Program-made: the position numbers and the translations under genes
Source of the DNA: Chloroflexota bacterium
GTDB lineage: Bacteria; Chloroflexota; UBA6077; CF-72
Assembly: GCA_016191465.1 (NCBI GenBank)
Contig: JACPOP010000001.1
Location: forward strand, 62,001-126,000
DNA: 64,000 nucleotides
Direction: 5' to 3'
In this document: one piece after another, positions 1 to 64,000 of the stretch
Position numbering within the stretch: the stretch's first letter is position 1
How the letters are laid out: each line of letters begins with the position of its first letter
The notes under the pieces: model-generated
Seen by the model: the letters and a program-made list of their open reading frames with translations, nothing else
Database searches by the model: none
What the model was told of the DNA's origin: nothing

Positions 1-248
1 CCGTCAAGGCTGGCCTGCACGTCGGAGGTGGCCGAGGCCGTGGTCGCAATCGTCCTGGAAACCACCCGGAGTGAGTCGCTGAGGGAGCTACGCTGCTGAT
101 CGAGCGTCCCGCGGAGGCTGGACAACTGGCGGAACGTGGCCGTGCCCAGCGAGATCAGAGCAATCGTGACCATCGCTCCGGCCAGCCCGTAGGCCACGAG
201 CGCATAGCCGGCCATACGAGTTCGAGAAACGCGCTGCACGCTGTGCAT
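1..248 (-). CDS. N-terminal part of a membrane protein (runs off the left edge)
   Basis: An open frame reads leftwards from ATG at 248 and leaves the window at base 1, giving 82 residues of an unfinished protein. After a short basic N-terminus ([14 protein letters not shown]) there is one strong hydrophobic segment at about residues 13-37, which I read as a membrane anchor. It is followed by a polar, Ser/Arg/Gln-rich stretch that looks like the start of an extracytoplasmic or coiled region. No family is recognisable from this piece. It is divergent from queF, and only about 40 bp separate the two starts. Confidence 0.6.
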
Positions 249-275
249 ACGGCAGCACTCGTGCCGGGCCGTTTC

Positions 276-281
276 TATACT
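276..281 (+). promoter_or_regulatory. -10 element of queF, probably a leaderless transcript
   Basis: TATACT lies 8 nt before the queF ATG. A -10 this close implies transcription starting at or within a few bases of the start codon. No good -35 is visible 16-18 bp upstream. The same TATACT arrangement occurs before pcrA, the histidine phosphatase gene and the sigma factor gene in this window. Confidence 0.5.
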
Positions 282-289
282 CGGCGGAG

Positions 290-640
290 ATGCCCTCGCA
301 GCCTTCGCGGGACCTCGTGGCGGTCCCAAACCCGCACTCCAACCGCGACTACGAGGTGGAGTGCGTGTGCCCAGAGTTCACCTGCGTGTGCCCGATGACG
401 GGCCAGCCAGACTTTGCCACCTTCACCATCACCTATGTACCGGGCCCCCGCATCGTGGAGCTGAAGAGCCTCAAGCTGTACCTGTGGAGCTATCGCGACC
501 AGGGCGCCTTTCACGAGGACGTAACCAACCGCGTGCTGGACGACCTCGTGGCAGCGATCCAGCCACGCCGCATGACCATCGAATCACGGTGGAACGTCCG
601 CGGGGGCATCGAGACCACCGTCCGCGCCAGCTACCCCTGA
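290..640 (+). CDS. queF: NADPH-dependent 7-cyano-7-deazaguanine (preQ0) reductase QueF
   Basis: QueF reduces the nitrile of preQ0 to the aminomethyl of preQ1, a cytosolic step of queuosine biosynthesis. The 116-residue protein is the short single-domain (type I) form. It has the family core [10 protein letters not shown] with the likely nucleophile Cys34 and the proton donor Asp41. The substrate-binding stretch ELKSLKLYL (57-65) is followed by GAFHE (72-76). The start ATG is preceded by GGCGGAG. The stop overlaps the next start, so the two genes are probably translationally coupled. Other queuosine genes are not in the window. Confidence 0.93.
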
Positions 641-951
641 TGGCCACGGTTGAGGTCGAAGGTCCGGACAGTGGCTGGGTGGCAACGCTCGGCTACGACG
701 AAATGGGAGCGTTGACCGTGCTGGAGGTGCGCGATGGCTGGGAATACGAAGCGCGCGACCTGCTTGCGCGGCTCATCCTCGAGCCCGCGCCGAGCGGACG
801 TATCCCGGGCGCGCACATCCGCCCGAATGCCGAGGAACCGCTGTACGACCTGGCTGAGAGCCTGGCGCGCCGCAAGCCTGAGGTACGAGGTCAGCGGCTC
901 ACGGGCCACGTCGAGGGCGGCTCGCGGGCCGTGGAGTCTGGCGATGATTGA
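640..951 (+). CDS. Hypothetical protein coupled to queF
   Basis: A 103-residue acidic protein begins at an ATG that shares its A with the queF TGA stop. It reads as a small soluble alpha/beta protein ([21 protein letters not shown] at the N-terminus, helical middle, polar tail). I do not recognise the family. There is no signal peptide or membrane segment. The 1-nt overlap suggests co-expression with queF, but that alone does not give a function. The frame is also open upstream through queF; I chose the ATG at the queF stop because it is the first one outside that gene. Confidence 0.5.
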   Translation: MATVEVEGPDSGWVATLGYDEMGALTVLEVRDGWEYEARDLLARLILEPAPSGRIPGAHIRPNAEEPLYDLAESLARRKPEVRGQRLTGHVEGGSRAVESGDD

Positions 952-1016
952 ACGCCCGTCGGGTCGCTCCGCAATTCCGCGCGGGCCGTTCCGGCACGGT
1001 GTAGGCTAGACACAGC

Positions 1017-2450
1017 ATGGCGCACAGCACCCAGGCTCGCGCGACCGCCGATCAGCCGCCGCTGGCGCGGAACCGCCGCGAGCTGCGCGAGAGCGGTTAT
1101 GCATCCCGCTCCGTCAAGCAGGAGCTGCGCGGTAATTTGATCCGCCGGCTGGAATCGGGCGAGCCGCTCTTTACGGGCATCGTCGGGTATGACCAGACGG
1201 TGCTGCCGCAGATCGAAAACGCGCTCCTCTCTGGCCAGGACATCGTTTTTCTCGGCGAGCGTGGACAGGGCAAGACGCGCATGGCACGCTCACTGGTGGC
1301 GCTGCTTGACCCGTGGATGCCCGCGATCAGCGGGTGCGAGATCAACGACGACCCGTTCAACCCGATCTGCCGCCGCTGCCTGGACCTGGTTGCGGAGCAC
1401 GGCGACCAGGTGGAGATCGACTGGATCGGGCGGGAACGACGGTACGGCGAGAAGCTCGCGACGCCCGACATCACGATCGCGGACCTGATTGGCGAGGTCG
1501 ATCCCATCAAAGTGGCGGAGGGCCGCTACCTCTCCGATGAGCTCACTATCCACTACGGGCTGCTACCGCGCACCCATCGCGGCATCTTCGTCCTGAACGA
1601 GCTGCCGGACCTTGCCGAGCGCATCCAGGTGGGCTTGCTCAACGTGATGGAAGAGCGCGACGTGCAGATCCGGGGCTACAAGGTGCGGCTGCCGATCGAC
1701 GTCTACGTCGTGGCCTCGGCTAACCCGGAGGACTACACCAACCGCGGCCGCATCATCACGCCGCTCAAGGACCGCTTCGGCTCGCAGATCCGCACCCACG
1801 ACCCGCGGACCATCGAGCATGAGATGGACATCATGGAGCAGGAGCGGGGCACGTTCGCCGATGAGGCGTACCTCACCGTGGTGCCCCAGTACATGCGCGA
1901 GATCGTGGCCGAGGTCACCCACCTAGCTCGGCGCTCGCCGGAAATTTCGCAGCGCTCGGGCGTCAGCGTCCGTGTCAGCGTGGCGAATTATGAAAACCTG
2001 GTGTCCAGCGCCCTCAAGCGTGCCATCCGCTTGCGCGAGCAGCAGGTTGCTCCGCGCATCGCGGACCTGATGGTGCTGGCCCAGAGTACCACCGGCAAGA
2101 TCGAAGTTGAGACCGTCGGCGACCGCGACGATGAGAAGATTGTCGAAAAGCTCGTCCAGCGGGCGGTACTGAACGTCTTCAACCGACATTTCTCGCTCCA
2201 TGAGTTCGACGAGCTGCTCGTGGCGTTCGCCAATGGGCTGCGCGTGGACGCCGGTGAGAACCTGCCCAGCCTGGACTACGTGCGGCAGGTAGCGGAAGTG
2301 AGCGGTTTCAGCCCCGCGATCCGCAAGCTGGACGGGCAGGGGAACCCGGCGCTGATTGCCAGCGCTGTGGAGTTCGTCCTCGAAGGCCTGCACCTCAGCA
2401 AGAAGCTCAACAAGGACCGCGCGCCCGGGCAGAGCAAGTACCGGGCGTAG
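1017..2450 (+). CDS. MoxR/ChlI-type AAA+ ATPase
   Basis: A 477-residue cytosolic AAA+ ATPase of the magnesium-chelatase/MoxR branch. Walker A is GERGQGKT (80-87) and Walker B is GIFVLNELPD (about 189-198), followed by a sensor-1 region (VVASANPEDY) and a conserved arginine in TPLKDRFG. The C-terminal third is helical. The cysteine pattern at about 118-121 (CRRC) sits in an insert between Walker A and B. The next gene encodes a von Willebrand A protein, the usual partner in MoxR-VWA pairs that remodel or assemble protein complexes; the client is unknown. TAGGCT lies 9 nt before the ATG, so the transcript may be leaderless. Confidence 0.85.
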   Translation: MAHSTQARATADQPPLARNRRELRESGYASRSVKQELRGNLIRRLESGEPLFTGIVGYDQTVLPQIENALLSGQDIVFLGERGQGKTRMARSLVALLDPWMPAISGCEINDDPFNPICRRCLDLVAEHGDQVEIDWIGRERRYGEKLATPDITIADLIGEVDPIKVAEGRYLSDELTIHYGLLPRTHRGIFVLNELPDLAERIQVGLLNVMEERDVQIRGYKVRLPIDVYVVASANPEDYTNRGRIITPLKDRFGSQIRTHDPRTIEHEMDIMEQERGTFADEAYLTVVPQYMREIVAEVTHLARRSPEISQRSGVSVRVSVANYENLVSSALKRAIRLREQQVAPRIADLMVLAQSTTGKIEVETVGDRDDEKIVEKLVQRAVLNVFNRHFSLHEFDELLVAFANGLRVDAGENLPSLDYVRQVAEVSGFSPAIRKLDGQGNPALIASAVEFVLEGLHLSKKLNKDRAPGQSKYRA

Positions 2451-2468
2451 CGCAGACACACGACCACC

Positions 2469-4478
2469 ATGCTCAACCGCTACAGCCAGTGGGACGGATC
2501 GCAGCAGGGTGCGAGCCTGGACGCCGAAGCGCTGCTGGACGCGATGAGCGACGACCTGTTGCAGGATGGCGACATCATGCGCGCGTTGCGGCGCCTGTTC
2601 CGCCAGGGGGCGCAGGACCGTCAGGGCCAGCAGATGCCGGGCATGAATGATCTCCTCCAGCGCCTGCGCCAGAAGCGCCAGGAGCAGTTGCAGAAGCACA
2701 ACCTGGACGACGTGCTCAAGGACATCCGCGACGAGCTGCGCCAGATCCAGGAGCAGGAGCGGCAGGGCATCGACCGCCGGCTGGAGGACGGCCGCGAGAA
2801 GGCCCGGCGCGGCGACGTGCCCGAGCAGTTGCAGAAGACGCTGGAACGGATGGCCCAGGAGCACCGCGACACGCTTGATCAGCTCCCGAAGGATGTGCCC
2901 GGCCAGGTGCAGGGGCTTCAGTCGTACGACTTCATGGACCCCAACGCTCGGGATCGCTTCAACCAGCTCATGGAGAAGCTCCGCGAGCAGGTCATGCAGC
3001 AGCAGTTCCAGGGCCTGCAGCAGGCCATGCAGGGCATGACGCCCGAGAACATGCAGGCCATGAAGGAGATGCTGCGAGACCTCAACGCCATGCTGGAGGA
3101 GCGCGCCCGGGGCGGTGAGCCGAACTTCCAGGAGTTCATGGACAAGTGGGGCGAGCTGTTCCCGGGCGCGAAGTCGCTGGACGAGCTGATCGAGCAGCTC
3201 CAGCAGCGTCAGGCGCAGATGCAGAACATGCTGGACTCCATGAGCGCCGACCAGCGCCGCCAGCTCCAGGACCTGATGCAGCAGCTCATCCGCGACCCGG
3301 GGATGCAGGAGCAGCTCGCCATGCTGGCGGCGAACCTCGAGGAGCTGCTGCCGATGGAGGACATGCGGCGGCGCTACCCGATGCAGGGCCAGGAATCCGC
3401 CAACCTGGAGCAGGGAATGCAGGCCATGCGCGATCTGCAAGAGCTGGATTCCCTGGAGCGGCAGATCCGGGAAGCGCTTCAGGACGGCGACGCGGGGGGC
3501 ATTGACCGCGAGCTGCTCTCACGTCAGTTGGGCGACGAGGCCAACGAGCAACTGGACCAACTGGACGACCTTGCGCGCCAGCTCGAAGAGGCCGGGCTCA
3601 TCCGCCGCAATGGCGACGAGCTCGAGCTCACGCCACTGGCGATGCGCAAGATCGGGCAGAAGGCGCTCCGCGACATCTTTGCCAACGTGAAACGCGACCG
3701 CTTCGGCAACCACGAGGCGGATACCCGCGGCCGCGGCGGCGACCGCACGGACGAGACGAAGCCGTACGAGTTCGGCGATCCATTCCTGCTGGACCTGCGC
3801 GGCACGTTGCAGCGCACGGTCGAGCGCAACGGTCCGGGCACGCCGCTGCGGCTGATGCCTGGCGATTTCGAGGTCTACCGCACCGAACAGCTCAGCCAGG
3901 CCAGCACCGTTTTACTGCTAGACCTGAGCCGCAGCATGATCTACCGCGGCTGCTTCCTGGCCGCGAAAAAGGTCGCGCTGGCGCTCCACAGCCTCATCAA
4001 GAGCCAGTACCCGCGCGACTCACTGGCGCTGGTCACGTTCAGCCTGTACGCTCGCGAGATCAAGCCAGAGCAGCTCACCGGGCTGCAATGGAGTGAGTGG
4101 GAGTACGGCACCAACCTCCAGGACGGCTTGCAGCGGGCCCGCAAGATCCTCTCGCGGAACAAGGGGGGCACCCGCCAGGTCATCGTGATCACGGACGGCG
4201 AGCCGACCGCGTACTGGGAGCCCGGACATTCCCAACCAGTGTTCAGCTATCCGCCCACCCCGCGCACCATCGAGCAGACCCTGCTGGAAGTGCAGCGCTG
4301 CACCCGCGAGAACATCCGCATCAACACCTTCCTGCTGGACCGCAGCTACGGCCTGATGCACTTCGTGGAGCGGCTGACGCGCATCAACCGAGGCCGCGCC
4401 TTCTACGCCGACCCCGAAAACCTGGGCGACTACGTGCTGGTGGATTACCTGGCCCAGAAGACGCGGCGGGTGGCTTGA
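2469..4478 (+). CDS. VWA domain protein, partner of the MoxR ATPase
   Basis: A 669-residue soluble protein encoded 18 nt downstream of the AAA+ gene. The first 390 or so residues are Gln/Met/Leu/Arg/Glu-rich and strongly helical, with coiled-coil character. The C-terminal third is a von Willebrand A domain with an intact metal-ion-dependent adhesion site, DLSRSM at about 484-489, preceded by a hydrophobic strand (STVLLL), and ITDGEPT further on. VWA proteins of this kind (ViaA- or CoxE-like) couple their AAA+ partner to a substrate. It has no signal peptide. The substrate cannot be deduced from the neighbours. Confidence 0.8.
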   Translation: MLNRYSQWDGSQQGASLDAEALLDAMSDDLLQDGDIMRALRRLFRQGAQDRQGQQMPGMNDLLQRLRQKRQEQLQKHNLDDVLKDIRDELRQIQEQERQGIDRRLEDGREKARRGDVPEQLQKTLERMAQEHRDTLDQLPKDVPGQVQGLQSYDFMDPNARDRFNQLMEKLREQVMQQQFQGLQQAMQGMTPENMQAMKEMLRDLNAMLEERARGGEPNFQEFMDKWGELFPGAKSLDELIEQLQQRQAQMQNMLDSMSADQRRQLQDLMQQLIRDPGMQEQLAMLAANLEELLPMEDMRRRYPMQGQESANLEQGMQAMRDLQELDSLERQIREALQDGDAGGIDRELLSRQLGDEANEQLDQLDDLARQLEEAGLIRRNGDELELTPLAMRKIGQKALRDIFANVKRDRFGNHEADTRGRGGDRTDETKPYEFGDPFLLDLRGTLQRTVERNGPGTPLRLMPGDFEVYRTEQLSQASTVLLLDLSRSMIYRGCFLAAKKVALALHSLIKSQYPRDSLALVTFSLYAREIKPEQLTGLQWSEWEYGTNLQDGLQRARKILSRNKGGTRQVIVITDGEPTAYWEPGHSQPVFSYPPTPRTIEQTLLEVQRCTRENIRINTFLLDRSYGLMHFVERLTRINRGRAFYADPENLGDYVLVDYLAQKTRRVA

Positions 4479-5016
4479 GGCGCCGCCTGCAGGAACCTGC
4501 CCGTGCTCGGGTCGTGGCTCCGAGCCAGCAGGTACACGAGCCCGGTGGGGGCAACCCGCGGCTCGCCGGTGAACTGCTGCCCGTGTTGGTGCCGGCGTTC
4601 ACAACCCGTTCAATCGGGTGAAGCTCTTCGGGGCACTGCTCTTGTGCTGGTCTGGCCTGGGGGTCTCGGGTGCGTCCGTGCAGGGCGCCGGCGCTGGGGC
4701 CATGGGTGGGTCGAGCCCCCCGTTCCGCGTTCGACGGGAGAGTCGACCGTGCAGAGCACCGCACCGGGGCCGCTCCGCTCGCAGGCCGCGACGGTGCCTG
4801 TGGCAGGGCCAACAGGAAATCCGCCTCACCCCACGCAATCTTCGCCTGCTCGCACGTTTGCCGCGGCAGCGGGCGCGCCGGCCGCGCCGAGTCAGGCCAT
4901 CAGCGGCCCCGCTGTCGCTGACTGTCCGCGGCGACCCGCCACGGACGCCCTTCTCCTATCTCGGCAGGCTCGCTCGGGCCACTCCGGCACAGTCGCGCAA
5001 CAGCTTGGCGAAGCGC
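4479..5016. other. Gene-less stretch of about 540 bp
   Basis: The space between the VWA gene and the promoter at 5017 is GC-rich. The open frames here have no recognisable domain, no ribosome binding site, and a composition like antisense shadows. I see no tRNA, clear terminator or inverted repeat. Confidence 0.4.
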
Positions 5017-5045
5017 TTGTGCGACTCCGGGAGGCTCCGTATAGT
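5017..5045 (+). promoter_or_regulatory. Promoter of the small membrane protein gene
   Basis: TTGTGC (5017-5022) and TATAGT (5040-5045) are separated by exactly 17 bp, a good sigma-70-type arrangement. The start codon at 5074 lies 28 nt after the -10 and has a ribosome binding site, so this transcript has a short leader, unlike many neighbours. Confidence 0.5.
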
Positions 5046-5073
5046 CGGCCATCCTTTCGGGAGGAGCCCCGCC

Positions 5074-5286
5074 GTGATCGATCCCATGTACGTCCAACCG
5101 CGCGCCGAGCGCGAGGAAGCGGCCCGCGAAGTTGAGTCATTGTTGTGGTTGGCCGCCGGCGCCGCGTGGGCGGTCGTAGCGGTGCGCGCGTGGAGCCGGG
5201 TGAAGCGCGTCGAGGCTCGCAAGCACGTCTTCAGCGTCTCCGAGCGACTGCTGGGCCAGGTCTTTCCCGAGGGGGTTCGACCCTAG
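5074..5286 (+). CDS. Small single-pass membrane protein, unknown function
   Basis: A 70-residue protein begins at GTG 5074 after GAGGAG at 5061-5066 (7-nt spacing). Residues about 24-42 form one hydrophobic helix (LLWLAAGAAWAVVAVRAW). Before it comes an acidic N-terminus rich in Arg/Glu, and after it a basic amphipathic tail ending in QVFPEGVRP. The basic residues after the helix would favour an outside-in N-terminus. I do not recognise a family. The promoter and ribosome site make it a credible gene. Confidence 0.55.
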   Translation: MIDPMYVQPRAEREEAAREVESLLWLAAGAAWAVVAVRAWSRVKRVEARKHVFSVSERLLGQVFPEGVRP

Positions 5287-5320
5287 CGAACGTCCTGTTC
5301 GCCACGAGCGGGGCGCTGCC

Positions 5321-6496
5321 ATGAATGGCCAGGTGCGCTCGTTCGACGTGATCGTGGTGGGCCTCGGCGCCATGGGAAGCGCCGCCGCCTGTACGCTCGC
5401 CCGGCGCGGTGCGCGGGTGCTGGGCCTCGAGCGCTTCCAGCCGGGCCACACCCAGGGCTCCTCACACGGCGAGTCGCGCATCATCCGGCTCGCGTACTTC
5501 GAGCACCCGGACTACGTGCCACTCCTGCGGCGCGCGTACACCCTGTGGGACCAGTTGGCCATCGAAGCGAAGGTCCGGGTGCGGGTGCAGACCGGCGGCG
5601 TATTCCTCGGGCCAGCCGCGGGGGACCTCGTGGCCGGCTCGCTGCGCAGCGCCATCGAGCACGGCATTAAGCACGAGGTGCTGGATGCGGACGAGATCCG
5701 TCGCCGCCACCCGGGCCTGAACCCGGACGACGCGACCGCTGCCCTCTTCGAGCCGACAGCCGGCGTGGTGCTGCCGGAGCGCGCCATCAGCGCTTTCCAG
5801 GAGGTCGCCCGGTTGCACGGCGCCGAGCTGCGCTGGGACGAGCGGGTGATGCAGTGGTCGGCGGATGGCAGCGGCGTTCGGGTCGAGACGGCCCGGGGCA
5901 GCTATCACGCTGACCGGCTGGTGCTCACGGCCGGGGCCTGGCTCGGCCCGCTCATGGCCGAGGTCGGCCTGCCCCTGCAGCCCGAGCGGATGCCCATCTT
6001 CTGGTTCACCCCTGCCGCCAACCCCGAGCATTTCCTCCCCGAGCGCCTGCCGGTCTGGATCTGGCAAACCCCGAACCTCGGATTCTTCTACGGCTTCCCG
6101 CACCTGGCCTGGCCGGGCGTGAAGATCGGCCGCCACCACTCAGAAGAGCCGTGTGATCCCGATCAGATGAGCCGAGACGCCACCCCGCGCGACGAGCAGC
6201 GTGTCCGCCAGCTCATCCGTCGCTCTATGCCCGACCTCGATGGACCTCTCGCGCGGTCGAGCGTGTGCATCTACACCAACACCCCGGATGAGCACTTCCT
6301 GGTCGACCAGCATCCGATCCACCCGAATGTCGCCTTCGCCGGAGGCTTCTCTGGACACGGCTTCAAGTTCGCGCCCGTCATCGGCGAAGTGCTGGCGGAC
6401 CTCGCCACAGGGGTCGAGCCCACACCGCATGCCGCGTTCCTGCGGCTGTCCAGGCTCACGGGTGCGCGCGCTGTCGAACCCGTCCGGCGCGGCTGA
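5321..6496 (+). CDS. solA: Monomeric sarcosine oxidase / N-methyltryptophan oxidase family flavoenzyme
   Basis: A 391-residue FAD-dependent amine oxidase of the MSOX/NMTO family (DAO fold), predicted to oxidise N-methylated amino acids with oxygen, releasing formaldehyde and hydrogen peroxide. The N-terminal FAD-binding motif is VVGLGAMGSAAA (about 12-23), followed by the family pattern GSSHGESRI(I)R. The Cys in SVCIYTNTPDEHF is in the position that carries the covalent 8-alpha-S-cysteinyl FAD in family members. The C-terminal GGFSGHGFKFAP closes the FAD site. Length is typical. The substrate is not proved by sequence. No other sarcosine catabolism genes are nearby. Confidence 0.85.
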   Translation: MNGQVRSFDVIVVGLGAMGSAAACTLARRGARVLGLERFQPGHTQGSSHGESRIIRLAYFEHPDYVPLLRRAYTLWDQLAIEAKVRVRVQTGGVFLGPAAGDLVAGSLRSAIEHGIKHEVLDADEIRRRHPGLNPDDATAALFEPTAGVVLPERAISAFQEVARLHGAELRWDERVMQWSADGSGVRVETARGSYHADRLVLTAGAWLGPLMAEVGLPLQPERMPIFWFTPAANPEHFLPERLPVWIWQTPNLGFFYGFPHLAWPGVKIGRHHSEEPCDPDQMSRDATPRDEQRVRQLIRRSMPDLDGPLARSSVCIYTNTPDEHFLVDQHPIHPNVAFAGGFSGHGFKFAPVIGEVLADLATGVEPTPHAAFLRLSRLTGARAVEPVRRG

Positions 6497-6728
6497 TCGT
6501 CGTCGGAGCCCTCCCCAACCCGCCGGCACGGCACGTCCCTTCTGGGCTCTGAAGCGCCGGGGGCCCGCGTTGATGGCAGCTCCCGTTTCGGGGCACCCGC
6601 GGGCATTCGCTGGCAGAATGCGCCTCCGCCAGCTTCGGGCTCACTCTGACGCGCCCGCCAGTTGGTGCCGACCGCCAGACCTTCGTAGCATGGCGGAAGG
6701 CCGGCCGCCGGCGGATGGAGGGCACTGG

Positions 6729-8540
6729 ATGGTTCTCGCACAGGAAGGGCTCGATACATACTCGGCCCCGCTCGGGGAGCAGTTCGACCCGTCTGGGCCT
6801 GCGGATGGGCAGCGGTACGGGTCGGATCTCGTGGTTGATTTCCTCAAGCAGGTGCAGATCCCCTGGCTGCCGCTGAACCCCGGCGCGAGCTTCCGCGGCC
6901 TCCACGACAGCCTGGTGAACTACGGCGGCAATACCCTGCCAGAGATGATCCTCTGCCAGCACGAGGAGATCGCCGTCGGCATGGCGCACGGCTACGCCAA
7001 GGCCACCGGCCAGATGATCGCCTGTGTGCTGCACGACACGGTGGGCCTGCTGCACGCCTGCATGGCCATCTACTACGCCTACCTGGACCGGGCACCGGTG
7101 TTGATCCTTGGCGCCACCGGCCCCATGAACGAGGCGAAGCGCCGGCCGCACATCGACTGGATCCACACCGCCAACGTGCAGGGCAACGCCATCCGCGACT
7201 ACACCAAGTGGGACGACCAGCCATCGAGCGTGGACGGCATCCCGGGCTCGCTGGCCCGCGCCTACCGCGTTGCGCTGACGGAGCCGCAAGGCCCGGTGTA
7301 CGTGTGCCTGGACGCGCAGCTCCAGGAAGACCCGCTGCCGCACGAGGTGGCGATGCCACGGCCGGGCAGCGCGCTGGTGCCAACCCGAATGGCGCCCGAT
7401 CCGGCCGCGCTGGAGCGCATCGCGGCGCTGCTGGCCGGTGCGAAGCGGCCGGTCATCCTGGCCGAGTACGTCGGCCGCGACCACGCCGCCGTGCCGGAGC
7501 TGGTGCGGCTGGCGGAGACGCTGGCCATCCCGGTGATCGACGGCCGAGCCCGCCACAACTTCCCCACCAATCACCCGCTGTGCATGACGTTCACCGACAT
7601 CGTGGAGCAGGCTGACCTCCTGCTCGCGCTGGACGTGCGAGATCTGGATCGGCCCACCCAGAAGCTGGATAGCACCACCCGCCAAACTGCGTCGCGCCTG
7701 CGGCCCGATTGCACGATAGCGGAGATCGGGTTCGCCGACCTGGAGCTGAGCTCGTGGTCGATGGATTACGGCCGCTTCCAGGAAACGCACGAGTCGGTGC
7801 TGGCCGACACGTCGCTGGCTATTCCGATGCTGGCCGACCTGGTCCAGGCGCGTGTGGCAAACAGCCCGGTGCTGCGCGGGCAGGTGGAGGCGCGCCGCGG
7901 GGAGGTTGCCGCGCGCCACGCTGCCGCCCGAAAACGCTGGCAGGAGGAAGCCCGCGAGGATTGGGACGCCAGCCCCATGACCACCCCACGCCTGGCGCTG
8001 GAAGTGTGGGACGCCATCAAGGACGAGGACTGGGTGCTCACCTCGGGCGGCCTGAAGGACTGGGTCCACAAGCTGTGGGACATCGATCAGCCGTACCGCC
8101 ACCCCGGACGTGACCTCGGGACGGGCACGCAGATCGGCATCTCGCTCGGCGTGGCCCTCGCCCACAAAGGCACCGGACGGCTGGTGGTCGACTTCCAGCC
8201 GGATGGCGACCTGATGTTCGACGCGGGCGCACTCTGGGTTGCCACCAAGCATGAGATTCCCTTGCTGGTGGTAATGTTCAACAACCGCGCCTACTACAAC
8301 GACTGGGAGCACCAGATCCGCATGGCCCGGCGCCGAAAGACGCCCCTGGAGCGGGCAAACATCGGCATGGACATGCGCGGCCCGGAGGTGGACTTCGCCG
8401 GCCTGGCGCGCAGCCAGGGCTGGTACGCCGAGGGACCTATCGAAAACCCCGCTGATCTCCCCGCGGCGCTCCAGCGAGCGATTCAGCAGGTGAAGGCCGG
8501 CAAGCCCGCGCTCCTCGACACGGTGACGCGCTTCCGGTGA
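6729..8540 (+). CDS. Thiamine diphosphate-dependent enzyme of the acetolactate synthase family
   Basis: A 603-residue three-domain ThDP enzyme (Pyr, central, PP). The Pyr domain has HEEIAVGMAHGYA, with the Glu that activates the cofactor. The PP domain has the GD...N metal/diphosphate motif (PDGDLMFDAG followed by VVMFNNRAYYN). The start at 6729 was chosen because GGATGGAGGG lies 7-12 nt upstream; an in-frame ATG at 6690 is the alternative. Members include acetolactate synthase, oxalyl-CoA decarboxylase and benzoylformate decarboxylase. There is no small regulatory subunit gene next to it, so it is probably not the biosynthetic acetolactate synthase. The substrate is unknown. Confidence 0.8.
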   Translation: MVLAQEGLDTYSAPLGEQFDPSGPADGQRYGSDLVVDFLKQVQIPWLPLNPGASFRGLHDSLVNYGGNTLPEMILCQHEEIAVGMAHGYAKATGQMIACVLHDTVGLLHACMAIYYAYLDRAPVLILGATGPMNEAKRRPHIDWIHTANVQGNAIRDYTKWDDQPSSVDGIPGSLARAYRVALTEPQGPVYVCLDAQLQEDPLPHEVAMPRPGSALVPTRMAPDPAALERIAALLAGAKRPVILAEYVGRDHAAVPELVRLAETLAIPVIDGRARHNFPTNHPLCMTFTDIVEQADLLLALDVRDLDRPTQKLDSTTRQTASRLRPDCTIAEIGFADLELSSWSMDYGRFQETHESVLADTSLAIPMLADLVQARVANSPVLRGQVEARRGEVAARHAAARKRWQEEAREDWDASPMTTPRLALEVWDAIKDEDWVLTSGGLKDWVHKLWDIDQPYRHPGRDLGTGTQIGISLGVALAHKGTGRLVVDFQPDGDLMFDAGALWVATKHEIPLLVVMFNNRAYYNDWEHQIRMARRRKTPLERANIGMDMRGPEVDFAGLARSQGWYAEGPIENPADLPAALQRAIQQVKAGKPALLDTVTRFR

Positions 8541-8742
8541 GAACCCGCGGCGAAGCCGGCCGGGCTCCTCGCCCGCCACGCGCATTACGCGCGGGGTGCC
8601 GTGCCGGCCGTGCATCATTCCAGGAACCGGGGACCGGTGGCTGGCGTCCCGCTGGGACCGACAACCGCGGGCGGACCTTCGCACGCCGTGCCGGAGCAGG
8701 AATTCGCGCACCAATTCGCGGGTTGTGGTATCCAGAAGAGCT

Positions 8743-9108
8743 ATGAGCACGCTGACATTGACTGACGACGCGGTCGAGCGGTTACGCACCGTCCTGACCA
8801 GCCAGAACGTGCCCGAGGGCGCGCTCCGGGTATTTGTGACTCCCGGCGGCTGCTCCGGGTTCTCGTACGGGATGTCACTTGAAGCGGAGCCGGGCGAGGA
8901 CGACACCGTGGTCGAGCAGGACGGCGTGAAGGTCGTCGTCGACGCGTTCTCGCTGCAGCACCTCGAAGGCGCCCAGGTCGATTTTGTTGACAGCCTCATG
9001 GGCGGCGGCTTCACGGTGCTGAACCCGAACGCGGCCAAGAGCTGCGCCTGCGGCCAGAGCTTCGACACCGCCGATGCATCCGGCGCGCCAAAGCCCTGCC
9101 ACACGTAG
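8743..9108 (+). CDS. erpA: A-type iron-sulfur carrier (IscA/ErpA family)
   Basis: A 121-residue HesB/IscA-fold protein that delivers Fe-S clusters to apoproteins. It contains the family signature with three cluster-ligating cysteines: GGCSGFSYG (Cys at about residue 36) and the C-terminal SCACGQSF. The region FVDSLMGGGFTVLNPNA matches the conserved strand before the CxC. It has a short extension after the CxC ending in CHT. The start ATG 8743 is preceded by AGAAGAG and, 8 nt away, by TATCCA. It stands alone, without isc or suf genes. Confidence 0.88.
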   Translation: MSTLTLTDDAVERLRTVLTSQNVPEGALRVFVTPGGCSGFSYGMSLEAEPGEDDTVVEQDGVKVVVDAFSLQHLEGAQVDFVDSLMGGGFTVLNPNAAKSCACGQSFDTADASGAPKPCHT

Positions 9109-9191
9109 GCGCGTCACCCGTCACACGGCTTCATCGGGTCGTGATGCTGAACGCGGTGAAGCATCTGCCGCGGTCCTACCACGATGGACTG

Positions 9192-11033
9192 CTACGGGAG
9201 CTGAACCGGCAGCTTTCCCGTCGGCTGGAGTGCGCCCGCCAGCAGTGACGCCGCGGCCTGGAGGTTCACGGCTCGGTCTCCGTAGACCGCGATCCAGGTC
9301 CGGATAAACGGCGCGGCTGAGGCATCGTACGGCCCGCGCAGGGCAACGCCGACCACCGGCTTGCCGCTTTCGGAGAGCGCGCGCGCCAGCCGCATCTGGG
9401 CCGGATCCTGTTGCGGCAGGTCATACGTGGCCAGCACCACCACGTCCAACTGGCGCGCCTGGGCTACGGCTCGAGCGATCTCGGCATCGTTGGGACGGGC
9501 AGAGACGTTCACCTCGGTGGCCGGCCCGGCCAGCCGCGAAAGACGCGCCGCGAGTGTGCCGCCCTGGCGGTCGCCATCGTCCACGACCGGGCTGCGCGTC
9601 GCCGCGTCGGGCGTGACCACCAGCACCCTCTGTGCGCGGCGGAGCGGCAGCACGCCCGCGTCGTCGCGGATCAGAGTGGCACCGCGATTAGCAGCTTCCT
9701 GCGCGAGCGCGCGGTTCGCCGCGCTGCCGACGATCGACAGATCGCCAGCGGGCTGGGTCCCCGCGAGCAGGCCGCGTTTTGCCTTGGCCTCCAGCACGCG
9801 CAGCACCGATTCATCTAACCGCGCCTGAGAGATCCGGCCGTTCTGCACGGCTTCAAGAAGGGCCCGCGGACCCTCGCCCAGGCGGTTGCGGTCCTCCTGG
9901 GTAATGCCCGCGATCAGCAGCATGTCGGCGCCCGCCTCGAACGCCTGGACCGCCGCCTGGGCCGCCGTCCGGTCTCGAAGGATGGCCCCCATGTCCAGGG
10001 CATCGGTGAGAATGAGCCCCGGGTAGCCGAGCTTCTCGCGCAGCAGGCCGGTGAGGACCGCTCGCGAGAGCGTCGCCGGGATGTCGGGGTTCGGCTCGAC
10101 CGCGGGCACAACGAGGTGCGCGGTCATGACCCCGTCCACACCAGCGCGGATCGCCGCGCGGAACGGCTCGAGCTCGACGCTTTCCAGGCGCGACATCGGA
10201 TACGGCACGAGGGGTAAATCCAGGTGCGAGTCCACCGAGGTATCCCCGTGGCCGGGGAAGTGTTTGGCCACCGAGGCAATGCCGACGGAGCGCTGACCCT
10301 CGATCGTGGCGGTGGCGAGCGTGGACACCAGCCCAGGATCGCCGCCGAAGGAGCGAATGCCGATGACCGGGTTCGCCGGATTCGTGTTCACGTCCACCAC
10401 GGGCGCGAGGTTCATGTTGATGCCCAGGGCTTGCAGCTCGCGCGCACTGGCTTCCGCTACCCGTCGCGTGAGGGAGGCATCGCCACTAGCGCCCAGCGAC
10501 ATCTCGCCCGGGAAGACCGTGGCGCCCTGCTGCTCGGTCATCCGCACGACCAGCCCACCCTCCTGGTCGATGGAGACGAACAGGGGCACGGGATCGGCAA
10601 TCGCCTGAAGATCCCGCGTGAGCTGCTGGAGCTGCTGGGCGCTCTCGACGTTGCGGGCGAACAGGGTGACGCCCCCGAGCCGCAGGTCGCTGACCAGCGC
10701 CCGGTTCCCGGGGTTGAGGCGAACGCCGTCGAAGCCGAGCATAAAGACCTGCCCGACTTTCTGCTCGAGCGTCATCCGCCGCAGCACCTGGCGCGCGGCG
10801 GTCCGCTCGGTCGGTTCTCTGGCAGTGGCGCCAGGGGCGGGCGTCGCGGACGGCTGGGTGGGGCTGGCAATCATGGTGGGTTGAGCCGGCGTGGATTGTG
10901 GCGGCACCGTGGCCGTGGACGCTGGCGGGACGGTGATGGGGCTACTGGCCTGGCACCCGGCCAGGACGAGCAACAGGAGGGTCAGCAGGATTGCACGAAC
11001 GGTCCTGGGTGTACGAACGGTGTCAATGTTCAT
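9192..11033 (-). CDS. nagZ: GH3 family beta-N-acetylhexosaminidase lipoprotein (NagZ-like)
   Basis: A 613-residue exported glycoside hydrolase. The N-terminus has a basic start and a lipobox (LLLLVLAGC), then a Pro/Thr/Ala-rich linker to about residue 80. The catalytic barrel shows KHFPGHGDTSVDSH, the GH3/NagZ acid-base motif with the Asp-His dyad, and LTDALDMGAI with the probable nucleophile Asp. A second alpha/beta domain follows, so it is the longer two-domain form. It should release terminal N-acetylglucosamine from muropeptides or chitin oligomers. I chose the ATG at 11033 because it directly precedes the signal sequence. The neighbouring sugar importer on the same strand may take up its product. 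Confidence 0.85.
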   Translation of the reverse strand: MNIDTVRTPRTVRAILLTLLLLVLAGCQASSPITVPPASTATVPPQSTPAQPTMIASPTQPSATPAPGATAREPTERTAARQVLRRMTLEQKVGQVFMLGFDGVRLNPGNRALVSDLRLGGVTLFARNVESAQQLQQLTRDLQAIADPVPLFVSIDQEGGLVVRMTEQQGATVFPGEMSLGASGDASLTRRVAEASARELQALGINMNLAPVVDVNTNPANPVIGIRSFGGDPGLVSTLATATIEGQRSVGIASVAKHFPGHGDTSVDSHLDLPLVPYPMSRLESVELEPFRAAIRAGVDGVMTAHLVVPAVEPNPDIPATLSRAVLTGLLREKLGYPGLILTDALDMGAILRDRTAAQAAVQAFEAGADMLLIAGITQEDRNRLGEGPRALLEAVQNGRISQARLDESVLRVLEAKAKRGLLAGTQPAGDLSIVGSAANRALAQEAANRGATLIRDDAGVLPLRRAQRVLVVTPDAATRSPVVDDGDRQGGTLAARLSRLAGPATEVNVSARPNDAEIARAVAQARQLDVVVLATYDLPQQDPAQMRLARALSESGKPVVGVALRGPYDASAAPFIRTWIAVYGDRAVNLQAAASLLAGALQPTGKLPVQLP

Positions 11034-11103
11034 TCCGAGGCCGCGGGTTCTGTCAACCACCATGCTCCGTGGTTACGCTACGCGGAGGAGATCCACCAGT
11101 ACC

Positions 11104-11193
11104 GGTCATCCTGAGGCCGCAGCCGAAGGATCCGTCTCTCACTTGCAACTTGAAACTCGTCAGCACAAACCTTCGCTCCACTCAGCATGGCAA
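11104..11193. repeat. Small inverted-repeat element, copy 1
   Basis: Starts with GTCATCCTGAGG...GCCGAAGGATC and ends with CCTTCGCTCCACTCAGCATGG, an imperfect reverse complement of the start. The interior includes CAACTTGAAACTCG. Copy 2 at 13226-13379 has the same ends, and its interior resembles this one in opposite orientation. No coding capacity. This looks like a short non-autonomous element or a transcribed hairpin. Confidence 0.55.
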
Positions 11194-11219
11194 CCCGCCG
11201 CGATGCGTGCCGCCGACCA

Positions 11220-12170
11220 CTAGCCCTTCAAACCCGTAAACGCGATGCCGCGCACCAGGTACCGCTGGCCTACGGCGAACATGGCGATGATCGGCAGCGT
11301 GGCCACGACAGTCGCCGCCATGAGCTGGTCCCACTGGGTGCTGTACTGCTGCACAAACACCGTCAGGCCAACCTGGATCGTGCGCATCTCGTCGGTGGTG
11401 GTGATCAGCAGCGGCCACAGAAAGGCGTTCCAGCCCGCCTGGAAGCTGAAGATGGACAGGGTGGCAACAGCCGGCAGGGCGAGCGGAAACATGATCTGCA
11501 AGAAGATGCGGAGCTCGCCCGCGCCATCGATGCGCGCCGCGTCTTCAAGGTCCTTCGGGAGCTGCTGGAAGAACTGGCGCAGCATGAAGATCCCGAAAGC
11601 ACCGACCGCGCCGGGCACGGTGAGGCCCCAGTACGAGTTGATCCAGCCGATGCCACCGCCGCCGAAGAGATCGTTCCCGCCCGCCAGTGGGATGTGGCGG
11701 ATGATGATGAACAGCGGGATGATCGTCACCTGGTAGGGGACCATGAGCGTGGCCAGCACCAGCACGAACAGCACCCGCCGCCCCGGGAAGGCAAGCCGGG
11801 CAAAGGCGTAGCCGGCCAACGATGCAAGTGCCACGTTGGAGATGGTGTTGATGACCGCCAGCAGCAGGCTGTTCAAGGCGTACCGCCCGAAGTTCCCCGC
11901 GCCCATGGCTTTCACGTAGGTATCCCAGCGCAGCTCGCGCGGTATCCACGTTGGCGGCACCGTAAAGAGCTGGTCGGCCGGCTTCAATGAGGTGGAGATC
12001 ATCCACACGAAAGGCATCAGCATGATCGCCGCGCCCACGAGCAGGAACAGGTGCCGCAGCACGCTGGCGGCCAGCGGCCCCCGGCGCGGCGCGCGGCGTC
12101 GATCCCGGACGGGTGCAATGGGCACGGGGTAGGTCTGCTGGCGGAGGAGGCGTTGATCGGCGAGAGCCAT
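11220..12170 (-). CDS. Carbohydrate ABC transporter permease (MalG/AraQ type)
   Basis: A 316-residue inner-membrane permease. After a cytoplasmic N-terminus it has six predicted membrane helices, beginning at HLFLLVGAAIMLMPFVWMI. The loop that docks the ATPase carries the EAA motif (EDAARIDGAGELRIF, about residues 205-219). The C-terminus GLKG is typical of MalG-like permeases. The start ATG at 12170 lies 14 nt after the stop of the other permease gene, so they are co-transcribed. The helical N-terminal extension before the first helix is rich in Arg. No ATPase gene is present, so it probably shares a multi-sugar ATPase encoded elsewhere. Confidence 0.88.
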   Translation of the reverse strand: MALADQRLLRQQTYPVPIAPVRDRRRAPRRGPLAASVLRHLFLLVGAAIMLMPFVWMISTSLKPADQLFTVPPTWIPRELRWDTYVKAMGAGNFGRYALNSLLLAVINTISNVALASLAGYAFARLAFPGRRVLFVLVLATLMVPYQVTIIPLFIIIRHIPLAGGNDLFGGGGIGWINSYWGLTVPGAVGAFGIFMLRQFFQQLPKDLEDAARIDGAGELRIFLQIMFPLALPAVATLSIFSFQAGWNAFLWPLLITTTDEMRTIQVGLTVFVQQYSTQWDQLMAATVVATLPIIAMFAVGQRYLVRGIAFTGLKG

Positions 12171-12184
12171 GGTGGCGAGGTTTC

Positions 12185-13201
12185 CTACTGGTACTCCACT
12201 TCCGAGCGCCCGTAGCGCTGGCTTATCAACGACGCGACAAGGACGATCCCAAACAGTACGAAGCTCATCGCCGCGGCATAGCCCATGTCGAACGACTTGA
12301 ACGCGGCGTTGTAAATCTGCTGGACCAGCGTGGTGGTGGCGTTCGCCGGTCCGCCGCCGGTCATGACGTACACCTGGTCGAACACCTGGAAGGCGCCGAT
12401 GAGGGAGGTCACGAAGATGAAGAACGTGGTGGGCGCCAGGAGCGGGACCGTGAGCTTGCGCAACTGCTGCCAGCCATTCGCGCCATCGATGCGAGCAGCC
12501 TCGTACAGGGAGTCGGGGACGCCCTGGAGGCCCGCCAGGTAGATGAGCATGTTCCAGCCCAGCACCTTCCAGACGCTGACCGCGATGATGCTCGGCATGG
12601 CGAGCGCGGGGTCGCCGAGGAAATCGACTCCCCGCAGGCCGATCGCTTCCAGGCCCTGGCTGGCGACCCCGTACAGCGGGTCGAAGAGCTGGATCCAGAT
12701 CATGCTGACCGCCACCATGGAGCTGACGACCGGCACGTAATAGGCGGTCCGGTAGAACCCGAGACCCTTCATCTGGCGGTTCATCAGCAGCGCCAGTCCG
12801 AGCCCGAGCAGCATCCCGATGGGGATGCTGAACGCGGTGTAGACAAGAGTGTTCTGCAAGGCTCGCCAGAACAGCTCGTCCTCGAACACCGCCTGGTAGT
12901 TGGAGAGACCGACCCAATCCTGGCGCGTGAAGACGTCGTAATTCGTGAAGCTGAGATAGGCCGCGTACAGCACCGGCAACAGCGTGAAGACGGCGAAAAT
13001 CGCCGTGGCCGGGGCCACGAACAGGTAGCCCGCCACGGCCTGCTGCCGCTCTTGCGAGTAGCTCGGTCGCGGGACGGGCGCCGGCGCATCGGTACGGCGT
13101 TGGCCCGGGAACGGCAGCACCCGACCCTCGGCGGCCGCCGCCGAGCCCCACGGTGGTCCCTGTTCTGAGGGCGCTACTGCCATGACGACACGCTCGCCCA
13201 C
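12185..13201 (-). CDS. Carbohydrate ABC transporter permease (UgpA/LacF type)
   Basis: A 338-residue inner-membrane permease, partner of the downstream MalG-like protein. It has a long Pro/Arg-rich cytoplasmic N-terminus (about 55 residues), then six membrane helices beginning at AGYLFVAPATAIFAVFTLLP. The EAA loop is YEAARIDGANGWQQ. The GGPANATTTLVQQIYN stretch is characteristic of the MalF/UgpA side of sugar importers. An in-frame ATG at 13183 is an alternative start. The binding-protein gene lies upstream on the same strand, 348 bp away, with repeat elements in the gap. Confidence 0.87.
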   Translation of the reverse strand: MGERVVMAVAPSEQGPPWGSAAAAEGRVLPFPGQRRTDAPAPVPRPSYSQERQQAVAGYLFVAPATAIFAVFTLLPVLYAAYLSFTNYDVFTRQDWVGLSNYQAVFEDELFWRALQNTLVYTAFSIPIGMLLGLGLALLMNRQMKGLGFYRTAYYVPVVSSMVAVSMIWIQLFDPLYGVASQGLEAIGLRGVDFLGDPALAMPSIIAVSVWKVLGWNMLIYLAGLQGVPDSLYEAARIDGANGWQQLRKLTVPLLAPTTFFIFVTSLIGAFQVFDQVYVMTGGGPANATTTLVQQIYNAAFKSFDMGYAAAMSFVLFGIVLVASLISQRYGRSEVEYQ

Positions 13202-13225
13202 CGCGGGGACAATCCGAGGCCGGCT

Positions 13226-13379
13226 GTCATCCTGAGGGCCCAGCCGAAGGATCGGTATTGCCGAGTTTGAAGTTCAACGTTCTCAGTAACGCGTGGTCTG
13301 GTAAGCCCCGTGTCCGGAGCACCGACCACTGACAACTGACCACTCGCTGAGACGGATCCTTCGCTCCGCTCAGAATGAC
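13226..13379. repeat. Small inverted-repeat element, copy 2
   Basis: The left end GTCATCCTGAGG followed by GCCGAAGGATC, and the right end GGATCCTTCGCTCCGCTC followed by AGAATGAC, form terminal inverted repeats of about 25 bp with few mismatches. The interior of about 100 bp contains CCACTGACAACTGACCAC and has no coding capacity. It lies between the binding-protein gene and the first permease gene. It is related to the element at 11104-11193. Confidence 0.6.
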
Positions 13380-13442
13380 ACTCGTCACCAACTCCTCCCG
13401 GTGCATATGGACGGTCGCTCCTGGGCCTGTCCGTCGTCATGC

Positions 13443-13499
13443 CTCAGCACGTGCCGTCAGTTCCGCGAAACCGTGCCAAACGTGTGTACAGGTGCTCAG
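13443..13499. repeat. Dispersed CTCAGCACGTG repeat, copy A
   Basis: About 57 bp that begin CTCAGCACGTGCCGTCAG and end GTGCTCAG, an imperfect palindrome with the core GTTCCGCGAAAC. Similar sequences occur at 48385-48443 and 50828-50886. It lies just after the binding-protein gene, so it could act as a terminator or RNA-stabilising hairpin. Confidence 0.45.
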
Positions 13500-13549
13500 G
13501 TATATCTCAAGATTCAGCACGAGGTGCCGAGCTCACCGCGCTCACGCGC

Positions 13550-15061
13550 TCAACGCTTGAGGGCTCGGTCGATCTGCTTGGCCGCATCGTCGAGTGCCTG
13601 CTTCGAAGTCTTCTTGCCGTACACCGCATCGTCAACAGCGTTCTTCATGATCGTCTGGTACACCTCCAGCGCGGCGGGAGTGGTGGAGATGGACTTGCCG
13701 TATTGCTCCATGATCCCGACGAACTGCTGGAGCTGCGGGTCCGCCATGTAACCGGCTGTGCGCAGCGACTTGCGGGGCGGGATGAAGTACATGGTCTCGT
13801 TGTACTTGAGCAGGTTGTCCTTCTCGGCGATGTACGAGACGAACTTCCAGGCGGCGTCGGCGTTCTTGGATTGCTTCGAAATCGCCAGCCAGTCCGTCCA
13901 GTTCGTGGTTGCCTGGACCTTCCTGCGGGTCGGGTCCGCAATCACCAGGTCGGCGGCGCCCTGGGGGTTGTTGGTGCGGAAATCGCGCACGGTGAGCTGG
14001 TTCCCGAGCTGCATCGCCACCAGGTTTGCGGCCATGGCACCGACGTTGGCGGTGGGTGCGGCAATCGAGCTCCGGCTGGCTACGCGGTTGTCGCCGTTGA
14101 ACAGGCTCGCGAAGTAATCCATCGCCTCGACCGCCTCGGGGCTATTCACCACCACCTTGCCGTCCTGGGTGAACACGTCGCCGCCGTTCTGGAAGAGGAA
14201 CCACACGTACTGCTGCCAGGTGGGCTTGGCGTTGAAGCCCACCACCTGGAACTTGTCCCCGTCGCGCTTCGTGGTCCTCAGCGCGGCGGCCGTGAGCTCC
14301 TCCCAGGTGGTCGGAGTGCCCATGACACCCGCCTGTGTCAGCATGTCCTTGCGCAACATGAGCGTCTGCGGTGCGCTCAGCACCGGAATGCCCCACGTTT
14401 TGTTCTGGTAGGTAACGGTGCTCCACGCAGACGGATAGAAGTCATCCTTCTGGCCCCAGGCGTCCACGTACTTCGCGAGGTCGAGCGCCATACCCTTGCT
14501 GGCGAGCGGCGCCACGTACTCGGCGCCTGCCTGGAACACGTCAGGCAGCACGCCGCCCGCGTTGGCTGCGACCAGCTTTTCGCTGAAGACACGCCAGTCC
14601 AGGTACTGGATATTCACGGCCACGTCTGGGTTCGCCGCCTCGAACGCGGGCACGAGCTCGTCGTTGAAGAGCCTCTGCGTGCCCTGCTCCCAGTCCGTCA
14701 GCCAGATCTCCAGGGTGACCGGCCGCCCGGTGCTCTTCGAGCGCGCCACAACCGGCGCGGCGGGAGCATCCCCCGCCCGTGGATCGACGTCCCCACCCGC
14801 CTGTGAGGAGCCCGGACCAGAGGGCGCAGCCGGAGCTCCGGCCGGTGCGGCCGGCTGGCCGGGTTTGCTGGCGGGGGCGGTCGGCTGCGCGGGTCCGGCC
14901 GGCGCCGCGCTCGTGGCGGCAGGCTGCTGCGCAGCGGCTCCACCCCCGGAGGACGGCGCGGAGCACGCCACGAGCGCGGCCGCGAGCAGCGCCGGGAATA
15001 TCCGGGCGGCGGAATGCGGCAACGGTGGTGTTCGAAATCGCAGCAGGCGGCCTCGCAACAT
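13550..15061 (-). CDS. Sugar ABC transporter substrate-binding lipoprotein
   Basis: A 503-residue family 1 extracellular solute-binding protein. The signal sequence ends in a lipobox (LLAAALVACS, Cys at about 33). A low-complexity Ala/Pro/Gly/Gln linker of about 70 residues follows. The mature domain starts near VTLEIWLTDWEQGTQ and contains motifs of the sugar-binding family (FEAANPDVAVNIQYLDW, KLVAANAGGVLPDVFQ). GGGAGGA at about 12 nt upstream serves as ribosome site. It is the first gene of the importer cluster with the two permeases. The nearby GH3 N-acetylhexosaminidase suggests an amino-sugar ligand; this is only an inference from context. Confidence 0.88.
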   Translation of the reverse strand: MLRGRLLRFRTPPLPHSAARIFPALLAAALVACSAPSSGGGAAAQQPAATSAAPAGPAQPTAPASKPGQPAAPAGAPAAPSGPGSSQAGGDVDPRAGDAPAAPVVARSKSTGRPVTLEIWLTDWEQGTQRLFNDELVPAFEAANPDVAVNIQYLDWRVFSEKLVAANAGGVLPDVFQAGAEYVAPLASKGMALDLAKYVDAWGQKDDFYPSAWSTVTYQNKTWGIPVLSAPQTLMLRKDMLTQAGVMGTPTTWEELTAAALRTTKRDGDKFQVVGFNAKPTWQQYVWFLFQNGGDVFTQDGKVVVNSPEAVEAMDYFASLFNGDNRVASRSSIAAPTANVGAMAANLVAMQLGNQLTVRDFRTNNPQGAADLVIADPTRRKVQATTNWTDWLAISKQSKNADAAWKFVSYIAEKDNLLKYNETMYFIPPRKSLRTAGYMADPQLQQFVGIMEQYGKSISTTPAALEVYQTIMKNAVDDAVYGKKTSKQALDDAAKQIDRALKR

Positions 15062-15526
15062 GTCGGGCAGTCCTCCCTTAACTCAAAGCCGTGGGACGGG
15101 TCAGGCGGGCGGCCAGGCTCACGGGGCCGCGCTTCTGGAAGACGGGAGCCCCGGAATCGTTATAGCCGTGTCCCCGACGCACCGCCAAAATGCGCGCGCG
15201 GCACCGGGAGTCGTTTCCCGTCCTGCTCGCGCCATGCCAACAGGAGACCGCATGACCCGTACCCAGCCAGAGGGCCGGACGCGTCCGGAGGAATGCGAGC
15301 TGTCTCGTCCGGTGCACCGCGGCGCTCGCCCTCACTCCGTTCTTCCACGGCGTAGCCGCTGCCGCGGAACGAGACGTCTCGCCGACGGGCGACCTCCTGG
15401 CGCGTCCCGTAACACTGGGAGAACGAACGCCGAGCGTGGCAGCGCGCCGAAAGCCGCGTGATTTGGTTGGAATGCTGGACAGAACGGGCTAGAAAGCGGA
15501 AGGTAGAGAGAGGAAGGGGCGCCGCC
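15062..15526. promoter_or_regulatory. Divergent intergenic region of 465 bp
   Basis: Separates the binding-protein gene (leftward) from the lytic transglycosylase gene (rightward), so it must hold promoters for both. TATAAC on the minus strand about 100 bp before the binding-protein ATG is a possible -10. GAGAGGAAGG just before 15527 is the ribosome site of the rightward gene. Open frames inside show no recognisable protein. Confidence 0.35.
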
Positions 15527-17902
15527 GTGACCCGCAATCTACACCGCTCGCTCAGCGTTCCCGCATTCGCTGCGCTGCTGCTCGCCACGGGCGTCGCGTG
15601 TCAACCAGCCACGCCGCCCGCTTCCGCGCCCGCCGCGCCCGCGCCGACCTCGGCGGCGCCCGCGGCCGCGCAGCAGACGCAGAGCGCCCCCGCCGCGCCG
15701 GCCGCTCAGCCGGTCCAGACCTCAGCACCCGCGGCACCCGCCGCCGCGCCCACACGCATCGCCCCGGCAGCGCCCACCTCGACGCCCTCGCCTCTGCTGG
15801 CGTTGACCCCTCCCCAGCGAGCCGCCGCCGCCGAAGGCCAGCGCGCTCTGGCCGCCGGCGATTACACCCGGGCGGTGGACGTGCTTCGTCCCCTGGCCGG
15901 CCAGGTGGTCGCCGGCGCCGCGCGCACCGAGGTCCAACTGCTCCTCGCCCAGGCGCAGGTTGGCGCTCGGGCCTACGACGACGCGCTCACGACCGCGCAG
16001 GCGCTCGGCTCGGCCGATCCCGCGGCAAGGCTCGTCAAGGGCCAGGCACTGCGCGGCCTGAAGCGCTGGGACGAGGCAGCCGTGGAGATGCGCGCCGCGG
16101 CCGATGCCGAGCCGCGAGTCGACGCGGCAGTGCGCTTGCAACTGGCCGAGATGTGGCTCGGCGCTGGCAAGCCCGACCAGGCCGCGGCTGATGCGCGGAA
16201 AGGCGTTGATGGCACAGAAACTCGGCTGTTGAAGATCGACCTGGCCGAGAGGCTCGCAAGCACAGAAGTCGCGCAGCGGAACACCGATGCGGCGATGGAA
16301 GCCTACCGCCAGCTCCTCACCGCTGCCGGCAGCAAGGGCTTTCTCGGCGAGCAGCTCTACAACCTCGGACTCGGCGCAAATCAGCTCGGCAAGAAGGACG
16401 AGGCGATCCGCGCCCTCCGCACGTCGATCTCGGACTTCCCCCGCTCGCGCAAGGCGCCGGACGCCGTCAACCTGCTGGAGAGCATTGGCGGCATGCGTCC
16501 GGAGGACCGCTTCTATTCGGGCGTGATCCGCTACTACTTCTGGGAGTTCAAGAAGGCCCGCGCCGATTTCGATGCCTACCTGGCCGCCTTCCCCGACGGC
16601 GACCGCGCCGTCGAGGCGCGCTACTATCGCGGCCTTTCGTCGCTCCCCGCGGACACGACCGAACAGCTCCTGAAACTCGCAGACCAATTTCCGGACGACG
16701 AGTTTGCACCGCTGGCCTTGCTCGAGGCGGGCAAGGCCCAGGAGGAGCTGGAGAAATACGACTCCGCCGAGGCGATCTACGCGCGCCTCATTGCCACGTT
16801 TCCCACCCGCGACGCGGGGCTCGCGGGTACCTTTCGGCGAGGCCTCTCCCGGCTGATGCAGAAGGACACCGCTGGCGCCCTGGCCATCTGGGACGGATTG
16901 GCGCAGAAGGACGTGGAACCAGCGCTCAAGGCGCAGTCGCTGTACTGGGCGGGCAAGGCGCTCGCCACGAGAGGCGACACCGCGGGCGCTCGGGCTCGCT
17001 GGCAGGCAGCGTCCAACGTGCGGCCCGTGGATTACTACGTGGTGCGGGCCCTGGCGGAGCTGAACCCCCCGCCGCCGACCGCGGACTTCAACCCGGCCTC
17101 GGCAGCGCCGGCGGACGAGGCGGCCCTGGGCGCGTGGTTTGCCGAACGGAAGATTGACCTGGCCTCCGCCAGCCGCGAGGCAGCCGCCCAGCCAGCGTAC
17201 GATCGCGCGGCGACCCTCGTGCGGTACGGCCTGTACCGCGAAGCGAACTGGGAGTACGAGGGGTTCCTCACCCAGTACGTGGATAAGCCGGCTCAGCTGT
17301 ACTGGCTCGCCGCCCGCTTCGGCGACCTCGGGCTGCCAAATGCCCAGCTCAAGCTCGGCACAGCCGCGCTCGCGGCGGCCACCGCCGAGGGCCAGGTCAG
17401 CGTCCTGGACGTGCCGAAGGCGCTCCAGCGGGTGGCGTTTCCCCTTGCATTCCCAGACATGGTGACCGGTGTGGCGAAGCAGAATGGGCTTGACCCGTTG
17501 CTCTTCGAGGGCCTGATCCGCCAGGAGAGCGATTTCGACCCGTACGCGGAGTCTGTGGTGAAGGCCAAAGGACTCTCCCAGATCATGCCCGACACCACAG
17601 GACCCGAGATCGCGGGCAAGCTGGGGGTGAAGGACTACTCTCCCGAATCGCTCTTCGAGGCGAAGCGGAACGTGCAGTTCGGCGCCTTCTATTTCGCGGA
17701 ACGGCTCAAGCGGAACGGCCGCGTTCCCCAGAAGGCGCTGGCCGCCTACAACGCCGGCGATGGCAACGTGGACAACTGGACCGGCGCCGGCCGCGAGGAC
17801 CCGGACGTTTTCGCGGAGTACATCGCCTTCTTCGAAACCCATGATTACGTCCAGCGCATCTACACCTACTGGACCCTGAACCGCTACATCTGGGGCGGCT
17901 AA
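15527..17902 (+). CDS. slt: Soluble lytic murein transglycosylase (Slt-like) lipoprotein
   Basis: A 791-residue exported enzyme that cleaves peptidoglycan with formation of 1,6-anhydromuramic acid. A signal peptide with lipobox (LLLATGVAC) precedes a long Ala/Pro/Thr linker. The middle (about 100-640) is a helical superhelix of TPR-like repeats. The C-terminal SLT domain has the catalytic Glu in IRQESDFDP, then GLSQIMPDT and AYNAGDGN. The protein ends TYWTLNRYIWGG. GTG 15527 was chosen because GAGAGGAAGG precedes it and the signal peptide follows. The last 38 coding bases are repeated exactly at 22263-22300, marking this gene as the probable integration site of the downstream island. Confidence 0.9.
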   Translation: MTRNLHRSLSVPAFAALLLATGVACQPATPPASAPAAPAPTSAAPAAAQQTQSAPAAPAAQPVQTSAPAAPAAAPTRIAPAAPTSTPSPLLALTPPQRAAAAEGQRALAAGDYTRAVDVLRPLAGQVVAGAARTEVQLLLAQAQVGARAYDDALTTAQALGSADPAARLVKGQALRGLKRWDEAAVEMRAAADAEPRVDAAVRLQLAEMWLGAGKPDQAAADARKGVDGTETRLLKIDLAERLASTEVAQRNTDAAMEAYRQLLTAAGSKGFLGEQLYNLGLGANQLGKKDEAIRALRTSISDFPRSRKAPDAVNLLESIGGMRPEDRFYSGVIRYYFWEFKKARADFDAYLAAFPDGDRAVEARYYRGLSSLPADTTEQLLKLADQFPDDEFAPLALLEAGKAQEELEKYDSAEAIYARLIATFPTRDAGLAGTFRRGLSRLMQKDTAGALAIWDGLAQKDVEPALKAQSLYWAGKALATRGDTAGARARWQAASNVRPVDYYVVRALAELNPPPPTADFNPASAAPADEAALGAWFAERKIDLASASREAAAQPAYDRAATLVRYGLYREANWEYEGFLTQYVDKPAQLYWLAARFGDLGLPNAQLKLGTAALAAATAEGQVSVLDVPKALQRVAFPLAFPDMVTGVAKQNGLDPLLFEGLIRQESDFDPYAESVVKAKGLSQIMPDTTGPEIAGKLGVKDYSPESLFEAKRNVQFGAFYFAERLKRNGRVPQKALAAYNAGDGNVDNWTGAGREDPDVFAEYIAFFETHDYVQRIYTYWTLNRYIWGG
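17863..17900 (+). repeat. Left copy of a 38-bp direct repeat (slt 3-prime end)
   Basis: The final 38 bases before the slt stop are identical to 22263-22300, exactly 4400 bp further on. Here the stop is TAA; in the right copy the reading frame would end in TGA. The repeats bracket a restriction-modification and toxin-antitoxin block. I read them as attachment-site-like ends. Confidence 0.85.
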
Positions 17903-17984
17903 CGCCCGCCCAGGGGGCTGAGCTCCAGCACAGTCACCAGGGACTCTGGGAGCTGCGTGCTTCCGAAGTTCAGCGGCCCCAAGA

Positions 17985-18253
17985 TCACCGCCGGTCAGCA
18001 GAGACGCGCGTATGGGTGGAGCGGCGGCTCCCGTACAGGCGAGTGCGCCGAGCTTCCGCCTCGAGCCCCCCGACCTCCGCCTCCCGGAACCGCTGGGCAA
18101 ACGCCGCGTCCAGCTCCTGCCAGAGGTACACCGAGTTCCCGCACACCCGGCCTCGCGAGCCGCCCCCGTGACGTTGCCCAGCTTGGCAAACGCCGCCGGG
18201 AAGCGCGCCTTCAACGCATCCGTCTTCCCTTCGCTCCGTGCCACCGTCCACAA
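17985..18253 (-). pseudogene. Frameshifted remnant of a helix-turn-helix (terminase-small-subunit-like) gene
   Basis: Two overlapping minus-strand frames together spell a typical helix-turn-helix protein. One reads RFPAAFAKLGNVTGAAREAG; the next frame continues CGNSVYLWQELDAAFAQRF and then REAEVGGLEAEARR. This pattern (GNVTxAARxAG followed by VYxWxExDxxFxxxF and LEAEARR) is common in phage terminase small subunits and related DNA-binding proteins. Neither frame has the whole domain, so at least one indel is required. It sits just inside the left repeat, next to the methyltransferase gene. Confidence 0.5.
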
Positions 18254-18345
18254 TGCCCGGCGGCGCGCGTTAGTGCCTAACGAGCTTTCCGAACGCCTCT
18301 GCTCCGACGGCGCTTCACCTCGCCGGCGAGCGCTGGGCCAGGCGC

Positions 18346-19479
18346 TCAGGCAGTGCTCAGCAGCGGGAGCTGGAACAGCCCGTCATCGGGTGCCCCGAGC
18401 TCCTCCCCATTCATCTGCGCTCGGATGGCCGACGCCACCGCCTGAGCGAGCGGCGGTGGCACCGAGTTCCCCACCTGGAGCTGGATGCTCCGTCGTGAGC
18501 CAGCAAGCTCATAGGCGTCTGGAAACCCTTGCAGCCGACGTAGCTCCGGGACACGCAGGCGACGGTTCTCCCAGTGGAACGGCCCTACATACGGCCCCGG
18601 TTGTCCCTGAATCGTGCTCGCCGGCCGCTCCGGGTCCAGCTTCAGCAGGAACGTCCAATAGCGCGTCCGCCACTCGAAGAGCGGTTGGGGATGCCCTTCG
18701 TGGGCCGTGTAGTGCAGGTAGTTCTTCCCCGGCGGGATCTCGGGCAGGAGGTGGCCGTACTTCCCATTTACGCCCTCATCCGGTTCGGGAACGGTCTCGA
18801 GCCCGTCCAGCACCTGTCCCGCGGTCACGTGCGCCAGCAGTCGTTCCGCCCCGCTTGGCCGCACTCTGCGTTCAAGATCACCCCAATGCGTCGACTCGGG
18901 CAGGCGGAGCTTATGTCCGTCGCTTCGACCGATCACGAAGAGGCGCTGGCGATTCTGTGGCACCCCGAAATCGGCCGCATTCAAAACCCCATGCTGCACC
19001 GAGTATCCAAGCTGGCGCATACCCCTCAGCAGCCGGTTGAACGGCAACTCTGATTGGTTTCTATAGGCCAGCCCAAAGACGTTCTCCATCAAGAATGCCT
19101 TCGGTCGGATGCTGGCCAGGAACCGAAGGTAGTCGTCGAGCAAGCCAGCCTTCGGGTCTTTGCCTTCTCGCTTGTACTCGAGGTGAAACCCCGACTTCGA
19201 GAACGCCACGCACGGTGGCCCCCCCACCAGGAGATCCACCGCCCCTGGCTCGAGCCCAAGGTCCGAGAGCACCTCATTCGGGTCGAGCGTCGTGATGTCT
19301 GCCGGCGCCACCTCGCCGAGGTCCGGGAAGAAGCGTGCCCGGTTCTGGTTCAGCGTCTCCACAGCCATGGGGTCGTGCTCGATGGCCCGGACCACGCGAA
19401 ACCCCGCCGCTTCCACGCCCAGGTCCAGGCCGCCGGCACCCGAGAATAGGCTGATCGCCAGGGGCTGGCTCAGGCTCAT
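18346..19479 (-). CDS. DNA (cytosine-5) methyltransferase of a type II R-M system
   Basis: A 377-residue m5C methyltransferase. Motif I FSGAGGLDLG (12-21) binds AdoMet. Motif IV GGPPCVAFS has the catalytic Cys at about 90. Motif VI is MENV (Glu about 132), motif VIII QNRQR (about 175-179), and motif X GNSVPPPLA (about 343). It should protect the host from the SacI-like endonuclease two genes upstream, so GAGCTC is the predicted target by analogy. It is the last gene of the R-Vsr-M operon, 10 bp after the Vsr stop, with start ATG at 19479. Confidence 0.92.
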   Translation of the reverse strand: MSLSQPLAISLFSGAGGLDLGVEAAGFRVVRAIEHDPMAVETLNQNRARFFPDLGEVAPADITTLDPNEVLSDLGLEPGAVDLLVGGPPCVAFSKSGFHLEYKREGKDPKAGLLDDYLRFLASIRPKAFLMENVFGLAYRNQSELPFNRLLRGMRQLGYSVQHGVLNAADFGVPQNRQRLFVIGRSDGHKLRLPESTHWGDLERRVRPSGAERLLAHVTAGQVLDGLETVPEPDEGVNGKYGHLLPEIPPGKNYLHYTAHEGHPQPLFEWRTRYWTFLLKLDPERPASTIQGQPGPYVGPFHWENRRLRVPELRRLQGFPDAYELAGSRRSIQLQVGNSVPPPLAQAVASAIRAQMNGEELGAPDDGLFQLPLLSTA

Positions 19480-19489
19480 AGCTCACACA

Positions 19490-19963
19490 TTACGACAGAA
19501 CAGGTGTTCCATCAACCCCGTCCTGCTCGACCGGCGTTGCCTGTGATGCCCGCGTAAGCCCCGCGACGAGCGTGGCGGCCTCATCCGGGGGCACGTGCTC
19601 CCAGACCCGAACCACCGTCCAGCCCGCGGCCTCGAGCACGGCGTTCACCCGCCCATCCCGCGCCACGTTCCGCGCCAGCTTCGGGCCCCAGTACTCCGTG
19701 TTCACCCGAGGCTGCACGCCGTGCTCCGGGCAGGCGTGCCAGTAGCACCCGTCCACGAACACCGCGAGCTTGCGGCGGGTGAATACCAGGTCCGGCCGGA
19801 CGCGGAGGTCACCCAGCACCAGGGTCAGGCTCGTCCGATAGCGCAGACCCAGCCCGTGCACACGTGATCGAACCGCCCGCTCTGGGCGCGTCTCGTGCTT
19901 CCGATTGCGCCGCATGGCCGCGCTGACCGCCGGGCTGGAAGGCAGCGGATATGGCGCTTTCAC
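19490..19963 (-). CDS. vsr: Very short patch repair endonuclease (Vsr family)
   Basis: A 157-residue nuclease that nicks 5-prime to the T of T:G mismatches formed by deamination of 5-methylcytosine, so it limits mutation at sites modified by its partner methyltransferase. Visible features are RPDLVF with the catalytic Asp (about 58), then FVDGCYWHACPEH (about 69-81) with the zinc/active-site residues, and NTEYWGPKLARNVARD. The start is GTG at 19963, overlapping the restriction gene stop by 3 nt (GTGA), so the two are translationally coupled. The C-terminal 30 residues beyond the fold are unconserved in appearance. Confidence 0.9.
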   Translation of the reverse strand: MKAPYPLPSSPAVSAAMRRNRKHETRPERAVRSRVHGLGLRYRTSLTLVLGDLRVRPDLVFTRRKLAVFVDGCYWHACPEHGVQPRVNTEYWGPKLARNVARDGRVNAVLEAAGWTVVRVWEHVPPDEAATLVAGLTRASQATPVEQDGVDGTPVLS

Positions 19964-21057
19964 TCCGACACGCCAGTCTCCAGGCTCTCAAGGTCCTGGG
20001 CGAACAAGGCACCCCAGGCCTCGACGCTCGACGGCCGCACCTCCAGCTCCGCCAGTCGCCCCGCGACCAGTTGAGGGAATGCCTCGAGACATTCTTCGAG
20101 GGGGCGACCAGACCAGGTGAATGCGGCCCGCAGCAAGCTGCCGGTCCCCACCATCACGGCCAGGTGAACGCCGTGACGATCCCAGCTCTCGGCTTTGAGT
20201 ACGGTGAGATCCATTTCGGTCCGGCTCAGCGCCAGCAGCACCACGATGGCTCGCCGCACGTCGCTGGACGCGAGCTTCTCCACGAATTGCAGAATCTCTG
20301 TCTCGGTGGTCTCCCGCTGCTTCACCTCGACGGAGGTGATGGGCCGCTCGCCAGTGGACACGATCACGTCGCCCGGAATGTGGCGGCTTGGATCGTTCAC
20401 CCGGCCGGTCTGAACCTCCGCAAACACCAGGTCGAACGCGGCGGCCGTGAGCGCTTGGCCACGCTTACCCCCCTCGGGATCGGCATGGAGAAAGCGTTCC
20501 GCCACCGAGATCAGCTCAGCCATCGGGAGCCCGCCCGAGACAGCCATCGGGACGCCGTGCCCAGGCCCATCCTGCAGGCGTGCTCGAAGAAACGCCGCGA
20601 GCGCGCCTTCCGCTTCCACCCGTGAGAGCGCATCGACAGCATCCAGACAATCCACCAGGTAGGCCAGGTGGGGACGAACGTGGGGATGCACCGCCATAGC
20701 ATTCGACACGCTGTCGTAGCGGAAGAATGGCTGATTATTGAGCGGCTCTCGGCCGGTGGTCCCCAGGTGCACCCGGTGCCGGACTGCCCTGGTCACCAGC
20801 ACGGCCATGCACAGGCTCCGTGCCGAATAGGCACGCTCGCTGAAGCGCACCTTCAGCGCATGAGAATCGATTCGGGCGTCGGTCGCCTTGGCCAGCAACG
20901 CCGTGCCGAGCATCGCGACGAAGGTCTTGTTGGGTGCCGTGGCGACGGCACGCGCGCGGTCAAGCCATTCCTCAGCTACGGGGAGCTCCGAAACCGCGGT
21001 GGCGAGGGCCGAGTCAAACGCCACCCCAGCCTGCGCAAAATCCAGCTTGATCGCCAC
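19960..21057 (-). CDS. Type II restriction endonuclease, SacI family
   Basis: A 365-residue protein that resembles SacI-type endonucleases (GAGCTC) as I remember the family: an N-terminal NKTFVAMLGTALLAKATDA block, YSARSLCMAVLV, and GREPLNNQPFFRYD (about 103-116). A PD-(D/E)xK-like core is visible as PGDVIVS...ITSVEVKQRE near residue 240, giving the likely metal ligands Asp and Glu-Val-Lys. Start GTG at 21057. It is the first gene of the R-Vsr-M operon, which is an unusual order for safe establishment in a new host. GAGCTC sites occur in this window, so the sequence is not strongly depleted. Confidence 0.8.
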   Translation of the reverse strand: MAIKLDFAQAGVAFDSALATAVSELPVAEEWLDRARAVATAPNKTFVAMLGTALLAKATDARIDSHALKVRFSERAYSARSLCMAVLVTRAVRHRVHLGTTGREPLNNQPFFRYDSVSNAMAVHPHVRPHLAYLVDCLDAVDALSRVEAEGALAAFLRARLQDGPGHGVPMAVSGGLPMAELISVAERFLHADPEGGKRGQALTAAAFDLVFAEVQTGRVNDPSRHIPGDVIVSTGERPITSVEVKQRETTETEILQFVEKLASSDVRRAIVVLLALSRTEMDLTVLKAESWDRHGVHLAVMVGTGSLLRAAFTWSGRPLEECLEAFPQLVAGRLAELEVRPSSVEAWGALFAQDLESLETGVSE

Positions 21058-21503
21058 TCAGCCCAACGGTACCAAGCGAAAGGGCGCGCGTGTGAGGAAG
21101 ACCGCCGGCGGAAGCACGTCTCGTGCAGTCTATCGCGCGGACGCCCTCTCTTGGTTCCGGATCCCTCGGCTACGGGCCCGTGAAAAGGACCCACGGCCTG
21201 CGCGTGGGCGCTGTATCGGGACGATTGCCCTGACGCCCGAAGGATCTACCCTTCCCGGCGAGACGAGCAAAGGGACCTTCCGCGAGCAGCTCGCCGGGCT
21301 TGGCTGGCGCGGTGACGAACGACAATCGGGAAGGCTCTGGCACGAATTTCGATACTGCTGGCGAATTCCCGTCTCCGCCCCGCCGCGAGATTGATGACGG
21401 CCGCTGCGATCACGCGACCGGATCCAACACCAAGGCCGAACCGGCATGTCGGCAACATTCGCCAGCAGTATCATTCCGTGCCAGAGGCATAGAGAGAGTT
21501 GTG
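21058..21503. other. Control region between the R-M operon and the toxin-antitoxin pair
   Basis: About 450 bp between the restriction gene start (leftward) and the vapB operator (rightward). It must contain the promoter of the R-M operon, but I cannot point to one. The open frames on either strand look random, and I see no controller (C) protein gene. Confidence 0.35.
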
Positions 21504-21519
21504 TCACGCGTGATACACT
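21504..21519 (+). promoter_or_regulatory. Operator-like palindrome and -10 of the vapBC pair
   Basis: TCACGCGTGA (21504-21513) is a perfect 10-bp palindrome directly followed by TACACT (21514-21519), a -10-like hexamer 7 nt before the GTG start. A palindrome touching the -10 is the usual arrangement for autorepression of a toxin-antitoxin operon. Confidence 0.45.
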
Positions 21520-21526
21520 GCCATTC

Positions 21527-21769
21527 GTGACTGAGGCCGAGGTCAGTGTCCGCGATCTCCGCCATCACGGCGGTGAGGTGCTTGACCAGGTGGCTCGGGG
21601 CCGGCCCGTCACCGTTACACGCGACGGTAAGCCGGTCGCCATCCTGCAGCCGTACGTCCACGCCTGCGTCTCGGCCGAAACGCTCCTGGCGCGATGGCGC
21701 CACCTCCCGCACATGGACCCGCGGGCCTGGCGGCGTGACGTCGGCGATCTCCTCGACAGCCGCCTCTGA
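21527..21769 (+). CDS. Antitoxin of the Phd/YefM (prevent-host-death) type
   Basis: An 80-residue antitoxin starting at GTG 21527. The N-terminal two thirds match the Phd/YefM pattern: EVSVRDLRHHGGEVLDQVARGRP, then VTVTRDGKPVAILQP. The C-terminal tail (HMDPRAWRRDVGDLLDSRL) should wrap around the toxin. Together with the downstream PIN-domain toxin it forms a VapBC-type module inside the 38-bp-repeat-bounded island. It is probably autoregulatory through the palindrome at 21504. Confidence 0.82.
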   Translation: MTEAEVSVRDLRHHGGEVLDQVARGRPVTVTRDGKPVAILQPYVHACVSAETLLARWRHLPHMDPRAWRRDVGDLLDSRL

Positions 21770-21793
21770 TCGGCTCGGATTGGATCGAGACGG

Positions 21794-22219
21794 ATGCCGT
21801 CTGCGCGCCGGGCCCGCGGCCTGCTCGACACCTCCACGGTGATCCTGTTACCACGGCTCGCCGATCCGCGACGGCTTCCACCGGAGCCCCTGATCAGTGC
21901 CGTGACGCTGGCAGAACTCTCCGTCGGGCCGCTCGTCGCTCGCACAGCGGACGAGCGCGCCGCGCGCCAGGCGCACGTGCAGCAAGCGGAGAGTGATTTC
22001 GACCCGCTCCCTTTCGACGCGGCCGCTGCCCGGGCTTTCGGCCAGGTTGCCGCGTCCCTGCGCCGGCACGGGCGAAAGGTCCAGGCACGTGCCTACGACG
22101 CCATGATTGCCGCGACCGCCCTGGCGAATGGACTGCCGGTCTACACGTGCAATCCAGAGGACTTCGCCGGCATCGACGGCCTGACCGTAGTGGCTGTTCC
22201 TCACCCGGACGCCTCCTGA
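21794..22219 (+). CDS. vapC: PIN-domain toxin (VapC family ribonuclease)
   Basis: A 141-residue PIN-domain RNase. The acidic metal-binding residues are present: Asp12 (LLDTSTVI), Glu41 (LAELSVG), Asp102 (AYDAMIAATA) and Asp123 (NPEDF). VapC toxins cut tRNA or rRNA when the labile antitoxin is lost. The gene begins 24 nt after the antitoxin stop. Its end lies only about 45 bp before the right 38-bp repeat, so the pair is the outermost gene set on that side of the island and may stabilise it. Confidence 0.88.
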   Translation: MPSARRARGLLDTSTVILLPRLADPRRLPPEPLISAVTLAELSVGPLVARTADERAARQAHVQQAESDFDPLPFDAAAARAFGQVAASLRRHGRKVQARAYDAMIAATALANGLPVYTCNPEDFAGIDGLTVVAVPHPDAS

Positions 22220-22262
22220 AGGGCGCCTGGAGAGGCTCCTACGCCGGGAGCGACGCCCCCTC

Positions 22263-22300
22263 CACCTACTGGACCCTGAACCGCTACATCTGGGGCGGCT
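22263..22300 (+). repeat. Right copy of the 38-bp direct repeat
   Basis: Identical to 17863-17900. In the plus orientation it would encode the end of the lytic transglycosylase, TYWTLNRYIWGG, then TGA. No transglycosylase sequence precedes it here; similarity ends abruptly a few bases upstream. Its last 17 bases are also the 3-prime end of the minus-strand NlpC/P60 gene. Confidence 0.85.
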
Positions 22301-22745
22301 GATACTCCTCGCCGACGGGCTGCTGGTGCGCACGGCGCTCGGGTCCAGGGCGTCGAATCTCGCACGGGTATTGGAGGATTGGGTGTTCGCCCACGCCGCC
22401 GTGGCTGAAGCTGGCATCGAGCATTGAGCTGCTGTCGAGCCATAGGCCAACGTGGGGGTACACCACGCCCGGCTGAGTGGGGTCCTCGTAGCGGTACAGG
22501 ATCAGATCACCAGGCTGAGCGAGTAATGGATCGATGGTCTCTGTCTCGTTGGCGATGTCGTCGGTGAACGGGGTGAGGGCGACGCCGACCTGCGCATAGG
22601 CGGCCGAGACCAGCGAGGAGCAATCCCAGCCGTCGCCGAACCGGCCGATCGTCGTTCCGCTCAGCGGCCCCCCGTACGGCTTGCCAATCTGCTGGTGGGC
22701 AAACCCCAGGACCGCCGCGCGGTCCGCGTCACTGAGCGTCCGCAC
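22284..22745 (-). CDS. NlpC/P60 family cell-wall hydrolase
   Basis: A 153-residue single-domain NlpC/P60 protein, a papain-like peptidase that usually cuts D-Glu-DAP bonds in peptidoglycan stems. The catalytic Cys is in GDGWDCSSL (Cys42), and the His is in VYPHVGLWLD (about 98). There is no clear signal peptide; an upstream in-frame TAG leaves GTG 22745 as the start. The last residues (QPPQM) are encoded by the antisense of the 38-bp repeat, so the C-terminus may have been altered when the island inserted. Before insertion this gene would have been convergent with the slt gene. Confidence 0.8.
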   Translation of the reverse strand: MRTLSDADRAAVLGFAHQQIGKPYGGPLSGTTIGRFGDGWDCSSLVSAAYAQVGVALTPFTDDIANETETIDPLLAQPGDLILYRYEDPTQPGVVYPHVGLWLDSSSMLDASFSHGGVGEHPILQYPCEIRRPGPERRAHQQPVGEEYQPPQM

Positions 22746-22815
22746 GCCGGCGACGGACGAGCCGAGCGCGCACGACTAATGGGTCAGTTGGCACGCTGTG
22801 CGGCGTTCCCGGGGT

Positions 22816-22905
22816 ACCCACCCCCTCGCCCCCTCCCGTGCGCGGAAGGGGGAAGTGTTCTTTCCCGGAGGGGGCGCGGCGCGCCCCCTCCGACTCCCTG
22901 CGCTC
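22816..22905. repeat. Palindromic GC-rich element, intergenic copy
   Basis: Contains CCCCCTCCCGTGCGCGGAAG, TTCTTTCCC and GGGGGCGCGGCGCGCCCCC, the same order of motifs (two hairpins separated by TTCTTT) as the elements inside dnaE2 at 49-53 kb, but diverged. Lies between the NlpC/P60 gene and the anti-sigma gene. Confidence 0.5.
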
Positions 22906-22938
22906 CGACGGAATAGCTCAATGCAGGGCAAACGGCCA

Positions 22939-23739
22939 TTAGAGTGCGGTACCAACGAGACGCGGTGTTGTTGGCCAGGGACTGCCCGTCGCTGGCTCTT
23001 CGGTGATGCCGATGGATTCGAAACCGGTCAGGTCGCTGGGGACGGTGATGATGGTGTACCCGGAGCCGGTGGAGTCCAGGCGCAGCACGCCGCCGCTCAC
23101 GCGCTCCTGCCCGCGCACAAACCACAGTTGCAGGGCACGCCCGCGCGGGATCGGCGGCGCGTCGCGGACCATCGCCATGCCCGTCCCGGTCGTGGGATCG
23201 AGGTACACGGTCGCCCGCGTGGGGACGCCCGCCTGCACGGGCTGTAGCTCGCGCGTGGCAAGCCGCTCCGAGGACAGCACCCCGACAATCCGATCGTAGC
23301 GGTTCGCCTTGGCCTGGAGGGCCTCCATTTGCGATTGGAGGCTCGCCGCCCATACGCCAGTGCCGCCCGACACGATGAGCGCGGCCGCCACGGCCCCCCA
23401 GATGGGGGTAATGCGTGGCGAGCGCCGATGCTTCGCCAGCTCCACCGGGGGAGTTGGCCGGTACGGCCTGGCCGGGCGCTCTCGGAGCGCCGCCGCCAGC
23501 ACCTGGTGCCGCAGCGCTTCGGGCGGCCGTGCCGGCGGAACTCCCAGAGCCAGCGCGCCGACGGTGTCGCGATACACATGGAGCGTTCGAGCGCAGGCAG
23601 CGCAGCCTGCGAGATGCCGCTGGACCGCGAGCTGCTCCTCTGGCACCAGCGCGTGCAGGGCCTCCCCGGGCAGCAAATCCTCGACTGCCTCGCACGAGAG
23701 GCTCGAACGCGGCGCGTTGGTCTGCATGAGGCGATCCAT
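22939..23739 (-). CDS. Anti-sigma factor, zinc-finger and RskA-type C-terminal domain
   Basis: A 266-residue membrane-anchored regulator of the sigma factor encoded just upstream. The N-terminal anti-sigma zinc finger is CEAVEDLLPGEALHAL followed by HLAGCAAC. One membrane helix lies at about 110-132 (WGAVAAALIVSGGTGVWAA), then a coiled segment (LQSQMEALQAKANRY), and an outer RskA-like domain (VYLDPTTGTGMAMV, ALQLWFV). Start ATG 23739 shares its A with the sigma gene stop, giving tight coupling. An ATG four codons in is an alternative. Confidence 0.85.
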   Translation of the reverse strand: MDRLMQTNAPRSSLSCEAVEDLLPGEALHALVPEEQLAVQRHLAGCAACARTLHVYRDTVGALALGVPPARPPEALRHQVLAAALRERPARPYRPTPPVELAKHRRSPRITPIWGAVAAALIVSGGTGVWAASLQSQMEALQAKANRYDRIVGVLSSERLATRELQPVQAGVPTRATVYLDPTTGTGMAMVRDAPPIPRGRALQLWFVRGQERVSGGVLRLDSTGSGYTIITVPSDLTGFESIGITEEPATGSPWPTTPRLVGTAL

Positions 23740-24404
23740 CAGCCGCGGTCGCTCCACAGCTCCGCAATGCCCGGCGCCGTGCGGAGCCACTGCAAGGCCA
23801 TGCGCATCCGAGTCTTCACGGTGCCGAGCGGCTCGTGAAGCTCGGCGGCAATCTCCACCTGAGTCAGTCCTCGGTAGTACGCCATCTCGAGAGGCACACG
23901 CTGCGCCGAGGGCAGGAGCGAGAGCGCACTGGCAACAGTCCGCTGCTGCTCCAGCCACCCCACGTGGGCGCCCGGGTCCGGGTCATCCGCGACGAGCCCC
24001 AGCGACTCCAGGCCGTCCTGGTGCGAGCCGTCCGGCCCGACGGATGTCGCACGGTGGCGCAGCTCGAGCTGTCGGCGCCGGAGCAGGTCTATGGCGTGGT
24101 GGTGGGCGACGCCAAGCAGCCAGGGGAGGAGCCGCCCGCGCTGCGGCTGGTACGCATCCGGTCGTCGCCACAACTTGACGAACGTCTCCTGGACAACCTC
24201 TTCCGCGGACCCGCGGTCGCCGAGAAGATGCGCGGCGAGCGAGAACACGGAGCGGCTGTGTCGTTGGTACAGGGTATCCAGCGCATCGGCATCACCGTCG
24301 ATGAGGGCGGCCACCAGCGCCGTGTCATCCCGGTCAGTAAGCCGGGCGGCGGTTTGCTCCGCGCGCCAGGCGCTGCGTGTCTCCAGCGCACTGGCAGTTT
24401 CCAC
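23739..24404 (-). CDS. ECF sigma factor, SigK/RpoE type
   Basis: A 221-residue extracytoplasmic-function sigma factor. Region 2 is DALDTLYQRHSRSVFSLAAH, with GSAEEVVQETFVKLWR. Region 4 is LPSAQRVPLEMAYYRGLTQV followed by EIAAELHEPLGTVKTRM. I chose GTG 24404 as the start because TATACT lies 9 nt before it on this strand, the same arrangement as several neighbours; longer frames to 24479 or 24509 are open. It pairs with the RskA-like anti-sigma factor downstream, a system that commonly senses envelope or redox stress. Confidence 0.85.
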   Translation of the reverse strand: METASALETRSAWRAEQTAARLTDRDDTALVAALIDGDADALDTLYQRHSRSVFSLAAHLLGDRGSAEEVVQETFVKLWRRPDAYQPQRGRLLPWLLGVAHHHAIDLLRRRQLELRHRATSVGPDGSHQDGLESLGLVADDPDPGAHVGWLEQQRTVASALSLLPSAQRVPLEMAYYRGLTQVEIAAELHEPLGTVKTRMRMALQWLRTAPGIAELWSDRG

Positions 24405-24413
24405 GGCACGCGG

Positions 24414-24419
24414 AGTATA
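24414..24419 (-). promoter_or_regulatory. -10 element of the ECF sigma gene
   Basis: TATACT on the minus strand, 9 nt before GTG 24404. This supports the shorter sigma protein and a leaderless transcript. Confidence 0.4.
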
Positions 24420-24754
24420 GCCAGCCTCCCGCGCCAGGCTGGCTGGGAACACCCGGGGAGCGATCTGCGCGACGGCCATGAGCCCTGTTTTCCTGCCGGG
24501 TATACGCACGAAGCGGCCACCTGGATTCGCGTATGCCGCGGTTTCCGTCCTTGCCGGGTGGCACCGCGCGCCCGTCGATCACGAAGGCAGCGCGTGCGCT
24601 GCTGGACACGGGTGGCCGTCAGAGGTGGATCGGTGAGATGGGCGTGCACTGAGATGCGCGACCGGCTCGACCGGCGCGCCAAAACTCTGACGCCCACCCC
24701 TGGTGGACCGCCGTATTGAAGATTTGGCGTGGAGGGCTTAGCCTCGCTGCAGCC

Positions 24755-25060
24755 ATGATCACCGCCATCGTCCTGATTCGAACGGAGCGCGGCGGCACGC
24801 GCAGTGTCGCGGAGAAGCTGCTGGAGATCGACGGCGTGTCGGAAGTGTATTCCGTCACCGGGGAATACGACCTTGTGGCGCTGGTGCGAGTGCGCCACTA
24901 CGACCAGATGGCGGAGGTGGTACCCGGCAAAATCCAGCAGGTGCCTGGCCTGGAACGGACCCAGACGATGATGGCGTTCCAGTACTTCTCGCGCCACGAC
25001 CTGGAGCGCATGTGGGGCATCGGCCTGGAGGACGAGCCGAGCTCAACGGCGAGCGAGTGA
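24755..25060 (+). CDS. Lrp/AsnC ligand-binding domain protein without a DNA-binding domain
   Basis: A 101-residue stand-alone RAM (regulation of amino-acid metabolism) domain. It reads ITAIVLIRTERGG, then EIDGVSEVYSVTGEYDLVAL, VRVRHYDQMAEVV and VPGLERTQTMMAFQ, the beta-alpha-beta-beta-alpha-beta pattern of Lrp effector domains. The N-terminal helix-turn-helix of full Lrp proteins is missing. Such proteins may co-assemble with full-length Lrp regulators or bind amino acids. The 350 bp before it hold no other gene that I can see. Confidence 0.82.
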   Translation: MITAIVLIRTERGGTRSVAEKLLEIDGVSEVYSVTGEYDLVALVRVRHYDQMAEVVPGKIQQVPGLERTQTMMAFQYFSRHDLERMWGIGLEDEPSSTASE

Positions 25061-25067
25061 CAACTCA

Positions 25068-25565
25068 TCACTCCCTCCCGCGCGAACGCGGGGGCACCTC
25101 CGCCCGACTGGCACGCCCTTCGACGGTCCGCTGTATCTCCGTCTCCACGAACTGGAAGTCCTGTGCAGAGAGGAGGTGGACGTCCCCCAGCAGGGCCAGG
25201 TGCCAGTGCTCGGGTGCCCAGCGCTTCAGGTACTGCAACCGCGGGGCAATGGCCGCGGCATCCAGGCCCTCCCAGGGCTCCAACACCAGGTTCGGCTGGG
25301 TATGGACCCGGTACGGGAACGGATCGTCCCGCCGCTCCTCGTTCTCCCAGATGTGCGTGCGCTCCTCGAAGTACCCCGAGGTCACCGTGACGCTGGCCGG
25401 AAACGTCCGGTCCTCCAGGACGTAGTAGAGGACGCGGTCGCCCGGCGCCATACGCTCGGCTTTGCGGCGATGCCGCGTGCGCACGCCGAGCAGGCTGAAG
25501 CCAGTCGCACGCATGACCTGAAAGTTCGCCGGGGTCAGAGAGAGAAGCCAGTGGCTACCAGGCAT
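25068..25565 (-). CDS. EVE/PUA-like domain protein
   Basis: A 165-residue protein with the EVE fold, which recognises modified bases in RNA or DNA in characterised relatives. Recognisable pieces are HWLLSLTPANF at the N-terminus, APGDRVLYYVLEDRTFPASV with the aromatic YY, TVTSGYFEERTHIW, and DPFPYRVHTQPNLVLEPWEG. It stands alone, converging on the Lrp-type gene with only 7 bp between stops. EVE proteins often accompany restriction or toxin systems, but none touches it here. ATG 25565 was chosen as the first Met before the conserved core. Confidence 0.7.
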   Translation of the reverse strand: MPGSHWLLSLTPANFQVMRATGFSLLGVRTRHRRKAERMAPGDRVLYYVLEDRTFPASVTVTSGYFEERTHIWENEERRDDPFPYRVHTQPNLVLEPWEGLDAAAIAPRLQYLKRWAPEHWHLALLGDVHLLSAQDFQFVETEIQRTVEGRASRAEVPPRSRGRE

Positions 25566-25733
25566 GGACGTAGCGCCGAGGGTAGCACCTGCCCCCCGGG
25601 CCCGATGGCACGGGCATACCCGTACCATCGGGCCACCGTGCACGGACCAGCATCCTGGCCACGCGGGCGCTTGAACCTCCCGGAGTTTCAAGAACAGTGG
25701 CCCCCGCTCCTCGGAGTCCCCTGGAGTAGCACG

Positions 25734-25739
25734 TATCAT
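25734..25739 (+). promoter_or_regulatory. -10-like TATCAT of the amidohydrolase gene
   Basis: TATCAT ends 8 nt before ATG 25748, again consistent with a leaderless transcript. Confidence 0.35.
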
Positions 25740-25747
25740 CGCCACCC

Positions 25748-26959
25748 ATGGCAATCCCCCAGTTGCTCATTCGAGCCGGGCAGGTCTTTACCGCGGACGA
25801 GGAGAACCGGGTTCTTTCGGATGCATGGGTCAGGGTGGCCGATGGGCGGATTCACTCGATGGGCAGGGGCGAGCCGCCGGTAGAACCGGGAGAGCGGGTG
25901 ATCGAGGCGCCGGAGTGCACGCTGCTCCCAGGACTCGTGGATTGCCACGTGCACTACTCCCTCGGCGGCCGCCCGGACTGGCTGGTGGAGGTGGAGGAGC
26001 CATACGCAACCGCCTGCTGGCGGGCCGCCCGCTATGCCGAGGCCACCCTGCGCGCCGGGTTCACAACCGTTCGGACCCTCGGCGGACGTGATGGCATGGA
26101 GATCGCCTTGCGCGACGGCCAGCGGTCCGGCCTACTGACCGCCCCGCGCATCCTCGCGGCAAATCTCGTGGTGTGCATGACCGGCGGACACGGCAACTGG
26201 ATGGGCCGCGAGTCTGACGGTCCGGCGGAAGTACGCAAGGCCGTCCGCGAGCAACTGAAGCGCGGCGCGGATTGCATCAAGCTCATGGCAACGGGCGGCG
26301 TGATGACCCCCAACATGGAGGCTGGCGCCCAGCAACTGACCTACGAGGAGCTCCAGGCGGGCGTGGAAGAAGCCCACAAGGCGGGGAAACGGACCGCCAG
26401 CCACGCCCAGGGAGCCGAAGGCATCAAGGCCGCGGTGCTGGCCGGCATCGACTCCGTGGAGCACGGCTTCTACCTGAACCGCGAGATCATCGATCTCATG
26501 CGCGAGCGCGGCACCTACTTTTCAGCCACGCTCGCCGCTGCCAGCGGCATCGCCGATGCGCCCCCCAATACCGTGCCGGAATGGGCTCGAGCCAAGGCAG
26601 TGAAGGCGCGCGATGCTCACCTGGAAAGCTTCCTGAGCGCCTACCAGGCGGGCGTGAAGATGGTCCTGGGCACGGACGCCGGTACGCCGTTCAACTTCCA
26701 CGGCGCGAATGCCCGCGAGCTTTCGCTCATGGTGCGCCACGGCATGCAGCCGCTCGACGCCCTCCGCGCCGCTACCCGAAACGGTGCCGAGCTCCTGGGC
26801 GTCCTGGCAGATGTCGGCTCCATCGAGCCGGGCAAGCAGGCCGACCTGGTCCTGGTCCAGGGCGACGCCACGGCGAACGTGGAGATCGTGGAGCGGCCCG
26901 AGAACCTGCGCATGGTGCTCCAGGGCGGCCGGCTGATCGAAGACCGACTCGCGACCTGA
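25748..26959 (+). CDS. Amidohydrolase, imidazolonepropionase/prolidase-like subgroup
   Basis: A 403-residue metal-dependent hydrolase. The binuclear metal site is complete: DCHVH (His67, His69), a probable carboxylated Lys in CIKLMATGG (about 179), SHAQG (His about 218), VEHGF (His about 238) and GTDAG (Asp about 309). The flanking beta-sandwich has the usual TLLPGLVD start and GKQADLVLV end. Relatives include Xaa-Pro dipeptidases, dihydroorotase-like enzymes and imidazolonepropionase. The substrate is unknown. There is no signal peptide, so it is cytosolic. Confidence 0.85.
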   Translation: MAIPQLLIRAGQVFTADEENRVLSDAWVRVADGRIHSMGRGEPPVEPGERVIEAPECTLLPGLVDCHVHYSLGGRPDWLVEVEEPYATACWRAARYAEATLRAGFTTVRTLGGRDGMEIALRDGQRSGLLTAPRILAANLVVCMTGGHGNWMGRESDGPAEVRKAVREQLKRGADCIKLMATGGVMTPNMEAGAQQLTYEELQAGVEEAHKAGKRTASHAQGAEGIKAAVLAGIDSVEHGFYLNREIIDLMRERGTYFSATLAAASGIADAPPNTVPEWARAKAVKARDAHLESFLSAYQAGVKMVLGTDAGTPFNFHGANARELSLMVRHGMQPLDALRAATRNGAELLGVLADVGSIEPGKQADLVLVQGDATANVEIVERPENLRMVLQGGRLIEDRLAT

Positions 26960-27043
26960 CGCCCTTCAGGTGCGATCAGCGGTCAGGTGCCTCCTGGACA
27001 TGGCACCTGCCGAGCAGTGCCTCGGCCTGGAGATCGGCTGCGG

Positions 27044-29389
27044 TCAGACGCGCTCCAGTGCCGCGAAAGCCAGGTCGAGCTTCTTCAGGCCGGCCGCGCC
27101 GGCGAAGTTGACTTCCACCATCTCCGAGCCGGCCTCCGAGCGGGCGGAGACCACGATACCGGTCCCAAACTTCGGGTGCATTACCCGATCCCCCGGCTTG
27201 TAGCTGGCGGTCACCGCTGGTCGAGCGGCCCGCTTGAGGCTGGGCTGTGGCACCCGGGTGTCTCGAATCGCGAACTGCTCCTGGATGGCGCGGCGCGCCT
27301 GCTCGCGCGCCTCGGCGCGGCCCCCTTCGCGTACCGTCCGTCCGGTGAGCCAGCCGTAGCGGCCAGCGTTCTGGCCAGCCCCCCCGTGGGTGAGCTTCAC
27401 GGCCGTCTGTGGCACGTCGGCCAGGAAGCGCGAGGGCGCGTTGACCTGGGTGTTGCCATACATGGTGCGCCGAAACGCGTACAGCAGGTACAGCGCCTGC
27501 CGCGCCCGCGTGATCCCAACGTACAGAAGCCGCCGCTCCTCCTCGAGCTGCTGCGCATCGTCAACCGAACGCGAGTGCGGCAGGATGCCTTCTTCCAGGC
27601 CGATCAGGAAGACGTACGGGTACTCCAGGCCTTTGGCGGCGTGCAGCGTAATGAGGGTCACGGCGTCCGTGCTGGCCTCATCCTGCTTCTCGGCGATCTG
27701 GTCCACGTCCTGGACGAGGCTCACGTCTTCGAGGAAGGCTTCAAGGCTGTTCTCGTGGCCGGCTTCTTCGTCGTAATCCGACGCCTTGGTTCGCAGCTCG
27801 AGGACGTTCTGCCAGCGCTCGTCGCCGTCCTCGCTGCCATCACGGACGTACTGCTCGTAGCCGCTGCGCTGCAGCACCGCGTCCAGCACGTCCAGCACAC
27901 CGCGGTCTTGGGCCAGCAGGCGGATTGGCTCGATGACGTCGACAAAGCCCCCGAGCAGCTCGCGGCTCCGCGCGGTGATCGGGGCGCTCTCGGCGTCCGA
28001 ATCGGCGACGGCGCTGTCGCGTAGCGCCGCGATCCGCTGGATCGCTTCGTACGTGGTGATCCCCTGGCCCACAGCCCAGCGCGTCACCTCCTGGACCGTC
28101 TTCGTCCCGATTCCGCGTGTGGGCACGTTGAGGATGCGGTTCAGGCTCACCCCGTCGGCGGGGTTCTGCACCAGCCGCAGATAGGCGAGCACGTCTTTGA
28201 TCTCGCGCCGCTCGTAGAAGCGCGTGCCGCCCACCAGGCGGTATGGCATCCCGGTGCGCACAAACATGTCTTCCAGCACCCGCGACTGGGCATTGGTCCG
28301 ATACATCACGGCGAAGCTGCCGAGCGGGATGTGCTCCTGGCGGCTCAGCCGCTCGATCTCGCGGACGACGTACTGCGCCTCGTCCTGCTCGTTGTAGGCC
28401 TCGTGCAGGATGACCGGACCGCCGGCGCCCTGCTCCGTCCAGAGCTTCTTCTCCTTGCGCATGCGGTTGGCCGCGATCACCGACTGCGCCACCCGCAGAA
28501 TGGTGCTCGTGGAGCGGTAGTTTTGCTCGAGGATCACCACCTTCAGATCCGGGTAATCCACCTCGAAATTGAGGATGTTGCGAATGTCGGCCGAGCGCCA
28601 CGAGTAAATGCCCTGGTCCTCGTCGCCGACCACGGCCAGGTTGCGGTGCTTCAGGCTGAGCCGCTTGACGATCTCGTACTGGGCGATGTTGGTGTCCTGG
28701 AACTCGTCCACCATCACCTGCTCGAACTGCTCCTGGTAGCGCGCCAGGACCTCGGGCGCTTCGCGAAAGAGCTGGATCGTTACCAGCAGCAGGTCGTCGA
28801 AGTCGAGCGCGTGGTTGTGCTCCAGTGCCTGCTGATAGTGGCGATACGCCCGCGCCACCGTCTCGTGCCAGCGGCCCTCGCCGTTCCGCGCGAAGGCGTC
28901 CGGGCTGAGCAGCTCGTTCTTGGCGTGCGAGATCGCCGAGAGGATGGAACGGGGCGACGTCCGTTTCTCGTCGACTTCGAGCTCCTTGAGGATGCCCTTC
29001 ACCAGGTCGATCTGATCGTTGTCGTCGAAGATCCCAAAGTGCCTGTCGAAGCCGATATGGTGGGCATCGCGCCGCAGCCAGCGGGCGCAGATGGCGTGAA
29101 AGGTGCCGACCGCCAGACCGCCGGCGAGCCGCTCGCCCATAAGCCCGGCCAGCCGCTCCCGCATCTCCCGAGCCGCCTTGTTGGTAAACGTCACCGCCAG
29201 GACGCCCGACGGGTGAACGCCGGAGACCGCGAGCAAGTGCGCGATGCGATGGACGATGACGCGCGTCTTGCCTGAACCCGGTCCGGCCAGGATCAGCAGT
29301 GGGCCCTGCTCGTGAACCACGGCCTCCCGCTGTCGCGGGTTGAGCCCCGCCAGGATTCGCTCGGAAAGGCTGGTCTCGGGCGCGCTCAT
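27044..29389 (-). CDS. pcrA: Superfamily 1 DNA helicase, PcrA/UvrD type
   Basis: A 781-residue 3-prime to 5-prime DNA helicase for repair and removal of proteins from DNA. Motif I is AGPGSGKTR (about 35-43). Motif Ia is AVTFTNKAAREM. Motif II shows QVMVDEFQDTN; motif III VGDEDQGIYSWR; motif IV LEQNYRS; motif V TLHAAKGLEYPYVFLIG; and motif VI YVGITRARQ. The C-terminal Tudor-like domain of PcrA is present (KPGDRVMHPKFGTGIVV), which binds RNA polymerase in known PcrA. It is the last gene of the NurA-HerA-Mre11-Rad50 run, 52 nt after rad50, but has its own TATACT 9 nt before ATG 29389. Confidence 0.93.
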   Translation of the reverse strand: MSAPETSLSERILAGLNPRQREAVVHEQGPLLILAGPGSGKTRVIVHRIAHLLAVSGVHPSGVLAVTFTNKAAREMRERLAGLMGERLAGGLAVGTFHAICARWLRRDAHHIGFDRHFGIFDDNDQIDLVKGILKELEVDEKRTSPRSILSAISHAKNELLSPDAFARNGEGRWHETVARAYRHYQQALEHNHALDFDDLLLVTIQLFREAPEVLARYQEQFEQVMVDEFQDTNIAQYEIVKRLSLKHRNLAVVGDEDQGIYSWRSADIRNILNFEVDYPDLKVVILEQNYRSTSTILRVAQSVIAANRMRKEKKLWTEQGAGGPVILHEAYNEQDEAQYVVREIERLSRQEHIPLGSFAVMYRTNAQSRVLEDMFVRTGMPYRLVGGTRFYERREIKDVLAYLRLVQNPADGVSLNRILNVPTRGIGTKTVQEVTRWAVGQGITTYEAIQRIAALRDSAVADSDAESAPITARSRELLGGFVDVIEPIRLLAQDRGVLDVLDAVLQRSGYEQYVRDGSEDGDERWQNVLELRTKASDYDEEAGHENSLEAFLEDVSLVQDVDQIAEKQDEASTDAVTLITLHAAKGLEYPYVFLIGLEEGILPHSRSVDDAQQLEEERRLLYVGITRARQALYLLYAFRRTMYGNTQVNAPSRFLADVPQTAVKLTHGGAGQNAGRYGWLTGRTVREGGRAEAREQARRAIQEQFAIRDTRVPQPSLKRAARPAVTASYKPGDRVMHPKFGTGIVVSARSEAGSEMVEVNFAGAAGLKKLDLAFAALERV

Positions 29390-29398
29390 CGGCCGCCG

Positions 29399-29404
29399 AG
29401 TATA
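29399..29404 (-). promoter_or_regulatory. -10 element of pcrA
   Basis: TATACT on the minus strand, 9 nt before the ATG at 29389, followed by CGGCGG as at queF. It indicates that pcrA can be transcribed separately from the upstream repair operon. Confidence 0.45.
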
Positions 29405-29441
29405 CGAACGCTCCCGAGGTCCCACCGCGCCGAACGGGCCG

Positions 29442-31997
29442 CTACCGCAGCGTGATCAGGCTTCCGCGTGGCGACTTGGTGATCTCGATGCGCACTGGAA
29501 ACCGATCCCGGAGATCGTCCAGATGGGTCACGACCAGGATCTTCTCGAAGTCGGCCGAGATCGCCTGAATCGCCTCGACGATCCGGTCCCGCCCCTCGGC
29601 GTCCTGCGAGCCGAATCCCTCGTCGATGACCAGCGTCTGGAGCCTGGTGCCAGCCCGGCGGGCGAGCAGCTTGGAAAGCGCGATCCGAAGCGCGAAGTTG
29701 ACCCGGAAGCCTTCGCCGCCACTGAACATCTCATACGAACGGGTCCCGAGCTCATCCGCAATTTTGATGTCCAGCGTCTCGATGGTCCCGCTGCCCGCCC
29801 GTGCATCCCGCTGGGTCTCAAGCTTGACGTTCATCCGCCCGTCCGTCATGCGGCCGAGGATGGCGTTGGCCTCCTGCTCGATTTCCGGGATGGCCGTTTC
29901 GATGATCATGGCCTGGAGCCCCTTCTTGCCGAAGGCGCTCACCAGCTCGGCATACACACTCTGCTCCTGGCGCAGGAGGTGCTGCCGCTGCACACTCTCG
30001 CGCACCCGGTTTTCCGCGAACCGGGCGTAGGTGAGACCCGACTGGGCAGTACCGCGCGCATCTCGGACGCGGTCACGCTCGGTCCGCACCACGCGCAGGT
30101 CCGCCTCCACCTTGACCAACTGCTCGCGCTCCAAAGACAGGCGCTCGCCTTCCTCACGCAGCCCTTGCGCGCGCTGCGCTTCGAGAGCGATCTCCTCGTC
30201 CAGCCGCTGGATTTGCTCGGCTGCGCGGTCGCGTGTGGCTGTGAAATGCTCCGCTGCCTGGCGCGCTCGATCCAGCAGTTGGGCCCTCTCGTCGGCGCCC
30301 GCGAGCTTCCCCACGGCTTCCCGCAACCGGGTGTGCGCCGCCGCGTCGTACTGGACCTCCTCGATGCGGGCCCGGAGCTCGGCGATTCTGGCCCGTTCCT
30401 CGGGACCAAATGCGTCGGTCTGCAGCAGCTTTTCCAGCTCCGAGAGCTCAGTCTGGACCTGGCCCAGTTGTCGTGCCGCCTCACGCGCGTGGCGGACGCT
30501 TGCCTCCAATCCACTCGTGGCCCGCTGAACGGCGTCGCGCTCCATCAGAGCCTTCTCAAGCTCGGCCAGGCGCGTGGTCTGCTCGGCCGATGCAGCTTCG
30601 GCGGCCTTCCAGGCACGCTCGTGGTCTCGGAACTCCGATGCGAGCTGCTTGCCCCGACGCTCCATCTCCGCCATGGCGCGCGCCTTGTCGGCAGCAGACC
30701 AGGGACGCCGGCAGGACGGACAGGTGGCTTGCTTCTCAAGGGTGTCGATCTCGACCTTCAGGTCGTTCATGTCACGCCGCAGCCGGTCGTTGATCGCCTT
30801 CTTGGTGCCCACCTCCTCGCGGCACGTGGTGGCGACCGCCTGGAGCGCCTTGCGCTCCTCCTCCAGCTTCGCCAGCTCGGCCGCCCGGATCGCGGAAACC
30901 GCGTGGTCCGCTTCCAGGCGCGCCAGGCTCTCGGCAGCCACGCGGAGCTCCGTAATGCGGCGGACGAGGTGCTTGACGTCCGCGTCCAGCCGGGCGCGGT
31001 GCTTTTCGAGCGCCCCCGTAACCTGCGCCAGCTCGGCCCGCAGCGGCGAAACGACCTGCAGCTTGACATCCGCCGTTTCCAGATCCAGCCGGGCCTGTTT
31101 CAGGGCCGCGCCCGCGGCTTCGATCTCCGGCGCGCGCGCCAGCATGGCCTCGGCCTCGGCGAGACGGCGCATCGCCGTGTCTCTGGCCGATTGTGCTGCC
31201 TTGCGCTCCTCCTCGAAGCGCGCGCGGCGGGCCTCGCTCTCGGCCAGCGCTCGGCCAGCCGCCTCCAGCCGGGCGACGCTCTCGCGCGCCGCATTGCACG
31301 CGGTCTCGGCTCCCGAGACACGCGCCTCCCATACGCGCACCTCGCCCTCCAGGCGCGTGACCGCGGCTTCGTACTCGGGGATCCGCGCGACTTCCTGGTC
31401 GTACTCCTCGCTCCGCGCCCGCTCGTTTTGAAGCTCCAGCTCGCGCTGCCGCATCTGCTCGCGCGCCCTGGCTTCCAGCTCGTCGAAGGCGCCCAGCTCC
31501 AGGATCTCGGCGAGGATCCGCTTGCGTTCGCCGGGCTGATGGGTGGTGAAGGTGTCTGCCTTTCCCTGCTGGATGAACGAGGAGCTGGTAAAGGTCTCGT
31601 AGCTCATCTTGAGAGTTCGCTGGATGGCCTTCTCCGTCTCCAGGAGTGAGCGCTCCGTCAGTGAGCGGTAGCTGCCTTCCGTCTGGACGAAGAAGTCCAG
31701 TGTCGAGATGGCAGTCCTCCCGCGGCGCTGACGCTTGCGGATGACTCGATACTGGATCTCGTCCAGAATAAACTCGAGCTCCACCTCCATCTCGGTGGCG
31801 CCAGTGTGGATGAGATCGTCCACGGTCCGTGCACGCGATTGCCCCCACAGGACCCAGGTGATGGCGTCCAACAGCGCCGACTTGCCGTGCCCGTTGTCGC
31901 CGGAAAGCACCGCCACGTGGATGCCATCGAACCGCAGCGGCTCATGCACGTCCGTGTAGGACATGAAATTCCTGAGGCTGAGGCTGACCGGGATCAC
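29442..31997 (-). CDS. sbcC: Rad50/SbcC-type SMC-like ATPase
   Basis: An 851-residue partner of Mre11. Walker A is SGDNGHGKSALL (about 33-44) at the N-terminus, followed by SSFIQQGKADTF (Q-loop). Two long coiled-coil arms (about 180-410 and 450-690) flank a zinc hook, ATCPSCRRPWS (about 425-435), with the CxxC metal ligands. The C-terminus has the ABC signature FSGGEGFRVNFALR and Walker B LVIDEGFGSQD. GTG 31997 was chosen as the start: it lies 10 nt after the mre11 stop and directly before the first beta strand (IPVSLSLRNF). The size is close to archaeal Rad50 rather than E. coli SbcC. Confidence 0.92.
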   Translation of the reverse strand: MIPVSLSLRNFMSYTDVHEPLRFDGIHVAVLSGDNGHGKSALLDAITWVLWGQSRARTVDDLIHTGATEMEVELEFILDEIQYRVIRKRQRRGRTAISTLDFFVQTEGSYRSLTERSLLETEKAIQRTLKMSYETFTSSSFIQQGKADTFTTHQPGERKRILAEILELGAFDELEARAREQMRQRELELQNERARSEEYDQEVARIPEYEAAVTRLEGEVRVWEARVSGAETACNAARESVARLEAAGRALAESEARRARFEEERKAAQSARDTAMRRLAEAEAMLARAPEIEAAGAALKQARLDLETADVKLQVVSPLRAELAQVTGALEKHRARLDADVKHLVRRITELRVAAESLARLEADHAVSAIRAAELAKLEEERKALQAVATTCREEVGTKKAINDRLRRDMNDLKVEIDTLEKQATCPSCRRPWSAADKARAMAEMERRGKQLASEFRDHERAWKAAEAASAEQTTRLAELEKALMERDAVQRATSGLEASVRHAREAARQLGQVQTELSELEKLLQTDAFGPEERARIAELRARIEEVQYDAAAHTRLREAVGKLAGADERAQLLDRARQAAEHFTATRDRAAEQIQRLDEEIALEAQRAQGLREEGERLSLEREQLVKVEADLRVVRTERDRVRDARGTAQSGLTYARFAENRVRESVQRQHLLRQEQSVYAELVSAFGKKGLQAMIIETAIPEIEQEANAILGRMTDGRMNVKLETQRDARAGSGTIETLDIKIADELGTRSYEMFSGGEGFRVNFALRIALSKLLARRAGTRLQTLVIDEGFGSQDAEGRDRIVEAIQAISADFEKILVVTHLDDLRDRFPVRIEITKSPRGSLITLR

Positions 31998-32007
31998 GGG
32001 CGGGCGC

Positions 32008-33300
32008 TCAGGCGGTGGCCGCGGCAGCCGGGGTGGGAGTCGGCTCCGACGGCCCGTTCGACATGGACGGCGCCGGTGCCCCCGGCTCGACCAGGTGGCG
32101 GGCGTAGCGAAGCAGGATCTCGCGCCGCTCCGGGTCGAGCTGCTTTTCGGCAAGGTAGATGGACAGGGCGTCAAGCGGCGGGGCGTGCTGAATGCCCATG
32201 CCACCCAGCGTTACCCGCTGCCGCGTCTGGCGCTGCACATTCCGCTCGATCGGCGCCAGGAAGAAGGCGCCTTTCAACTGGGCGCGGATGTCGTCATCGC
32301 GAAGCTCCGGGAGCCGCTCGGCGGGCACGTCGATCCGCAGCTTGACCACGGCATCAGGGATGAGGTTGCCTTTGCGGGCAATGGCGCGGACGACATCCTC
32401 AGTCGGATTCTCGCCCGTCACCCGCGCGTCGATGGTGACGAACGGCCGTGCGTTGACGCGGCGAAACTCGGGATTGGCTCGTCCCTTTTCAGGGACCTCG
32501 ACATACACCCATCCTTTGTCTTCGCCTTCTTCACCAAAGTCAACTCGGTCGATGCTGCCCGGGTACACAACCGGCGGGTCGCCGTAGGCAAGGACCTGGT
32601 GCTTATGAATGTGGCCGAGCGCCACGTAATCCACGCCCGGCAGGTCGAACGTAGATAGATCGTAGACAGGGTCGCTGCCCATCGTCAGCAGTCGCTCGGC
32701 GCCGACGCGCGCGCCGAAGACGTGCGCGTGGCCGACCAGGATCGACGGCAGCGCCGGGTCGAGCGTCTGGGCATCGGCAAGCAATTTGGCGCGGTTGAGC
32801 TGCACCATCGCCTCGTTCAGCTCGGCGATGGTCTTGTTCTTCATCTCGGGCTGGGCGACGATGTGACTGCGCACCGTCCACGGGAACGCCAGCACCTGGA
32901 CCGGCCCGGCCGGCGTTTCGATGCGTTGCACGCCAACCGTGCGGGCGAGACTCACGCCGCGCACGTCGAGCGCCCGGAAGATCTCCACGCTACTGGCGCG
33001 CCCGGCGGAGAGCGGGATGTCGTGGTTGCCGGCGACGATGAACACCTGAACCCCGGCGTCTACGATGCGGCGAATGCGCCGCGCAAACTCGCGCTGATGA
33101 GTGGGAGAAGGGTCGCGCGACTTGTAGACGTCGCCGGCGATCACCAGGAGGTCCACCCGGGCCGCGAGGGCGCCGTCAAGCGCCTCGTCGAGCGAGCTGA
33201 GAAAGTCCTTCAGGCGAGAGTTCAGCCCCGTTGCGGGATCGAGCCTGCCGTAGTTCTCCATGCCAATATGGATATCGGCAAGGTGCGCTATGCGTAACAC
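32008..33300 (-). CDS. sbcD: Mre11/SbcD-type DNA repair exonuclease
   Basis: A 430-residue calcineurin-like phosphoesterase that processes DNA double-strand ends with Rad50. The phosphoesterase motifs are complete: HLADIHIG (6-13), IAGDVYKSRD (about 54-63), VAGNHDIP (about 91-98), ILVGHAHVFG (about 190-199) and VALGHIHKHQ (about 227-236). The capping domain follows, then a C-terminal Pro/Thr/Ala-rich tail of about 30 residues. The gene lies 11 nt after herA and 10 nt before rad50, a tight co-transcribed set. Confidence 0.92.
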   Translation of the reverse strand: MLRIAHLADIHIGMENYGRLDPATGLNSRLKDFLSSLDEALDGALAARVDLLVIAGDVYKSRDPSPTHQREFARRIRRIVDAGVQVFIVAGNHDIPLSAGRASSVEIFRALDVRGVSLARTVGVQRIETPAGPVQVLAFPWTVRSHIVAQPEMKNKTIAELNEAMVQLNRAKLLADAQTLDPALPSILVGHAHVFGARVGAERLLTMGSDPVYDLSTFDLPGVDYVALGHIHKHQVLAYGDPPVVYPGSIDRVDFGEEGEDKGWVYVEVPEKGRANPEFRRVNARPFVTIDARVTGENPTEDVVRAIARKGNLIPDAVVKLRIDVPAERLPELRDDDIRAQLKGAFFLAPIERNVQRQTRQRVTLGGMGIQHAPPLDALSIYLAEKQLDPERREILLRYARHLVEPGAPAPSMSNGPSEPTPTPAAAATA

Positions 33301-33311
33301 GGGCCGGGCGC

Positions 33312-35009
33312 TCAGTCGTCTTCGCCGCCGAAGATCTCCGTGTACCGCGTCGCGTGCGACACGAGCGCCGCGGGGGTGCCGAACGGCGACATGGCGGCGT
33401 AGAAGCGCTCGTCATAGGAGCGGGTGCGGATCATGATGGGCATCGGCACGGCGTGGCCCAGGACCAGCGCCTGCTCGCGCGAATCGAGCGTGGCCAGCAC
33501 GCCGCGCAGGTGCGATGCGCCGCTGACGCCGGTGAAAATGGCGTCGATGTCCCGCTCGTCGTTCAACTGGCAGGTGATCCGCGTTCCTATCTGTGAGAGC
33601 ACCTCCGGGTCGATCCCGCTCGGACGCTGATCGACCACCAGCAACGTCACGAAGTACTTGCGCAGCTCCCGGGCGATGGTGCCGAACGTCGTCTGGCGAG
33701 CGGCCTCGGAGTTGAGGAACTTGTGCGCTTCCTCGATGGTGATCATCAGCTGCCGCGGCTTGTCAGCCTCTTGCTTGGTGCTGAGAAATGTCTCCGTCTT
33801 GCTGACCCAGCGGCTATGCAGCCGGCGGGTGATGATGTTCGCTACCAGGATGTAGGCCAGCAGGTTGCGCTGATGCCCGAACTCCAACACCACGTGCTTG
33901 CCGCTCTCGAGGCTGGCGATCAACTGGTCGAGGCTGGAGTGCGAGACCGTGTCCTTTACGAACGGCAGGACCCTCACCTTGCGGAGCTTGTTGCGGAGCG
34001 CGCCGAGTGAGCCAATGTGGCCGCCGGTTCGATCCGCGAAGGTGTGGAGCTCGTCGCCGTCCATCTCCAGCAGACGCCGAACCCACTCCTTGCCGAACTC
34101 CTCCTCGCACAGCAGGGCCGATTCCTCCGCGGTTCGGTTCAGCTTCAGCTCGTCCTGCAGAAGCGTCACGTCCTCGACGGTAATCTCATCGAGGCCGATG
34201 GTGACGCTGCCATCGGGCCGGACACTCCGCTTGCTGGCGGACTCCGGGTCGAGCGTGAAGACCACGACTTTGCCGGGGAAGAGCTGGGAAAGGCCCTTGA
34301 CCTCGCCGGTGCCCTCCGTTGTGGCATTCCAGCCGTACTCCGAGTGCATGTCAAAGATCAGGTTGACGGCCGCGCCGGTCTTGATCGTCCCGGAGAGCAG
34401 CAGGCGCGTCAGGAAGCTCTTGCCCGTGCCGGATTTCCCGAACACCCCGTTCGAGCGCTGCACGAGCTTTGTCAGGTTGATGCACACCGGCACGTCCATG
34501 TCGATCGGCTGGCCGATCTGGAAGTGCTCCTCGCCCTCGGCGCCGAAGACCCGGTGAAAGTCCTCCTCGGTGGCTTCGTACACACTGGAAAAGTGGGGCG
34601 GAATCGTCCGCGCCGCCTGGGGTACGTCCGACGCCGCCTCGCCACTGATGGCGATCTCCAGCATGAGCTCCGGCTTCAGCTTGATGGAGCCGAACGTGGT
34701 CGTCCCCGCCAGCACCTCGCGCACAAAGGCGTCCGCGGCACCAGGGCCCGACGGTGGGTCGCGCACCACGTCGGCGTTGGCGGAGTCCAGTTGAACGTCG
34801 CTGACGAGGCAGAAGTAGGCGTACTTCTCGCCCGCAACCTTGACGAACTTGCCAAGGCGGATGCTCTCGACCGAGGCCTCGGCGTCCAGCCGCGCCGTCA
34901 GGCCTTCGGCCAGCGACCCTGAGACGAGCACGCCCAGGCGCGGGTGGGGCCGCGGCGCGTCCGGCGGGTCGTTCCCGTTGGTCGAAAACCCATTGAGGTG
35001 GTCGAGCAC
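33312..35009 (-). CDS. herA: HerA-type hexameric DNA translocase ATPase
   Basis: A 565-residue FtsK/HerA-clade ATPase. The N-terminal HAS-barrel region (LGVLVSGSLAEGLTARLD, SIRLGKFVKVAG) leads to Walker A GVFGKSGTGKSFLTR (about 186-200) and Walker B QLMITIEEAHKF (about 420). The arginine-finger region GIDPEVLSQIGTRI follows. HerA forms a ring that powers NurA during DNA-end resection. GTG 35009 is proposed as start; it lies 2 nt after the stop of the ABC-2 permease gene. The length is close to archaeal HerA. Its nuclease partner NurA is encoded three genes upstream rather than adjacent. Confidence 0.88.
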   Translation of the reverse strand: MLDHLNGFSTNGNDPPDAPRPHPRLGVLVSGSLAEGLTARLDAEASVESIRLGKFVKVAGEKYAYFCLVSDVQLDSANADVVRDPPSGPGAADAFVREVLAGTTTFGSIKLKPELMLEIAISGEAASDVPQAARTIPPHFSSVYEATEEDFHRVFGAEGEEHFQIGQPIDMDVPVCINLTKLVQRSNGVFGKSGTGKSFLTRLLLSGTIKTGAAVNLIFDMHSEYGWNATTEGTGEVKGLSQLFPGKVVVFTLDPESASKRSVRPDGSVTIGLDEITVEDVTLLQDELKLNRTAEESALLCEEEFGKEWVRRLLEMDGDELHTFADRTGGHIGSLGALRNKLRKVRVLPFVKDTVSHSSLDQLIASLESGKHVVLEFGHQRNLLAYILVANIITRRLHSRWVSKTETFLSTKQEADKPRQLMITIEEAHKFLNSEAARQTTFGTIARELRKYFVTLLVVDQRPSGIDPEVLSQIGTRITCQLNDERDIDAIFTGVSGASHLRGVLATLDSREQALVLGHAVPMPIMIRTRSYDERFYAAMSPFGTPAALVSHATRYTEIFGGEDD

Positions 35010-35011
35010 AG

Positions 35012-35827
35012 TCAGCGCGCCCCCAGAAGCCGCTCGCGGTCGAAGATGCGCAGCGCCCACAGGACGATCAGCAGATCGGCCGTCGCCACGAGGGTTGCGA
35101 TGATTCCAAGTGCCCTCGGCGTGAGCAGGAACAGCACGATCGTTTGCGGGATCATGACCAGGATCACCGGCAGCACGACCAGACCGTTGAGCTGGTACGC
35201 GGCTCGGTAGCTGGACACGCGCGTGGAGATGAGCGCGGCGATGCTTGCCGAGAGCAGCGCCATAAGCGGCACGATCACCAGCGAGGAGAAGATCCAGTCG
35301 CGGTCGGAGAGCAGGAAGCGCGGGTAGAACGGCGAGTTTGAAAGGCCGACGAGCGCGGTGAGCAGCAGCACGCCGAGCCAGGTGCCGAGGACCGCGGGGA
35401 TCACCGACGACAGGAGCTTTCCGGTGAACAGCTCGCGGTTGGTGATGGGCGTCGCGAGCAGGGGCTCGAGCGTGTCACGCTCTTTCTCGCCGACGAAGCT
35501 ATCGGCGGCGACGGCCGATGTGAGCGAGACCGGAATGATCCAGAATAGCGGGATGCCAAGCGCCTTGAGCAGCGTCTCGATGGTGGCATTCTGGTTGCCC
35601 GTGGGAAGGTTGCCGAAGTACTGGAGCGACGTTTCCGGTATCTGCTGGATCGCCATGGCACTGAGGGCGGTACCCACCGCGCTGCTCGTACCGGCCGCCG
35701 AGCCAAGAGCGGTTATTCCCGCGAGCAGCCCCATCAGCGCCGGCATGAAGATGATCGGCAACAGCAGGTTGTAGTCGCGCACGATCTCGCGCAGCTCGCG
35801 CCGAGTGATCACCAGGGCCATCCTCAT
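35012..35827 (-). CDS. ABC-2 type transporter permease
   Basis: A 271-residue inner-membrane protein with six predicted helices, the first at LLLPIIFMPALMGLLAGIT and the last at ALGIIATLVATADLLIVL. The loop SFVGEKERDTLEPLLATPIT is the signature of NatB/ABC-2 permeases. It begins with a 4-nt ATGA overlap with the ATPase gene, and its stop is 2 nt from the herA start. Together with the ATPase it would form an exporter. Its location inside a DNA-repair operon is unexplained. Confidence 0.85.
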   Translation of the reverse strand: MRMALVITRRELREIVRDYNLLLPIIFMPALMGLLAGITALGSAAGTSSAVGTALSAMAIQQIPETSLQYFGNLPTGNQNATIETLLKALGIPLFWIIPVSLTSAVAADSFVGEKERDTLEPLLATPITNRELFTGKLLSSVIPAVLGTWLGVLLLTALVGLSNSPFYPRFLLSDRDWIFSSLVIVPLMALLSASIAALISTRVSSYRAAYQLNGLVVLPVILVMIPQTIVLFLLTPRALGIIATLVATADLLIVLWALRIFDRERLLGAR

Positions 35828-36807
35828 GCGGGGACTCCCGCGACGGCCGGTTCACGCACCGCTGCCTCGGCCGTGCCATTACGGCGCGCCGCCGCACCGC
35901 GGACGAGCGACAGGTACACCTCTTCCAGCGACACCTCGTCCTCGCGCAGCGCCACTACGTCGGCACCCTGGCTGACGGCCGCTCGCACCACTTCGGGGTT
36001 CGTCTTCGCGGGCAGCGAAGTCCTGTAGGCCACGCCACCCTCCACGCTTCGTACATCCAAAGCGCCCTCAACGCGCTCGATCGCCGCCAGTAGCGCCGGA
36101 CTGGTCGTCGTGACGGCAAGGCGCACCCCCCGCTCGACGCCCGCCTTCAGTTGTGTTGGCGTACCTTCGGCAACCTGCCGACCGCTCTGCACGATGCTCA
36201 ATCTGCGGCACAGCCCTTCCGCCTCAGGCAGATTATGGGTACACAGCAGCACGCTCCGCTTGCGGCCCTGGGTCAGGTGCAACAGGTGGTCGCGTACGTT
36301 CCGCGCCGCTTCCGGGTCCAGGGCGGCGGTTGGCTCGTCAAAGAACAGGACCACTGGCTCGTGAAGCAACGTCCGGGCGATTGCCACTCGCTGCTGCATG
36401 CCCTTCGAAAAGGCGCGCATGACCACCCGGCGCCGGTCCCACATGTCGACCAGCCGCAGCACCTCTTCGACGCGAGCATTCCGTGCCTGCCCCCGCAGCC
36501 CGTGGACCTCGGCGAAGAACTCCAGGTACTCCTGGGGCGTGAGGCGCACGTACAGCCCCGGCACTTCCGTCAGGATGCCGATCTTCTCGCGGATCCGGTG
36601 CGCGTCCGACAGAATCGAGTGGCCTGCCACGTAAGCCGTGCCGGCTGTTGGCCGCAACAGACAGCTCAGGATGCGCGTCGTCGTGGTTTTGCCGGCGCCA
36701 TTAGGGCCGAGCAGGCCGTAAATCTCGCCAGGCTCCACCTCGAACGAGAAGCCGTCAACGGCCCGGAACGCGCCGAACTCGCGGACTAATCCGCGCGCGC
36801 TAATCAC
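35824..36807 (-). CDS. ABC-2 type transporter ATP-binding protein
   Basis: A 327-residue ATPase of the DrrA/NatA type. Walker A is GPNGAGKTTTTR (about 34-45), the Q-loop lies in GILTEVPGLY, the signature is FSKGMQQRVAIAR, and Walker B is VVLFFDEPTAALD followed by the H-loop HNLPEAE. A C-terminal domain of about 100 residues follows, as in antibiotic- or lipid-exporter ATPases. It overlaps by 4 nt both with the HAS-barrel gene before it and with the permease gene after it, so all three are translationally coupled. Confidence 0.9.
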   Translation of the reverse strand: MISARGLVREFGAFRAVDGFSFEVEPGEIYGLLGPNGAGKTTTTRILSCLLRPTAGTAYVAGHSILSDAHRIREKIGILTEVPGLYVRLTPQEYLEFFAEVHGLRGQARNARVEEVLRLVDMWDRRRVVMRAFSKGMQQRVAIARTLLHEPVVLFFDEPTAALDPEAARNVRDHLLHLTQGRKRSVLLCTHNLPEAEGLCRRLSIVQSGRQVAEGTPTQLKAGVERGVRLAVTTTSPALLAAIERVEGALDVRSVEGGVAYRTSLPAKTNPEVVRAAVSQGADVVALREDEVSLEEVYLSLVRGAAARRNGTAEAAVREPAVAGVPA

Positions 36808-37451
36808 CGAGCTGCCCCAGTAGGTGCAGCCAACGCCATGCGGCGGAGGAGCGCGCTCAGCCGGGCATAGTCAGCCCGGAGGCATTGAGCCAGCTCACGG
36901 CCGGCCTGGAGCGCGAAGGCGTACGGCTCGCCGCGCTGCTCGCCGGCCAGGCGCACGTTGGCCGCAACGACTTCGTCGGACGGGATATCCGTTGCCGAGA
37001 GCAGGCTCCCCAGGTACGCGAACCCGACCTCGGTAAATGCCCGAGCCTCGTCCGAGGTGGCGATCCGGACGGAGTAGTGCAGCCGTGGCGGCAGCGGCGG
37101 CAGGATCTGCTTCCAGCCCTCGCCCGCATTGTGCCCGACCACCAGGGCGCGAAACGTGGTCCGCAGCACGAACAGCAGGTCCGGGTTCTCCTCGTAGATC
37201 TGGCGGTCTCGCACGCCGTCGCGACCGCGCATGATGGGGCGGGAGGCCGAGTCCAGCCCACCCGTTTCGACGTGCGCCACAACCCCCATCACCTCGCAGC
37301 CGCGATCGTCCGCCACGATCACGAACGTGCCCAGCGGAGGCGGCGATTCCAGGTTGCAGGCCTGCGCCACGACTTCGGTCGTCGTGGCTTCGATGACCTC
37401 GCCAACGGGCGCCGTGGGCATGGGAGAAACGATGGCGGCAGGCGGACTCAT
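36804..37451 (-). CDS. Stand-alone HAS-barrel protein
   Basis: A 215-residue protein whose N-terminal 80 residues look like a HAS barrel, the small beta barrel found at the N-terminus of HerA and F1 ATP synthase (VGEVIEATTTEVVAQACN, PPPLGTFVIVADDRGCEVMG). The remainder is an alpha/beta region with no motif that I know. It overlaps NurA by 4 nt (ATGA) and the ABC ATPase by 4 nt. The barrel suggests it docks to NurA or HerA; this is inference. It has no nuclease or ATPase motif. Confidence 0.65.
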   Translation of the reverse strand: MSPPAAIVSPMPTAPVGEVIEATTTEVVAQACNLESPPPLGTFVIVADDRGCEVMGVVAHVETGGLDSASRPIMRGRDGVRDRQIYEENPDLLFVLRTTFRALVVGHNAGEGWKQILPPLPPRLHYSVRIATSDEARAFTEVGFAYLGSLLSATDIPSDEVVAANVRLAGEQRGEPYAFALQAGRELAQCLRADYARLSALLRRMALAAPTGAAR

Positions 37452-38653
37452 ACGGTGCGGACGTGCTTTCGGTTCAGCTTGGCGGATGCTCGGGCCACGA
37501 TGCCGCGGCGGGCAAGCTCCTGGCGCACCAGGGCATCCAGGAGCGCCCGATCCTCGCCGCGAATGACGGCCCGATCATCGGCTCGCGCGAGGACCGCCGG
37601 GTAGCCCTGGCCCTTCACGCACTGGTCCACCAGGATCGTGTGCAGCGCCTGGACGGCTGCCGAATCGCGTGCCACCCATTCCGGGATTTCCACTCGGGCC
37701 ACTTCCTGCCCGGTTTCCAGCAGAAAGAAGAACACCCGATGTGGTCCAAAGTACGGGTCGTGCACGTTGGAGCGCACCCGGAACAGCGCCGACCGCTCCC
37801 ATTGCTCCAGCGGGTCCGCGAGGAGGTTGGAATCCGTAAGTCCCCGCAAGCAGCACACTTTCTGGCGGTGAGGGCCTACCCCCGCCTCCACCGAGCAGGT
37901 GCTACAGGTGGACGGCTCCACGCCGCATTGCGAGCGGAACAGATTGACCACGTCGATCCCGCGGGATCGACTGGCGTAGGCGGCCAGGATGACGCCGGCG
38001 CTCCTGAGACGGTCCAGGTGCGTGACGTACTGGCCATAGAAGTAGCCCCGGAGGAAGTCCTTGGGCCGCTCCTCCAGCACCGAGAACAGCAGCGTGCCGT
38101 CTACCAGGGCCACAATTGGCACGTCGCCATGCTGGCCGGCCTCGGCCTCGGCGAGGTCCGCCAGGGCCTCGATCTCACGCACGGTGCGCAGCGCGTCGAG
38201 GTGGCGGTCCCGCATGGGCACCTGCCGCTTCGGGTTCGAAGGATCGACGATGAACAGGTCCTTCTCTTCATAGCCGAGGTGCGACTGGCTGCGAAGGTCC
38301 GCATCACGGCCGGGCTGGCCGTACGGAATGCGGGCCCAGCCCAGGTTGACCAGGAAGAAGTCGCCATAGGCGCCGTGGCGGTCTGGATCGACCTCCGAGC
38401 CATCGGTGGCGATAGCGGTGTAGGCCCTGGGCGGGAGGGTCACCGGCATGGATGCATCCAGCGGCCCGGTGGGCACCGCCACCCGCTCGCGAGCCTTCTC
38501 GGCGGTGGCAGCGAGCTCCTCCCAGGCATCGGTGGCGCGTCGCACGATGCCTCGCGCCAGATCGGAGCGCCGGTCGTGCTCGGCGCGGCGCGAGACCAGC
38601 AAACCGCCCATCTGGCGAACCTGGGTGCTCACGCCCAGGGAGTCAATGGGCAT
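37448..38653 (-). CDS. nurA: NurA-domain nuclease
   Basis: A protein of 401 residues from ATG 38653 (414 if the upstream ATG at 38692 is used). It has the NurA fold, an RNase H-like nuclease acting with HerA. TAIATDGSEVDPDRHG carries the first catalytic Asp in the DGS motif, VALVDGTLLF the second, and the late stretch VFFFLLETG...VARVEIPEW matches the C-terminal NurA strands. A cysteine cluster CSTCSVEAGVG...KVCCL in the middle might bind metal. It begins the seven-gene repair run. The neighbouring upstream gene ends 115 bp away, leaving room for a promoter. Confidence 0.82.
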   Translation of the reverse strand: MPIDSLGVSTQVRQMGGLLVSRRAEHDRRSDLARGIVRRATDAWEELAATAEKARERVAVPTGPLDASMPVTLPPRAYTAIATDGSEVDPDRHGAYGDFFLVNLGWARIPYGQPGRDADLRSQSHLGYEEKDLFIVDPSNPKRQVPMRDRHLDALRTVREIEALADLAEAEAGQHGDVPIVALVDGTLLFSVLEERPKDFLRGYFYGQYVTHLDRLRSAGVILAAYASRSRGIDVVNLFRSQCGVEPSTCSTCSVEAGVGPHRQKVCCLRGLTDSNLLADPLEQWERSALFRVRSNVHDPYFGPHRVFFFLLETGQEVARVEIPEWVARDSAAVQALHTILVDQCVKGQGYPAVLARADDRAVIRGEDRALLDALVRQELARRGIVARASAKLNRKHVRTV

Positions 38654-38767
38654 GGGTGCTCGCCGGGGGCCTTGTTTTAGCCCGTGAGACATCGTCAGGA
38701 CGTGCCGGCACCGCGGCGAAAACCGGCCGGATGGGTGCGCAGGTGCTGAACACGGTTCCGTCCCCCG

Positions 38768-39466
38768 TCACCGCAGCGGATCGTCGACGGACACCCGCGG
38801 CGCCTCGTCCATCACCCGCCAGCCCTGGAGGCTGCCCACGGACACCAGGTGGCGCACGTCGGCGTACTCTTCCAGTTGCAACCCCTCGGCTGCTGTCCAG
38901 GTGAGCCGCGAGATCTGGCAGTTCTCCAGGCGCCCTTCCTTCAGCCACAGCGCTTCGACAGGTCGGCCCATGGCCAGGCTGAGCACGCACTGCGCGGTTG
39001 CGCCATGGGTGACAACGGAAACTACCTGACCGACGTGTCGCGGCATCATCTCGTCGAAGAACGCCTGGCAGCGTGCCCGGACCTCGGCGAGGCTCTCGCC
39101 CTCGGGCAAACGCACCGTCCAGGGACGGTCCCGCCAGGCGGCGACCTGCTCCGGACACACGCTCGTCAGGTCCGCGCCTAGCATCCCCGTCCAGGCCCCG
39201 CAATCGATCTCGCGAAGCCGGGCATCCTCGGTCACCGGGAGATGGTGACGTTCGGCGATGATCGCAGCAGTCTGACGCGCTCGCCCCAGGTCGCTACTGA
39301 ACACGGCCGCCAGGGGCACGTCACTCAGTGCTTCGGCGAGCACGTGCGCCTGTTGGCGGCCGCGCTCGGTCAGTGGCGAGTCCGACTGGCCCTGCCAGCG
39401 CCCCTCGACGTTCCAGGCGGTTTCGCCGTGGCGCGAGAGCAGCACCCGAACAGGTGTTCCAGTCAT
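38768..39466 (-). CDS. Histidine phosphatase family protein (phosphoglycerate mutase-like)
   Basis: A 232-residue enzyme of the branch 1 histidine phosphatase superfamily. The phosphohistidine motif is LSRHGETAWN (His about 13), the second Arg is in SSDLGRARQTA, Glu-Ile-Asp follows in LREIDCGAWTG, and the second catalytic His is in VVTHGATAQC (about 154). Relatives include alpha-ribazole phosphatase CobC, phosphoglycerate mutases and broad phosphatases; sequence alone does not decide. TATACT lies 7 nt before the ATG. Confidence 0.87.
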   Translation of the reverse strand: MTGTPVRVLLSRHGETAWNVEGRWQGQSDSPLTERGRQQAHVLAEALSDVPLAAVFSSDLGRARQTAAIIAERHHLPVTEDARLREIDCGAWTGMLGADLTSVCPEQVAAWRDRPWTVRLPEGESLAEVRARCQAFFDEMMPRHVGQVVSVVTHGATAQCVLSLAMGRPVEALWLKEGRLENCQISRLTWTAAEGLQLEEYADVRHLVSVGSLQGWRVMDEAPRVSVDDPLR

Positions 39467-39473
39467 GAGAGCG

Positions 39474-39479
39474 AGTATA
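39474..39479 (-). promoter_or_regulatory. -10 element of the histidine phosphatase gene
   Basis: TATACT on the minus strand, 7 nt before ATG 39466, with no ribosome binding site between. A leaderless transcript is likely. Confidence 0.45.
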
Positions 39480-39603
39480 CGTCCGGCTTCGGCGCGTGCC
39501 GGCAGGCATCGGCCCTTCGTGCTACCACTTTAGCGCGGCTCCAGGCGCATCGGACTTCCGAGACCGGGCGGGCCGTTCGCTGCCACGATATCGCGCGTGG
39601 CGC

Positions 39604-41484
39604 TCAGTACAGGATGCGCTCGTCTCCCACGCGGCGGGTGATCTTGTGCTCGTCGGTGTAGGACACCAGCGCCAGGACGAACTTGCGTGATGCGCCAAGC
39701 AGGTCGCGGATCTGGGCCACGGTCATCGGACCGGACTCCATGCCATGCCGGATGGTGCTGATCAGCCCCTCAAGGGTGCCGCGGTCGTACACCAGCCCTG
39801 GCGCCACCTCGACAAGGTCCCCGCGGGCGACGAGTGCCTCGGTCAGCTCGGGCGAGATGCGGAGGAGCGACTCCCACTCGGCGCGGTCGGGGGCTGCCAC
39901 GCCCCCCTCGCGGAGGAGCGCCACCACGTGGGCAGCCGCTTGCTCCTGCTCCGGGCTCAGCCGGACCTGGTGTACCGCCAGCCGCACGAACGGACCGTCC
40001 TCGGCGAACCGTCCTTCGGCCTTCCACCGCTCCAGCGCTCGCGCGAACAGCCGGCTCTCTGCACCGAGCCGGGTCCGAAGCTCCTCTTTCGGCAATCCCC
40101 GACGGAGCGGATAGGCGCGGTGGTGCTCAGCCAGCAGGCGCTCAGCCCGTTCACCAAGGGCCGTCCAACCCTCCTCTGACATCACCAGCGCCTTCGCATC
40201 CAGCCGGCCGCCGCCGACCACCACGGCGGAGCCGTCGCTCACCAGGTGCTCCACGGCCGCTCGAACGTCGGCCGGGGCGAGCCCCGAACGGCGCGTCAGG
40301 TCGTCCAGGTCGGCGGGGTCGCGCGCTGCCAGTTGCTGGAGGATCACCTCTTCGGGCGAGCCCTGGGCCAGCACCGCGAGGCGATCAAGGACAGATGCCT
40401 GGTTGCGTCGATGGCGGCGGGCGTGCGGCTCCGCCACGGTGCCGCCGCCGACGGTCATCGAGGGCGAGGGCAGGCGCACGATGAACAGATCCCCCCGTGC
40501 GATCGCTACCTCGTCCTGCAGCTTGACCTGCACCCACGCCTCCTCGCCCGGCTGAAGCTCGTCGCGGTCCAGCAGCAGCACGCGCGCCGGCGACTCTGCC
40601 GCGCCCGTGTGGAACGTGACGGCAGCACGATGCCGCATGGCAGGAGCGCCCGGCACCAGGCGCAGACGGGCGTCCAATGCCGCGGTGGGACGCAGGGCGC
40701 CGGGCGACGAGAGCACCTGCCCGCGCCGCAGATCGTCGACGGCCACGCCGCCGAGGTTCACGGCAACGCGGGTCCCGGCGCCCACGTCTTCCAGCTTCCG
40801 TTTATGGCTCTGCAGGCCCCGAACGCGCGTCTTCAATCCGCCAGGCTGAACTTCCAGCTCCTGGCCGAGCCGTAGGGACCCATCCAGCAGCGTGCCAGTG
40901 ACCACCGTTCCAAAGCCGGAGACGGTAAACACGCGATCCACCGGCAGGCGCGGGCGGTTTGATGCGGCGCGTGTCCGGTCACGCGAGAGCAGGTCCTGGA
41001 TCACCGCGAGCAGGTCGTTCTGCCCTGCACCCGTCGTCGCGGACACGGAAACGACGGGCGCCCCTCGCAAGCTGGTGTTGGCCAGGTGCTCTTCCACGTC
41101 TACCTGGACAAGCTCCAGCCAATCGGGCTCCACCAGGTCGCGCTTGGTGAGCGCCACGACGCCGTTCCGAACCCCGAGCAGGTCCAGGATGGCGAGGTGC
41201 TCGCGGGTCTGGGGCATGATCCCTTCGTCGGCCGCCACCACCAGCAGCGCGATGTCGATGCCGCCCACTCCGGCCAGCATGTTGTGGATGAAGCGCTCGT
41301 GGCCCGGAACGTCAACGATCGATACTTCCACCCCGTTCGGCAGCTTGAGCCAGGCGAAGCCGAGGTCGATGGTCATCCCGCGCTCCTTCTCCTCCTGGAG
41401 ACGGTCTGGGTCGATCCCGGTGAGAGCGCGGATCAGGGTCGACTTGCCGTGGTCGACGTGGCCCGCGGTGCCGATGACGCGCAC
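39604..41484 (-). CDS. selB: Selenocysteine-specific translation elongation factor SelB
   Basis: A 626-residue GTPase that carries selenocysteyl-tRNA to UGA codons marked by a SECIS element. The G domain has GTAGHVDHGKST (5-16), ERGMTIDLG, DVPGHERF (about 58-65) and TKRD. Domains II and III follow, and the C-terminal winged helices (about 380-626) should bind the SECIS RNA (SEEGWTALGERAERLL, LLGASRKFVLALVSYTDEHK). Start ATG 41484 lies 3 nt after the selA stop. No selD, no selC tRNA and no in-frame-UGA selenoprotein gene was recognised in this window. Confidence 0.93.
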   Translation of the reverse strand: MRVIGTAGHVDHGKSTLIRALTGIDPDRLQEEKERGMTIDLGFAWLKLPNGVEVSIVDVPGHERFIHNMLAGVGGIDIALLVVAADEGIMPQTREHLAILDLLGVRNGVVALTKRDLVEPDWLELVQVDVEEHLANTSLRGAPVVSVSATTGAGQNDLLAVIQDLLSRDRTRAASNRPRLPVDRVFTVSGFGTVVTGTLLDGSLRLGQELEVQPGGLKTRVRGLQSHKRKLEDVGAGTRVAVNLGGVAVDDLRRGQVLSSPGALRPTAALDARLRLVPGAPAMRHRAAVTFHTGAAESPARVLLLDRDELQPGEEAWVQVKLQDEVAIARGDLFIVRLPSPSMTVGGGTVAEPHARRHRRNQASVLDRLAVLAQGSPEEVILQQLAARDPADLDDLTRRSGLAPADVRAAVEHLVSDGSAVVVGGGRLDAKALVMSEEGWTALGERAERLLAEHHRAYPLRRGLPKEELRTRLGAESRLFARALERWKAEGRFAEDGPFVRLAVHQVRLSPEQEQAAAHVVALLREGGVAAPDRAEWESLLRISPELTEALVARGDLVEVAPGLVYDRGTLEGLISTIRHGMESGPMTVAQIRDLLGASRKFVLALVSYTDEHKITRRVGDERILY

Positions 41485-41487
41485 GCG

Positions 41488-42846
41488 CTACCGCTGCTCG
41501 GCCAACGCGCTCGTCAGGGCGGCGGCGAGCGTGGCGTCCTGCTCCGGCAGCACCGAGCGTAGGTCGAGAAGGAGCCGGTCCTGTTCGATTCGACCGACCA
41601 CGGGCGTGGCGCCGGCGCGGAGTCGACGGGCGAGGGCATCGGGACTGTTGGGGCTTAGCGCAATCGCCACGCTGGGTTGGTCCTGGCCGGGAAGCGAGCC
41701 CCCCCCAACAGTCGAGCAGGTTTCCTGGACGGTGGCGCCCACCACCTTGCCGGCAAGCCCGCGCGCGCGGGCGTCGAGGGTGGAGGCGGAGGCCGAGATC
41801 ATCCGCCACACCGGCACCTCGCGTTCCGCCTCCCCGCGAACGTAGTGGAGCAACGTGGCCGCGAGCGCGGCAAACGTCATCTTGTCCGGCCGGATGGCGC
41901 GCGTAAGTGGGTGCTTGCGCAGCCGCGCGATCAGCTCAGAGCGTCCCAGCAGGATCCCAGCTTGGGGGCCTCCGAGCAGCTTGTCGCCGGAGAAGCAGAC
42001 CAGCGCCGCGCCCGCGGCGAGGCTCTCCTGGACCATCGGCTCGCGCGCCAGGCCGTACCGCGATGTATCGAGCAGCGTGCCGGAGCCGAGGTCGTCCAAC
42101 ACTGGAAGGTGATGGCGTGCGGCCGCCTGGACCAGCTCGGCAAGGGCGGGCGTGTGGGTGAATCCCACCTGGGCAAAATTTGACGCATGGACACGCATGA
42201 AGAGCGCGGTGTTCTCGCTCACCGCGGCGTCGAAATCGGCCGCATAGGTGCGGTTGGTGGTCCCAACCTCCACCAGGCGGGCGCCGGATTGGCGCATGAC
42301 GTCGGGGATGCGGAACCCCCCGCCGATCTCGATGAGCTGGCCGCGGGAGATGACGGCCTCCCGCCCCTGAGCCAGCGCCGAGAGGGCGAGCACGAGCGCG
42401 GCGGCGTTGTTGTTCACCACCAGCGCATCCTCGGCCCCGGTGAGCCGACGCAGCAGGTCCGTCACCAGGGCGTGCCGGGAGCCGCGTTCGCCGGCATCGA
42501 GGTCGTACTCGAGGTTGCTGTACCCACTCGCCGCGTCGGCCACGGCCCGGAGCGCGGCGGCGCTCAACGGCGCCCGGCCCAGGTTGGTATGGATCACCAC
42601 GCCGGTGGCGTTGATGACGCCGCGAAGGGGAGGACGCTGCGCCTGGAGCAAACGGTGCTCCACGTCCGCCGCGGGATCGATGTGGCCGTTCTGGTGTCCG
42701 GCCAGGATCGCCACTCGCGCCTCGGCCACGGCCGCCCGTGCCGCCTCGACCACAAGCTTGCGGGGGTGGGATGCAAGCAGCGAGCGCACGCGCCCATCGC
42801 GCAGGACGCTGTCGACGCTGGGCAGGTCGCGAGGTGACAGCGGCAT
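41488..42846 (-). CDS. selA: L-seryl-tRNA(Sec) selenium transferase SelA
   Basis: A 452-residue PLP enzyme that converts seryl-tRNA(Sec) to selenocysteyl-tRNA(Sec). The PLP lysine is in VCFSGDKLLGGPQAG (about residue 287). Other family blocks are RPPLRGVINATGVVIHTNLG, ALVVNNNAAALVL and DDLGSGTLLD. Length is typical. It is the first gene of the selAB operon. TAGAAT lies 10 nt before the ATG, suggesting a leaderless mRNA. Confidence 0.94.
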   Translation of the reverse strand: MPLSPRDLPSVDSVLRDGRVRSLLASHPRKLVVEAARAAVAEARVAILAGHQNGHIDPAADVEHRLLQAQRPPLRGVINATGVVIHTNLGRAPLSAAALRAVADAASGYSNLEYDLDAGERGSRHALVTDLLRRLTGAEDALVVNNNAAALVLALSALAQGREAVISRGQLIEIGGGFRIPDVMRQSGARLVEVGTTNRTYAADFDAAVSENTALFMRVHASNFAQVGFTHTPALAELVQAAARHHLPVLDDLGSGTLLDTSRYGLAREPMVQESLAAGAALVCFSGDKLLGGPQAGILLGRSELIARLRKHPLTRAIRPDKMTFAALAATLLHYVRGEAEREVPVWRMISASASTLDARARGLAGKVVGATVQETCSTVGGGSLPGQDQPSVAIALSPNSPDALARRLRAGATPVVGRIEQDRLLLDLRSVLPEQDATLAAALTSALAEQR

Positions 42847-42856
42847 CTGGAAGGCG

Positions 42857-42862
42857 ATTCTA
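42857..42862 (-). promoter_or_regulatory. -10 element of selAB
   Basis: TAGAAT on the minus strand, 10 nt before the selA ATG. No good -35 is apparent. Confidence 0.4.
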
Positions 42863-42940
42863 GGCGCGTGGGTCGTAGTGCCGTTGCCGCAACGAGCGCG
42901 ACCAGGGGTCGATCACGTTTAGGCTGCGGACCGCGAAGGC

Positions 42941-43204
42941 GTGGCACTCAGGGATGACACGCGTCAGCTATCTCATGGTCGTTTTGTGGGCGTGGTCATC
43001 ACCGTCGCCTACCCATACGCGTTCCCGCTGGTCGTTTCGTTTCTCATCCTGCTCTCCGCGGCGTTCCCTCCAGGCAAGCGGCCCGGTACGTGGAAGCGGA
43101 CCGTCCCCATGGTGCTTGTGGTCGTCGGGGTGCTGTTGGCGGCAACCGTTCTGTTGCCGCCAATCGTCCGACCCTGGTTCACGCCCTTCCTTCCGTCGCG
43201 CTAA
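42941..43204 (+). CDS. Small membrane protein with two predicted helices
   Basis: An 87-residue protein read from GTG 42941. It contains two hydrophobic stretches, about residues 16-42 (GVVITVAYPYAFPLVVSFL and on) and 55-77 (VPMVLVVVGVLLAATVLLPP), joined by a basic loop PGKRPGTWKRT. No family is recognised. There is no strong ribosome site, so the start is uncertain. The hydrophobic pattern makes it more credible than the overlapping frames. Confidence 0.4.
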   Translation: MALRDDTRQLSHGRFVGVVITVAYPYAFPLVVSFLILLSAAFPPGKRPGTWKRTVPMVLVVVGVLLAATVLLPPIVRPWFTPFLPSR

Positions 43205-43405
43205 CGAGCCACCAGACAGCCTGAACCATCACGGGGATGGGTGGCACCGTACGTCGGAAGGGACGGAGTAGGCAGTGGCGGCCATGGGTCTCGGCGGTAG
43301 GGCTAGCCACCACCTTGATCGCTGCGGGGGCACGAGGCCCTGTGGCTGGTGGGTTCGGCCAAGGCACGCCGCGACACTGCGCGGTGATCGGTGCCCCCGA
43401 CGGCA

Positions 43406-44080
43406 CTACGAGTGCCGCTTCCGGCGGCTGGGTACCGCATCGCTGCCGTCCTCCCACCCAGGCGGGCGATGAAAGTCGCCGATGGAATCAGTTAAAGAAA
43501 CCGGGAACAGGCTGCGCGCATAGGCCCATGCGCGGATTTCACGGATGCCTGTACACGCCTTGCGGAGTTGGAAGCTCGGGTTGTCATGAGGACACAGAAC
43601 GATGACCGACAACTTCAATTCGTCACGAACCATCCGGATCGGCTCTGCGAGGTCGGAATCGTTCGAGATGACTACCGCGGTCTCATAGTCGCCGCGGAAT
43701 CCATCCAGGAGCAGGTTCGCCGCCAGGTTGACATCTGAGCCCTTCTCTTCGGTCTTTATCACTCGCACAAACCGTGGCTGGCCTTGGGGCGGATCCGTGC
43801 GGAACGCATCGACCTCATGCGACAGGAACGTACCAAGGTGGATGGACAGACCCGGCACGGTCCGGAGCGCTCGGAGATACACCTCCTGGCGCTGCCGTTG
43901 GCCCGACTGCCCTGGACGCGGTTCAACGAGTGCAGTGAAGTAGCGGATCCGGAAGATGTCATTCTTCGGGAGGACTCCCTCCACCAAAGCCCGCGGATTC
44001 AGCCACCGATAGCGCGTCTTACGTACGGCGTAGTACAGGTTGAAACCGTCAACCTAGACATTCGTTCGCCGGCCTGGCAT
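43406..44080 (-). pseudogene. NYN-domain (PIN-like) RNase gene with an in-frame amber codon near the start
   Basis: From ATG 44080 the frame reads MPGRRTNV, then TAG (44054-44056), then VDGFNLYYAVRKTRYRWLNP and onward without a stop to 43406. NYN proteins begin with a strand of the type NVYVDGFNLYYG, so the TAG replaces the expected Tyr codon (TAC or TAT), a single-base change. The rest is intact: IRYFTALVEP, EEKGSDVNLAANLLLDGF with the acidic Asp, and AVVISNDSDLAEPI with the second acidic motif. A TTG at 43987 could start a shorter protein, but that would lose the first catalytic Asp. Either a recent pseudogene, a suppressed stop or a sequence error. Confidence 0.75.
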
Positions 44081-44104
44081 GAGCGTCTATTCACAGAAAT
44101 GCAA

Positions 44105-44124
44105 AGGCCGCCTTGCGGCGGCCT
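44105..44124 (-). terminator. Hairpin between the DUF72 and NYN genes
   Basis: AGGCCGCC and GGCGGCCT form an 8-bp perfect stem with a TTGC loop. On the minus strand the stem is followed by TTTGCATTTCTG, a weak T tract. It would fit a terminator for the DUF72 gene upstream on that strand. Confidence 0.5.
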
Positions 44125-44268
44125 CGCGCCCCTTCACCGAAGTTCCGGGGGGTGTACGCCGCCATGATATCCAACTTCCGTTGCAACTGCCACCCTTTGA
44201 CTGTGCTGTGGACTGACCCGTGATGGTTTCAATGTAACCTGGGCACCTGAATGTTGAAGCCCGGTGCG

Positions 44269-45075
44269 CTAGAACAGCGACGGCTGCGGCCACTTCGACT
44301 TCGGGTCGATCGTCGGGATTCCCAGGCGCGCCTGGATCTGGCGGAGCGAGGCGGGCGCGTGACCGGCGAACTCGTCGGACATGTAGCCGTAGACCGTGCC
44401 GATGCCCGACGGTAGGGCTTTGAGCGTGCTGGCCCACCAGTCAAGGTCGTGGGAACGCTCAAGCCGAACCGTGGAGAAGTCCGGGAACTCCTGCCCCGAC
44501 CGTCCCCAGCGCACGTACGCGAAGTCCGCAGTGAGCAGCGTGACCTGGTGGTTCGCGCCGCCGTCTGCCATGACCCAGGCGACGTTCCGATCGCGCAGCG
44601 CCCCTTCTACAGACGAATCGGCCCACGTGGGGTGGCGAAACTCCACGGCGAAGCGCTGTTTGTCGGCCGGCATTCGATCCAGGTATCGCGCCAGCAGGAC
44701 TCGGTTCGCGGGCGTCCGATCGAAGCTCGGCGGGAGCTGAATGAGGATCGGTCCCAGCTTTGGCCCCAGCTCGGCAGCCGCCTGCAGGAAGGCCAAGACC
44801 AGTGGCTCAGCATCGTCCAGATTCAGGCGTGACTCGTGGGTGATCGCGCGGGGTGTCTTGAGGGCGAACACGAAGTCGTCGGGAGTGCGCTCCCGCCATC
44901 CCAGCACGGTGCTGAGCCGTGGGATGGCGTGGAACGTGGCGTTCACTTCCACGCTCTGGAAGATCTGCGCATAGAAGCCCAGCAGGTCGGCAGACGCGAT
45001 GCCCGGCGGGTAGAACGGGCCAGTCCAATCCGGCAGGAAGGTCCACGACTGTGTTCCGAGGTGGAAGGTGGTGAT
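44269..45075 (-). CDS. DUF72 family protein lacking a canonical start codon
   Basis: DUF72 proteins are TIM-barrel proteins of unknown function. The reading frame contains the whole family pattern from FHLGTQSWTFLPDWTGPFYP at the N-terminus, through VEVNATFHAIP, FALKTPRAITHE, LGPILIQLPPSF and FAVEFRHPTWAD, to VYGYMSDEFAGHAPAS. Upstream there is a TAG at 45085-45087. Between it and the conserved core there is no ATG, GTG or TTG; the best-placed codon is ATC at 45073-45075. The first GTG (44952) would delete about 41 conserved residues. So translation starts at a non-canonical codon, or an ATG was lost by mutation. Confidence 0.7.
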   Translation of the reverse strand: MTTFHLGTQSWTFLPDWTGPFYPPGIASADLLGFYAQIFQSVEVNATFHAIPRLSTVLGWRERTPDDFVFALKTPRAITHESRLNLDDAEPLVLAFLQAAAELGPKLGPILIQLPPSFDRTPANRVLLARYLDRMPADKQRFAVEFRHPTWADSSVEGALRDRNVAWVMADGGANHQVTLLTADFAYVRWGRSGQEFPDFSTVRLERSHDLDWWASTLKALPSGIGTVYGYMSDEFAGHAPASLRQIQARLGIPTIDPKSKWPQPSLF

Positions 45076-45177
45076 CGTGTAAGGCTACGGCGCGAGCGGC
45101 TTTTCCGTTCCGCACCCGAGAGGGTGGAGGGGTCAAGGCCGGCCCGTTGATGCGCCGCCGCCGACGTACCATAGGCG

Positions 45178-46335
45178 GTGACCGAGATGACCCCTCTGGC
45201 CAGGAGCAATCTCCGTGAACGTTCTTTGGCGGACCGGGCTGGCACCAGTGCCGAGCCCTTTCGACTGCTGGTCGACCAGATCAAAGACTACGCGATCTTC
45301 CTGCTGACACCCGATGGCCGCGTGGCCACCTGGAACGAGGGCGCTCGGCGGCTGAAAGGCTACGAAGACACTGAGATCATCGGACGGCACTTCCAGCAGT
45401 TCTACACCGAGGTGGATCGTGAGGCAGGCCTGCCTGGGCGATTGTTGGCCGCCGCGATAGCAGATGGACGAGTCGAGAGTGAAGGTTGGCGTGTGCGGAA
45501 GGATGGCACCCGGTTCTGGGCCGATGTGGTGATCACGGCCATCCGAGCCGAGAGGACCCAGGAGCTGCTGGGGTTCGCCAAGATCACTCGCGACCTCTCA
45601 GAGCGGAAGGCCTCGGAATCCCAGCGTGAGCACCTCGTGCTTGAGCTTCAGGCCGCGAATCGGGAGCTGGAATCGTTCGCCTACAGCGTGTCGCACGATC
45701 TGCGCGCCCCCCTGCGCGCCATCGACGGATTCAGCCAGGCGTTGCTGGAAGACTACGGGGCCATCATCGAGGGCGAGGGGCAGGAATACCTGCATCGCCT
45801 GCGGGCAGCCACGCAGCGGATGGGCCAGCTCATCGACGACATGCTGCGCCTCTCCCGCGTGACGCGCGGCCCAATCCTGCGAGAGCGGGTCGACCTCTCG
45901 GCAGTCGCCGCGGAAATTGCCGCTCAGCTGCAAGCCGCCGATCCCGCGCGTCCGGTGCAATGGACCATCCAACCAAACGTGACGGCGAAGGGTGACTCAC
46001 GCCTCCTTCGGCTGGTGCTGGAGAATCTCCTCGGGAACGCCTTCAAGTTCACGTCTCGCACCGAGGGCGCGGCAATCTCGTTCTGGTCGGAGCGTCGGGA
46101 TGGGGAGCGCGTGTTCTCCGTCCAGGATAACGGCGCCGGGTTCGACATGACGTACGCCGACCAGCTCTTCGGAGCATTCCAGCGTCTGCACGGGCCTACC
46201 GAGTTCGAGGGCACCGGTGTTGGACTGGCGACCGTGCTGCGCATCGTCAGTCGGCACGGGGGACGGGTGGAGGCGGTGGGAGAGGTCGACAAAGGCGCTA
46301 CGTTCTCGTTCACCCTGGGGCGCGATGGTGGCTGA
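45178..46335 (+). CDS. PAS-domain sensor histidine kinase
   Basis: A 385-residue soluble kinase. An N-terminal PAS domain (about 25-145) has DYAIFLLTPDGRVATWNEGA and a PAC tail (GFAKITRDLSERK). The HisKA H-box SVSHDLRAPLRAID (His about 173) is the bacteriophytochrome-like type. The HATPase domain has the N-box LENLLGNAFKF, G1 VQDNGAGFDM and G2 GTGVGLA. There is no membrane segment. GTG 45178 is used; ATG 45187 is an alternative. The response regulator gene overlaps its end by 11 nt, so the two form a two-component pair. Confidence 0.87.
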   Translation: MTEMTPLARSNLRERSLADRAGTSAEPFRLLVDQIKDYAIFLLTPDGRVATWNEGARRLKGYEDTEIIGRHFQQFYTEVDREAGLPGRLLAAAIADGRVESEGWRVRKDGTRFWADVVITAIRAERTQELLGFAKITRDLSERKASESQREHLVLELQAANRELESFAYSVSHDLRAPLRAIDGFSQALLEDYGAIIEGEGQEYLHRLRAATQRMGQLIDDMLRLSRVTRGPILRERVDLSAVAAEIAAQLQAADPARPVQWTIQPNVTAKGDSRLLRLVLENLLGNAFKFTSRTEGAAISFWSERRDGERVFSVQDNGAGFDMTYADQLFGAFQRLHGPTEFEGTGVGLATVLRIVSRHGGRVEAVGEVDKGATFSFTLGRDGG

Positions 46336-46780
46336 GGTGACCTCGGAGCCGCCGCCCATCCTGCTGGTGGAGGACAATCCCGACGACGTCCTGCTGACCC
46401 GGCGAGCCCTTGCCAGGCAGGGGCTGGAGACCGCGGTGGTCAAGGACGGCATCGAGGCGCTGGACTTTCTCTTCGCCGAGGGGCGCTTCGCCGATCGGGC
46501 AGCGTCCCGTCTGCCGCGCTTCGTGCTGCTGGATCTGAAGCTCCCCAAGGTTGCCGGCCTGGAGGTACTTCGTCGACTGCGGTCTGATGCCCGTACGCGC
46601 GGACTACCGGTGGTGGTTTTTACGTCCTCGGGCGAGGAGCGCGACCTGGTGGAAGCGTTCGAACGAGGCGCGAACAGCTACGTACGCAAGCCGATCGACT
46701 CGATTCAATTTGGCAGCGTGCTACGTGACCTCGGGCATTACTGGCTGACCGTGAACGAAGCGACTCCGGAACGTGCATGA
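46325..46780 (+). CDS. Single-domain response regulator (Rcp1 type)
   Basis: A 151-residue receiver domain without output domain. It has the acidic pair in ILLVEDNPDD, the phospho-acceptor Asp in FVLLDLKLPK (about 72), the Thr/Ser in VVFTSSGEE and the Lys in SYVRKPID. Rcp1-type regulators are partners of phytochrome-like kinases such as the one just upstream. It starts at ATG 46325 inside the end of the kinase gene and ends overlapping the next kinase gene. Confidence 0.88.
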   Translation: MVAEVTSEPPPILLVEDNPDDVLLTRRALARQGLETAVVKDGIEALDFLFAEGRFADRAASRLPRFVLLDLKLPKVAGLEVLRRLRSDARTRGLPVVVFTSSGEERDLVEAFERGANSYVRKPIDSIQFGSVLRDLGHYWLTVNEATPERA

Positions 46781-48359
46781 GCGCGCTACCCGTGCCACGC
46801 TCAGCACCGCACCTCCAGCGGTGATGGACCGTCTGCGCGTCCTGGTTGTCGACGATTCGGAAGACGACACCCGCCTGCTGGTACGCGCCCTGGAGCGGGC
46901 GGGGCAACCCGTGGAGTGGGGACGGGTGGAAAGTGCGGAGGGCTTCAAATCGGAGCTGGAGCGGGCGCGCTGGGATGCGGTGATCGCCGACTACCGGCTC
47001 CCGCATTTCAGCGCCCCCACCGCGCTGAAGCAGCTCCGAGCCTCGGATCTGGACCTTCCCTTCATCGTCGTCTCGGGGACGGTCAGCGAGGAAGTCGCGG
47101 TCGAGCTGATGCGGCTCGGCGCCCAGGATTACCTCTCCAAAGACCAGTTGGCTCGTTTGGCGCCCGCACTTCAGCGGGAAGTGCGGGAAGCTGCCGTACG
47201 GCGGGCACGCCATAGCGAGGCGGAAGCCCAGCGCCTGTTTGCGCGGGTGAGCGATATTGTGAACAGGTCGCTGGATTTCGAGCACACCCTCGAGAGCGCG
47301 GTCAGCGTAGCCATCCCGGAGTTCGCGGATGGGTGCATCCTGCAAGTTCAGGAGGATGGCCGCACCATGACGGTGACTGCGCCCGATGCATCAGCGCGTG
47401 CCGCTGGGCTCCCGCCGAGTCCGCCGGAGGTCCCGCAGTGGGATCGCCAGCGGTTGCTGGTCCCGCTGAGAGTACGGGGCGTCATCACCGGCCAGATGGC
47501 GTTCGTACGAAACTCGGAGCATCGGCACTTCCATCGGGATGACCTGCCGGTCGCGGCAGAGCTGGCACGTCGGGCGGCGGTGGCGCTGGACAACGCTCGG
47601 CTCTTTGCGAACGAGCAGCGATGGCGCCTGGAGGCGCAGGAGGCAGTTCGCGCTCGTGACGAGTTCTTATCAATCGCCTCGCACGAGCTTCGCACGCCAC
47701 TCGCGGGGATCAGCGGCAGCGTCCAGGTGCTCCTGCGAGCCCTGTCCCGAGGGAAGCTCGAGGAGGATCGGCTGCAACGGCAGCTGCGCTCCATGCACGA
47801 ATCGACACGGCGGCTGGCAGTCCTGACGGACGACCTGCTGGATGTCTCCCGACTCCGGACCGGGCAGATGGACCTGCGGCTGGAACGGGTGGATCTGGCC
47901 GAGCTCCTCACGGCGGTGGTGGAGCGGCAGCAGCTCCAGGTCACCACGCCGCACAAGATTCACCTTGAGATCGAATCGGTCGGCTCAATTTACGCCGACC
48001 CCGGTCGTATCGAGCAGGTGGTCACGAACCTGCTGACGAATGCGGTGAAGTACTCGCCGAAAGGTGGAGAGGTGGTCGTGCGGATCGCGGGAGATGGCGA
48101 CGGGGCTCTCTTGTCCGTGAGGGACGAGGGCATTGGCATTCCCGTCGATCTGCTCCAGGAGGTTTTCCAGCCATTCGGACGCGCCCCGAACGCGTCGAAG
48201 CGCCAGATTCCTGGTATGGGGCTCGGTCTGTACATCTGTCGCCAACTGGTGGAGCAGCATGGCGGGCGCATCTGGGCGGAGAGCGATGGCGAAGGATGCG
48301 GCAGCACCTTTTACGTGCGGCTCCCGTCGGAGCACCTGGCAGCAGTGCCGGGTTCCTGA
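46773..48359 (+). CDS. Hybrid sensor kinase: receiver, GAF and histidine kinase domains
   Basis: A 528-residue soluble protein. It has an N-terminal receiver (VLVVDDSEDD, Asp in AVIADYRLPH at about 74, Lys in DYLSKDQ), then a GAF-like sensor domain (about 150-290, FARVSDIVNRSLDFEHTLES). Next come HisKA (FLSIASHELRTPLAGI, His about 305) and HATPase (VVTNLLTNAVKYSPK, DEGIGIP, GMGLGLYI). GTG 46773 overlaps the preceding stop; ATG 46824 at the receiver domain is an alternative. As the third gene of the cluster it probably acts in the same phosphorelay. Confidence 0.86.
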   Translation: MHERATRATLSTAPPAVMDRLRVLVVDDSEDDTRLLVRALERAGQPVEWGRVESAEGFKSELERARWDAVIADYRLPHFSAPTALKQLRASDLDLPFIVVSGTVSEEVAVELMRLGAQDYLSKDQLARLAPALQREVREAAVRRARHSEAEAQRLFARVSDIVNRSLDFEHTLESAVSVAIPEFADGCILQVQEDGRTMTVTAPDASARAAGLPPSPPEVPQWDRQRLLVPLRVRGVITGQMAFVRNSEHRHFHRDDLPVAAELARRAAVALDNARLFANEQRWRLEAQEAVRARDEFLSIASHELRTPLAGISGSVQVLLRALSRGKLEEDRLQRQLRSMHESTRRLAVLTDDLLDVSRLRTGQMDLRLERVDLAELLTAVVERQQLQVTTPHKIHLEIESVGSIYADPGRIEQVVTNLLTNAVKYSPKGGEVVVRIAGDGDGALLSVRDEGIGIPVDLLQEVFQPFGRAPNASKRQIPGMGLGLYICRQLVEQHGGRIWAESDGEGCGSTFYVRLPSEHLAAVPGS

Positions 48360-48384
48360 GCACTTCCTGCTTCATCGTGAGAGA

Positions 48385-48443
48385 TGCTCAGCAAGCGCGT
48401 GCAGTTCCAGAGAAACGTGCCACACTTTCATGCACGTGCTGAG
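48385..48443. repeat. Dispersed CTCAGCACGTG repeat, copy B
   Basis: Reads GCTCAGCAAGCGCGTGCAG, GTTCCAGAGAAACGTGCC and ends GCACGTGCTGAG. It aligns over its length with copy A (13443-13499). Lies just after the hybrid kinase gene. Confidence 0.45.
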
Positions 48444-48577
48444 TGGTCCATTCCGCCACTTCGCCACGGCTCGATCGGAGAGGAATTGAATGCCCATGGC
48501 GGACAGCGGAAGGCCAGCCGGGGCCGCCGCTGCACGTCCAATGTCCCCAGGACACGTGCGGAATGGACCACTGAGCA
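48437..48577. repeat. 20-bp inverted repeats about 100 bp apart
   Basis: TGCTGAGTGGTCCATTCCGC (48437-48456) and GCGGAATGGACCACTGAGCA (48558-48577) are reverse complements with one mismatch. The sequence between has no gene. The arms could fold into a long hairpin at the end of both convergent genes, or be the ends of a tiny element. The left arm overlaps repeat copy B. Confidence 0.6.
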
Positions 48578-48592
48578 AGGCAGCGGCTCGAG

Positions 48593-50608
48593 TCAGTGGA
48601 AGTCGTGGCTGCCGGGAACGGGGAGGCGGACACGGTTGGCGCTCGTGGAGGTAGGTTGCTCCCGCGGGTCCGGGGCGCCGCCGGGGTAGGGATGGCGAAG
48701 CGGCGGTCGGGGCAGGCGCTTCGCGGCTTCCGCGGTGCGGTCAAAAGCTTCCTTCCAGCGGGGGTCGTCGGCGTTGTCCGGGTGGACGACCTCCTGCCTG
48801 GGCTGCGGCAGCAGGCGCGTGGGAACAGCCTCCATGGCGGCGACCCGCCGCGCCAGCAGGTTGAGCGAGCCAGAGCGGACCTGGAGCGTGCCTTCTATCC
48901 ACAGGTACGGCTCGCCTCGGACAACGCCGCGCCGGGCCTCGTACAGGTCTGGGCCGATCACCACGTTGGTCAGGCCGGTCTCGTCCTCGAGGAGCAGGAA
49001 CACAAATCCCTTCGCGGTACCCGGGCGCTGGCGGCAGACGACCAGGCCGGCAGTGCGGACCAGGGATCCATCACGCGCCTTTCGCAGTTGGTCGTTGGTC
49101 AGAACGTCCGGGCTGAGGCTCTCGCGGAGCAGCCCCATGGGGTGATAGGTGGGCGAGAGGCCGAGCAGGCCGTAATCGGCCACCATGCGCTCCCAGTCGT
49201 CCATGTCGGGGAGGCGGACCATGTCCTGCTCGACCCCGAGGTCTAACGGCAGCGAGCGGGCCGTCGCTTTGTTTGGACGGCGGGGTTTTGGGGTCCCACT
49301 CCCTGGCTGGGAAGCCGGCCCACCCCCCGGCCCCCTCCCGCGGGAGGGGGAGAAGGGTTTCTTTGGGTCAAAGGTGGGGCTCCGCCCCACCACCCCGCCG
49401 AGGGCGCTGCCCTCAGACTCCCGGGAGCGCGAGCCCGAATCGGCCCCCCAGCTCAGGCCCACCACCCCGCCGAGGGCGCTGCCCTCGGACTCCCGGGAGC
49501 GCGAGCCCGAATCGGCCCCCCAGCTCAGGCCCACCACCCCGCTGAGGGCGCTGCCTTCAGACTCCCCGGGACGTGGGGCGGCCAACCGTGGAGCCAGCCC
49601 GCCGAGGGCAGCGCCCTCGGACACCCCGGGGCGTGGGGGGGCGGAGCGTGGAGCTACCTTGCTGAGGGCTGCGCCATCAGACTCCCCGCGCCAGGTGGAG
49701 CCCCCACCGGGGGCGCTGCCCTCAGACTCCCGGGGCGGCGCCGCGAGGGTCGAGGCTTGGTTGGGCGGGGCGGGATCCCCTGGGGTGGCGGAGCGGTGAC
49801 GCGGGTGCGTTGCCTCGGCCGGGGCGCGGCTGGAGCTGCGGACCATGGCGCCGTAGGTGGTACCTTCTGGAAGGAGCAAGCCGAGCTGCCACAGGAGCTC
49901 GCGGCGGCCGAGGCCAAACTCGCTGAGCGCGCCCACGGCGATCAGCCGCTCGGCGGCCTGGCGGGGAAGCCCTGTCCTTCTCAGCAGGTCAGCCAGCGAG
50001 CAGTAGGGGCCGCCGCGCTCGCGCTCCCCCACGATGGCGCGGGCAAGATCGAGGGAAATGCCCTTCACCGTAGTAAGTCCCAGCAACAGTTGGCCCGCGG
50101 AGCCGGGGGCTGGGTTTTTCTGCCCCACCCCCCGGTCCCCTCCCGCGGGAGGGGGGGAGGGAAGAAAGAGGTTGGGGCTCCGCCCCAACGCCTCCGCTGC
50201 GGGCTCTGCCCTCAGACTCCCATGAGCGTGCTTTCGAGAGAACTGCGCCCCGGACTCCGCGTCGGTCGGAGCCTCCGCTGCGGGCTCTGCCCTCAGACCC
50301 TCCGATGACAGCGCGCGTCCGCGCTGGATCACCGGGCGGCTCGCGGACTCCCAGCTTCCACGCCCAGACGACGCGGCCCAGCGGGGGTTTGGGGGCGGAG
50401 CTCCCACTGGGGGTGTTGGGGCAACGCCCCAACGTCCTCTTTCTTCTCCCCCTCCCGCGAACGGGAGGGGGCTGGGGGGTGGGCCGACCTCTGCCCACCA
50501 GGACGTGCGGGGCGTAGAAGCCCATGGGCTGGTTGTTGAGCAGGGCAGCGTAGAACTCCGCGGTGTAGTAGTGGCGCAGCCAGGCCGACTGGTAGGCCAG
50601 GACGGCAA
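48593..50608 (-). CDS. dnaE2: Error-prone DNA polymerase III alpha (DnaE2), C-terminal part in a separate frame
   Basis: This frame carries the last part of DnaE2. Real polymerase sequence begins at about 50090 with LLLGLTTVKGISLDLARAIV and CSLADLLRRTGLPRQAAERL. It then goes through a low-complexity insert (about 49830-49319) and resumes with MVADYGLLGLSPTYHPMGLL, and the OB-fold segment (RTAGLVVCRQRPGTAKGFVF, LEDETGLTNVVIGPDLYEA). It ends in a Pro-rich tail. Upstream of 50090 the frame is only repeat sequence, so no genuine start exists. It is one frame away from the N-terminal part (49989-53672). The expected linker after MGFYAPHVLV is missing at the junction, so the polymerase is split unless frameshifting restores it. 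Confidence 0.75.
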   Translation of the reverse strand: MPSWPTSRPGCATTTPRSSTLPCSTTSPWASTPRTSWWAEVGPPPSPLPFAGGGEERGRWGVAPTPPVGAPPPNPRWAASSGRGSWESASRPVIQRGRALSSEGLRAEPAAEAPTDAESGAQFSRKHAHGSLRAEPAAEALGRSPNLFLPSPPPAGGDRGVGQKNPAPGSAGQLLLGLTTVKGISLDLARAIVGERERGGPYCSLADLLRRTGLPRQAAERLIAVGALSEFGLGRRELLWQLGLLLPEGTTYGAMVRSSSRAPAEATHPRHRSATPGDPAPPNQASTLAAPPRESEGSAPGGGSTWRGESDGAALSKVAPRSAPPRPGVSEGAALGGLAPRLAAPRPGESEGSALSGVVGLSWGADSGSRSRESEGSALGGVVGLSWGADSGSRSRESEGSALGGVVGRSPTFDPKKPFSPSRGRGPGGGPASQPGSGTPKPRRPNKATARSLPLDLGVEQDMVRLPDMDDWERMVADYGLLGLSPTYHPMGLLRESLSPDVLTNDQLRKARDGSLVRTAGLVVCRQRPGTAKGFVFLLLEDETGLTNVVIGPDLYEARRGVVRGEPYLWIEGTLQVRSGSLNLLARRVAAMEAVPTRLLPQPRQEVVHPDNADDPRWKEAFDRTAEAAKRLPRPPLRHPYPGGAPDPREQPTSTSANRVRLPVPGSHDFH
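49319..49830. repeat. Insertion 4 in dnaE2: palindromic element plus tandem repeats
   Basis: Starts with CCCCCTCCCGCGGGAGGGGG, then TTTCTTTGGGTCAAA and the hairpin GTGGGGCTCCGCCCCAC (to 49390). It continues as many variants of the block CGAGGGCGCTGCCCTCAGAC. A 72-bp unit starting at 49389 is repeated at 49461 and partly at 49533. The encoded linker (VVGLSWGADSGSRSRESEG repeats) replaces what is normally a short variable loop between the HhH region and the OB fold. The reading frame is kept. Confidence 0.75.
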
Positions 50609-53600
50609 AGGCGTAGGCGTGGCTCTTAGGAAAGCCGAACTCTGAGAAGCCGCACAGCTTGAGGAAGATCGCTTCCGCCTCGGCGCGCGTGACAGGCCTC
50701 ACGGGGGTGGTTTCCTTGCTCCCGGAGGCATCGCTCCGAGCGGGAGCACCCTCGTAAGCGGGCCCATGGTCGGGCCTGGGGTCCCCAGGGGCGGGACGTG
50801 CTGTGCTGGTCGGAGCAGCGCTCGGCCCTTCGTGCTTCGTGCCGTCAGCTCCGCGAACCCCTGCCTGAGGTGTGCTCACGTGCTTGTTAGCGGTCTGACC
50901 ACCCCTGGGAGCAGTGGCGCCTCGAATGAAGTCTTCCTTGAAACGCTCCATCGCTTCGCGGGAGCGGCGGCGGCTCATGGAGCGGCGGAACTGGTCCGCC
51001 TGGCCCGGGGTGAACTGGCCCATCTCGATCGCCACTTCCAGCACCTGGTCCTGGTACAGCACGACGCCCAGCGTGTCCGCCAGGAGCTTGTCCAGCATGG
51101 GGTGGTCTGCCCTGGGCACGTACGTCTTCCCCTGGGCGGCCAGGGCGCGCTGGAGCTCGCGGCGGCGGACGTACGGGTTGACGGCGCCGCCGACGATGGG
51201 ACCAGGACGGACGATGGCAACCTGCACGGCCAGGTCGTCCAGGTTTCTCGGCTGCGAGCGGGTAAGCATCTGGATCTGAGCGCGGCTCTCGATCTGGAAT
51301 AGACCCACCGTATCGCCCGCGCAGATCTGGTCGTAAACCGCCGGGTCGTCGTAGGAAATCTCCTCCAGCCGCACCTTCTCGCCACGGGCCTGCCAGGCTA
51401 GCTCAAGGCACTCCTCCACCAGCGAGAGCATTCCCAGGGCAAGGAAATCGATCTTGATGAAGCGAGCGTCATCACACGAATCCTTGTCCCACTGACAGAT
51501 GAAGCGGCCTTCCATAGAGGCGGGCTGAACAGGCACCATCTCGATCAATGGGCGCGAGGAGATAATCATCCCGCCCACGTGCTGGCCCACGTGGCGGGGG
51601 AAGCCGTCGATCTGACGGGCGAGGTCGATCAGGTGCTGCCAGAGGGGACCGTCGGCCTGGCCCTGGAAGCTGTCGATGCGGCCCAGCTCGCGGGCAACAG
51701 TGTCGGCGCCGTGGCCTTCCGAGAGGCGAGCGAGCTTGTCGATGGCCGCTGGTGGCAGGCCGAGCACCTTGCCAAGATCGCGCACGGCACTGCGCAGGTG
51801 GTACGTGGCGAAGTTACACACCAGGGCGGCGTGCTCGTGGCCGTAGCGCTCATACACCCGCAGGATCAGCTCTTCGCGGATGTCACGGGCGAAGTCGATG
51901 TCGATATCGGGAACGGATTGGAGGTCTTCGTTCAGGAAGCGGCGAAAGAAGAGGCGGTTCTTCACCGGGTCCACGTGGGACAGGCCGATGAGGTAGCAGA
52001 TGATGGAGCTGACGGAGGAGCCGCGTCCGCGCCCGGGCGGTAGGCCCGAGCCGCCACGGACCGTGCCCGCGCCGCGCACGTCGCGGGCAACCGTGGTGGC
52101 CATTTCCTGGAGGTCGCGGTAGATGAGGAAGAAGCCGGAGAGGTGGAGCCTGGCGACGAGCGCGAGCTCCACTTCCAACTGGGCGGCGGCTTTGGCGCGC
52201 AGCGCTGGCTCGCTGCCTTCGGGGTAACGCTCGGCGAATTTGGCGCGGCAGAAATCGGCCAGCACGTCGTCGGCGCTGGCGTGGCGCTCGCCCTCGGCGC
52301 GCGTGAAATCGGGGAAGTCGTAGCCAAGGTCGCGGCGGTCGGCCAGGTTGAAATCGCGGCAGCGCTCGGCGAGGGCGCCAACGTTCTTCAGCGCCTCCGG
52401 GTACTTCTGGAAGAGGGCGGCCACCTCGGCGCGCGGACGGAGATAGAACTCGCTGTTGGGGCGGCGCTGGCGGTGCGAGCCTTCCAGCGTGGAGCGGCTC
52501 TGGATGGCCACCAGCGCGTCTTGCAGCCGGTGGCGGTGGCGCTCATGGTAGTGGACGTTGCCGGTGGCCACGAGCGGCATGCCAAGCCGCTCGCCCAGCT
52601 CCGCCAGCAGCGACAGACGGCGCGTGTCGCCGCGGACAAGGTTGTGCTGCAGCTCCAGGTAAGCGTTAGAGCGGCCGAAGAGCGCCGCCAAGCGGCGCGC
52701 GGCCTCCTCCGCATCGTCCAGGCGACCGGTATCCAGCAGCCGGGCCACTTCGCCAGAGCGGCAGCCGCTGAGGGCAATGACGCCCTCCACGTGGCCCACG
52801 ATGAACGCGGGATCCAGCGCTGGCGAGCTTTTCTGCCCCACCCCCCGGCCCTCTCCCGCGGGAGAGGGAGAAGACAGGTTCTTTGGATCAAAGTTGGGGC
52901 TTCGCCCCAACACCCCATCGGGGGCTGCGCCCCCAAACCCCTGCCACGCATCCGCATCCTGGGGAGTCTGAGAGGGCTCCAACCGGGTCGGGGTCCGCAA
53001 CACCCCTTCCGCAGGCGCGGGCTCACGGGAATCTGAGGGGGCACCCCTCGGCGGGGGCGTTGGGGCGGAGCCCGAGACCAGGCGCATCCTCGGTCCATCT
53101 CCCGGGGTGTCCGAGGGCGCCTCCCTCGGCGGGGTGGCCATTGCGCCGCGCGGGCCAGCGTCTGCCGCCTCACCTCGCCGGGAGCCCGAGGACGCCTCCC
53201 TCGGCGGGGTGGTGGGGCGGAGCCCCACCTTTGATCCAAAGAATCTCTCCTCCCCCTCCCGCGGGAGGGGGCCGGGGGGTGGGCCGTCCTCCCCACCGGG
53301 GACTGGGACCCAGAGGCCGCGGTTCCAGGCTCGGGTGTCGCGGTGCGCCTCGGTGAGCAATCGGCACAGGTTGGCGTAGCCGCGGTCGCTCTCGGCCAGC
53401 AGCGTCAGGTGGACCGGACCGCTCGCCGCGTCGGCCAGGCCGTGGGCGAGGGTGATCTCCACCCCTGTGATGGGCCGGATGCCCACGGCGGCGCAGGCCA
53501 GGGCAAACGCCATCGCGCCGTGCAGGCCGTCATGGTCGGTGTTGGCCAGCGCGCGGTAGCCCAGCGCCGCCGCCTGGGCCGCCAGCTCGTCCGGCTGCGA

Positions 53601-53672
53601 GGCGCCTTCGAGGAACGAGTAGCAGGTGTGCAAGTGCAGCTCGGCGGTGTAGAGCTCATCCATGTCGCTCAT
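49989..53672 (-). CDS. dnaE2: Error-prone DNA polymerase III alpha (DnaE2), PHP and polymerase part
   Basis: The N-terminal PHP domain begins ELYTAELHLHTCYSFLEGAS. The polymerase active site shows SVPDIDIDFARDIREELILR with the catalytic acids, RGRGSSVSSIICYLIGLSHV, and PKSHAYAFAVLAYQSAWLRH. The start is ATG 53672 (or 53663). The polymerase homology stops at QPMGFYAPHVLV (about 50510), where a palindromic insertion begins and the frame runs on in repeat sequence to 49989. Two other insertions (52833-53283 and about 50690-50925) are in frame. With ImuB, DnaE2 carries out SOS mutagenesis and lesion bypass. No LexA box was seen before this gene. Confidence 0.82.
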   Translation of the reverse strand: MSDMDELYTAELHLHTCYSFLEGASQPDELAAQAAALGYRALANTDHDGLHGAMAFALACAAVGIRPITGVEITLAHGLADAASGPVHLTLLAESDRGYANLCRLLTEAHRDTRAWNRGLWVPVPGGEDGPPPGPLPREGEERFFGSKVGLRPTTPPREASSGSRRGEAADAGPRGAMATPPREAPSDTPGDGPRMRLVSGSAPTPPPRGAPSDSREPAPAEGVLRTPTRLEPSQTPQDADAWQGFGGAAPDGVLGRSPNFDPKNLSSPSPAGEGRGVGQKSSPALDPAFIVGHVEGVIALSGCRSGEVARLLDTGRLDDAEEAARRLAALFGRSNAYLELQHNLVRGDTRRLSLLAELGERLGMPLVATGNVHYHERHRHRLQDALVAIQSRSTLEGSHRQRRPNSEFYLRPRAEVAALFQKYPEALKNVGALAERCRDFNLADRRDLGYDFPDFTRAEGERHASADDVLADFCRAKFAERYPEGSEPALRAKAAAQLEVELALVARLHLSGFFLIYRDLQEMATTVARDVRGAGTVRGGSGLPPGRGRGSSVSSIICYLIGLSHVDPVKNRLFFRRFLNEDLQSVPDIDIDFARDIREELILRVYERYGHEHAALVCNFATYHLRSAVRDLGKVLGLPPAAIDKLARLSEGHGADTVARELGRIDSFQGQADGPLWQHLIDLARQIDGFPRHVGQHVGGMIISSRPLIEMVPVQPASMEGRFICQWDKDSCDDARFIKIDFLALGMLSLVEECLELAWQARGEKVRLEEISYDDPAVYDQICAGDTVGLFQIESRAQIQMLTRSQPRNLDDLAVQVAIVRPGPIVGGAVNPYVRRRELQRALAAQGKTYVPRADHPMLDKLLADTLGVVLYQDQVLEVAIEMGQFTPGQADQFRRSMSRRRSREAMERFKEDFIRGATAPRGGQTANKHVSTPQAGVRGADGTKHEGPSAAPTSTARPAPGDPRPDHGPAYEGAPARSDASGSKETTPVRPVTRAEAEAIFLKLCGFSEFGFPKSHAYAFAVLAYQSAWLRHYYTAEFYAALLNNQPMGFYAPHVLVGRGRPTPQPPPVRGRGRRKRTLGRCPNTPSGSSAPKPPLGRVVWAWKLGVREPPGDPARTRAVIGGSEGRARSGGSDRRGVRGAVLSKARSWESEGRARSGGVGAEPQPLSSLPPSRGRGPGGGAEKPSPRLRGPTVAGTYYGEGHFPRSCPRHRGGARARRPLLLAG
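50121..50484. repeat. Insertion 3 in dnaE2: element with inverted terminal modules, frame-disrupting
   Basis: Left module 50121-50190 (CCCCTCCCGCGGGAGGGG, GAAGAAAGAG, GTTGGGGCTCCGCCCCAAC) and right module 50414-50484 (GTTGGGGCAACGCCCCAAC, CTCTTTCTTC, CCCCTCCCGCGAACGGGAGG) are imperfect reverse complements. Between them lie several GGGCTCTGCCCTCAGACTCC blocks. The polymerase frame enters on one side and leaves in another frame. Some of the normal polymerase sequence is missing here. Confidence 0.75.
50690..50925. repeat. Insertion 2 in dnaE2: low-complexity insert containing a dispersed repeat
   Basis: DnaE proteins read directly from FKEDFIRGA to AEAIFLKLCGFSEFGFPKSH. Here about 75 extra residues (Pro/Ala/Gly/Thr-rich) intervene, in frame. 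The insert lacks the paired hairpin modules of insertions 1 and 3, but contains a copy of the CTCAGCACGTG-type repeat at 50828-50886. Confidence 0.6.
50828..50886. repeat. Dispersed CTCAGCACGTG repeat, copy C (inside dnaE2)
   Basis: TTCGTGCCGTCAGCTCCGCG and AACCCCTGCCTGAGGTGTGC match copy A (CACGTGCCGTCAGTTCCGCG, AAACCGTGCC) closely. This copy is translated as part of the dnaE2 insertion 2. Confidence 0.5.
52833..53283. repeat. Insertion 1 in dnaE2: element with inverted terminal modules, in frame
   Basis: Left module 52833-52910 (CTCTCCCGCGGGAGAG, GGTTCTTTGGATCAAAG, TTGGGGCTTCGCCCCAA) and right module 53211-53283 (GGTGGGGCGGAGCCCCACC, TTTGATCCAAAGAATC, CCCCTCCCGCGGGAGGGG) are imperfect reverse complements of about 75 bp. 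The interior holds several CGAGGACGCCTCCCTCGG-like blocks. It adds about 150 residues between the PHP-domain segments ending HRDTRAWNRGLW and restarting DPAFIVGHVEGVIALSGC, without changing frame. Confidence 0.8.
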
Positions 53673-53701
53673 CAACGCTACCGTTGAGGTAAGCTTTCTG
53701 T

Positions 53702-54148
53702 ATGGCCGTGAGCGAGCACACGCTGACCGAGTTTCTGCAACACTCCGGGCGGGTTCTGCCCAAGACCGCGCGCGGCGAAGTCGTGCTTCACCGCCGCGAG
53801 GGCGAAGACCTGGTGTTGATGACACGGGGACAGAGCAACGCCGTGGGCACTCTGCTGCGTGTACTGGTGGAGGTGGTCGATGGCGGCGCGGATCGAGCCT
53901 CCACGATCCTGCCCTGGCTGATGTTCCTGGATGAGGCCGATCGCGACACATGCTTGCGAGAGTTGTATGACGTCGCTCGCGCCGCTGTCGCCAGCGGCCT
54001 CCTGCAAAACCTGGAAGACACGCTCTACCAGTGGGAAGCCACCGGACTTGCCGCCTGGGACATCCGCCAGGAGCGCGAGCGATCTGGTGGCCCGGCTACG
54101 CTGGCGGAGTCCGTACCGATCCCCCGCCCGAGCCGGGCCAGGCGCTGA
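53702..54148 (+). CDS. Probable antitoxin of a new toxin-antitoxin pair
   Basis: A 148-residue protein starting at ATG 53702, divergent from dnaE2 with only 29 bp between starts. The N-terminal 45 residues (MAVSEHTLTEFLQHSGRVLP and VVLHRREGEDLVLMTRGQS) resemble the Phd-type antitoxin fold, including the strand-turn-strand end. The middle is helical, and the C-terminus (RPSRARR) is basic. It ends directly against the next start, typical of antitoxin then toxin order. The family assignment is tentative. Confidence 0.6.
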   Translation: MAVSEHTLTEFLQHSGRVLPKTARGEVVLHRREGEDLVLMTRGQSNAVGTLLRVLVEVVDGGADRASTILPWLMFLDEADRDTCLRELYDVARAAVASGLLQNLEDTLYQWEATGLAAWDIRQERERSGGPATLAESVPIPRPSRARR

Positions 54149-54484
54149 GTGGTACGCGTCCCGATCGCGCGCCCAACACTGAAGACGGCTTACCGCGTCC
54201 TGGCGAAGAACCGCCAGGTAGCGGCCGATTGGGAGGAGATGCTGGCGACACGTCGTAGCCCGTGTACTGTCTGCTGGGACCACCTTTCGAGCACGCCTAC
54301 TCAACCCGTCGGCAAGCGCTACGAGCCGCTCAAAGGCTCGCTGGCCTTCTGTGAGTTCGAGGGGCAAACCTTGCGCCAGTGGCAGTGGGAGATCGACCGC
54401 GGGGCTCGCATAAAAGTCGCTGTGGGCAAAGACTTCGTAGTGGTCATGCGGGTTGCGCTGGGGCACCCAAAGGAAAACGAGTAG
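54149..54484 (+). CDS. Probable toxin of the same pair
   Basis: A 111-residue protein whose GTG start follows the antitoxin TGA with no gap. Features are LKTAYRVLAKNRQVAADWEE, a Cys/His pair (PCTVCWDH), KRYEPLKGSLAFCEFEG, then QWQWEIDRGARIKVAV and a C-terminal VVMRVALGHPKENE. The last block (a strand followed by GHPK) resembles small toxins next to Phd-like antitoxins in actinobacteria, from memory. It could belong to the RelE/ParE-like group, but no catalytic motif is certain. Confidence 0.5.
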   Translation: MVRVPIARPTLKTAYRVLAKNRQVAADWEEMLATRRSPCTVCWDHLSSTPTQPVGKRYEPLKGSLAFCEFEGQTLRQWQWEIDRGARIKVAVGKDFVVVMRVALGHPKENE

Positions 54485-54537
54485 CGGCCAGCCAGGCACC
54501 GCGTGCTGAGCGTACGGACACCCACGCACGTGCTCAG

Positions 54538-54831
54538 TTAGCCCCGCTGCTCGTACCAGGCGTCCTCGACGAGGTCGTGGTAGATGGTGAGGGCGGCGCC
54601 GTCGGCGAGGACCAGGGTGAAGTAGAGGCGGGCAATGGGACGCTCGCGCCACCACTCGTCGTCGATGCGCCAGCGGTCCTGGACCGTGGCGACCTGGCGG
54701 GGACGTGGCCAGCCCTCGCGGCGAATGGCCTGGGGCGAGTCATCCGGAAGGGTGTCCACGGCAAGGCGGCGCGGGGCATTTAGAGGTCGCAGGTCACGAG
54801 CGCCCAGCGGCGTTCGGGGATGCGGGACCAC
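54538..54831 (-). CDS. DUF6504-like protein of the mutagenesis cassette
   Basis: A small protein, up to 97 residues, encoded directly after imuB. The core reads PRRLAVDTLPDDSPQAIRRE, VATVQDRWRIDDEWWRERPI and ARLYFTLVLADGAALTIYHD. This matches the pattern of DUF6504 proteins that accompany ImuB/DnaE2 in actinobacteria and Chloroflexota, as I recall them. The start is unclear: the only upstream ATG (54831) overlaps imuB by 52 bp, and a GTG at 54759 would cut the first strand. There is no recA-like imuA gene, so this protein may take an accessory place. Confidence 0.6.
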   Translation of the reverse strand: MVPHPRTPLGARDLRPLNAPRRLAVDTLPDDSPQAIRREGWPRPRQVATVQDRWRIDDEWWRERPIARLYFTLVLADGAALTIYHDLVEDAWYEQRG

Positions 54832-56036
54832 GGCTCGACCTCCCGGGCGTGATAGAGCGGCAGGCGGCCGCCGTAGCGGGCGCGGAGCAGGCGGCCCGCC
54901 TGCTTGATCGCCGGCATCTGACTGGCGCGCGCAGTGAAGAGCATGCCCTGCTGGGCGGCGTCACCCTGGAGCCCCAGCAGCTCCAGGAACAGCTCGTCCA
55001 CCGGCGCGGGCGGCAGGCCGTTCGGCAGGTCCAGTCGCGCCTTCAGCCCCAGCAGCGCCGCCGCGCGATCGGCGACGGGCACCTTGAAGGTGGAGAGGCG
55101 CTCCCAGGACGTATCGTCGGCGAGCAGCGCCCGGAGGCGAGCCTGGTGGACCGCGCGGCCGTGCAGCGCCGGATCGGCGAACGCCGCGATGAGCAGATGC
55201 TCCAGCGCGGCCTCGATGGCCTGGACGCTGGCAAGCGGGTCGTCCACGCGCAGGGAAACCCGCACCGACGTGCCGTAGCGGCGGGGCGTGATGGGCTCGT
55301 CGTCTCGGCCAGAGGCGAGCTTCCAGGCGCGGGCGCCGGTGGGGCCAAACTGGGCCTGGACGGCGCCAAAGGGCAGGCGCGCCAGATCGCCCACGGTCCG
55401 CAAGCCCAGGTACGTCAGACGCTGAAGGTCGTCCGGTCCGAAGGGCAGGTGCGCGATGGAGAGCGGGGCGAGGAAGCGCGCCGTCTCACGCTCGGGGACG
55501 ACGATGGACCGCTCGCCCGGGCCCGCGGTGCGGGCGGCTACCTCGGCGGCAAACTTCCCGGCCGCCAGGCCGATGCGCGGTCGCAGGAGCGGGGGCACCA
55601 TGGCCCGGATGGCGCGCTCGAGGGCCCGGAGGTCCTGCTCATACAGGCCAGCCAGACCGCGCAGGTCCAGGAACAGCGCCTCATCGGCGGCCTCCACCGC
55701 GGGACTGATGCGCTGAAGCCCGGCGAGCACCTCCTCCAGCGCGGAAGCAGTCCGGACCGGGTCGGGCTGGAGGACCACGGCGTCCCGAGCCAGGGCAACG
55801 ACTTCCCGCAGCGGAAGGCCCGGGACGATGCCGGCGCGCTCGGCCTCCGGCGAGCAGAGTCGAACCACCTTGCGTTCGCCAGGCCCGCCACCCAGGACCA
55901 GCGGCCGGCCGTCGAGCGCGGGCCGCCGCAAGACCTCGACGCGCAGAGGCAGTTGGGGCAGCCACACGCACGCAACGCGGACGTCTGCCCAGGCCGGCGG
56001 TGCGGCAACGAGGGTGCGGAGGCTGGAGAACCGCAT
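54780..56036 (-). CDS. imuB: ImuB, inactive Y-family polymerase of the SOS mutasome
   Basis: A 418-residue Y-family DNA polymerase homologue that links DnaE2 to the beta clamp in SOS mutagenesis. The N-terminal strand is VRVACVWLPQLPLRVEVLRR, where active Y-family polymerases have a catalytic Asp in DxDxFF; here the acidic residues are missing, as in ImuB. Further family blocks are LFLDLRGLAGLY, RIGLAAGKFAAEVAA, LPFGPDDLQRLTYLGLRTVG and GMLFTARASQMPAIKQAGRL. ATG 56036 was chosen: GGAGAG lies 6-11 nt before it, and the alternative ATG at 56060 falls inside the LexA box. Confidence 0.88.
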   Translation of the reverse strand: MRFSSLRTLVAAPPAWADVRVACVWLPQLPLRVEVLRRPALDGRPLVLGGGPGERKVVRLCSPEAERAGIVPGLPLREVVALARDAVVLQPDPVRTASALEEVLAGLQRISPAVEAADEALFLDLRGLAGLYEQDLRALERAIRAMVPPLLRPRIGLAAGKFAAEVAARTAGPGERSIVVPERETARFLAPLSIAHLPFGPDDLQRLTYLGLRTVGDLARLPFGAVQAQFGPTGARAWKLASGRDDEPITPRRYGTSVRVSLRVDDPLASVQAIEAALEHLLIAAFADPALHGRAVHQARLRALLADDTSWERLSTFKVPVADRAAALLGLKARLDLPNGLPPAPVDELFLELLGLQGDAAQQGMLFTARASQMPAIKQAGRLLRARYGGRLPLYHAREVEPWSRIPERRWALVTCDL

Positions 56037-56048
56037 GGCGCTCTCTCC

Positions 56049-56076
56049 AGCATAGAACATTTGTTCTATTCGTCAA
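56049..56076 (-). promoter_or_regulatory. SOS promoter of imuB with embedded LexA box
   Basis: On the minus strand TTGACG (56071-56076) and TATGCT (56049-56054) are separated by 16 bp. The palindrome TAGAACATTTGTTCTA (56053-56068, plus strand), of the form GAAC-N4-GTTC, fills the spacer and touches the -10. This is the LexA/DinR box type of Firmicutes, Actinobacteria and some Chloroflexota. LexA bound here would block the polymerase, so imuB and the following genes should be induced by DNA damage. Confidence 0.85.
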
Positions 56077-56144
56077 GCAGGGCATGCCGGCTGGGGAGTC
56101 CGGAGCAGCACGCCCTTCCATCCGTGGTAGTCCATCGGGACTTG

Positions 56145-56150
56145 TATTCT
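56145..56150 (+). promoter_or_regulatory. -10 element of the RAMA-domain gene
   Basis: TATTCT ends 10 nt before ATG 56161, matching the leaderless layout of other genes here. It favours 56161 as the true start. Confidence 0.4.
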
Positions 56151-56160
56151 TCGCTCACCA

Positions 56161-56822
56161 ATGGACCGCGAATCAGACTTCTTCGCGCTGGCGGAAGAGA
56201 TGCAGCCCCTGCTCGCGCTCAATTTGAGCGAGGCCGACACGTGGCCAGAGACTCGCTGGGTCGCGGTAGCCCTCTTACGAAGTTGCTCGTGGAGCGCGTC
56301 GTTCGCGATGAGTTGAGCAGGTCTGACTCGCCTGCCATTACCGCGTTGCGTCGATCTGTCAAGGACAGGTTCAACGAGCAAGTCGGGGCGTTTGAAGTGC
56401 TCGATGTCCTTGGCCGACTGTGGGGAATGCCAATCCACATTCCGCCACGGGCTATCCGCGAAGCAGCGGCGGATGGAGTAGCGCTCTCTCCCCGGCCACT
56501 GACCTCCTTGACGGCGCAGCCGCCATCGGCAATTGTCCGTGCTCGTGCAAGTCATGATCTCGCTCGCTTGGTGCAATCGGGCCTTCTGCCTGAAGATGCC
56601 GTCCTCGAATTCGCCGTCTACGGCGTCACGCATACGGCTCGCCTGCGAGACGGGCAGATCGTCCTGAACGGTGTCACGCATCAGACCCTCTCGGCAGCGG
56701 CATCCGCTCTGCGTGGGGGCAAGGCGACCAATGGCTGGGCGAGTTGGAAATACCGTGGAGCGTCTCTCGCCGATCTGAGGTCGCGGCTTCCGAGCATCAC
56801 TACCTCCGATGCGAGCTCCTGA
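56161..56822 (+). pseudogene. RAMA-domain protein gene with a probable frameshift
   Basis: ATG 56161 opens a frame MDRESDFFALAEEMQPLLAL that stops after about 51 codons. From about 56241 another frame continues (LTKLLVERVVRDELSRSDSP, VLDVLGRLWGMPIHIPP) to 56822. The C-terminal 90 residues match the RAMA (restriction-methylase-associated) domain: LARLVQSGLLPEDAVLEF, YGVTHTARLRDGQIVLNGV, SAAASALRGGKATNGWASWK. Joining the frames near 56240-56275 gives one sensible protein of about 220 residues. Alternatively the gene starts at GTG 56241 (193 residues). RAMA domains are thought to recognise modified DNA; there is no R-M gene next to it. Confidence 0.6.
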
Positions 56823-56984
56823 GAATTTTGCCGTCCTGGCTTCACCGCGGTATCTGATCGAGGACGGCGGCTAGGGTCTGCATCGGGAGTGCACCGTGCG
56901 GATGAAGCCACGCGGGCGCTCCGGTGCACAGTCAGCCGATGAGGGGATCGTGCGCGGCCCCGACTGCGCCGCGATACTGGCCAC

Positions 56985-58238
56985 GTGGACATCCGTACGA
57001 GGCTGCTGGGCGTCGTCTCGTCCTACCGCGAGGTGGTCCGCAGCCCGTCGTACTTCCCGCTCTGGCTGGGCCAGCTCGTCTCAAACCTGGGCGACACCCT
57101 GCACTACATTGCGCTGGTCATCCTGGTCTTCCGTCTGACGGGCCAGGGACTGGCGGTGGCGGGGCTGGTCGCCGCCGAGGTCGTGCCGGTGCTCCTGCTC
57201 GGTCCGGTCGCTGGGGTCCTCATTGACCGCTTCAGCCGCAAAGGTGTGCTGATCGCCTCGGATCTGTTCCGGGCGGTGCTCGTGCTAAGTCTGGTCTGGC
57301 CGCAGGGCGTCTGGCACGCCTACGCTGTGGCCGCCGGGCTCGCGGCGGGCAGTACGTTTTTCAACCCAACGGTCCAGGCAGTCATCCCGGTGCTGACCAC
57401 CCAGGAGCAGCGGCTCGCCGCCAACTCCGTGTCCTGGTCGACCGGACGCCTGGTGCAGATCCTCGGCTCAGCCGTGGCCGGCGGTCTCATCGCTATCCTG
57501 GGGACCGGACCGTCCTTCGCTCTGAATGCCGCCAGCTTCGCGGTTTCGGCCCTGTTCATCGCCGTCTTGCACATTCCACCCCATGCCGGCCAGCTCGGGG
57601 CGGGCACGAAGCGCGGGCTCGGCAGCTACTTCGGCGACGCCCGCGAGGGCCTCACCTACGCGCGCCGCGACCGCTTCGTCTCGCGCCTGCTGCTGGTCCA
57701 GGCACTTGCCTCGCTGGCGACCGGTGCGACTGGCGCGATGCTCGTGGTGCTGGCCGAGCGACACCTTGCCTTGCCGCCTGAGGGCTTCGCCTGGCTGATC
57801 GGCGCCATTGGTGTCGGGGCCTTGCTCGGCCCGCTTATCCCCAACACCCTGGCGAGGGACTACCGTGACGCCCGCTGGTTGTTTGTGCCCTACGTGATCC
57901 GCGGTCTGGCAGACGCGCTCCTCGCCGCCTTCACGCCGCTGCCGGTCGCCCTGCTGCTGCTGTTCGTCTACGGCCTCAACACCTCGACGGGGATGGTCGT
58001 CTTCAGCAGCACCGTGCAAGGGATGGTGCCCGATGCCGTGCGTGGTCGGGTCTTTACCCTCCTGGACGTGACCTGGAACGCCATGCGGCTGCTGTCCCTA
58101 GCGCTGGGAGGTGTGGTGGTGGACGCGCTGGGCATTCGTCCCCTCTTCTGGGGCGGCGGCACGCTGCTGCTGCTGGCGGGCGCACTCGGCCTCCTCTTGC
58201 TTGGGCGGCACGACTTCCGCTCAGAGGCGCACGCGTGA
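56985..58238 (+). CDS. MFS transporter, macrolide-efflux-like
   Basis: A 417-residue inner-membrane protein with twelve predicted helices. It has the opening FPLWLGQLVSNLGDTLHYIA and the loop 2-3 signature DRFSRKGVLIASDLFRA, a form of the MFS motif DRxxRR typical of the MefA/enterobactin-exporter subgroup. The central segment FFNPTVQAVIPVLTTQEQRL and the symmetrical motif in the second half (TLARDYRDARWLF) also fit. It is expected to export drugs or other small molecules by proton antiport. It starts at GTG 56985. The following gene begins 27 nt after its stop. Confidence 0.85.
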   Translation: MDIRTRLLGVVSSYREVVRSPSYFPLWLGQLVSNLGDTLHYIALVILVFRLTGQGLAVAGLVAAEVVPVLLLGPVAGVLIDRFSRKGVLIASDLFRAVLVLSLVWPQGVWHAYAVAAGLAAGSTFFNPTVQAVIPVLTTQEQRLAANSVSWSTGRLVQILGSAVAGGLIAILGTGPSFALNAASFAVSALFIAVLHIPPHAGQLGAGTKRGLGSYFGDAREGLTYARRDRFVSRLLLVQALASLATGATGAMLVVLAERHLALPPEGFAWLIGAIGVGALLGPLIPNTLARDYRDARWLFVPYVIRGLADALLAAFTPLPVALLLLFVYGLNTSTGMVVFSSTVQGMVPDAVRGRVFTLLDVTWNAMRLLSLALGGVVVDALGIRPLFWGGGTLLLLAGALGLLLLGRHDFRSEAHA

Positions 58239-58264
58239 CCGATGTCCGATGCAGGGGAGGATCG

Positions 58265-58552
58265 ATGACCAACCGGAAGCGACGGGTGCTGTTCTTGTGT
58301 ACGCACAACTCCGCGCGCAGCCAGATGGCTGAAGGGCTCGTGCAGCACCTCAGCGGCGACCGATTCGACGTCCACTCGGCGGGCACTGAGGTCACCCACG
58401 ACCGGCCACTCGCCATCCGAGGGATGCAGGAGCTGGGTGTCGACATCACCAGACAGGAGAGCAAGCCGCTGGATCGCTACCTCGACCAGCCCTTCGACAC
58501 CGGGATCACCGTCAGCGTATTGCCTCTGTGTACCGAAAGGACATTTCCGTGA
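58265..58552 (+). pseudogene. arsC: Truncated arsenate reductase (low-molecular-weight PTP type)
   Basis: The frame encodes only 95 residues. It starts with the intact phosphate loop VLFLCTHNSARSQMAEG (catalytic Cys and Arg), then FDVHSAGTEVT, QELGVDITRQESKPLDRYL, and DQPFDTGITV, where homologues read FDYVITVCDEA. After that it diverges into SVLPLCTERTFP and stops at the next gene. About 45 C-terminal residues, including the conserved CDEA and the aspartate loop, are missing. A deletion probably fused it to the start of the downstream gene. It is unlikely to be active. Confidence 0.75.
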
Positions 58553-58947
58553 CCTCCATTCCTGCCTCGCACCGCCTGCTCCTTGATGCCCAGGTGGGCG
58601 TGCTGGCGACCGTCAGCGCTACGGGCGCCCCACAAGCCACGGCCCTCTGGTTCCTCTTCGACGAGGCAGATGGTGCCGTCCGATTCTCGTTGAACACGGC
58701 CCGGCAGAAGACGAAGAACCTGCGTACGCGGCCCGAGGCGTCATTCCTCGTCCTGGACCCGGCCAACCCGTACCGCACGATCGAGCTGCGGGGCAGCGTC
58801 GAGGTCGCGCCGGACGATGACTACGCCTTCGCAGCGCAGGTCGGCGCCAAGTACGGCGGCGTGGACCTGCGCACCATGGACCAGCCGGGCGAGACCCGCG
58901 TGGTGGCCACGCTCCGCCCCCGAAAGGTGCTGACCTGGGGCGAGTAG
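58549..58947 (+). CDS. PPOX-class flavin or F420-dependent oxidoreductase
   Basis: A 132-residue split-barrel protein of the pyridoxamine-5-phosphate-oxidase-like family, subgroup Rv1155/Rv2074. It shows VGVLATVSATGAPQATALWF at the N-terminus, FSLNTARQKTKNLRTRPEAS in the cofactor-binding region, and IELRGSVEVAPDD. The C-terminus RVVATLRPRKVLTWGE is typical of F420-binding members. Start GTG 58549 was chosen because GAAAGGA precedes it by 7 nt; GTG 58528 is also open. Its start overlaps the end of the truncated arsC frame. Confidence 0.8.
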   Translation: MTSIPASHRLLLDAQVGVLATVSATGAPQATALWFLFDEADGAVRFSLNTARQKTKNLRTRPEASFLVLDPANPYRTIELRGSVEVAPDDDYAFAAQVGAKYGGVDLRTMDQPGETRVVATLRPRKVLTWGE

Positions 58948-59043
58948 AGCACGTGGGGCCGATGACAGACACGTCTCGAACCGCGGGTATCCGCCGGCAT
59001 AGTTCCTGCAATTCTGTCCCTTCCTCCAGGGAAGGAGACCCAC

Positions 59044-59199
59044 GTGGCTGGACTCGAAGACAAGATCAAGGGAAAAGGCAAAGAGCTCGAAGGCAAGCTC
59101 ACCGGCGACAAGGCCCGGGAGGCCCAGGGCAAGGCTGAAGGCACCAAGGGCACCGTCAAGGAGAAGGGTCAGAAGATCAAGGACGATCTGACCCGGTAG
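59044..59199 (+). CDS. CsbD family stress-response protein
   Basis: A 51-residue, highly charged protein: MAGLEDKIKGKGKELEGKLT and GDKAREAQGKAEGTKG, then KEKGQKIKDDL. This is the CsbD pattern, small hydrophilic proteins induced by general stress, of unknown biochemical role and probably disordered in solution. GTG 59044 is the start; AAGGAG at 59032-59037 is a strong ribosome site. A large palindrome follows the stop. Confidence 0.85.
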   Translation: MAGLEDKIKGKGKELEGKLTGDKAREAQGKAEGTKGTVKEKGQKIKDDLTR

Positions 59200-59206
59200 C
59201 TTTCAC

Positions 59207-59441
59207 GCACCAAAACGGCGCGCCCCATCCATGGGCCGAAGGAAGGTCGACCTTCCTTCGGCCCAATTTCCGCTCCGCCTAACGCGAAGCTGAAAGCCCT
59301 TCCATTCGCTACACCAGGTCCGCTGGCCAACCTCTCGGTCGTCGTACCCCTGCGAAGGATGACCTGCTGATAGCGGTTTACAAAGTTGCCATAGTCCTGG
59401 CGCTGCTGCGTGCCACCGAGCAGGGAGTCGAGTAGTCCCAT
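59207..59441 (-). pseudogene. Decayed gene of a small MGLLDSLLGG-type protein
   Basis: From ATG 59441 the frame begins MGLLDSLLGGTQQRQDYGNF, VNRYQQ. This start is typical of a small conserved protein seen in several Chloroflexota and other soil bacteria, whose next residues are of the type GHPxxGYDDREV. Those residues do occur here (HPSQGYDDREV) but one frame away, so a single base is missing after CAGCAG. Beyond that neither frame is family-like. The 3-prime end overlaps the palindrome at 59233. Confidence 0.5.
59233..59264. terminator. Perfect 32-bp palindrome after csbD
   Basis: Two 16-bp arms, GGGCCGAAGGAAGGTC and its exact complement GACCTTCCTTCGGCCC, meet without a loop. On the plus strand it is followed by AATTTCC. 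It lies 34 bp after the CsbD stop and probably ends that transcript, in both directions if transcribed so. Confidence 0.55.
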
Positions 59442-59571
59442 CGAATTCAGAACCTCCCGGTAGAGTGGAACATCACGGCCCGTGCTAACTGGGGCGATGC
59501 TCTCCCTGAACCGGGGCGCGCAAGCACCGTGCCGTCGGCGCCGTCGCGGGCCGGAACGACGAACGGAGCGC

Positions 59572-59964
59572 CTAGCCCGCCTTAACCGTCACCTGCCCGG
59601 GGAAGGTGACGGAGATCACGCCGCCCCACACGCACATGCACTTGGATTGGTCGGTCAGCGCGGGGAAGTTGTTGATCATCACCGTCGGCGAGCCGGGCAC
59701 CCAGGGGGCCGGAATCACCGGGACACACGGCATCGGCGTCAGCACTCCCAGCGCGGCCGTCGTCGCCGCGGCCACCGTCGGGTTCGATGGCGTGTTGCAC
59801 ATGCCGAACGGCGGAATGTTCGCGATTGGCGCAAAGTCCATGATGGTCGCGGCCATCGGCCCGCCGGTCTTTACCGGGGCGCCCTTCGGGATGGTGACCA
59901 GCGAGCTGGGCGCTGCCCCGAAGCTGCACTGGAGCAAGGCCCCCTGCGTCACGATCTGTCCCAT
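59572..59964 (-). CDS. DUF4280 (PAAR-like) protein
   Basis: A 130-residue protein of the DUF4280/PAAR-like family, small beta-rich proteins that cap the spike of contractile injection systems. It reads IVTQGALLQCSFGAAPSSLV, PTVMINNFPALTDQSKCMCV, with Cys residues that may bind a metal as in PAAR tips, and WGGVISVTFPGQVTVKAG. ATG 59964 is preceded by GGGAGAG. No sheath, tube, baseplate or effector gene is near, so it may be an orphan tip or serve a system encoded elsewhere. Confidence 0.78.
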   Translation of the reverse strand: MGQIVTQGALLQCSFGAAPSSLVTIPKGAPVKTGGPMAATIMDFAPIANIPPFGMCNTPSNPTVAAATTAALGVLTPMPCVPVIPAPWVPGSPTVMINNFPALTDQSKCMCVWGGVISVTFPGQVTVKAG

Positions 59965-60195
59965 AGGTTCATCTCTCCCGCGGCCGCATGCGGCTGAATC
60001 TCTCGAGCCCGGGGGCCGTGAGCGCCAATAGTCTCTCCTGGCGCGGGCAGAATGCAACCATTCCGCCCGCGCGCGAACAGCGCGCCACCCGTACCGCATG
60101 CCCGCATCCAGCCTGCCGCGGTGCGGATCCGTCACGGGGAAGCCGCCACGGATTACCCTTCGTCAGGACCAAACAGCCGCATTGAGGTGCAACGT

Positions 60196-61485
60196 ATGCC
60201 CGTCAACCAGGACCTCGCACGCCAGGTGCTCGACCAGATCGACCCGGACGAAGTGGCCCGCCTCTGCTTCGACCTGGTGAGCATTCCCAGTCCCACCGGC
60301 GAAGAGGCCGGCGTGGCGGACTACATGCTGAGCTGGTACCGCGCCAACGGCTTGCAGGCCATCCGCCAGGAGGTGGAGCCGGATCGGCCGAATGCCGTGG
60401 GCATCCTGCGGGGCAGCGACCAGGGGCTGAGCCTGATGTTCAACGGCCACATGGACACCAGCTTCACCGGCACCGCCGCCGACCTGCGGATGGTGGGCGA
60501 GGTCGAGTCTGACGAGGTGGTGGCCCCCGCCATCGAAGATGGCAAGGTCCGCGGCCTTGGCGCCTCCAACATGAAAGGCGGCCTGGCCGCGTTCATGTCC
60601 GCCGCCCGTGCGCTGAAGCGGAGCGGCGCGGTTCTGCGCGGCGACACGATCCTGGCCGGCGTCGTCGGCGAGATCTCGCGGACGCCGGTCGCCGCGTATC
60701 AATCGCGCAACTACCGCGGTGAAGGCATTGGCACGCGCCACCTGCTCACCCACGGCATCCACTCCGACTACGCCGTGTGCTGCGATGGCTCCGACCTGAA
60801 CATCGTGTGGGCGCAGGTGGGTGTGGTGGACGTCAAGATCACCACCTATGGCCGCGCTCAGGCCGCCTGGGGCACCAAGCGCGCCGAGTTCCCGCCGATC
60901 AAGCTGAACGCGATCACCAAGATGATCAAGGTCGCCGAGGCGCTGGATACCTGGGCGGAACGCTTCGAGGAGGAGCACATCTATCAGGCCAAGACGGGCC
61001 CGATCCGTCCGAAGGTCAACATCGGTGCCATCGAGGGTGGGGCTCCGTATCGGCCCAACTACTTCGCCGGCGTTTGCAGCCTGTACGTGGACATCCGCAT
61101 CCCGCCCGAGCTTCGCCCCGTGACGGTGCTCAACGAGATGCGGCAGGCGCTGGCACCCCTGGGTATCGAATACGACCTCGAGCCGTACCGCTCGCTGCTG
61201 GGCCACGAGGGCAAGAACGTGGAGCCGCTGGTGGAGGTGCTGGAAGGCATCAACCAGCACCTGTTCGGCCAGCCGCTGAAGGCCGAGGAATCGCAGCGCG
61301 CCAGCATCTGGACAGACACGAACGTCTACAACGAGATGGGCATCCCGTGCGTCAAGCTCGGCCCCCGCGGCAAGCGTAACTATCCTCGTGCCGAAGAGAT
61401 CGCGGTCGACTCGATCGTCAAAGCCGCGCAGATCTACGCGCTTGCCGCCCTCGATATCTGCAACCGCCCCTGCGGCTCGGCGTAG
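60196..61485 (+). CDS. M20 family metallopeptidase (ArgE/DapE-like)
   Basis: A 429-residue cytosolic zinc peptidase or deacylase. It has SIPSPTGEEAGVADYM at the N-terminus, metal ligand His in MFNGHMDTSF, an Asn-Met-Lys-Gly-Gly block (GLGASNMKGGLAAFM, where most members have DMKGG), GEISRTP and a dimerisation domain. The C-terminal block is IWTDTNVYNEMGIPCVKLGP. Several metal-ligand positions differ from classic ArgE (Asn for Asp, GVVGEI for EE, DTNVYNEMG), so activity or substrate may be unusual. GAGGTG before ATG 60196 supports the start. Confidence 0.8.
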   Translation: MPVNQDLARQVLDQIDPDEVARLCFDLVSIPSPTGEEAGVADYMLSWYRANGLQAIRQEVEPDRPNAVGILRGSDQGLSLMFNGHMDTSFTGTAADLRMVGEVESDEVVAPAIEDGKVRGLGASNMKGGLAAFMSAARALKRSGAVLRGDTILAGVVGEISRTPVAAYQSRNYRGEGIGTRHLLTHGIHSDYAVCCDGSDLNIVWAQVGVVDVKITTYGRAQAAWGTKRAEFPPIKLNAITKMIKVAEALDTWAERFEEEHIYQAKTGPIRPKVNIGAIEGGAPYRPNYFAGVCSLYVDIRIPPELRPVTVLNEMRQALAPLGIEYDLEPYRSLLGHEGKNVEPLVEVLEGINQHLFGQPLKAEESQRASIWTDTNVYNEMGIPCVKLGPRGKRNYPRAEEIAVDSIVKAAQIYALAALDICNRPCGSA

Positions 61486-61547
61486 GGACTCTAGCGGAGA
61501 TGAGATCCAGCGCGCCTGCGAGCATCACGCCAGCCTGACCACCTCGG

Positions 61548-61932
61548 TCAGAGCGCATATAGAAGTCTTCCTTCCCGCAAGATGGTGCCTGGCAGCGATG
61601 CGCGTAGGCACGTGCGGCTCTCGAAGCGCGCGCGTCCAGACCAGGGCGTCTGCCGCCGTGCCAGTGCCCCATAGCCGCTCATAGGCGAGATTTCTCCGTT
61701 TGCGGTCTTCCGAAGCGTCGTCCGGCACGACGACCATGACGTCAAAATCGCTATCCGGTCCGTCATCGCCGCGGGCCTTGGAGCCGAAGCGATACACCCG
61801 CTCGGCCCGGTAGGCCTCCACCAGACGCTGCACGATGCCGACAAGTGCGCGCGCTTCTTCCCGCGGCAAGTAAGGAAGCTCGCGACCAATGCGCTCTGAC
61901 AGCATGTCGCCGTCACTCACGACGCTCTCCAC
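61548..61932 (-). pseudogene. Frameshifted minimal nucleotidyltransferase (MNT) gene
   Basis: From 61932 the frame encodes the MNT core: VYRFGSKARGDDGPDSDFDV, with the GS and DxD motifs, then DDASEDRKRRNLAYERLWG. Homologues finish with a segment of the type RxHLRASLPGTILREGRLLY. That segment (CLRASLPGTILREGRLLYAL, stop at 61548) is present but in the next frame. An indel near 61630 is needed to join them. As read, the protein would continue in a wrong frame to 61525. MNT proteins are usually paired with HEPN proteins; none is seen here. Confidence 0.65.
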
Positions 61933-61943
61933 GAGCGCTCGTG

Positions 61944-62432
61944 CTATCCCTCGAAGGCGCGCTGTAGCTCGGCCAGGTCGACCTTCTTCATCTGGAGCAT
62001 TGCATTGAAGGCTCGCGCCGACTTAGCGGTGTCGGGGTCATGCATCATCGCTTCCATGCCCCGGGGAACCACTTGCCAGGAGAGGCCGAACTTGTCCTTC
62101 AGCCAGCCGCACTGCTGGACTGCCGGGTCACCACCCTCGGAAAGCTTGTCCCAGTAGTAGTCCACCTCGGCCTGGTCCGCGCACACGATCTCGAGGGAAA
62201 TCGCCTCGTTGAAGGTAAAGTCGGGTCCTCCGTTGAGGGCAAGGAACGACTGTCCGTTGAGATCGAACCCCACGGTCATCACCGAGCCAGCCGGCTTGCC
62301 GTGGATCTCCTGCCCGGCCTCCGGATACCGAGTGATGGCGCCCAACTTGGAGCCCCTGAAGATATCCGTATAAAAACGAGCGGCATCCTCGGCCCGCGTG
62401 TCGAACCACAGGTTCAGCCGAATCTTTTGCAT
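61944..62432 (-). CDS. VOC/PhnB-like glyoxalase-fold protein
   Basis: A 162-residue protein of the PhnB/3-demethylubiquinone methyltransferase-like group in the vicinal oxygen chelate superfamily. It begins KIRLNLWFDTRAEDAARFYT and contains YPEAGQEIHGKPAGSVMTV, GPDFTFNEAISLEIVCADQ, YYWDKLSEGGDPAVQQCGWL and KDKFGLSWQVVPRGMEAMM, all typical of the family. The function is not established. AAGGAGGAG at a good distance before ATG 62432 is a very strong ribosome site. Confidence 0.85.
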   Translation of the reverse strand: MQKIRLNLWFDTRAEDAARFYTDIFRGSKLGAITRYPEAGQEIHGKPAGSVMTVGFDLNGQSFLALNGGPDFTFNEAISLEIVCADQAEVDYYWDKLSEGGDPAVQQCGWLKDKFGLSWQVVPRGMEAMMHDPDTAKSARAFNAMLQMKKVDLAELQRAFEG

Positions 62433-62505
62433 GGTCTCCTCCTTGCACTCCGCGCAGGTTTGGCCCCCATGGTAGAGGGCCACGGACATCGACGCGGCAC
62501 GCCGG

Positions 62506-62780
62506 TCATACTGCCACCCTCTGCAGCGCCCCCTCGATCAACTGCGCCACACGACGGCTCCGGTGTCTTGCCGCCCGTTGAAGCTCTTCGCTCGTCGCCA
62601 GCCCGCGCCCAACCGCCTGGACCACCGCCCGTTCGATCTGGTCCGGATCGGCTCCCTTCTCGGCCGCGTCGAGGAGGCTCCGCGTGGGTGACGTGATGGC
62701 GATGCCCTCGCGCTCCTATCGCTCGCTCGGCGCGATCGGACGCTCGGTCGTGTGGAGCTTCACCCCCCACACGGACGGTA
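62506..62780 (-). pseudogene. Remnant of an AbiEi-type antitoxin/regulator gene
   Basis: The minus strand reads VWGVKLHTTERPIAPSER, then TAG (62716-62718), then EREGIAITSPTRSLLDAAEK, GADPDQIERAVVQAVGRGLA, TSEELQRAARHRSRRVAQLI and EGALQRVAV to a TGA at 62506. This is the C-terminal half of AbiEi-like type IV antitoxins (xxHRxxxLPxxxxxxxDGIPVTxPxRTLLDLA followed by a helical tail). The N-terminal winged helix is gone, one codon is nonsense, and no AbiEii toxin is present. Confidence 0.6.
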
Positions 62781-63138
62781 GGCTACGCCGCGATCCGCTC
62801 GCCCGTGCGGGAATGGCAGAGAGCCCTGGCCAACGGCGAATAGGCGTCACGGGCCGATCTCCCTCGCAAACTCGGTATCTCACGGGCGAGGGTGACACAG
62901 GTATTACGTCAGCTCAAGGTCGCGGCCGAACCCATAGGCTAATTCACGACGTTACGGAAGATCAGGATGTAATGGTGGTGAATGTTCGGTACATATGCGG
63001 TTGGGTACCCGTTACGGATATAACCGCCTTTGATCCTGGATGAGAACTGAGATCCCTGGAAGCACGAGTTGGCGCGCGCAGACAGCAGACCCGCGCCAGG
63101 CTTAGGGAGAACCGTAGCACCGGGCACTGAGTATGATT
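62781..63138. other. Gene-poor region with a lower-GC patch
   Basis: No intact gene. Around 62940-63060 the sequence is markedly richer in A and T than the surroundings. On the minus strand it encodes GGYIRNGYPTAYVPNIHHHY followed by ILIFRNVVN and a stop, which could be the tail of a lost gene, perhaps a methyltransferase-like protein. I cannot identify it. Confidence 0.3.
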
Positions 63139-63154
63139 TATAGTATGATCATAC
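63139..63154 (+). promoter_or_regulatory. Promoter and operator of the MazEF-type pair
   Basis: TATAGT (63139-63144) overlaps GTATGATCATAC (63143-63154), a perfect 12-bp palindrome. A further half site GTATGAT lies at 63131-63137. Binding of the antitoxin complex would cover the -10, giving autorepression. GGAGG before the GTG at 63179 is the ribosome site. Confidence 0.6.
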
Positions 63155-63178
63155 GAAGGCTGCATACGGAGGCTGCCT

Positions 63179-63487
63179 GTGCCGACGAACGAGCGCGTGA
63201 CCATCACCTTGCCTACTGACTTGGTCCGGGACATCGACCGACTCGAGAAGAACCGGAGCAGGTTCATCCAGGACGCAGCTCGGCACGAGCTCGATCGGCG
63301 TCGGCGCGAGCTGCTCCAGCATTCCCTCCGAAGCCCGCACCCGGAGACCGCCGAGCTGGCCGACGCCGGCTTTGAGGAATGGGCCTCCTCCCTGCCGGAG
63401 GAAGATGCCGCCGGTCTGGTCGACCTCCGGGCGGGCACGGATGTCCGCTGGGTACCTGGCGAAGGGTGGACACAGGTCAGGCATTGA
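63179..63487 (+). CDS. Ribbon-helix-helix antitoxin (MazE-like)
   Basis: A 102-residue antitoxin. The N-terminal 45 residues are a ribbon-helix-helix DNA-binding domain: NERVTITLPTDLVRDIDRLE and KNRSRFIQDAARHELDRRRR. The acidic C-terminal half (ETAELADAGFEEWASSLPEE) should bind and block the toxin. It starts at GTG 63179 and its TGA overlaps the toxin ATG by 1 nt. It is regulated by the palindrome at 63143. Confidence 0.85.
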   Translation: MPTNERVTITLPTDLVRDIDRLEKNRSRFIQDAARHELDRRRRELLQHSLRSPHPETAELADAGFEEWASSLPEEDAAGLVDLRAGTDVRWVPGEGWTQVRH

Positions 63488-63840
63488 TGCTCGAGCGTGG
63501 CACGATTGTTCTCTTGGAGCTCGACCCCACTATCGGCCATGAGCAGCGGGGCGTCCGCCCGTGCATCGTCGTAAGCGATCCGGATGTGATCGCCGATCAG
63601 CGCTTTCCTCTGATCGCCATCGTGCCCGTGACCGGGACGCCTGGCGAAGGGGCGCTCTATCCCATGCTCCGGCCAGGCCGCAGCGGACTTGCTAAGACTT
63701 CCTACGCGCTCATCGACCATCTGCGCTCGGTTGACAAGCGGCGCATCCGCCGTATTGTCGGCGTGGTCCCCACGAGCGAGGTTGACGCGCTGGACGAGGG
63801 TCTCGCCTTGTTTCTCGGTCTTCGTGCGAAGCTCGCGTAG
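63487..63840 (+). CDS. mazF: MazF/PemK family mRNA interferase toxin
   Basis: A 117-residue endoribonuclease toxin. It has the family start ERGTIVLLELDPTIGHEQRG and VRPCIVVSDPDVIADQRFPL with the catalytic Arg, then IAIVPVTGTPGEGALYPML with the Thr/Ser, and the late helix RRIVGVVPTSEVDALDEGLA. The length and pattern are typical, and the gene looks intact. ATG 63487 overlaps the antitoxin stop; an upstream in-frame start at 63379 would lie inside the antitoxin gene and was rejected. Confidence 0.9.
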   Translation: MLERGTIVLLELDPTIGHEQRGVRPCIVVSDPDVIADQRFPLIAIVPVTGTPGEGALYPMLRPGRSGLAKTSYALIDHLRSVDKRRIRRIVGVVPTSEVDALDEGLALFLGLRAKLA

Positions 63841-63902
63841 CCCGCGACGCAGCCCGTCCAGTAGAGGGAGCGCCTGGCGTTGTCCCTACCTGGGTCCCTC
63901 AA

Positions 63903-64000
63903 TCAGTCGAGCCGCGGGGGAGACCGTGCAAGGCGATATTGCGCGCGAAGCTCAGCGGCGCGCTCAGCAATGCTGGAATTGTCAAGGGCCAGTGAGATCT
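63903..64000 (-). CDS. C-terminal fragment of an unknown protein at the right edge (possibly PIN-like)
   Basis: From the right edge the minus strand reads ISLALDNSSIAERAAELRAQ followed by YRLARSPPRLD and TGA at 63903. AERAAELRAxYRL resembles the helix before the second half of PIN-domain toxins, but the expected TPDALxLATA does not follow, so it may be a truncated toxin. Only 31 residues are visible. Confidence 0.3.
   Translation of the reverse strand, partial: ISLALDNSSIAERAAELRAQYRLARSPPRLD

Follow-up and report, generated by a model that had tools for sequence, protein, structure and literature searches.

A 4.4-kb block of restriction-modification (R-M) and toxin-antitoxin (TA) genes in an uncultured Chloroflexota genome lies between two identical copies of the 3' end of slt, a lytic transglycosylase gene, and is best regarded (at a probability of about 0.5) as a CIME-like island, or what remains of one, that went into the slt 3' end by site-specific integration and whose integrase was lost or never present. 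The term CIME (cis-mobilizable element) denotes an element whose integration and transfer genes have been lost and in which attL and attR have been retained (PMC5704250). The genome (34 contigs, 2.15 Mb, 78% complete, 4.8% contamination) holds the block on contig C8, inside the 64,000-nucleotide stretch of DNA that was analysed as a whole and is called the window here (features in Table 1). Integration at the end of slt had been proposed in the initial annotation, and the proposal draws support from the repeat, its boundary at a coding end, a second copy specific to this genome, a break in gene order and cargo of a mobile kind; the insertion itself, its direction, the site-specific recombination, mobilisation in trans and the activity of the genes are what we infer from these observations.

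Table 1. Features of the slt-nlpC region, in window coordinates
Feature	Position	Strand	Basis
slt, TPR + SLT-domain lytic transglycosylase, target gene	15458..17902	+	PF01464 E=1.4e-19
Left 38-bp direct repeat (attL-like)	17863..17900	+	repeat search
Frameshifted HTH gene, possible terminase-small-subunit-like remnant	17985..18253	-	PHROG 4044
C5-cytosine methyltransferase (M)	18346..19479	-	PF00145 E=2.4e-57
Vsr-type mismatch endonuclease	19490..19963	-	PF03852 E=8.6e-17
SacI-family restriction endonuclease (R)	19960..21057	-	RE_SacI PF09566 E=3.6e-26
Phd/YefM-type antitoxin (VapB-like)	21530..21769	+	PF02604 E=1e-7
PIN-domain toxin (VapC-like)	21794..22219	+	PF01850 E=2e-10
Right 38-bp direct repeat (attR-like)	22263..22300	+	repeat search
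nlpC, NlpC/P60 gene, 3' end within right repeat	22284..22745	-	NLPC_P60 PF00877 E=2e-11

The two 38-bp copies are identical, share one orientation at a spacing of 4400 bp and, when extended by 3 bp to the left, still match at 40/41 bp. Given the base composition of the window, exact pairs of at least this length are expected by chance about 3e-12 times, and a search of the whole 2.15-Mb genome with up to 3 mismatches found the sequence in these two places only. The earlier claim of an exact repeat of the slt 3' end was borne out. Outside a short-period GC-rich cluster at 49-53 kb, the window contains no other long exact direct repeat. The coding end of slt is the left copy, which leads into TAA, whereas the right copy leads into TGA, and since every stop codon begins with T the identity is effectively 37 bp plus that T, the informative 37 bp stopping precisely at the final sense codon of slt. 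As had likewise been stated of it, the right copy has no slt sequence beyond the 38 bp beside it, is followed by TGA, and contains the last codons of nlpC, a gene convergent to the slt tail. A near-match of 19 bp that slt shares with vapC (17524 and 21988) was set aside as chance, its spacing being off by 64 bp and the peptide ESDFDP being present in both.

The target gene encodes a complete protein of 814 aa, with TPR repeats and an SLT domain, and its orthologues in two relatives, G001 and G003, are 61-68% identical and have the ends YWWVNRYIW../YWWINRYLW... When the C-terminal part of slt was searched against a collection of genome contigs, there was one close match, to the same contig as G001:C319. 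The class was represented by 29 genomes; besides the window genome, three belonged to its family, G001 and G003 among them, and its genus had no further representative. From about 11.2 to 17.9 kb, up to and through slt, the window and G003 share their gene order; in G001, whose contig begins inside this stretch, it matched over the later part, again through slt. Beyond slt all three genomes differ, G001 having the end of a Mutator-family transposase and G003 a weakly DinB-like gene and others. Because gene order agrees up to slt and differs after it, the 3' side of slt is a breakpoint, and because G001 and G003 each have a single slt tail motif, as against two in the window genome, the second copy is specific to the latter. 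No relative was found to carry the island, and G001 and G003 have no R-M system at slt. No uninterrupted slt-nlpC junction was seen, the G001 and G003 sequences ending 0.6 and 1.8 kb past slt without an nlpC neighbour.

If the favoured reading is correct, site-specific recombination at the end of slt would have brought the island into the chromosome together with its own copy of the slt tail, and the crossover would have left a full-length slt (TAA) on one side and displaced the original tail and its stop (TGA) to the far side of the island. A boundary at the last slt codon is to be expected of such an event, because slt has to be restored by the DNA that comes in. The integrase would have been lost or never present, as in CIMEs, with mobilisation in trans, and the R-M system and TA pair, lethal to any cell from which the island is lost, would hold it in the chromosome and also act against phage. 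Site-specific integration is preferred to its rivals since it explains the exact repeat, the coding-end boundary and the intact gene on one side together.

The genes between the repeats correspond closely to the initial annotation, which had described a SacI-like R-Vsr-M operon, a VapBC pair, a broken HTH gene and no recombinase. R, Vsr and M form one minus-strand operon and were identified by their respective Pfam families, with R scoring 93 bits against PF09566 (cut-off 19) and M 195 bits against PF00145, such that a RE_SacI domain and a C5 methylase are both present; R was also recovered by PADLOC as REase_II (E=3.2e-68), and its match to EcoT38I was weak. The catalytic motifs PPC, ENV, QNRQR and GNSVPPP of M and the motif VDGCYWHACPEH of Vsr could be seen directly in the sequence. 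The TA pair was confirmed as VapBC-type by its two domains (the mechanical open reading frame of the antitoxin starts at 21446). All five island ORFs (R, Vsr, M, antitoxin, toxin) are uninterrupted and the R-M system is, as read from its genes, apparently intact. The sequence GAGCTC occurs 36 times in the window where 59 are expected, ranking 22 of 64 palindromes, and is not strongly avoided. The HTH gene, which adjoins the left copy, is indeed broken, by a frameshift, and what was refined is its identity: with the two frames joined by hand, and only then, it matched PHROG 4044, a terminase small subunit family (E=8.7e-8). The frames taken separately gave no match, nor did Pfam, and its reading as a frameshifted terminase-small-subunit-like remnant is suggestive only; a remnant of that kind beside the left repeat would speak for an integrated island.

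A clear homologue of R (48% identity) was found in just one other of the 400 Chloroflexota genomes searched, G092, and relatives of R were absent from the plasmid, phage and viral contig collections. In G092 (contig C6, L059:8958-11620) the R, Vsr and C5 methylase genes also stand in one operon and in the same order, at identities of just 47, 54 and 70%, respectively. The contig that carries it has in addition a relaxase, a type IV (T4SS) coupling protein and transposases, and is probably a conjugative element, although the operon there is not accompanied by a VapBC pair; because of those relaxase, coupling protein and transposase genes, the R-Vsr-M operon can be taken as mobile cargo elsewhere.

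The CIME-like reading also fits because the block has no integrase: profile searches of the ORFs between the repeats recognised no integrase, transposase, relaxase or other recombinase, the main ORFs matching only R-M, Vsr, TA and the terminase-like remnant. Several observations count against site-specific integration, namely that no relative shows an empty site, that no attP-like copy is found in the genome (up to 3 mismatches), that viral contigs gave no exact match to the 38-bp repeat and none to its degenerate form, that no convincing core-type inverted repeat or dyad is seen within the 38 bp, and that the three tyrosine recombinases above cut-off in the genome are all on other contigs, one of them beside a tRNA-Gln gene, with no link to the slt site found for any of them. 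The base composition of the island, much like that of its surroundings, counts against an integrated island as well, with R and M slightly below slt in third-position GC, and so does the reliance of the terminase match on frames joined by hand. Phage records yielded only short chance matches to the repeat, and no tandem partner or related integrase-bearing element was found at the slt site. Searches with the repeat sequence across the genome, the viral contigs and the phage records turned up no ICE or IME that uses it as an att site.

In an alternative that we consider rather unlikely, the right copy arose near nlpC as a small templated duplication or a gene-conversion scar, and the R-M/TA block, resident for longer, happens to lie in between. 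It gains from the lack of an empty site among the relatives examined, and from nlpC itself, which runs about 20 residues beyond the last portion that aligns well with homologues and has its last codons in the repeat, so that it may no longer have its original end. Yet it leaves unexplained why the copied piece should end at the slt coding end, and does not account for the exact fit of a rare R-M/TA block, phage-like remnant included, into the gap between the copies. An assembly effect, in which a free circular element and the chromosome, each with one 38-bp copy, were joined by the assembler, is very improbable. A genome in 34 contigs, with the completeness and contamination given above, would lend itself to such an error, but 38 bp is short for an assembler join, since assemblers usually work with longer words, and a join of this kind would itself imply a circular element that shares the slt tail.

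There is precedent for R-M systems entering without a recombinase, some reportedly being inserted with long and variable target duplications on the order of 100 bp (PMC3874152, PMC3031569). By analogy, illegitimate recombination could have placed the R-M segment, with its TA pair, into a staggered break in the end of slt, with fill-in duplicating the 38 bp and no site-specific recombinase taking part, a route that is the main rival and that we hold to be unlikely. The likeness is real in that here too an R-M block lies between direct repeats of its target with no recombinase and with no terminal inverted repeats reported next to the 38-bp copies by the repeat search; folding at the island ends likewise gave no significant terminal inverted repeats or hairpins. 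Also in favour of this route, a GAGCTC at 17920 is 20 bp from the left repeat, a closeness that about 3% of positions would have by chance, and it is a SacI-type site that may not be the one used by this R-M system. Against this route, the exact agreement between the end of the duplication and the end of the slt coding sequence would be left to coincidence, and 38 bp is short beside the size of the published duplications, given as the order of 100 bp for Nobusato et al. 2000 and Furuta et al. 2010 as relayed in PMC3874152. In that account the published duplications were inferred by comparing related genomes, whereas the island is known from one genome. An end-joining route is also less favoured because no Ku homologue was found in the assembly (78% complete).

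Site-specific integration at the slt 3' end would place the island among well-described company. R-M and TA addiction systems are common on ICEs, various IMEs carry TA or type II R-M systems in complete form, and on such elements these modules can kill the cells that lose them (PMC5704250). Within the same phylum, Dehalococcoides has islands at ssrA bounded by repeats of the gene 3' end, and in 15 of these the integration module is missing (PMC3146451). Like CIMEs and those ssrA islands, the block has direct repeats at a gene 3' end, here attL/attR-like copies that, to judge by sequence, coincide with the coding end of slt, and no integration or transfer genes were recognised among its main ORFs; unlike the Dehalococcoides islands, its target is the protein-coding slt and not ssrA. 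The island is a further case of a known pattern, with no new mechanism, and its new points are possibly the small integrase-less form and slt as the target gene. If confirmed, it would add slt to the genes that serve as landing sites, and would be a small defence block spreading in uncultured Chloroflexota without an integrase of its own. That the block is a minimal mobile R-M/TA unit with the slt 3' end as its dedicated attachment site, moved in trans by the recombinase of another element, and that slt is a new hotspot in this lineage, is a more far-reaching version that we regard as quite doubtful.

Other features of the genome were recorded alongside the island. The nlpC product is short (153 aa), and hardly any open frame precedes it that could hold a signal peptide. 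The family lacks a close orthologue, the relatives having distant homologues only, and nlpC may itself be truncated or acquired. On contig C9 (G000:C9 near 61.4-62.5 kb; L052:1019-2076) a 304-aa tyrosine recombinase directly adjoins a tRNA-Gln gene and likely marks an integrated element, the far end of which was not found. A large serine recombinase gene lies near the end of contig C12 (L069:983-2248) among other genes that look unlike the rest of the genome, and was set aside as evidence, as the contig appears foreign and is a possible contaminant in the bin. In the window itself, GC-rich repeats, both direct and inverted (CCCCCTCCCGCGGGAGGGGG and relatives) and with 37-bp inverted pairs among them, are clustered at 49300-53300, and a perfect 34-bp palindrome, TGGGCCGAAGGAAGGTCGACCTTCCTTCGGCCCA, is at 59232-59265.

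Follow-up and report, generated by a model that had tools for sequence, protein, structure and literature searches.

A candidate SOS-controlled methyltransferase promoter in a restriction-first SacI-type operon of a Chloroflexota bacterium

The window, a 64,000-nt stretch of a Chloroflexota genome (G000; 2.15 Mb in 34 contigs, a 78%-complete assembly), carries on its minus strand a restriction-modification (RM) operon in which R is followed by vsr and then by M (Table 1). An earlier sequence-only reading had described these three open reading frames (ORFs), and all were recovered where it placed them; the gene coordinates also agree with its order of R-Vsr-M, restriction gene first and methyltransferase last. 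The R stop codon overlaps the vsr start in the tetranucleotide GTGA, read directly at 19960-19963, and from this overlap, already noted in that reading, we infer that R and vsr are translationally coupled. Between the vsr stop and the M ATG lies a gap of 10 nt (19480-19489).

Table 1. Positions in the window of the operon genes, the neighbouring toxin-antitoxin genes, the direct repeats and the candidate promoter elements.
Feature	Position	Strand	Remarks
R, SacI-family type II restriction endonuclease	19960-21057	minus	GTG start, 365 aa
vsr, T:G mismatch endonuclease	19490-19963	minus	GTG start, 157 aa
M, DNA cytosine-5 methyltransferase	18346-19479	minus	ATG start, 377 aa
Phd/YefM-type antitoxin, divergent from R	21446-21769	plus	PF02604 E 1e-7, TIGR01552
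PIN-domain (VapC-like) toxin	21794-22219	plus	PF01850 E 2e-10
Left 41-nt direct repeat	17860-17900	plus	3' end of transglycosylase gene 15458-17902
Right 41-nt direct repeat (40/41)	22260-22300	plus	overlaps NlpC/P60 gene 3' end, 22284-22745(-)
Candidate -35 TTGATG, internal M promoter	19510-19515	minus	picked by eye
LexA-type box GAACACCTGTTC (GAAC-N4-GTTC)	19498-19509	minus	promoter spacer, vsr 3' coding end
Candidate -10 TAATGT	19487-19492	minus	7 nt before M ATG, leaderless geometry
Candidate -10 TACCGT	21066-21071	minus	8 nt before R GTG, leaderless geometry

Profile comparison places R in the Pfam family RE_SacI (PF09566; E 3.6e-26, 93.2 bits, cut-off 19.3), so that the SacI-like endonuclease proposed from the letters alone does belong to a restriction family. 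R also matches PADLOC REase_II (E 3.2e-68) and, by sequence, the solved enzyme EcoT38I (7e8r; E 5.1e-5), with zero matches to NCBIfam profiles at E 0.01. Its catalytic D...(E)XK residues, PGDV...EVK, are PD-(D/E)XK-like and were compared by eye with PGDV...EVR in the Streptomyces achromogenes homologue (L005). Vsr belongs to PF03852 and TIGR00632 (133.5 bits against a curated cut-off of 97.85), and M matches PF00145 above the curated cut-off (E 2.4e-57), which bears out the earlier remark that a Vsr adjoins a cytosine-5 methyltransferase. M contains FSGAGG, GGPPC, MENV, QNRQR and GNSVPP, the m5C methyltransferase motifs I, IV, VI, VIII and X. The first of these starts at residue 12, and an N-terminal helix-turn-helix extension is absent. 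Within the 78%-complete genome M is the sole match to PF00145 and Vsr the sole match to PF03852.

The operon and a Phd/PIN toxin-antitoxin (TA) pair occupy a 4.4-kb island between the two direct repeats, probably an acquired one that was inserted at the end of the lytic transglycosylase gene. Direct repeats of 41 nt with 40/41 identity are of the kind expected of an integrative element or of a long-target-duplication insertion; either att-type integration, by an integrase since lost or supplied in trans, or an insertion that duplicated a long target would fit. RM genes were reportedly described by Nobusato in 2000 as inserted with long target duplication, between direct repeats longer than the usual IS duplications. 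The long repeats are the likeness here, but repeats of 41 nt can be read equally well as integrase-type att sites. Among the five named genes and 30 further island ORFs and ORF pieces there was no integrase gene. The genome has no third copy of the repeat at E 0.001, viral contigs have no exact match to a 27-mer from it, and a search for an empty site yielded none. Homologues of the lytic transglycosylase in two related genomes (G001, G003) have like C-termini, and the nearest of them (G001) is 61% identical, too distant to align the insertion junction. On visual inspection a remnant at 17985-18253, to the left of M, seemed phage-like, but it has no Pfam or PHROG match and was dropped.

Among 61 genomes searched only that of the window has R, with no relative in G001 or the other 59 relatives. 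Across the phylum, PF09566 was found in 7 of 400 genomes, the window's own included. One of the six others, G092, has R, Vsr and M; in its class a match came from 1 of 110 genomes, G092 itself, which we judge to be the genome of locus L002. In 10-kb stretches from the remaining five (L104-L108), phmmer found no relative of M or Vsr, and these loci are therefore not usable for gene order; four of the five had no R even at E 1e-3. Phages and viral contigs contained no R relatives, and the single plasmid hit was a distant member of the SacI family, in Halorussus, next to an adenine methylase.

Gene order was compared across 17 SacI-family loci from named genome records. R-V-M order occurs in one of them only, L002, from a Dormibacter MAG. 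There the R/vsr overlap is ATGA, and therefore the overlap of these two genes is conserved. Fourteen of the 17 loci, L005 among them, have M then R in tandem; one of these, L003, also has a vsr, upstream and on the opposite strand. The arrangement in L004 is divergent, vsr following M, and in L016 M was not found. Identity to the window M is 70% in L002, 63% in L012, 55% in L004 and 45-49% in the other 13 loci, among which L005 has 46%, the alignment having taken 16 relatives (L016, without M, was left out). For R the corresponding values are 47% in L002, 37% in L003 and L004 and 27-33% in the other 13 loci, among which L005 has 32%.

The stretch of M around RWRSRYWTFLLKLDPDRPS..QAQPGPYVGPFHWEN is closely similar in 16/16 relatives. 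Therefore one shared specificity is favoured, and the comparison favours GAGCTC or GRGCYC. Alignment shows the target-recognition region of M to be conserved with the S. achromogenes homologue, and for this reason GAGCTC is a plausible but unproven target. We take S. achromogenes to be the source species of SacI; EcoT38I, the solved relative, cuts GRGCYC. In a 377-kb sample of the window's genome GAGCTC is only mildly under-represented (186 sites against 268.3 expected, 0.69), and in a 134-kb sample of the family 82 sites were counted against 94.7 expected (0.87). The most depleted palindrome among those with at least five expected sites is CAGCTG, at 0.28 of expectation in the 377-kb sample versus 0.78 in the family sample. 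As the true target CAGCTG was rejected on the conserved target-recognition region, and its depletion is ascribed elsewhere. Site counts of GAGCTC and CAGCTG do not prove specificity.

How the methyltransferase gets ahead of the nuclease in type II systems without a controller protein is a long-standing question. The sequence-only reading raised it here, holding that on entry into a new host this gene order makes the nuclease before protection, unless an internal promoter serves M or a controller exists. It had recognised no controller gene, and neither did we among 30 more island ORFs and ORF pieces of at least 62 aa compared with Pfam at E 0.1, a scan outside which lie ORFs below 60 aa and one 80-aa ORF at the right edge (22201-22443, minus). 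No match was found for 28 of them, and the other two matches were weak, far below cut-off and not helix-turn-helix; both, at E 0.04 and 0.064, fall on reverse-frame ORFs in the TA region and were set aside as chance. Thus the small helix-turn-helix controller gene that marks the controller-protein class of RM systems was not found in this set.

The remaining exception, an internal M promoter, has a good candidate at the vsr/M junction, and for that reason the puzzle of nuclease before protection is weakened; the earlier interpretation as a whole is partly supported. The LexA-type box, the flanking repeats, the linked TA pair and the second R-V-M locus (L002) add to that reading. From 19515 to 19477 on the minus strand the junction reads TTGATG-GAACACCTGTTC-TGTCG-TAATGT-GTGAGCT-ATG, and a promoter here would be a candidate source of leaderless M mRNA. 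The junction of L002 reads TTGAGT-C-GAACAGGCGTTC-TCTGC-TAATGT-TCCTTTCA-ATG; its box, its TAATGT and the gap of 8 before M all lie after the vsr stop, with spacing near-equal to that in the window. In this genome TANNNT is found at gaps of 6-8 before 41 among 1296 candidate starts versus 13.7 expected from gaps of 15-39, a count that includes M (gap 7) and R (gap 8) themselves, and the enrichment is a mark of leaderless promoters. The fifth base of the M -10 is G, in contrast to most -10 hexamers listed for this genome. Upstream of R there is no exact LexA-type box.

GAAC-N4-GTTC was found upstream of lexA in all five genomes inspected (G000, G001, G002, G003 and G092), at distances of 56-128 nt ahead of the LexA domain where measured (four genomes, without G002). 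In the window's genome a single gene matches the LexA DNA-binding profile, and this box precedes it. M and lexA of the same genome share an operator-like box, at M within a candidate promoter. Boxes also stand beside imuB-like (PF00817), uvrB (PF17757) and Rad52-like (PF04098) genes, all with repair functions; the imuB-like Y-family polymerase gene is itself in the window (54780-56060). With a matrix trained solely on lexA sites from the other four genomes, 777,395 bases of G000 were scanned. The M box scored 17.86 (rank 6), below lexA (22.7) and imuB-like (21.2) and above uvrB (16.5) and Rad52-like (14.1). An exact box at most 70 nt upstream of the first start was found for 2 of 561 predicted genes, M and ornithine carbamoyltransferase, in a sample that lexA, uvrB and Rad52-like lie outside and in which the imuB-like gene was missed, the box itself containing the first in-frame start of that gene.

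The pattern of box, 2-9 nt, TANNNT, 5-9 nt and start, drawn up with both loci already in view, has a single match in 777 kb of the window's genome, at M, and a single match in the 17 related loci (333 kb), at M of L002. In 20 order-2 Markov simulations the mean was 0.1 full matches per 777 kb. The box lies inside the last vsr codons in the window and beyond the vsr stop in L002, and the Vsr C-termini of the two are not alike; shared coding therefore fails to explain it.

Over the whole genome 33 exact boxes were counted versus 22 for the reversed control, and therefore most GAAC-N4-GTTC sites are chance background. Boxes occur inside many reading frames and beside ornithine carbamoyltransferase, PspC and metallo-beta-lactamase fold genes, for which an SOS role is not known. 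The M box doubles as coding sequence, for GTPV of Vsr. An identical 12-mer, also coding for GTPV, lies at about 39446-39448 at the start of another gene and scores 17.59 (rank 8). Because this site scores almost equally, such a box can arise by chance, and the matrix alone cannot separate the two (17.86 against 17.59). The general alignment of the two 50-nt M upstream regions, of the window and of L002, is only modestly unusual: scores as high came from 162 of 20,000 shuffles and from 105 of 16,692 real regions. An exact box at M is absent from the 15 other SacI-family loci that have an M; the boxes of L014 and L018 are located elsewhere, the closest being about 0.8 kb upstream of the M ORF in L018. 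Support for a box at M is two loci only.

We hold it to be the best overall explanation, and on balance just probable, that this is a SacI-type R-vsr-M operon on an island whose M would additionally be expressed from a LexA-gated leaderless promoter. That the promoter is active, binds LexA and is induced in the SOS response, and to what end, is what we infer from the sequence. An upstream promoter would drive R and Vsr, made together by translational coupling. M would come from read-through and, as a leaderless mRNA, from its own promoter at the vsr/M junction, which a LexA operator between -35 and -10 would keep low in undamaged cells, basal M being supplied by read-through or leak. Should R cut under-methylated chromosomal sites, or should repair synthesis expose unmethylated ones, RecA-driven cleavage of LexA would release the promoter, raising M alone and restoring protection. 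Cleavage of an under-methylated chromosome by the restriction enzyme is known to induce SOS in other type II systems, according to an RM review (PMC3874152). That M alone in the operon is under LexA, with breaks made by its own nuclease on under-methylated host DNA inducing the antidote through SOS, we advance more tentatively, as a proposal with nearly even prospects. The worry over a restriction-first order probably has an answer in this candidate SOS-controlled methyltransferase promoter. A LexA-repressed M promoter alone would not give protection before the first cut in a new host.

The same junction could house a constitutive M promoter with no SOS link, the palindrome being a coincidence of vsr coding. 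We regard this as unlikely. In its favour, the leaderless -10 geometry at M would be as expected, the same 12-mer occurs in another coding region, and internal M promoters are known from the restriction-first EcoRI and Eco29kI systems (PMC3874152). Against it, L002 carries the box in the corresponding position, there lying outside vsr coding sequence, and boxes of this type are also found upstream of lexA in both organisms. That recurrence, of -10 and spacing as well as box, also argues against there being no internal promoter at all, that is, against a single R-vsr-M mRNA with protection from slow or weak synthesis of R (GTG start) or its slow assembly. The 10-nt vsr/M gap and the GTGA overlap fit one operon, and a sigma-70 and terminator consensus scan of 17800-22400 returned nothing, with no sigma-70-like site and 0.5 promoters expected by chance; however, the consensus is E. 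coli-type, which this organism need not follow, so the scan is uninformative here. We consider a single mRNA improbable.

Least credible, and in our view very improbable, is that the palindrome is the operator of another repressor, such as M, or the Phd-type antitoxin encoded nearby. RM and TA systems often rely on regulators from adjacent genes (PMC3874152), and a Phd antitoxin is present on the island. M, however, lacks the N-terminal helix-turn-helix extension, and the window has only three exact boxes, all of them away from the promoter region of the TA pair.

If LexA does gate M, mitomycin C is predicted to induce M and not R. The host DNA-damage sensor would then also serve the system in sensing under-methylation, which would link restriction, SOS and repair in a single feedback loop. 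Restriction alleviation would thereby have a transcriptional counterpart among type II systems. A LexA-controlled type II methyltransferase was not among the matches listed in a search of open-licence papers by titles and the starts of abstracts. The BsuM methylase genes ydiOP of Bacillus subtilis were reportedly placed in a LexA regulon by Au in 2005; if so, they would be a precedent for part of the claim. In the accessible text of the RM review LexA is brought up (2 mentions) only for toxin-antitoxin systems, and SOS in type II systems only as a consequence of restriction (PMC3874152).

Among known systems, that of SacI (L005) resembles the present one in its RE_SacI-type endonuclease and closely similar M target-recognition region, but has M then R in tandem, no vsr relative in the locus (E 1e-5) and no exact LexA-type box. 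Restriction-first operons with an internal M promoter are already on record: in EcoRI and Eco29kI, as in the window, R precedes M and the M promoter lies below that of R; in those two systems a promoter inside the restriction gene allows M to be expressed on its own (PMC3874152). Control there involves reverse promoters and antisense RNA, whereas here the candidates are a LexA-type operator and a leaderless start at the end of vsr. The nearest Vsr-LexA link in the literature examined is Caulobacter vsrA, which likewise has a LexA box inside the vsr ORF and a link to SOS (PMC12907096). The authors of that study suspect that LexA acts on vsrA elongation, and vsrA is unlinked to its methyltransferase scmA, whereas in the window the RM operon is complete and the box stands ahead of the methyltransferase gene. 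In EcoKI restriction alleviation, too, replication or repair exposes unmethylated sites and self-restriction must be prevented; by a section title of the paper on it, this alleviation is not an SOS function (PMC11109961). EcoKI is a Type I system relying on ClpXP proteolysis of restriction complexes, in contrast to the transcriptional rise of M proposed here.

In the SacI-family locus L012 the methyltransferase M shares 63% identity with the window's M, and the endonuclease R only 31% with the window's R. This pattern is unlike that of the Dormibacter R-V-M locus L002 (M 70%, R 47%); from these identities, R and M may have been re-paired. The Dormibacter operon itself has a toxin-antitoxin-like gene of the HTH-nucleotidyltransferase kind on one side and IS21-like istA and istB genes on the other, all named by eye from their translations.

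Within the window, a perfect inverted repeat, possibly an operator or an attachment remnant, brackets the point where the Phd antitoxin ORF begins. The right copy of the 41-nt direct repeat contains the stop codon of an NlpC/P60 gene, which thus terminates within transglycosylase-like sequence. Reading-frame pieces to the left of M resemble, by eye, a frame-shifted helix-turn-helix or terminase-like protein; searches of Pfam and PHROG returned no match for them.

CAGCTG is strongly depleted both in the window (4 versus 31.6 expected) and in a 377-kb sample of the source genome (39 versus 140.3 expected, ratio 0.28); the ratio in the family sample is 0.78. Alongside this depletion CAGTTG is somewhat enriched (96 versus 71.2), and together these counts suggest that a further system of restriction or methylation is, or once was, at work. 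Lastly, a polymerase gene of the Y family (ImuB-like) has the LexA-type box GAACATTTGTTC at its start, which probably marks an SOS promoter.

Coordinates of the features described (window positions unless a locus is named)
Feature	Position	Strand	Detail
SacI-family locus	L012:8633-11008		
Flanks of Dormibacter R-V-M operon	L002:8666-9187 and 13011-14845		
Reading-frame pieces	17985-18253	-	
Inverted repeat	21351-21366 and 21457-21472		16-nt arms, 90 nt between
Right repeat copy	22260-22300		
NlpC/P60 gene	22284-22745	-	
ImuB-like polymerase gene	54780-56060	-	
LexA-type box	56055-56066
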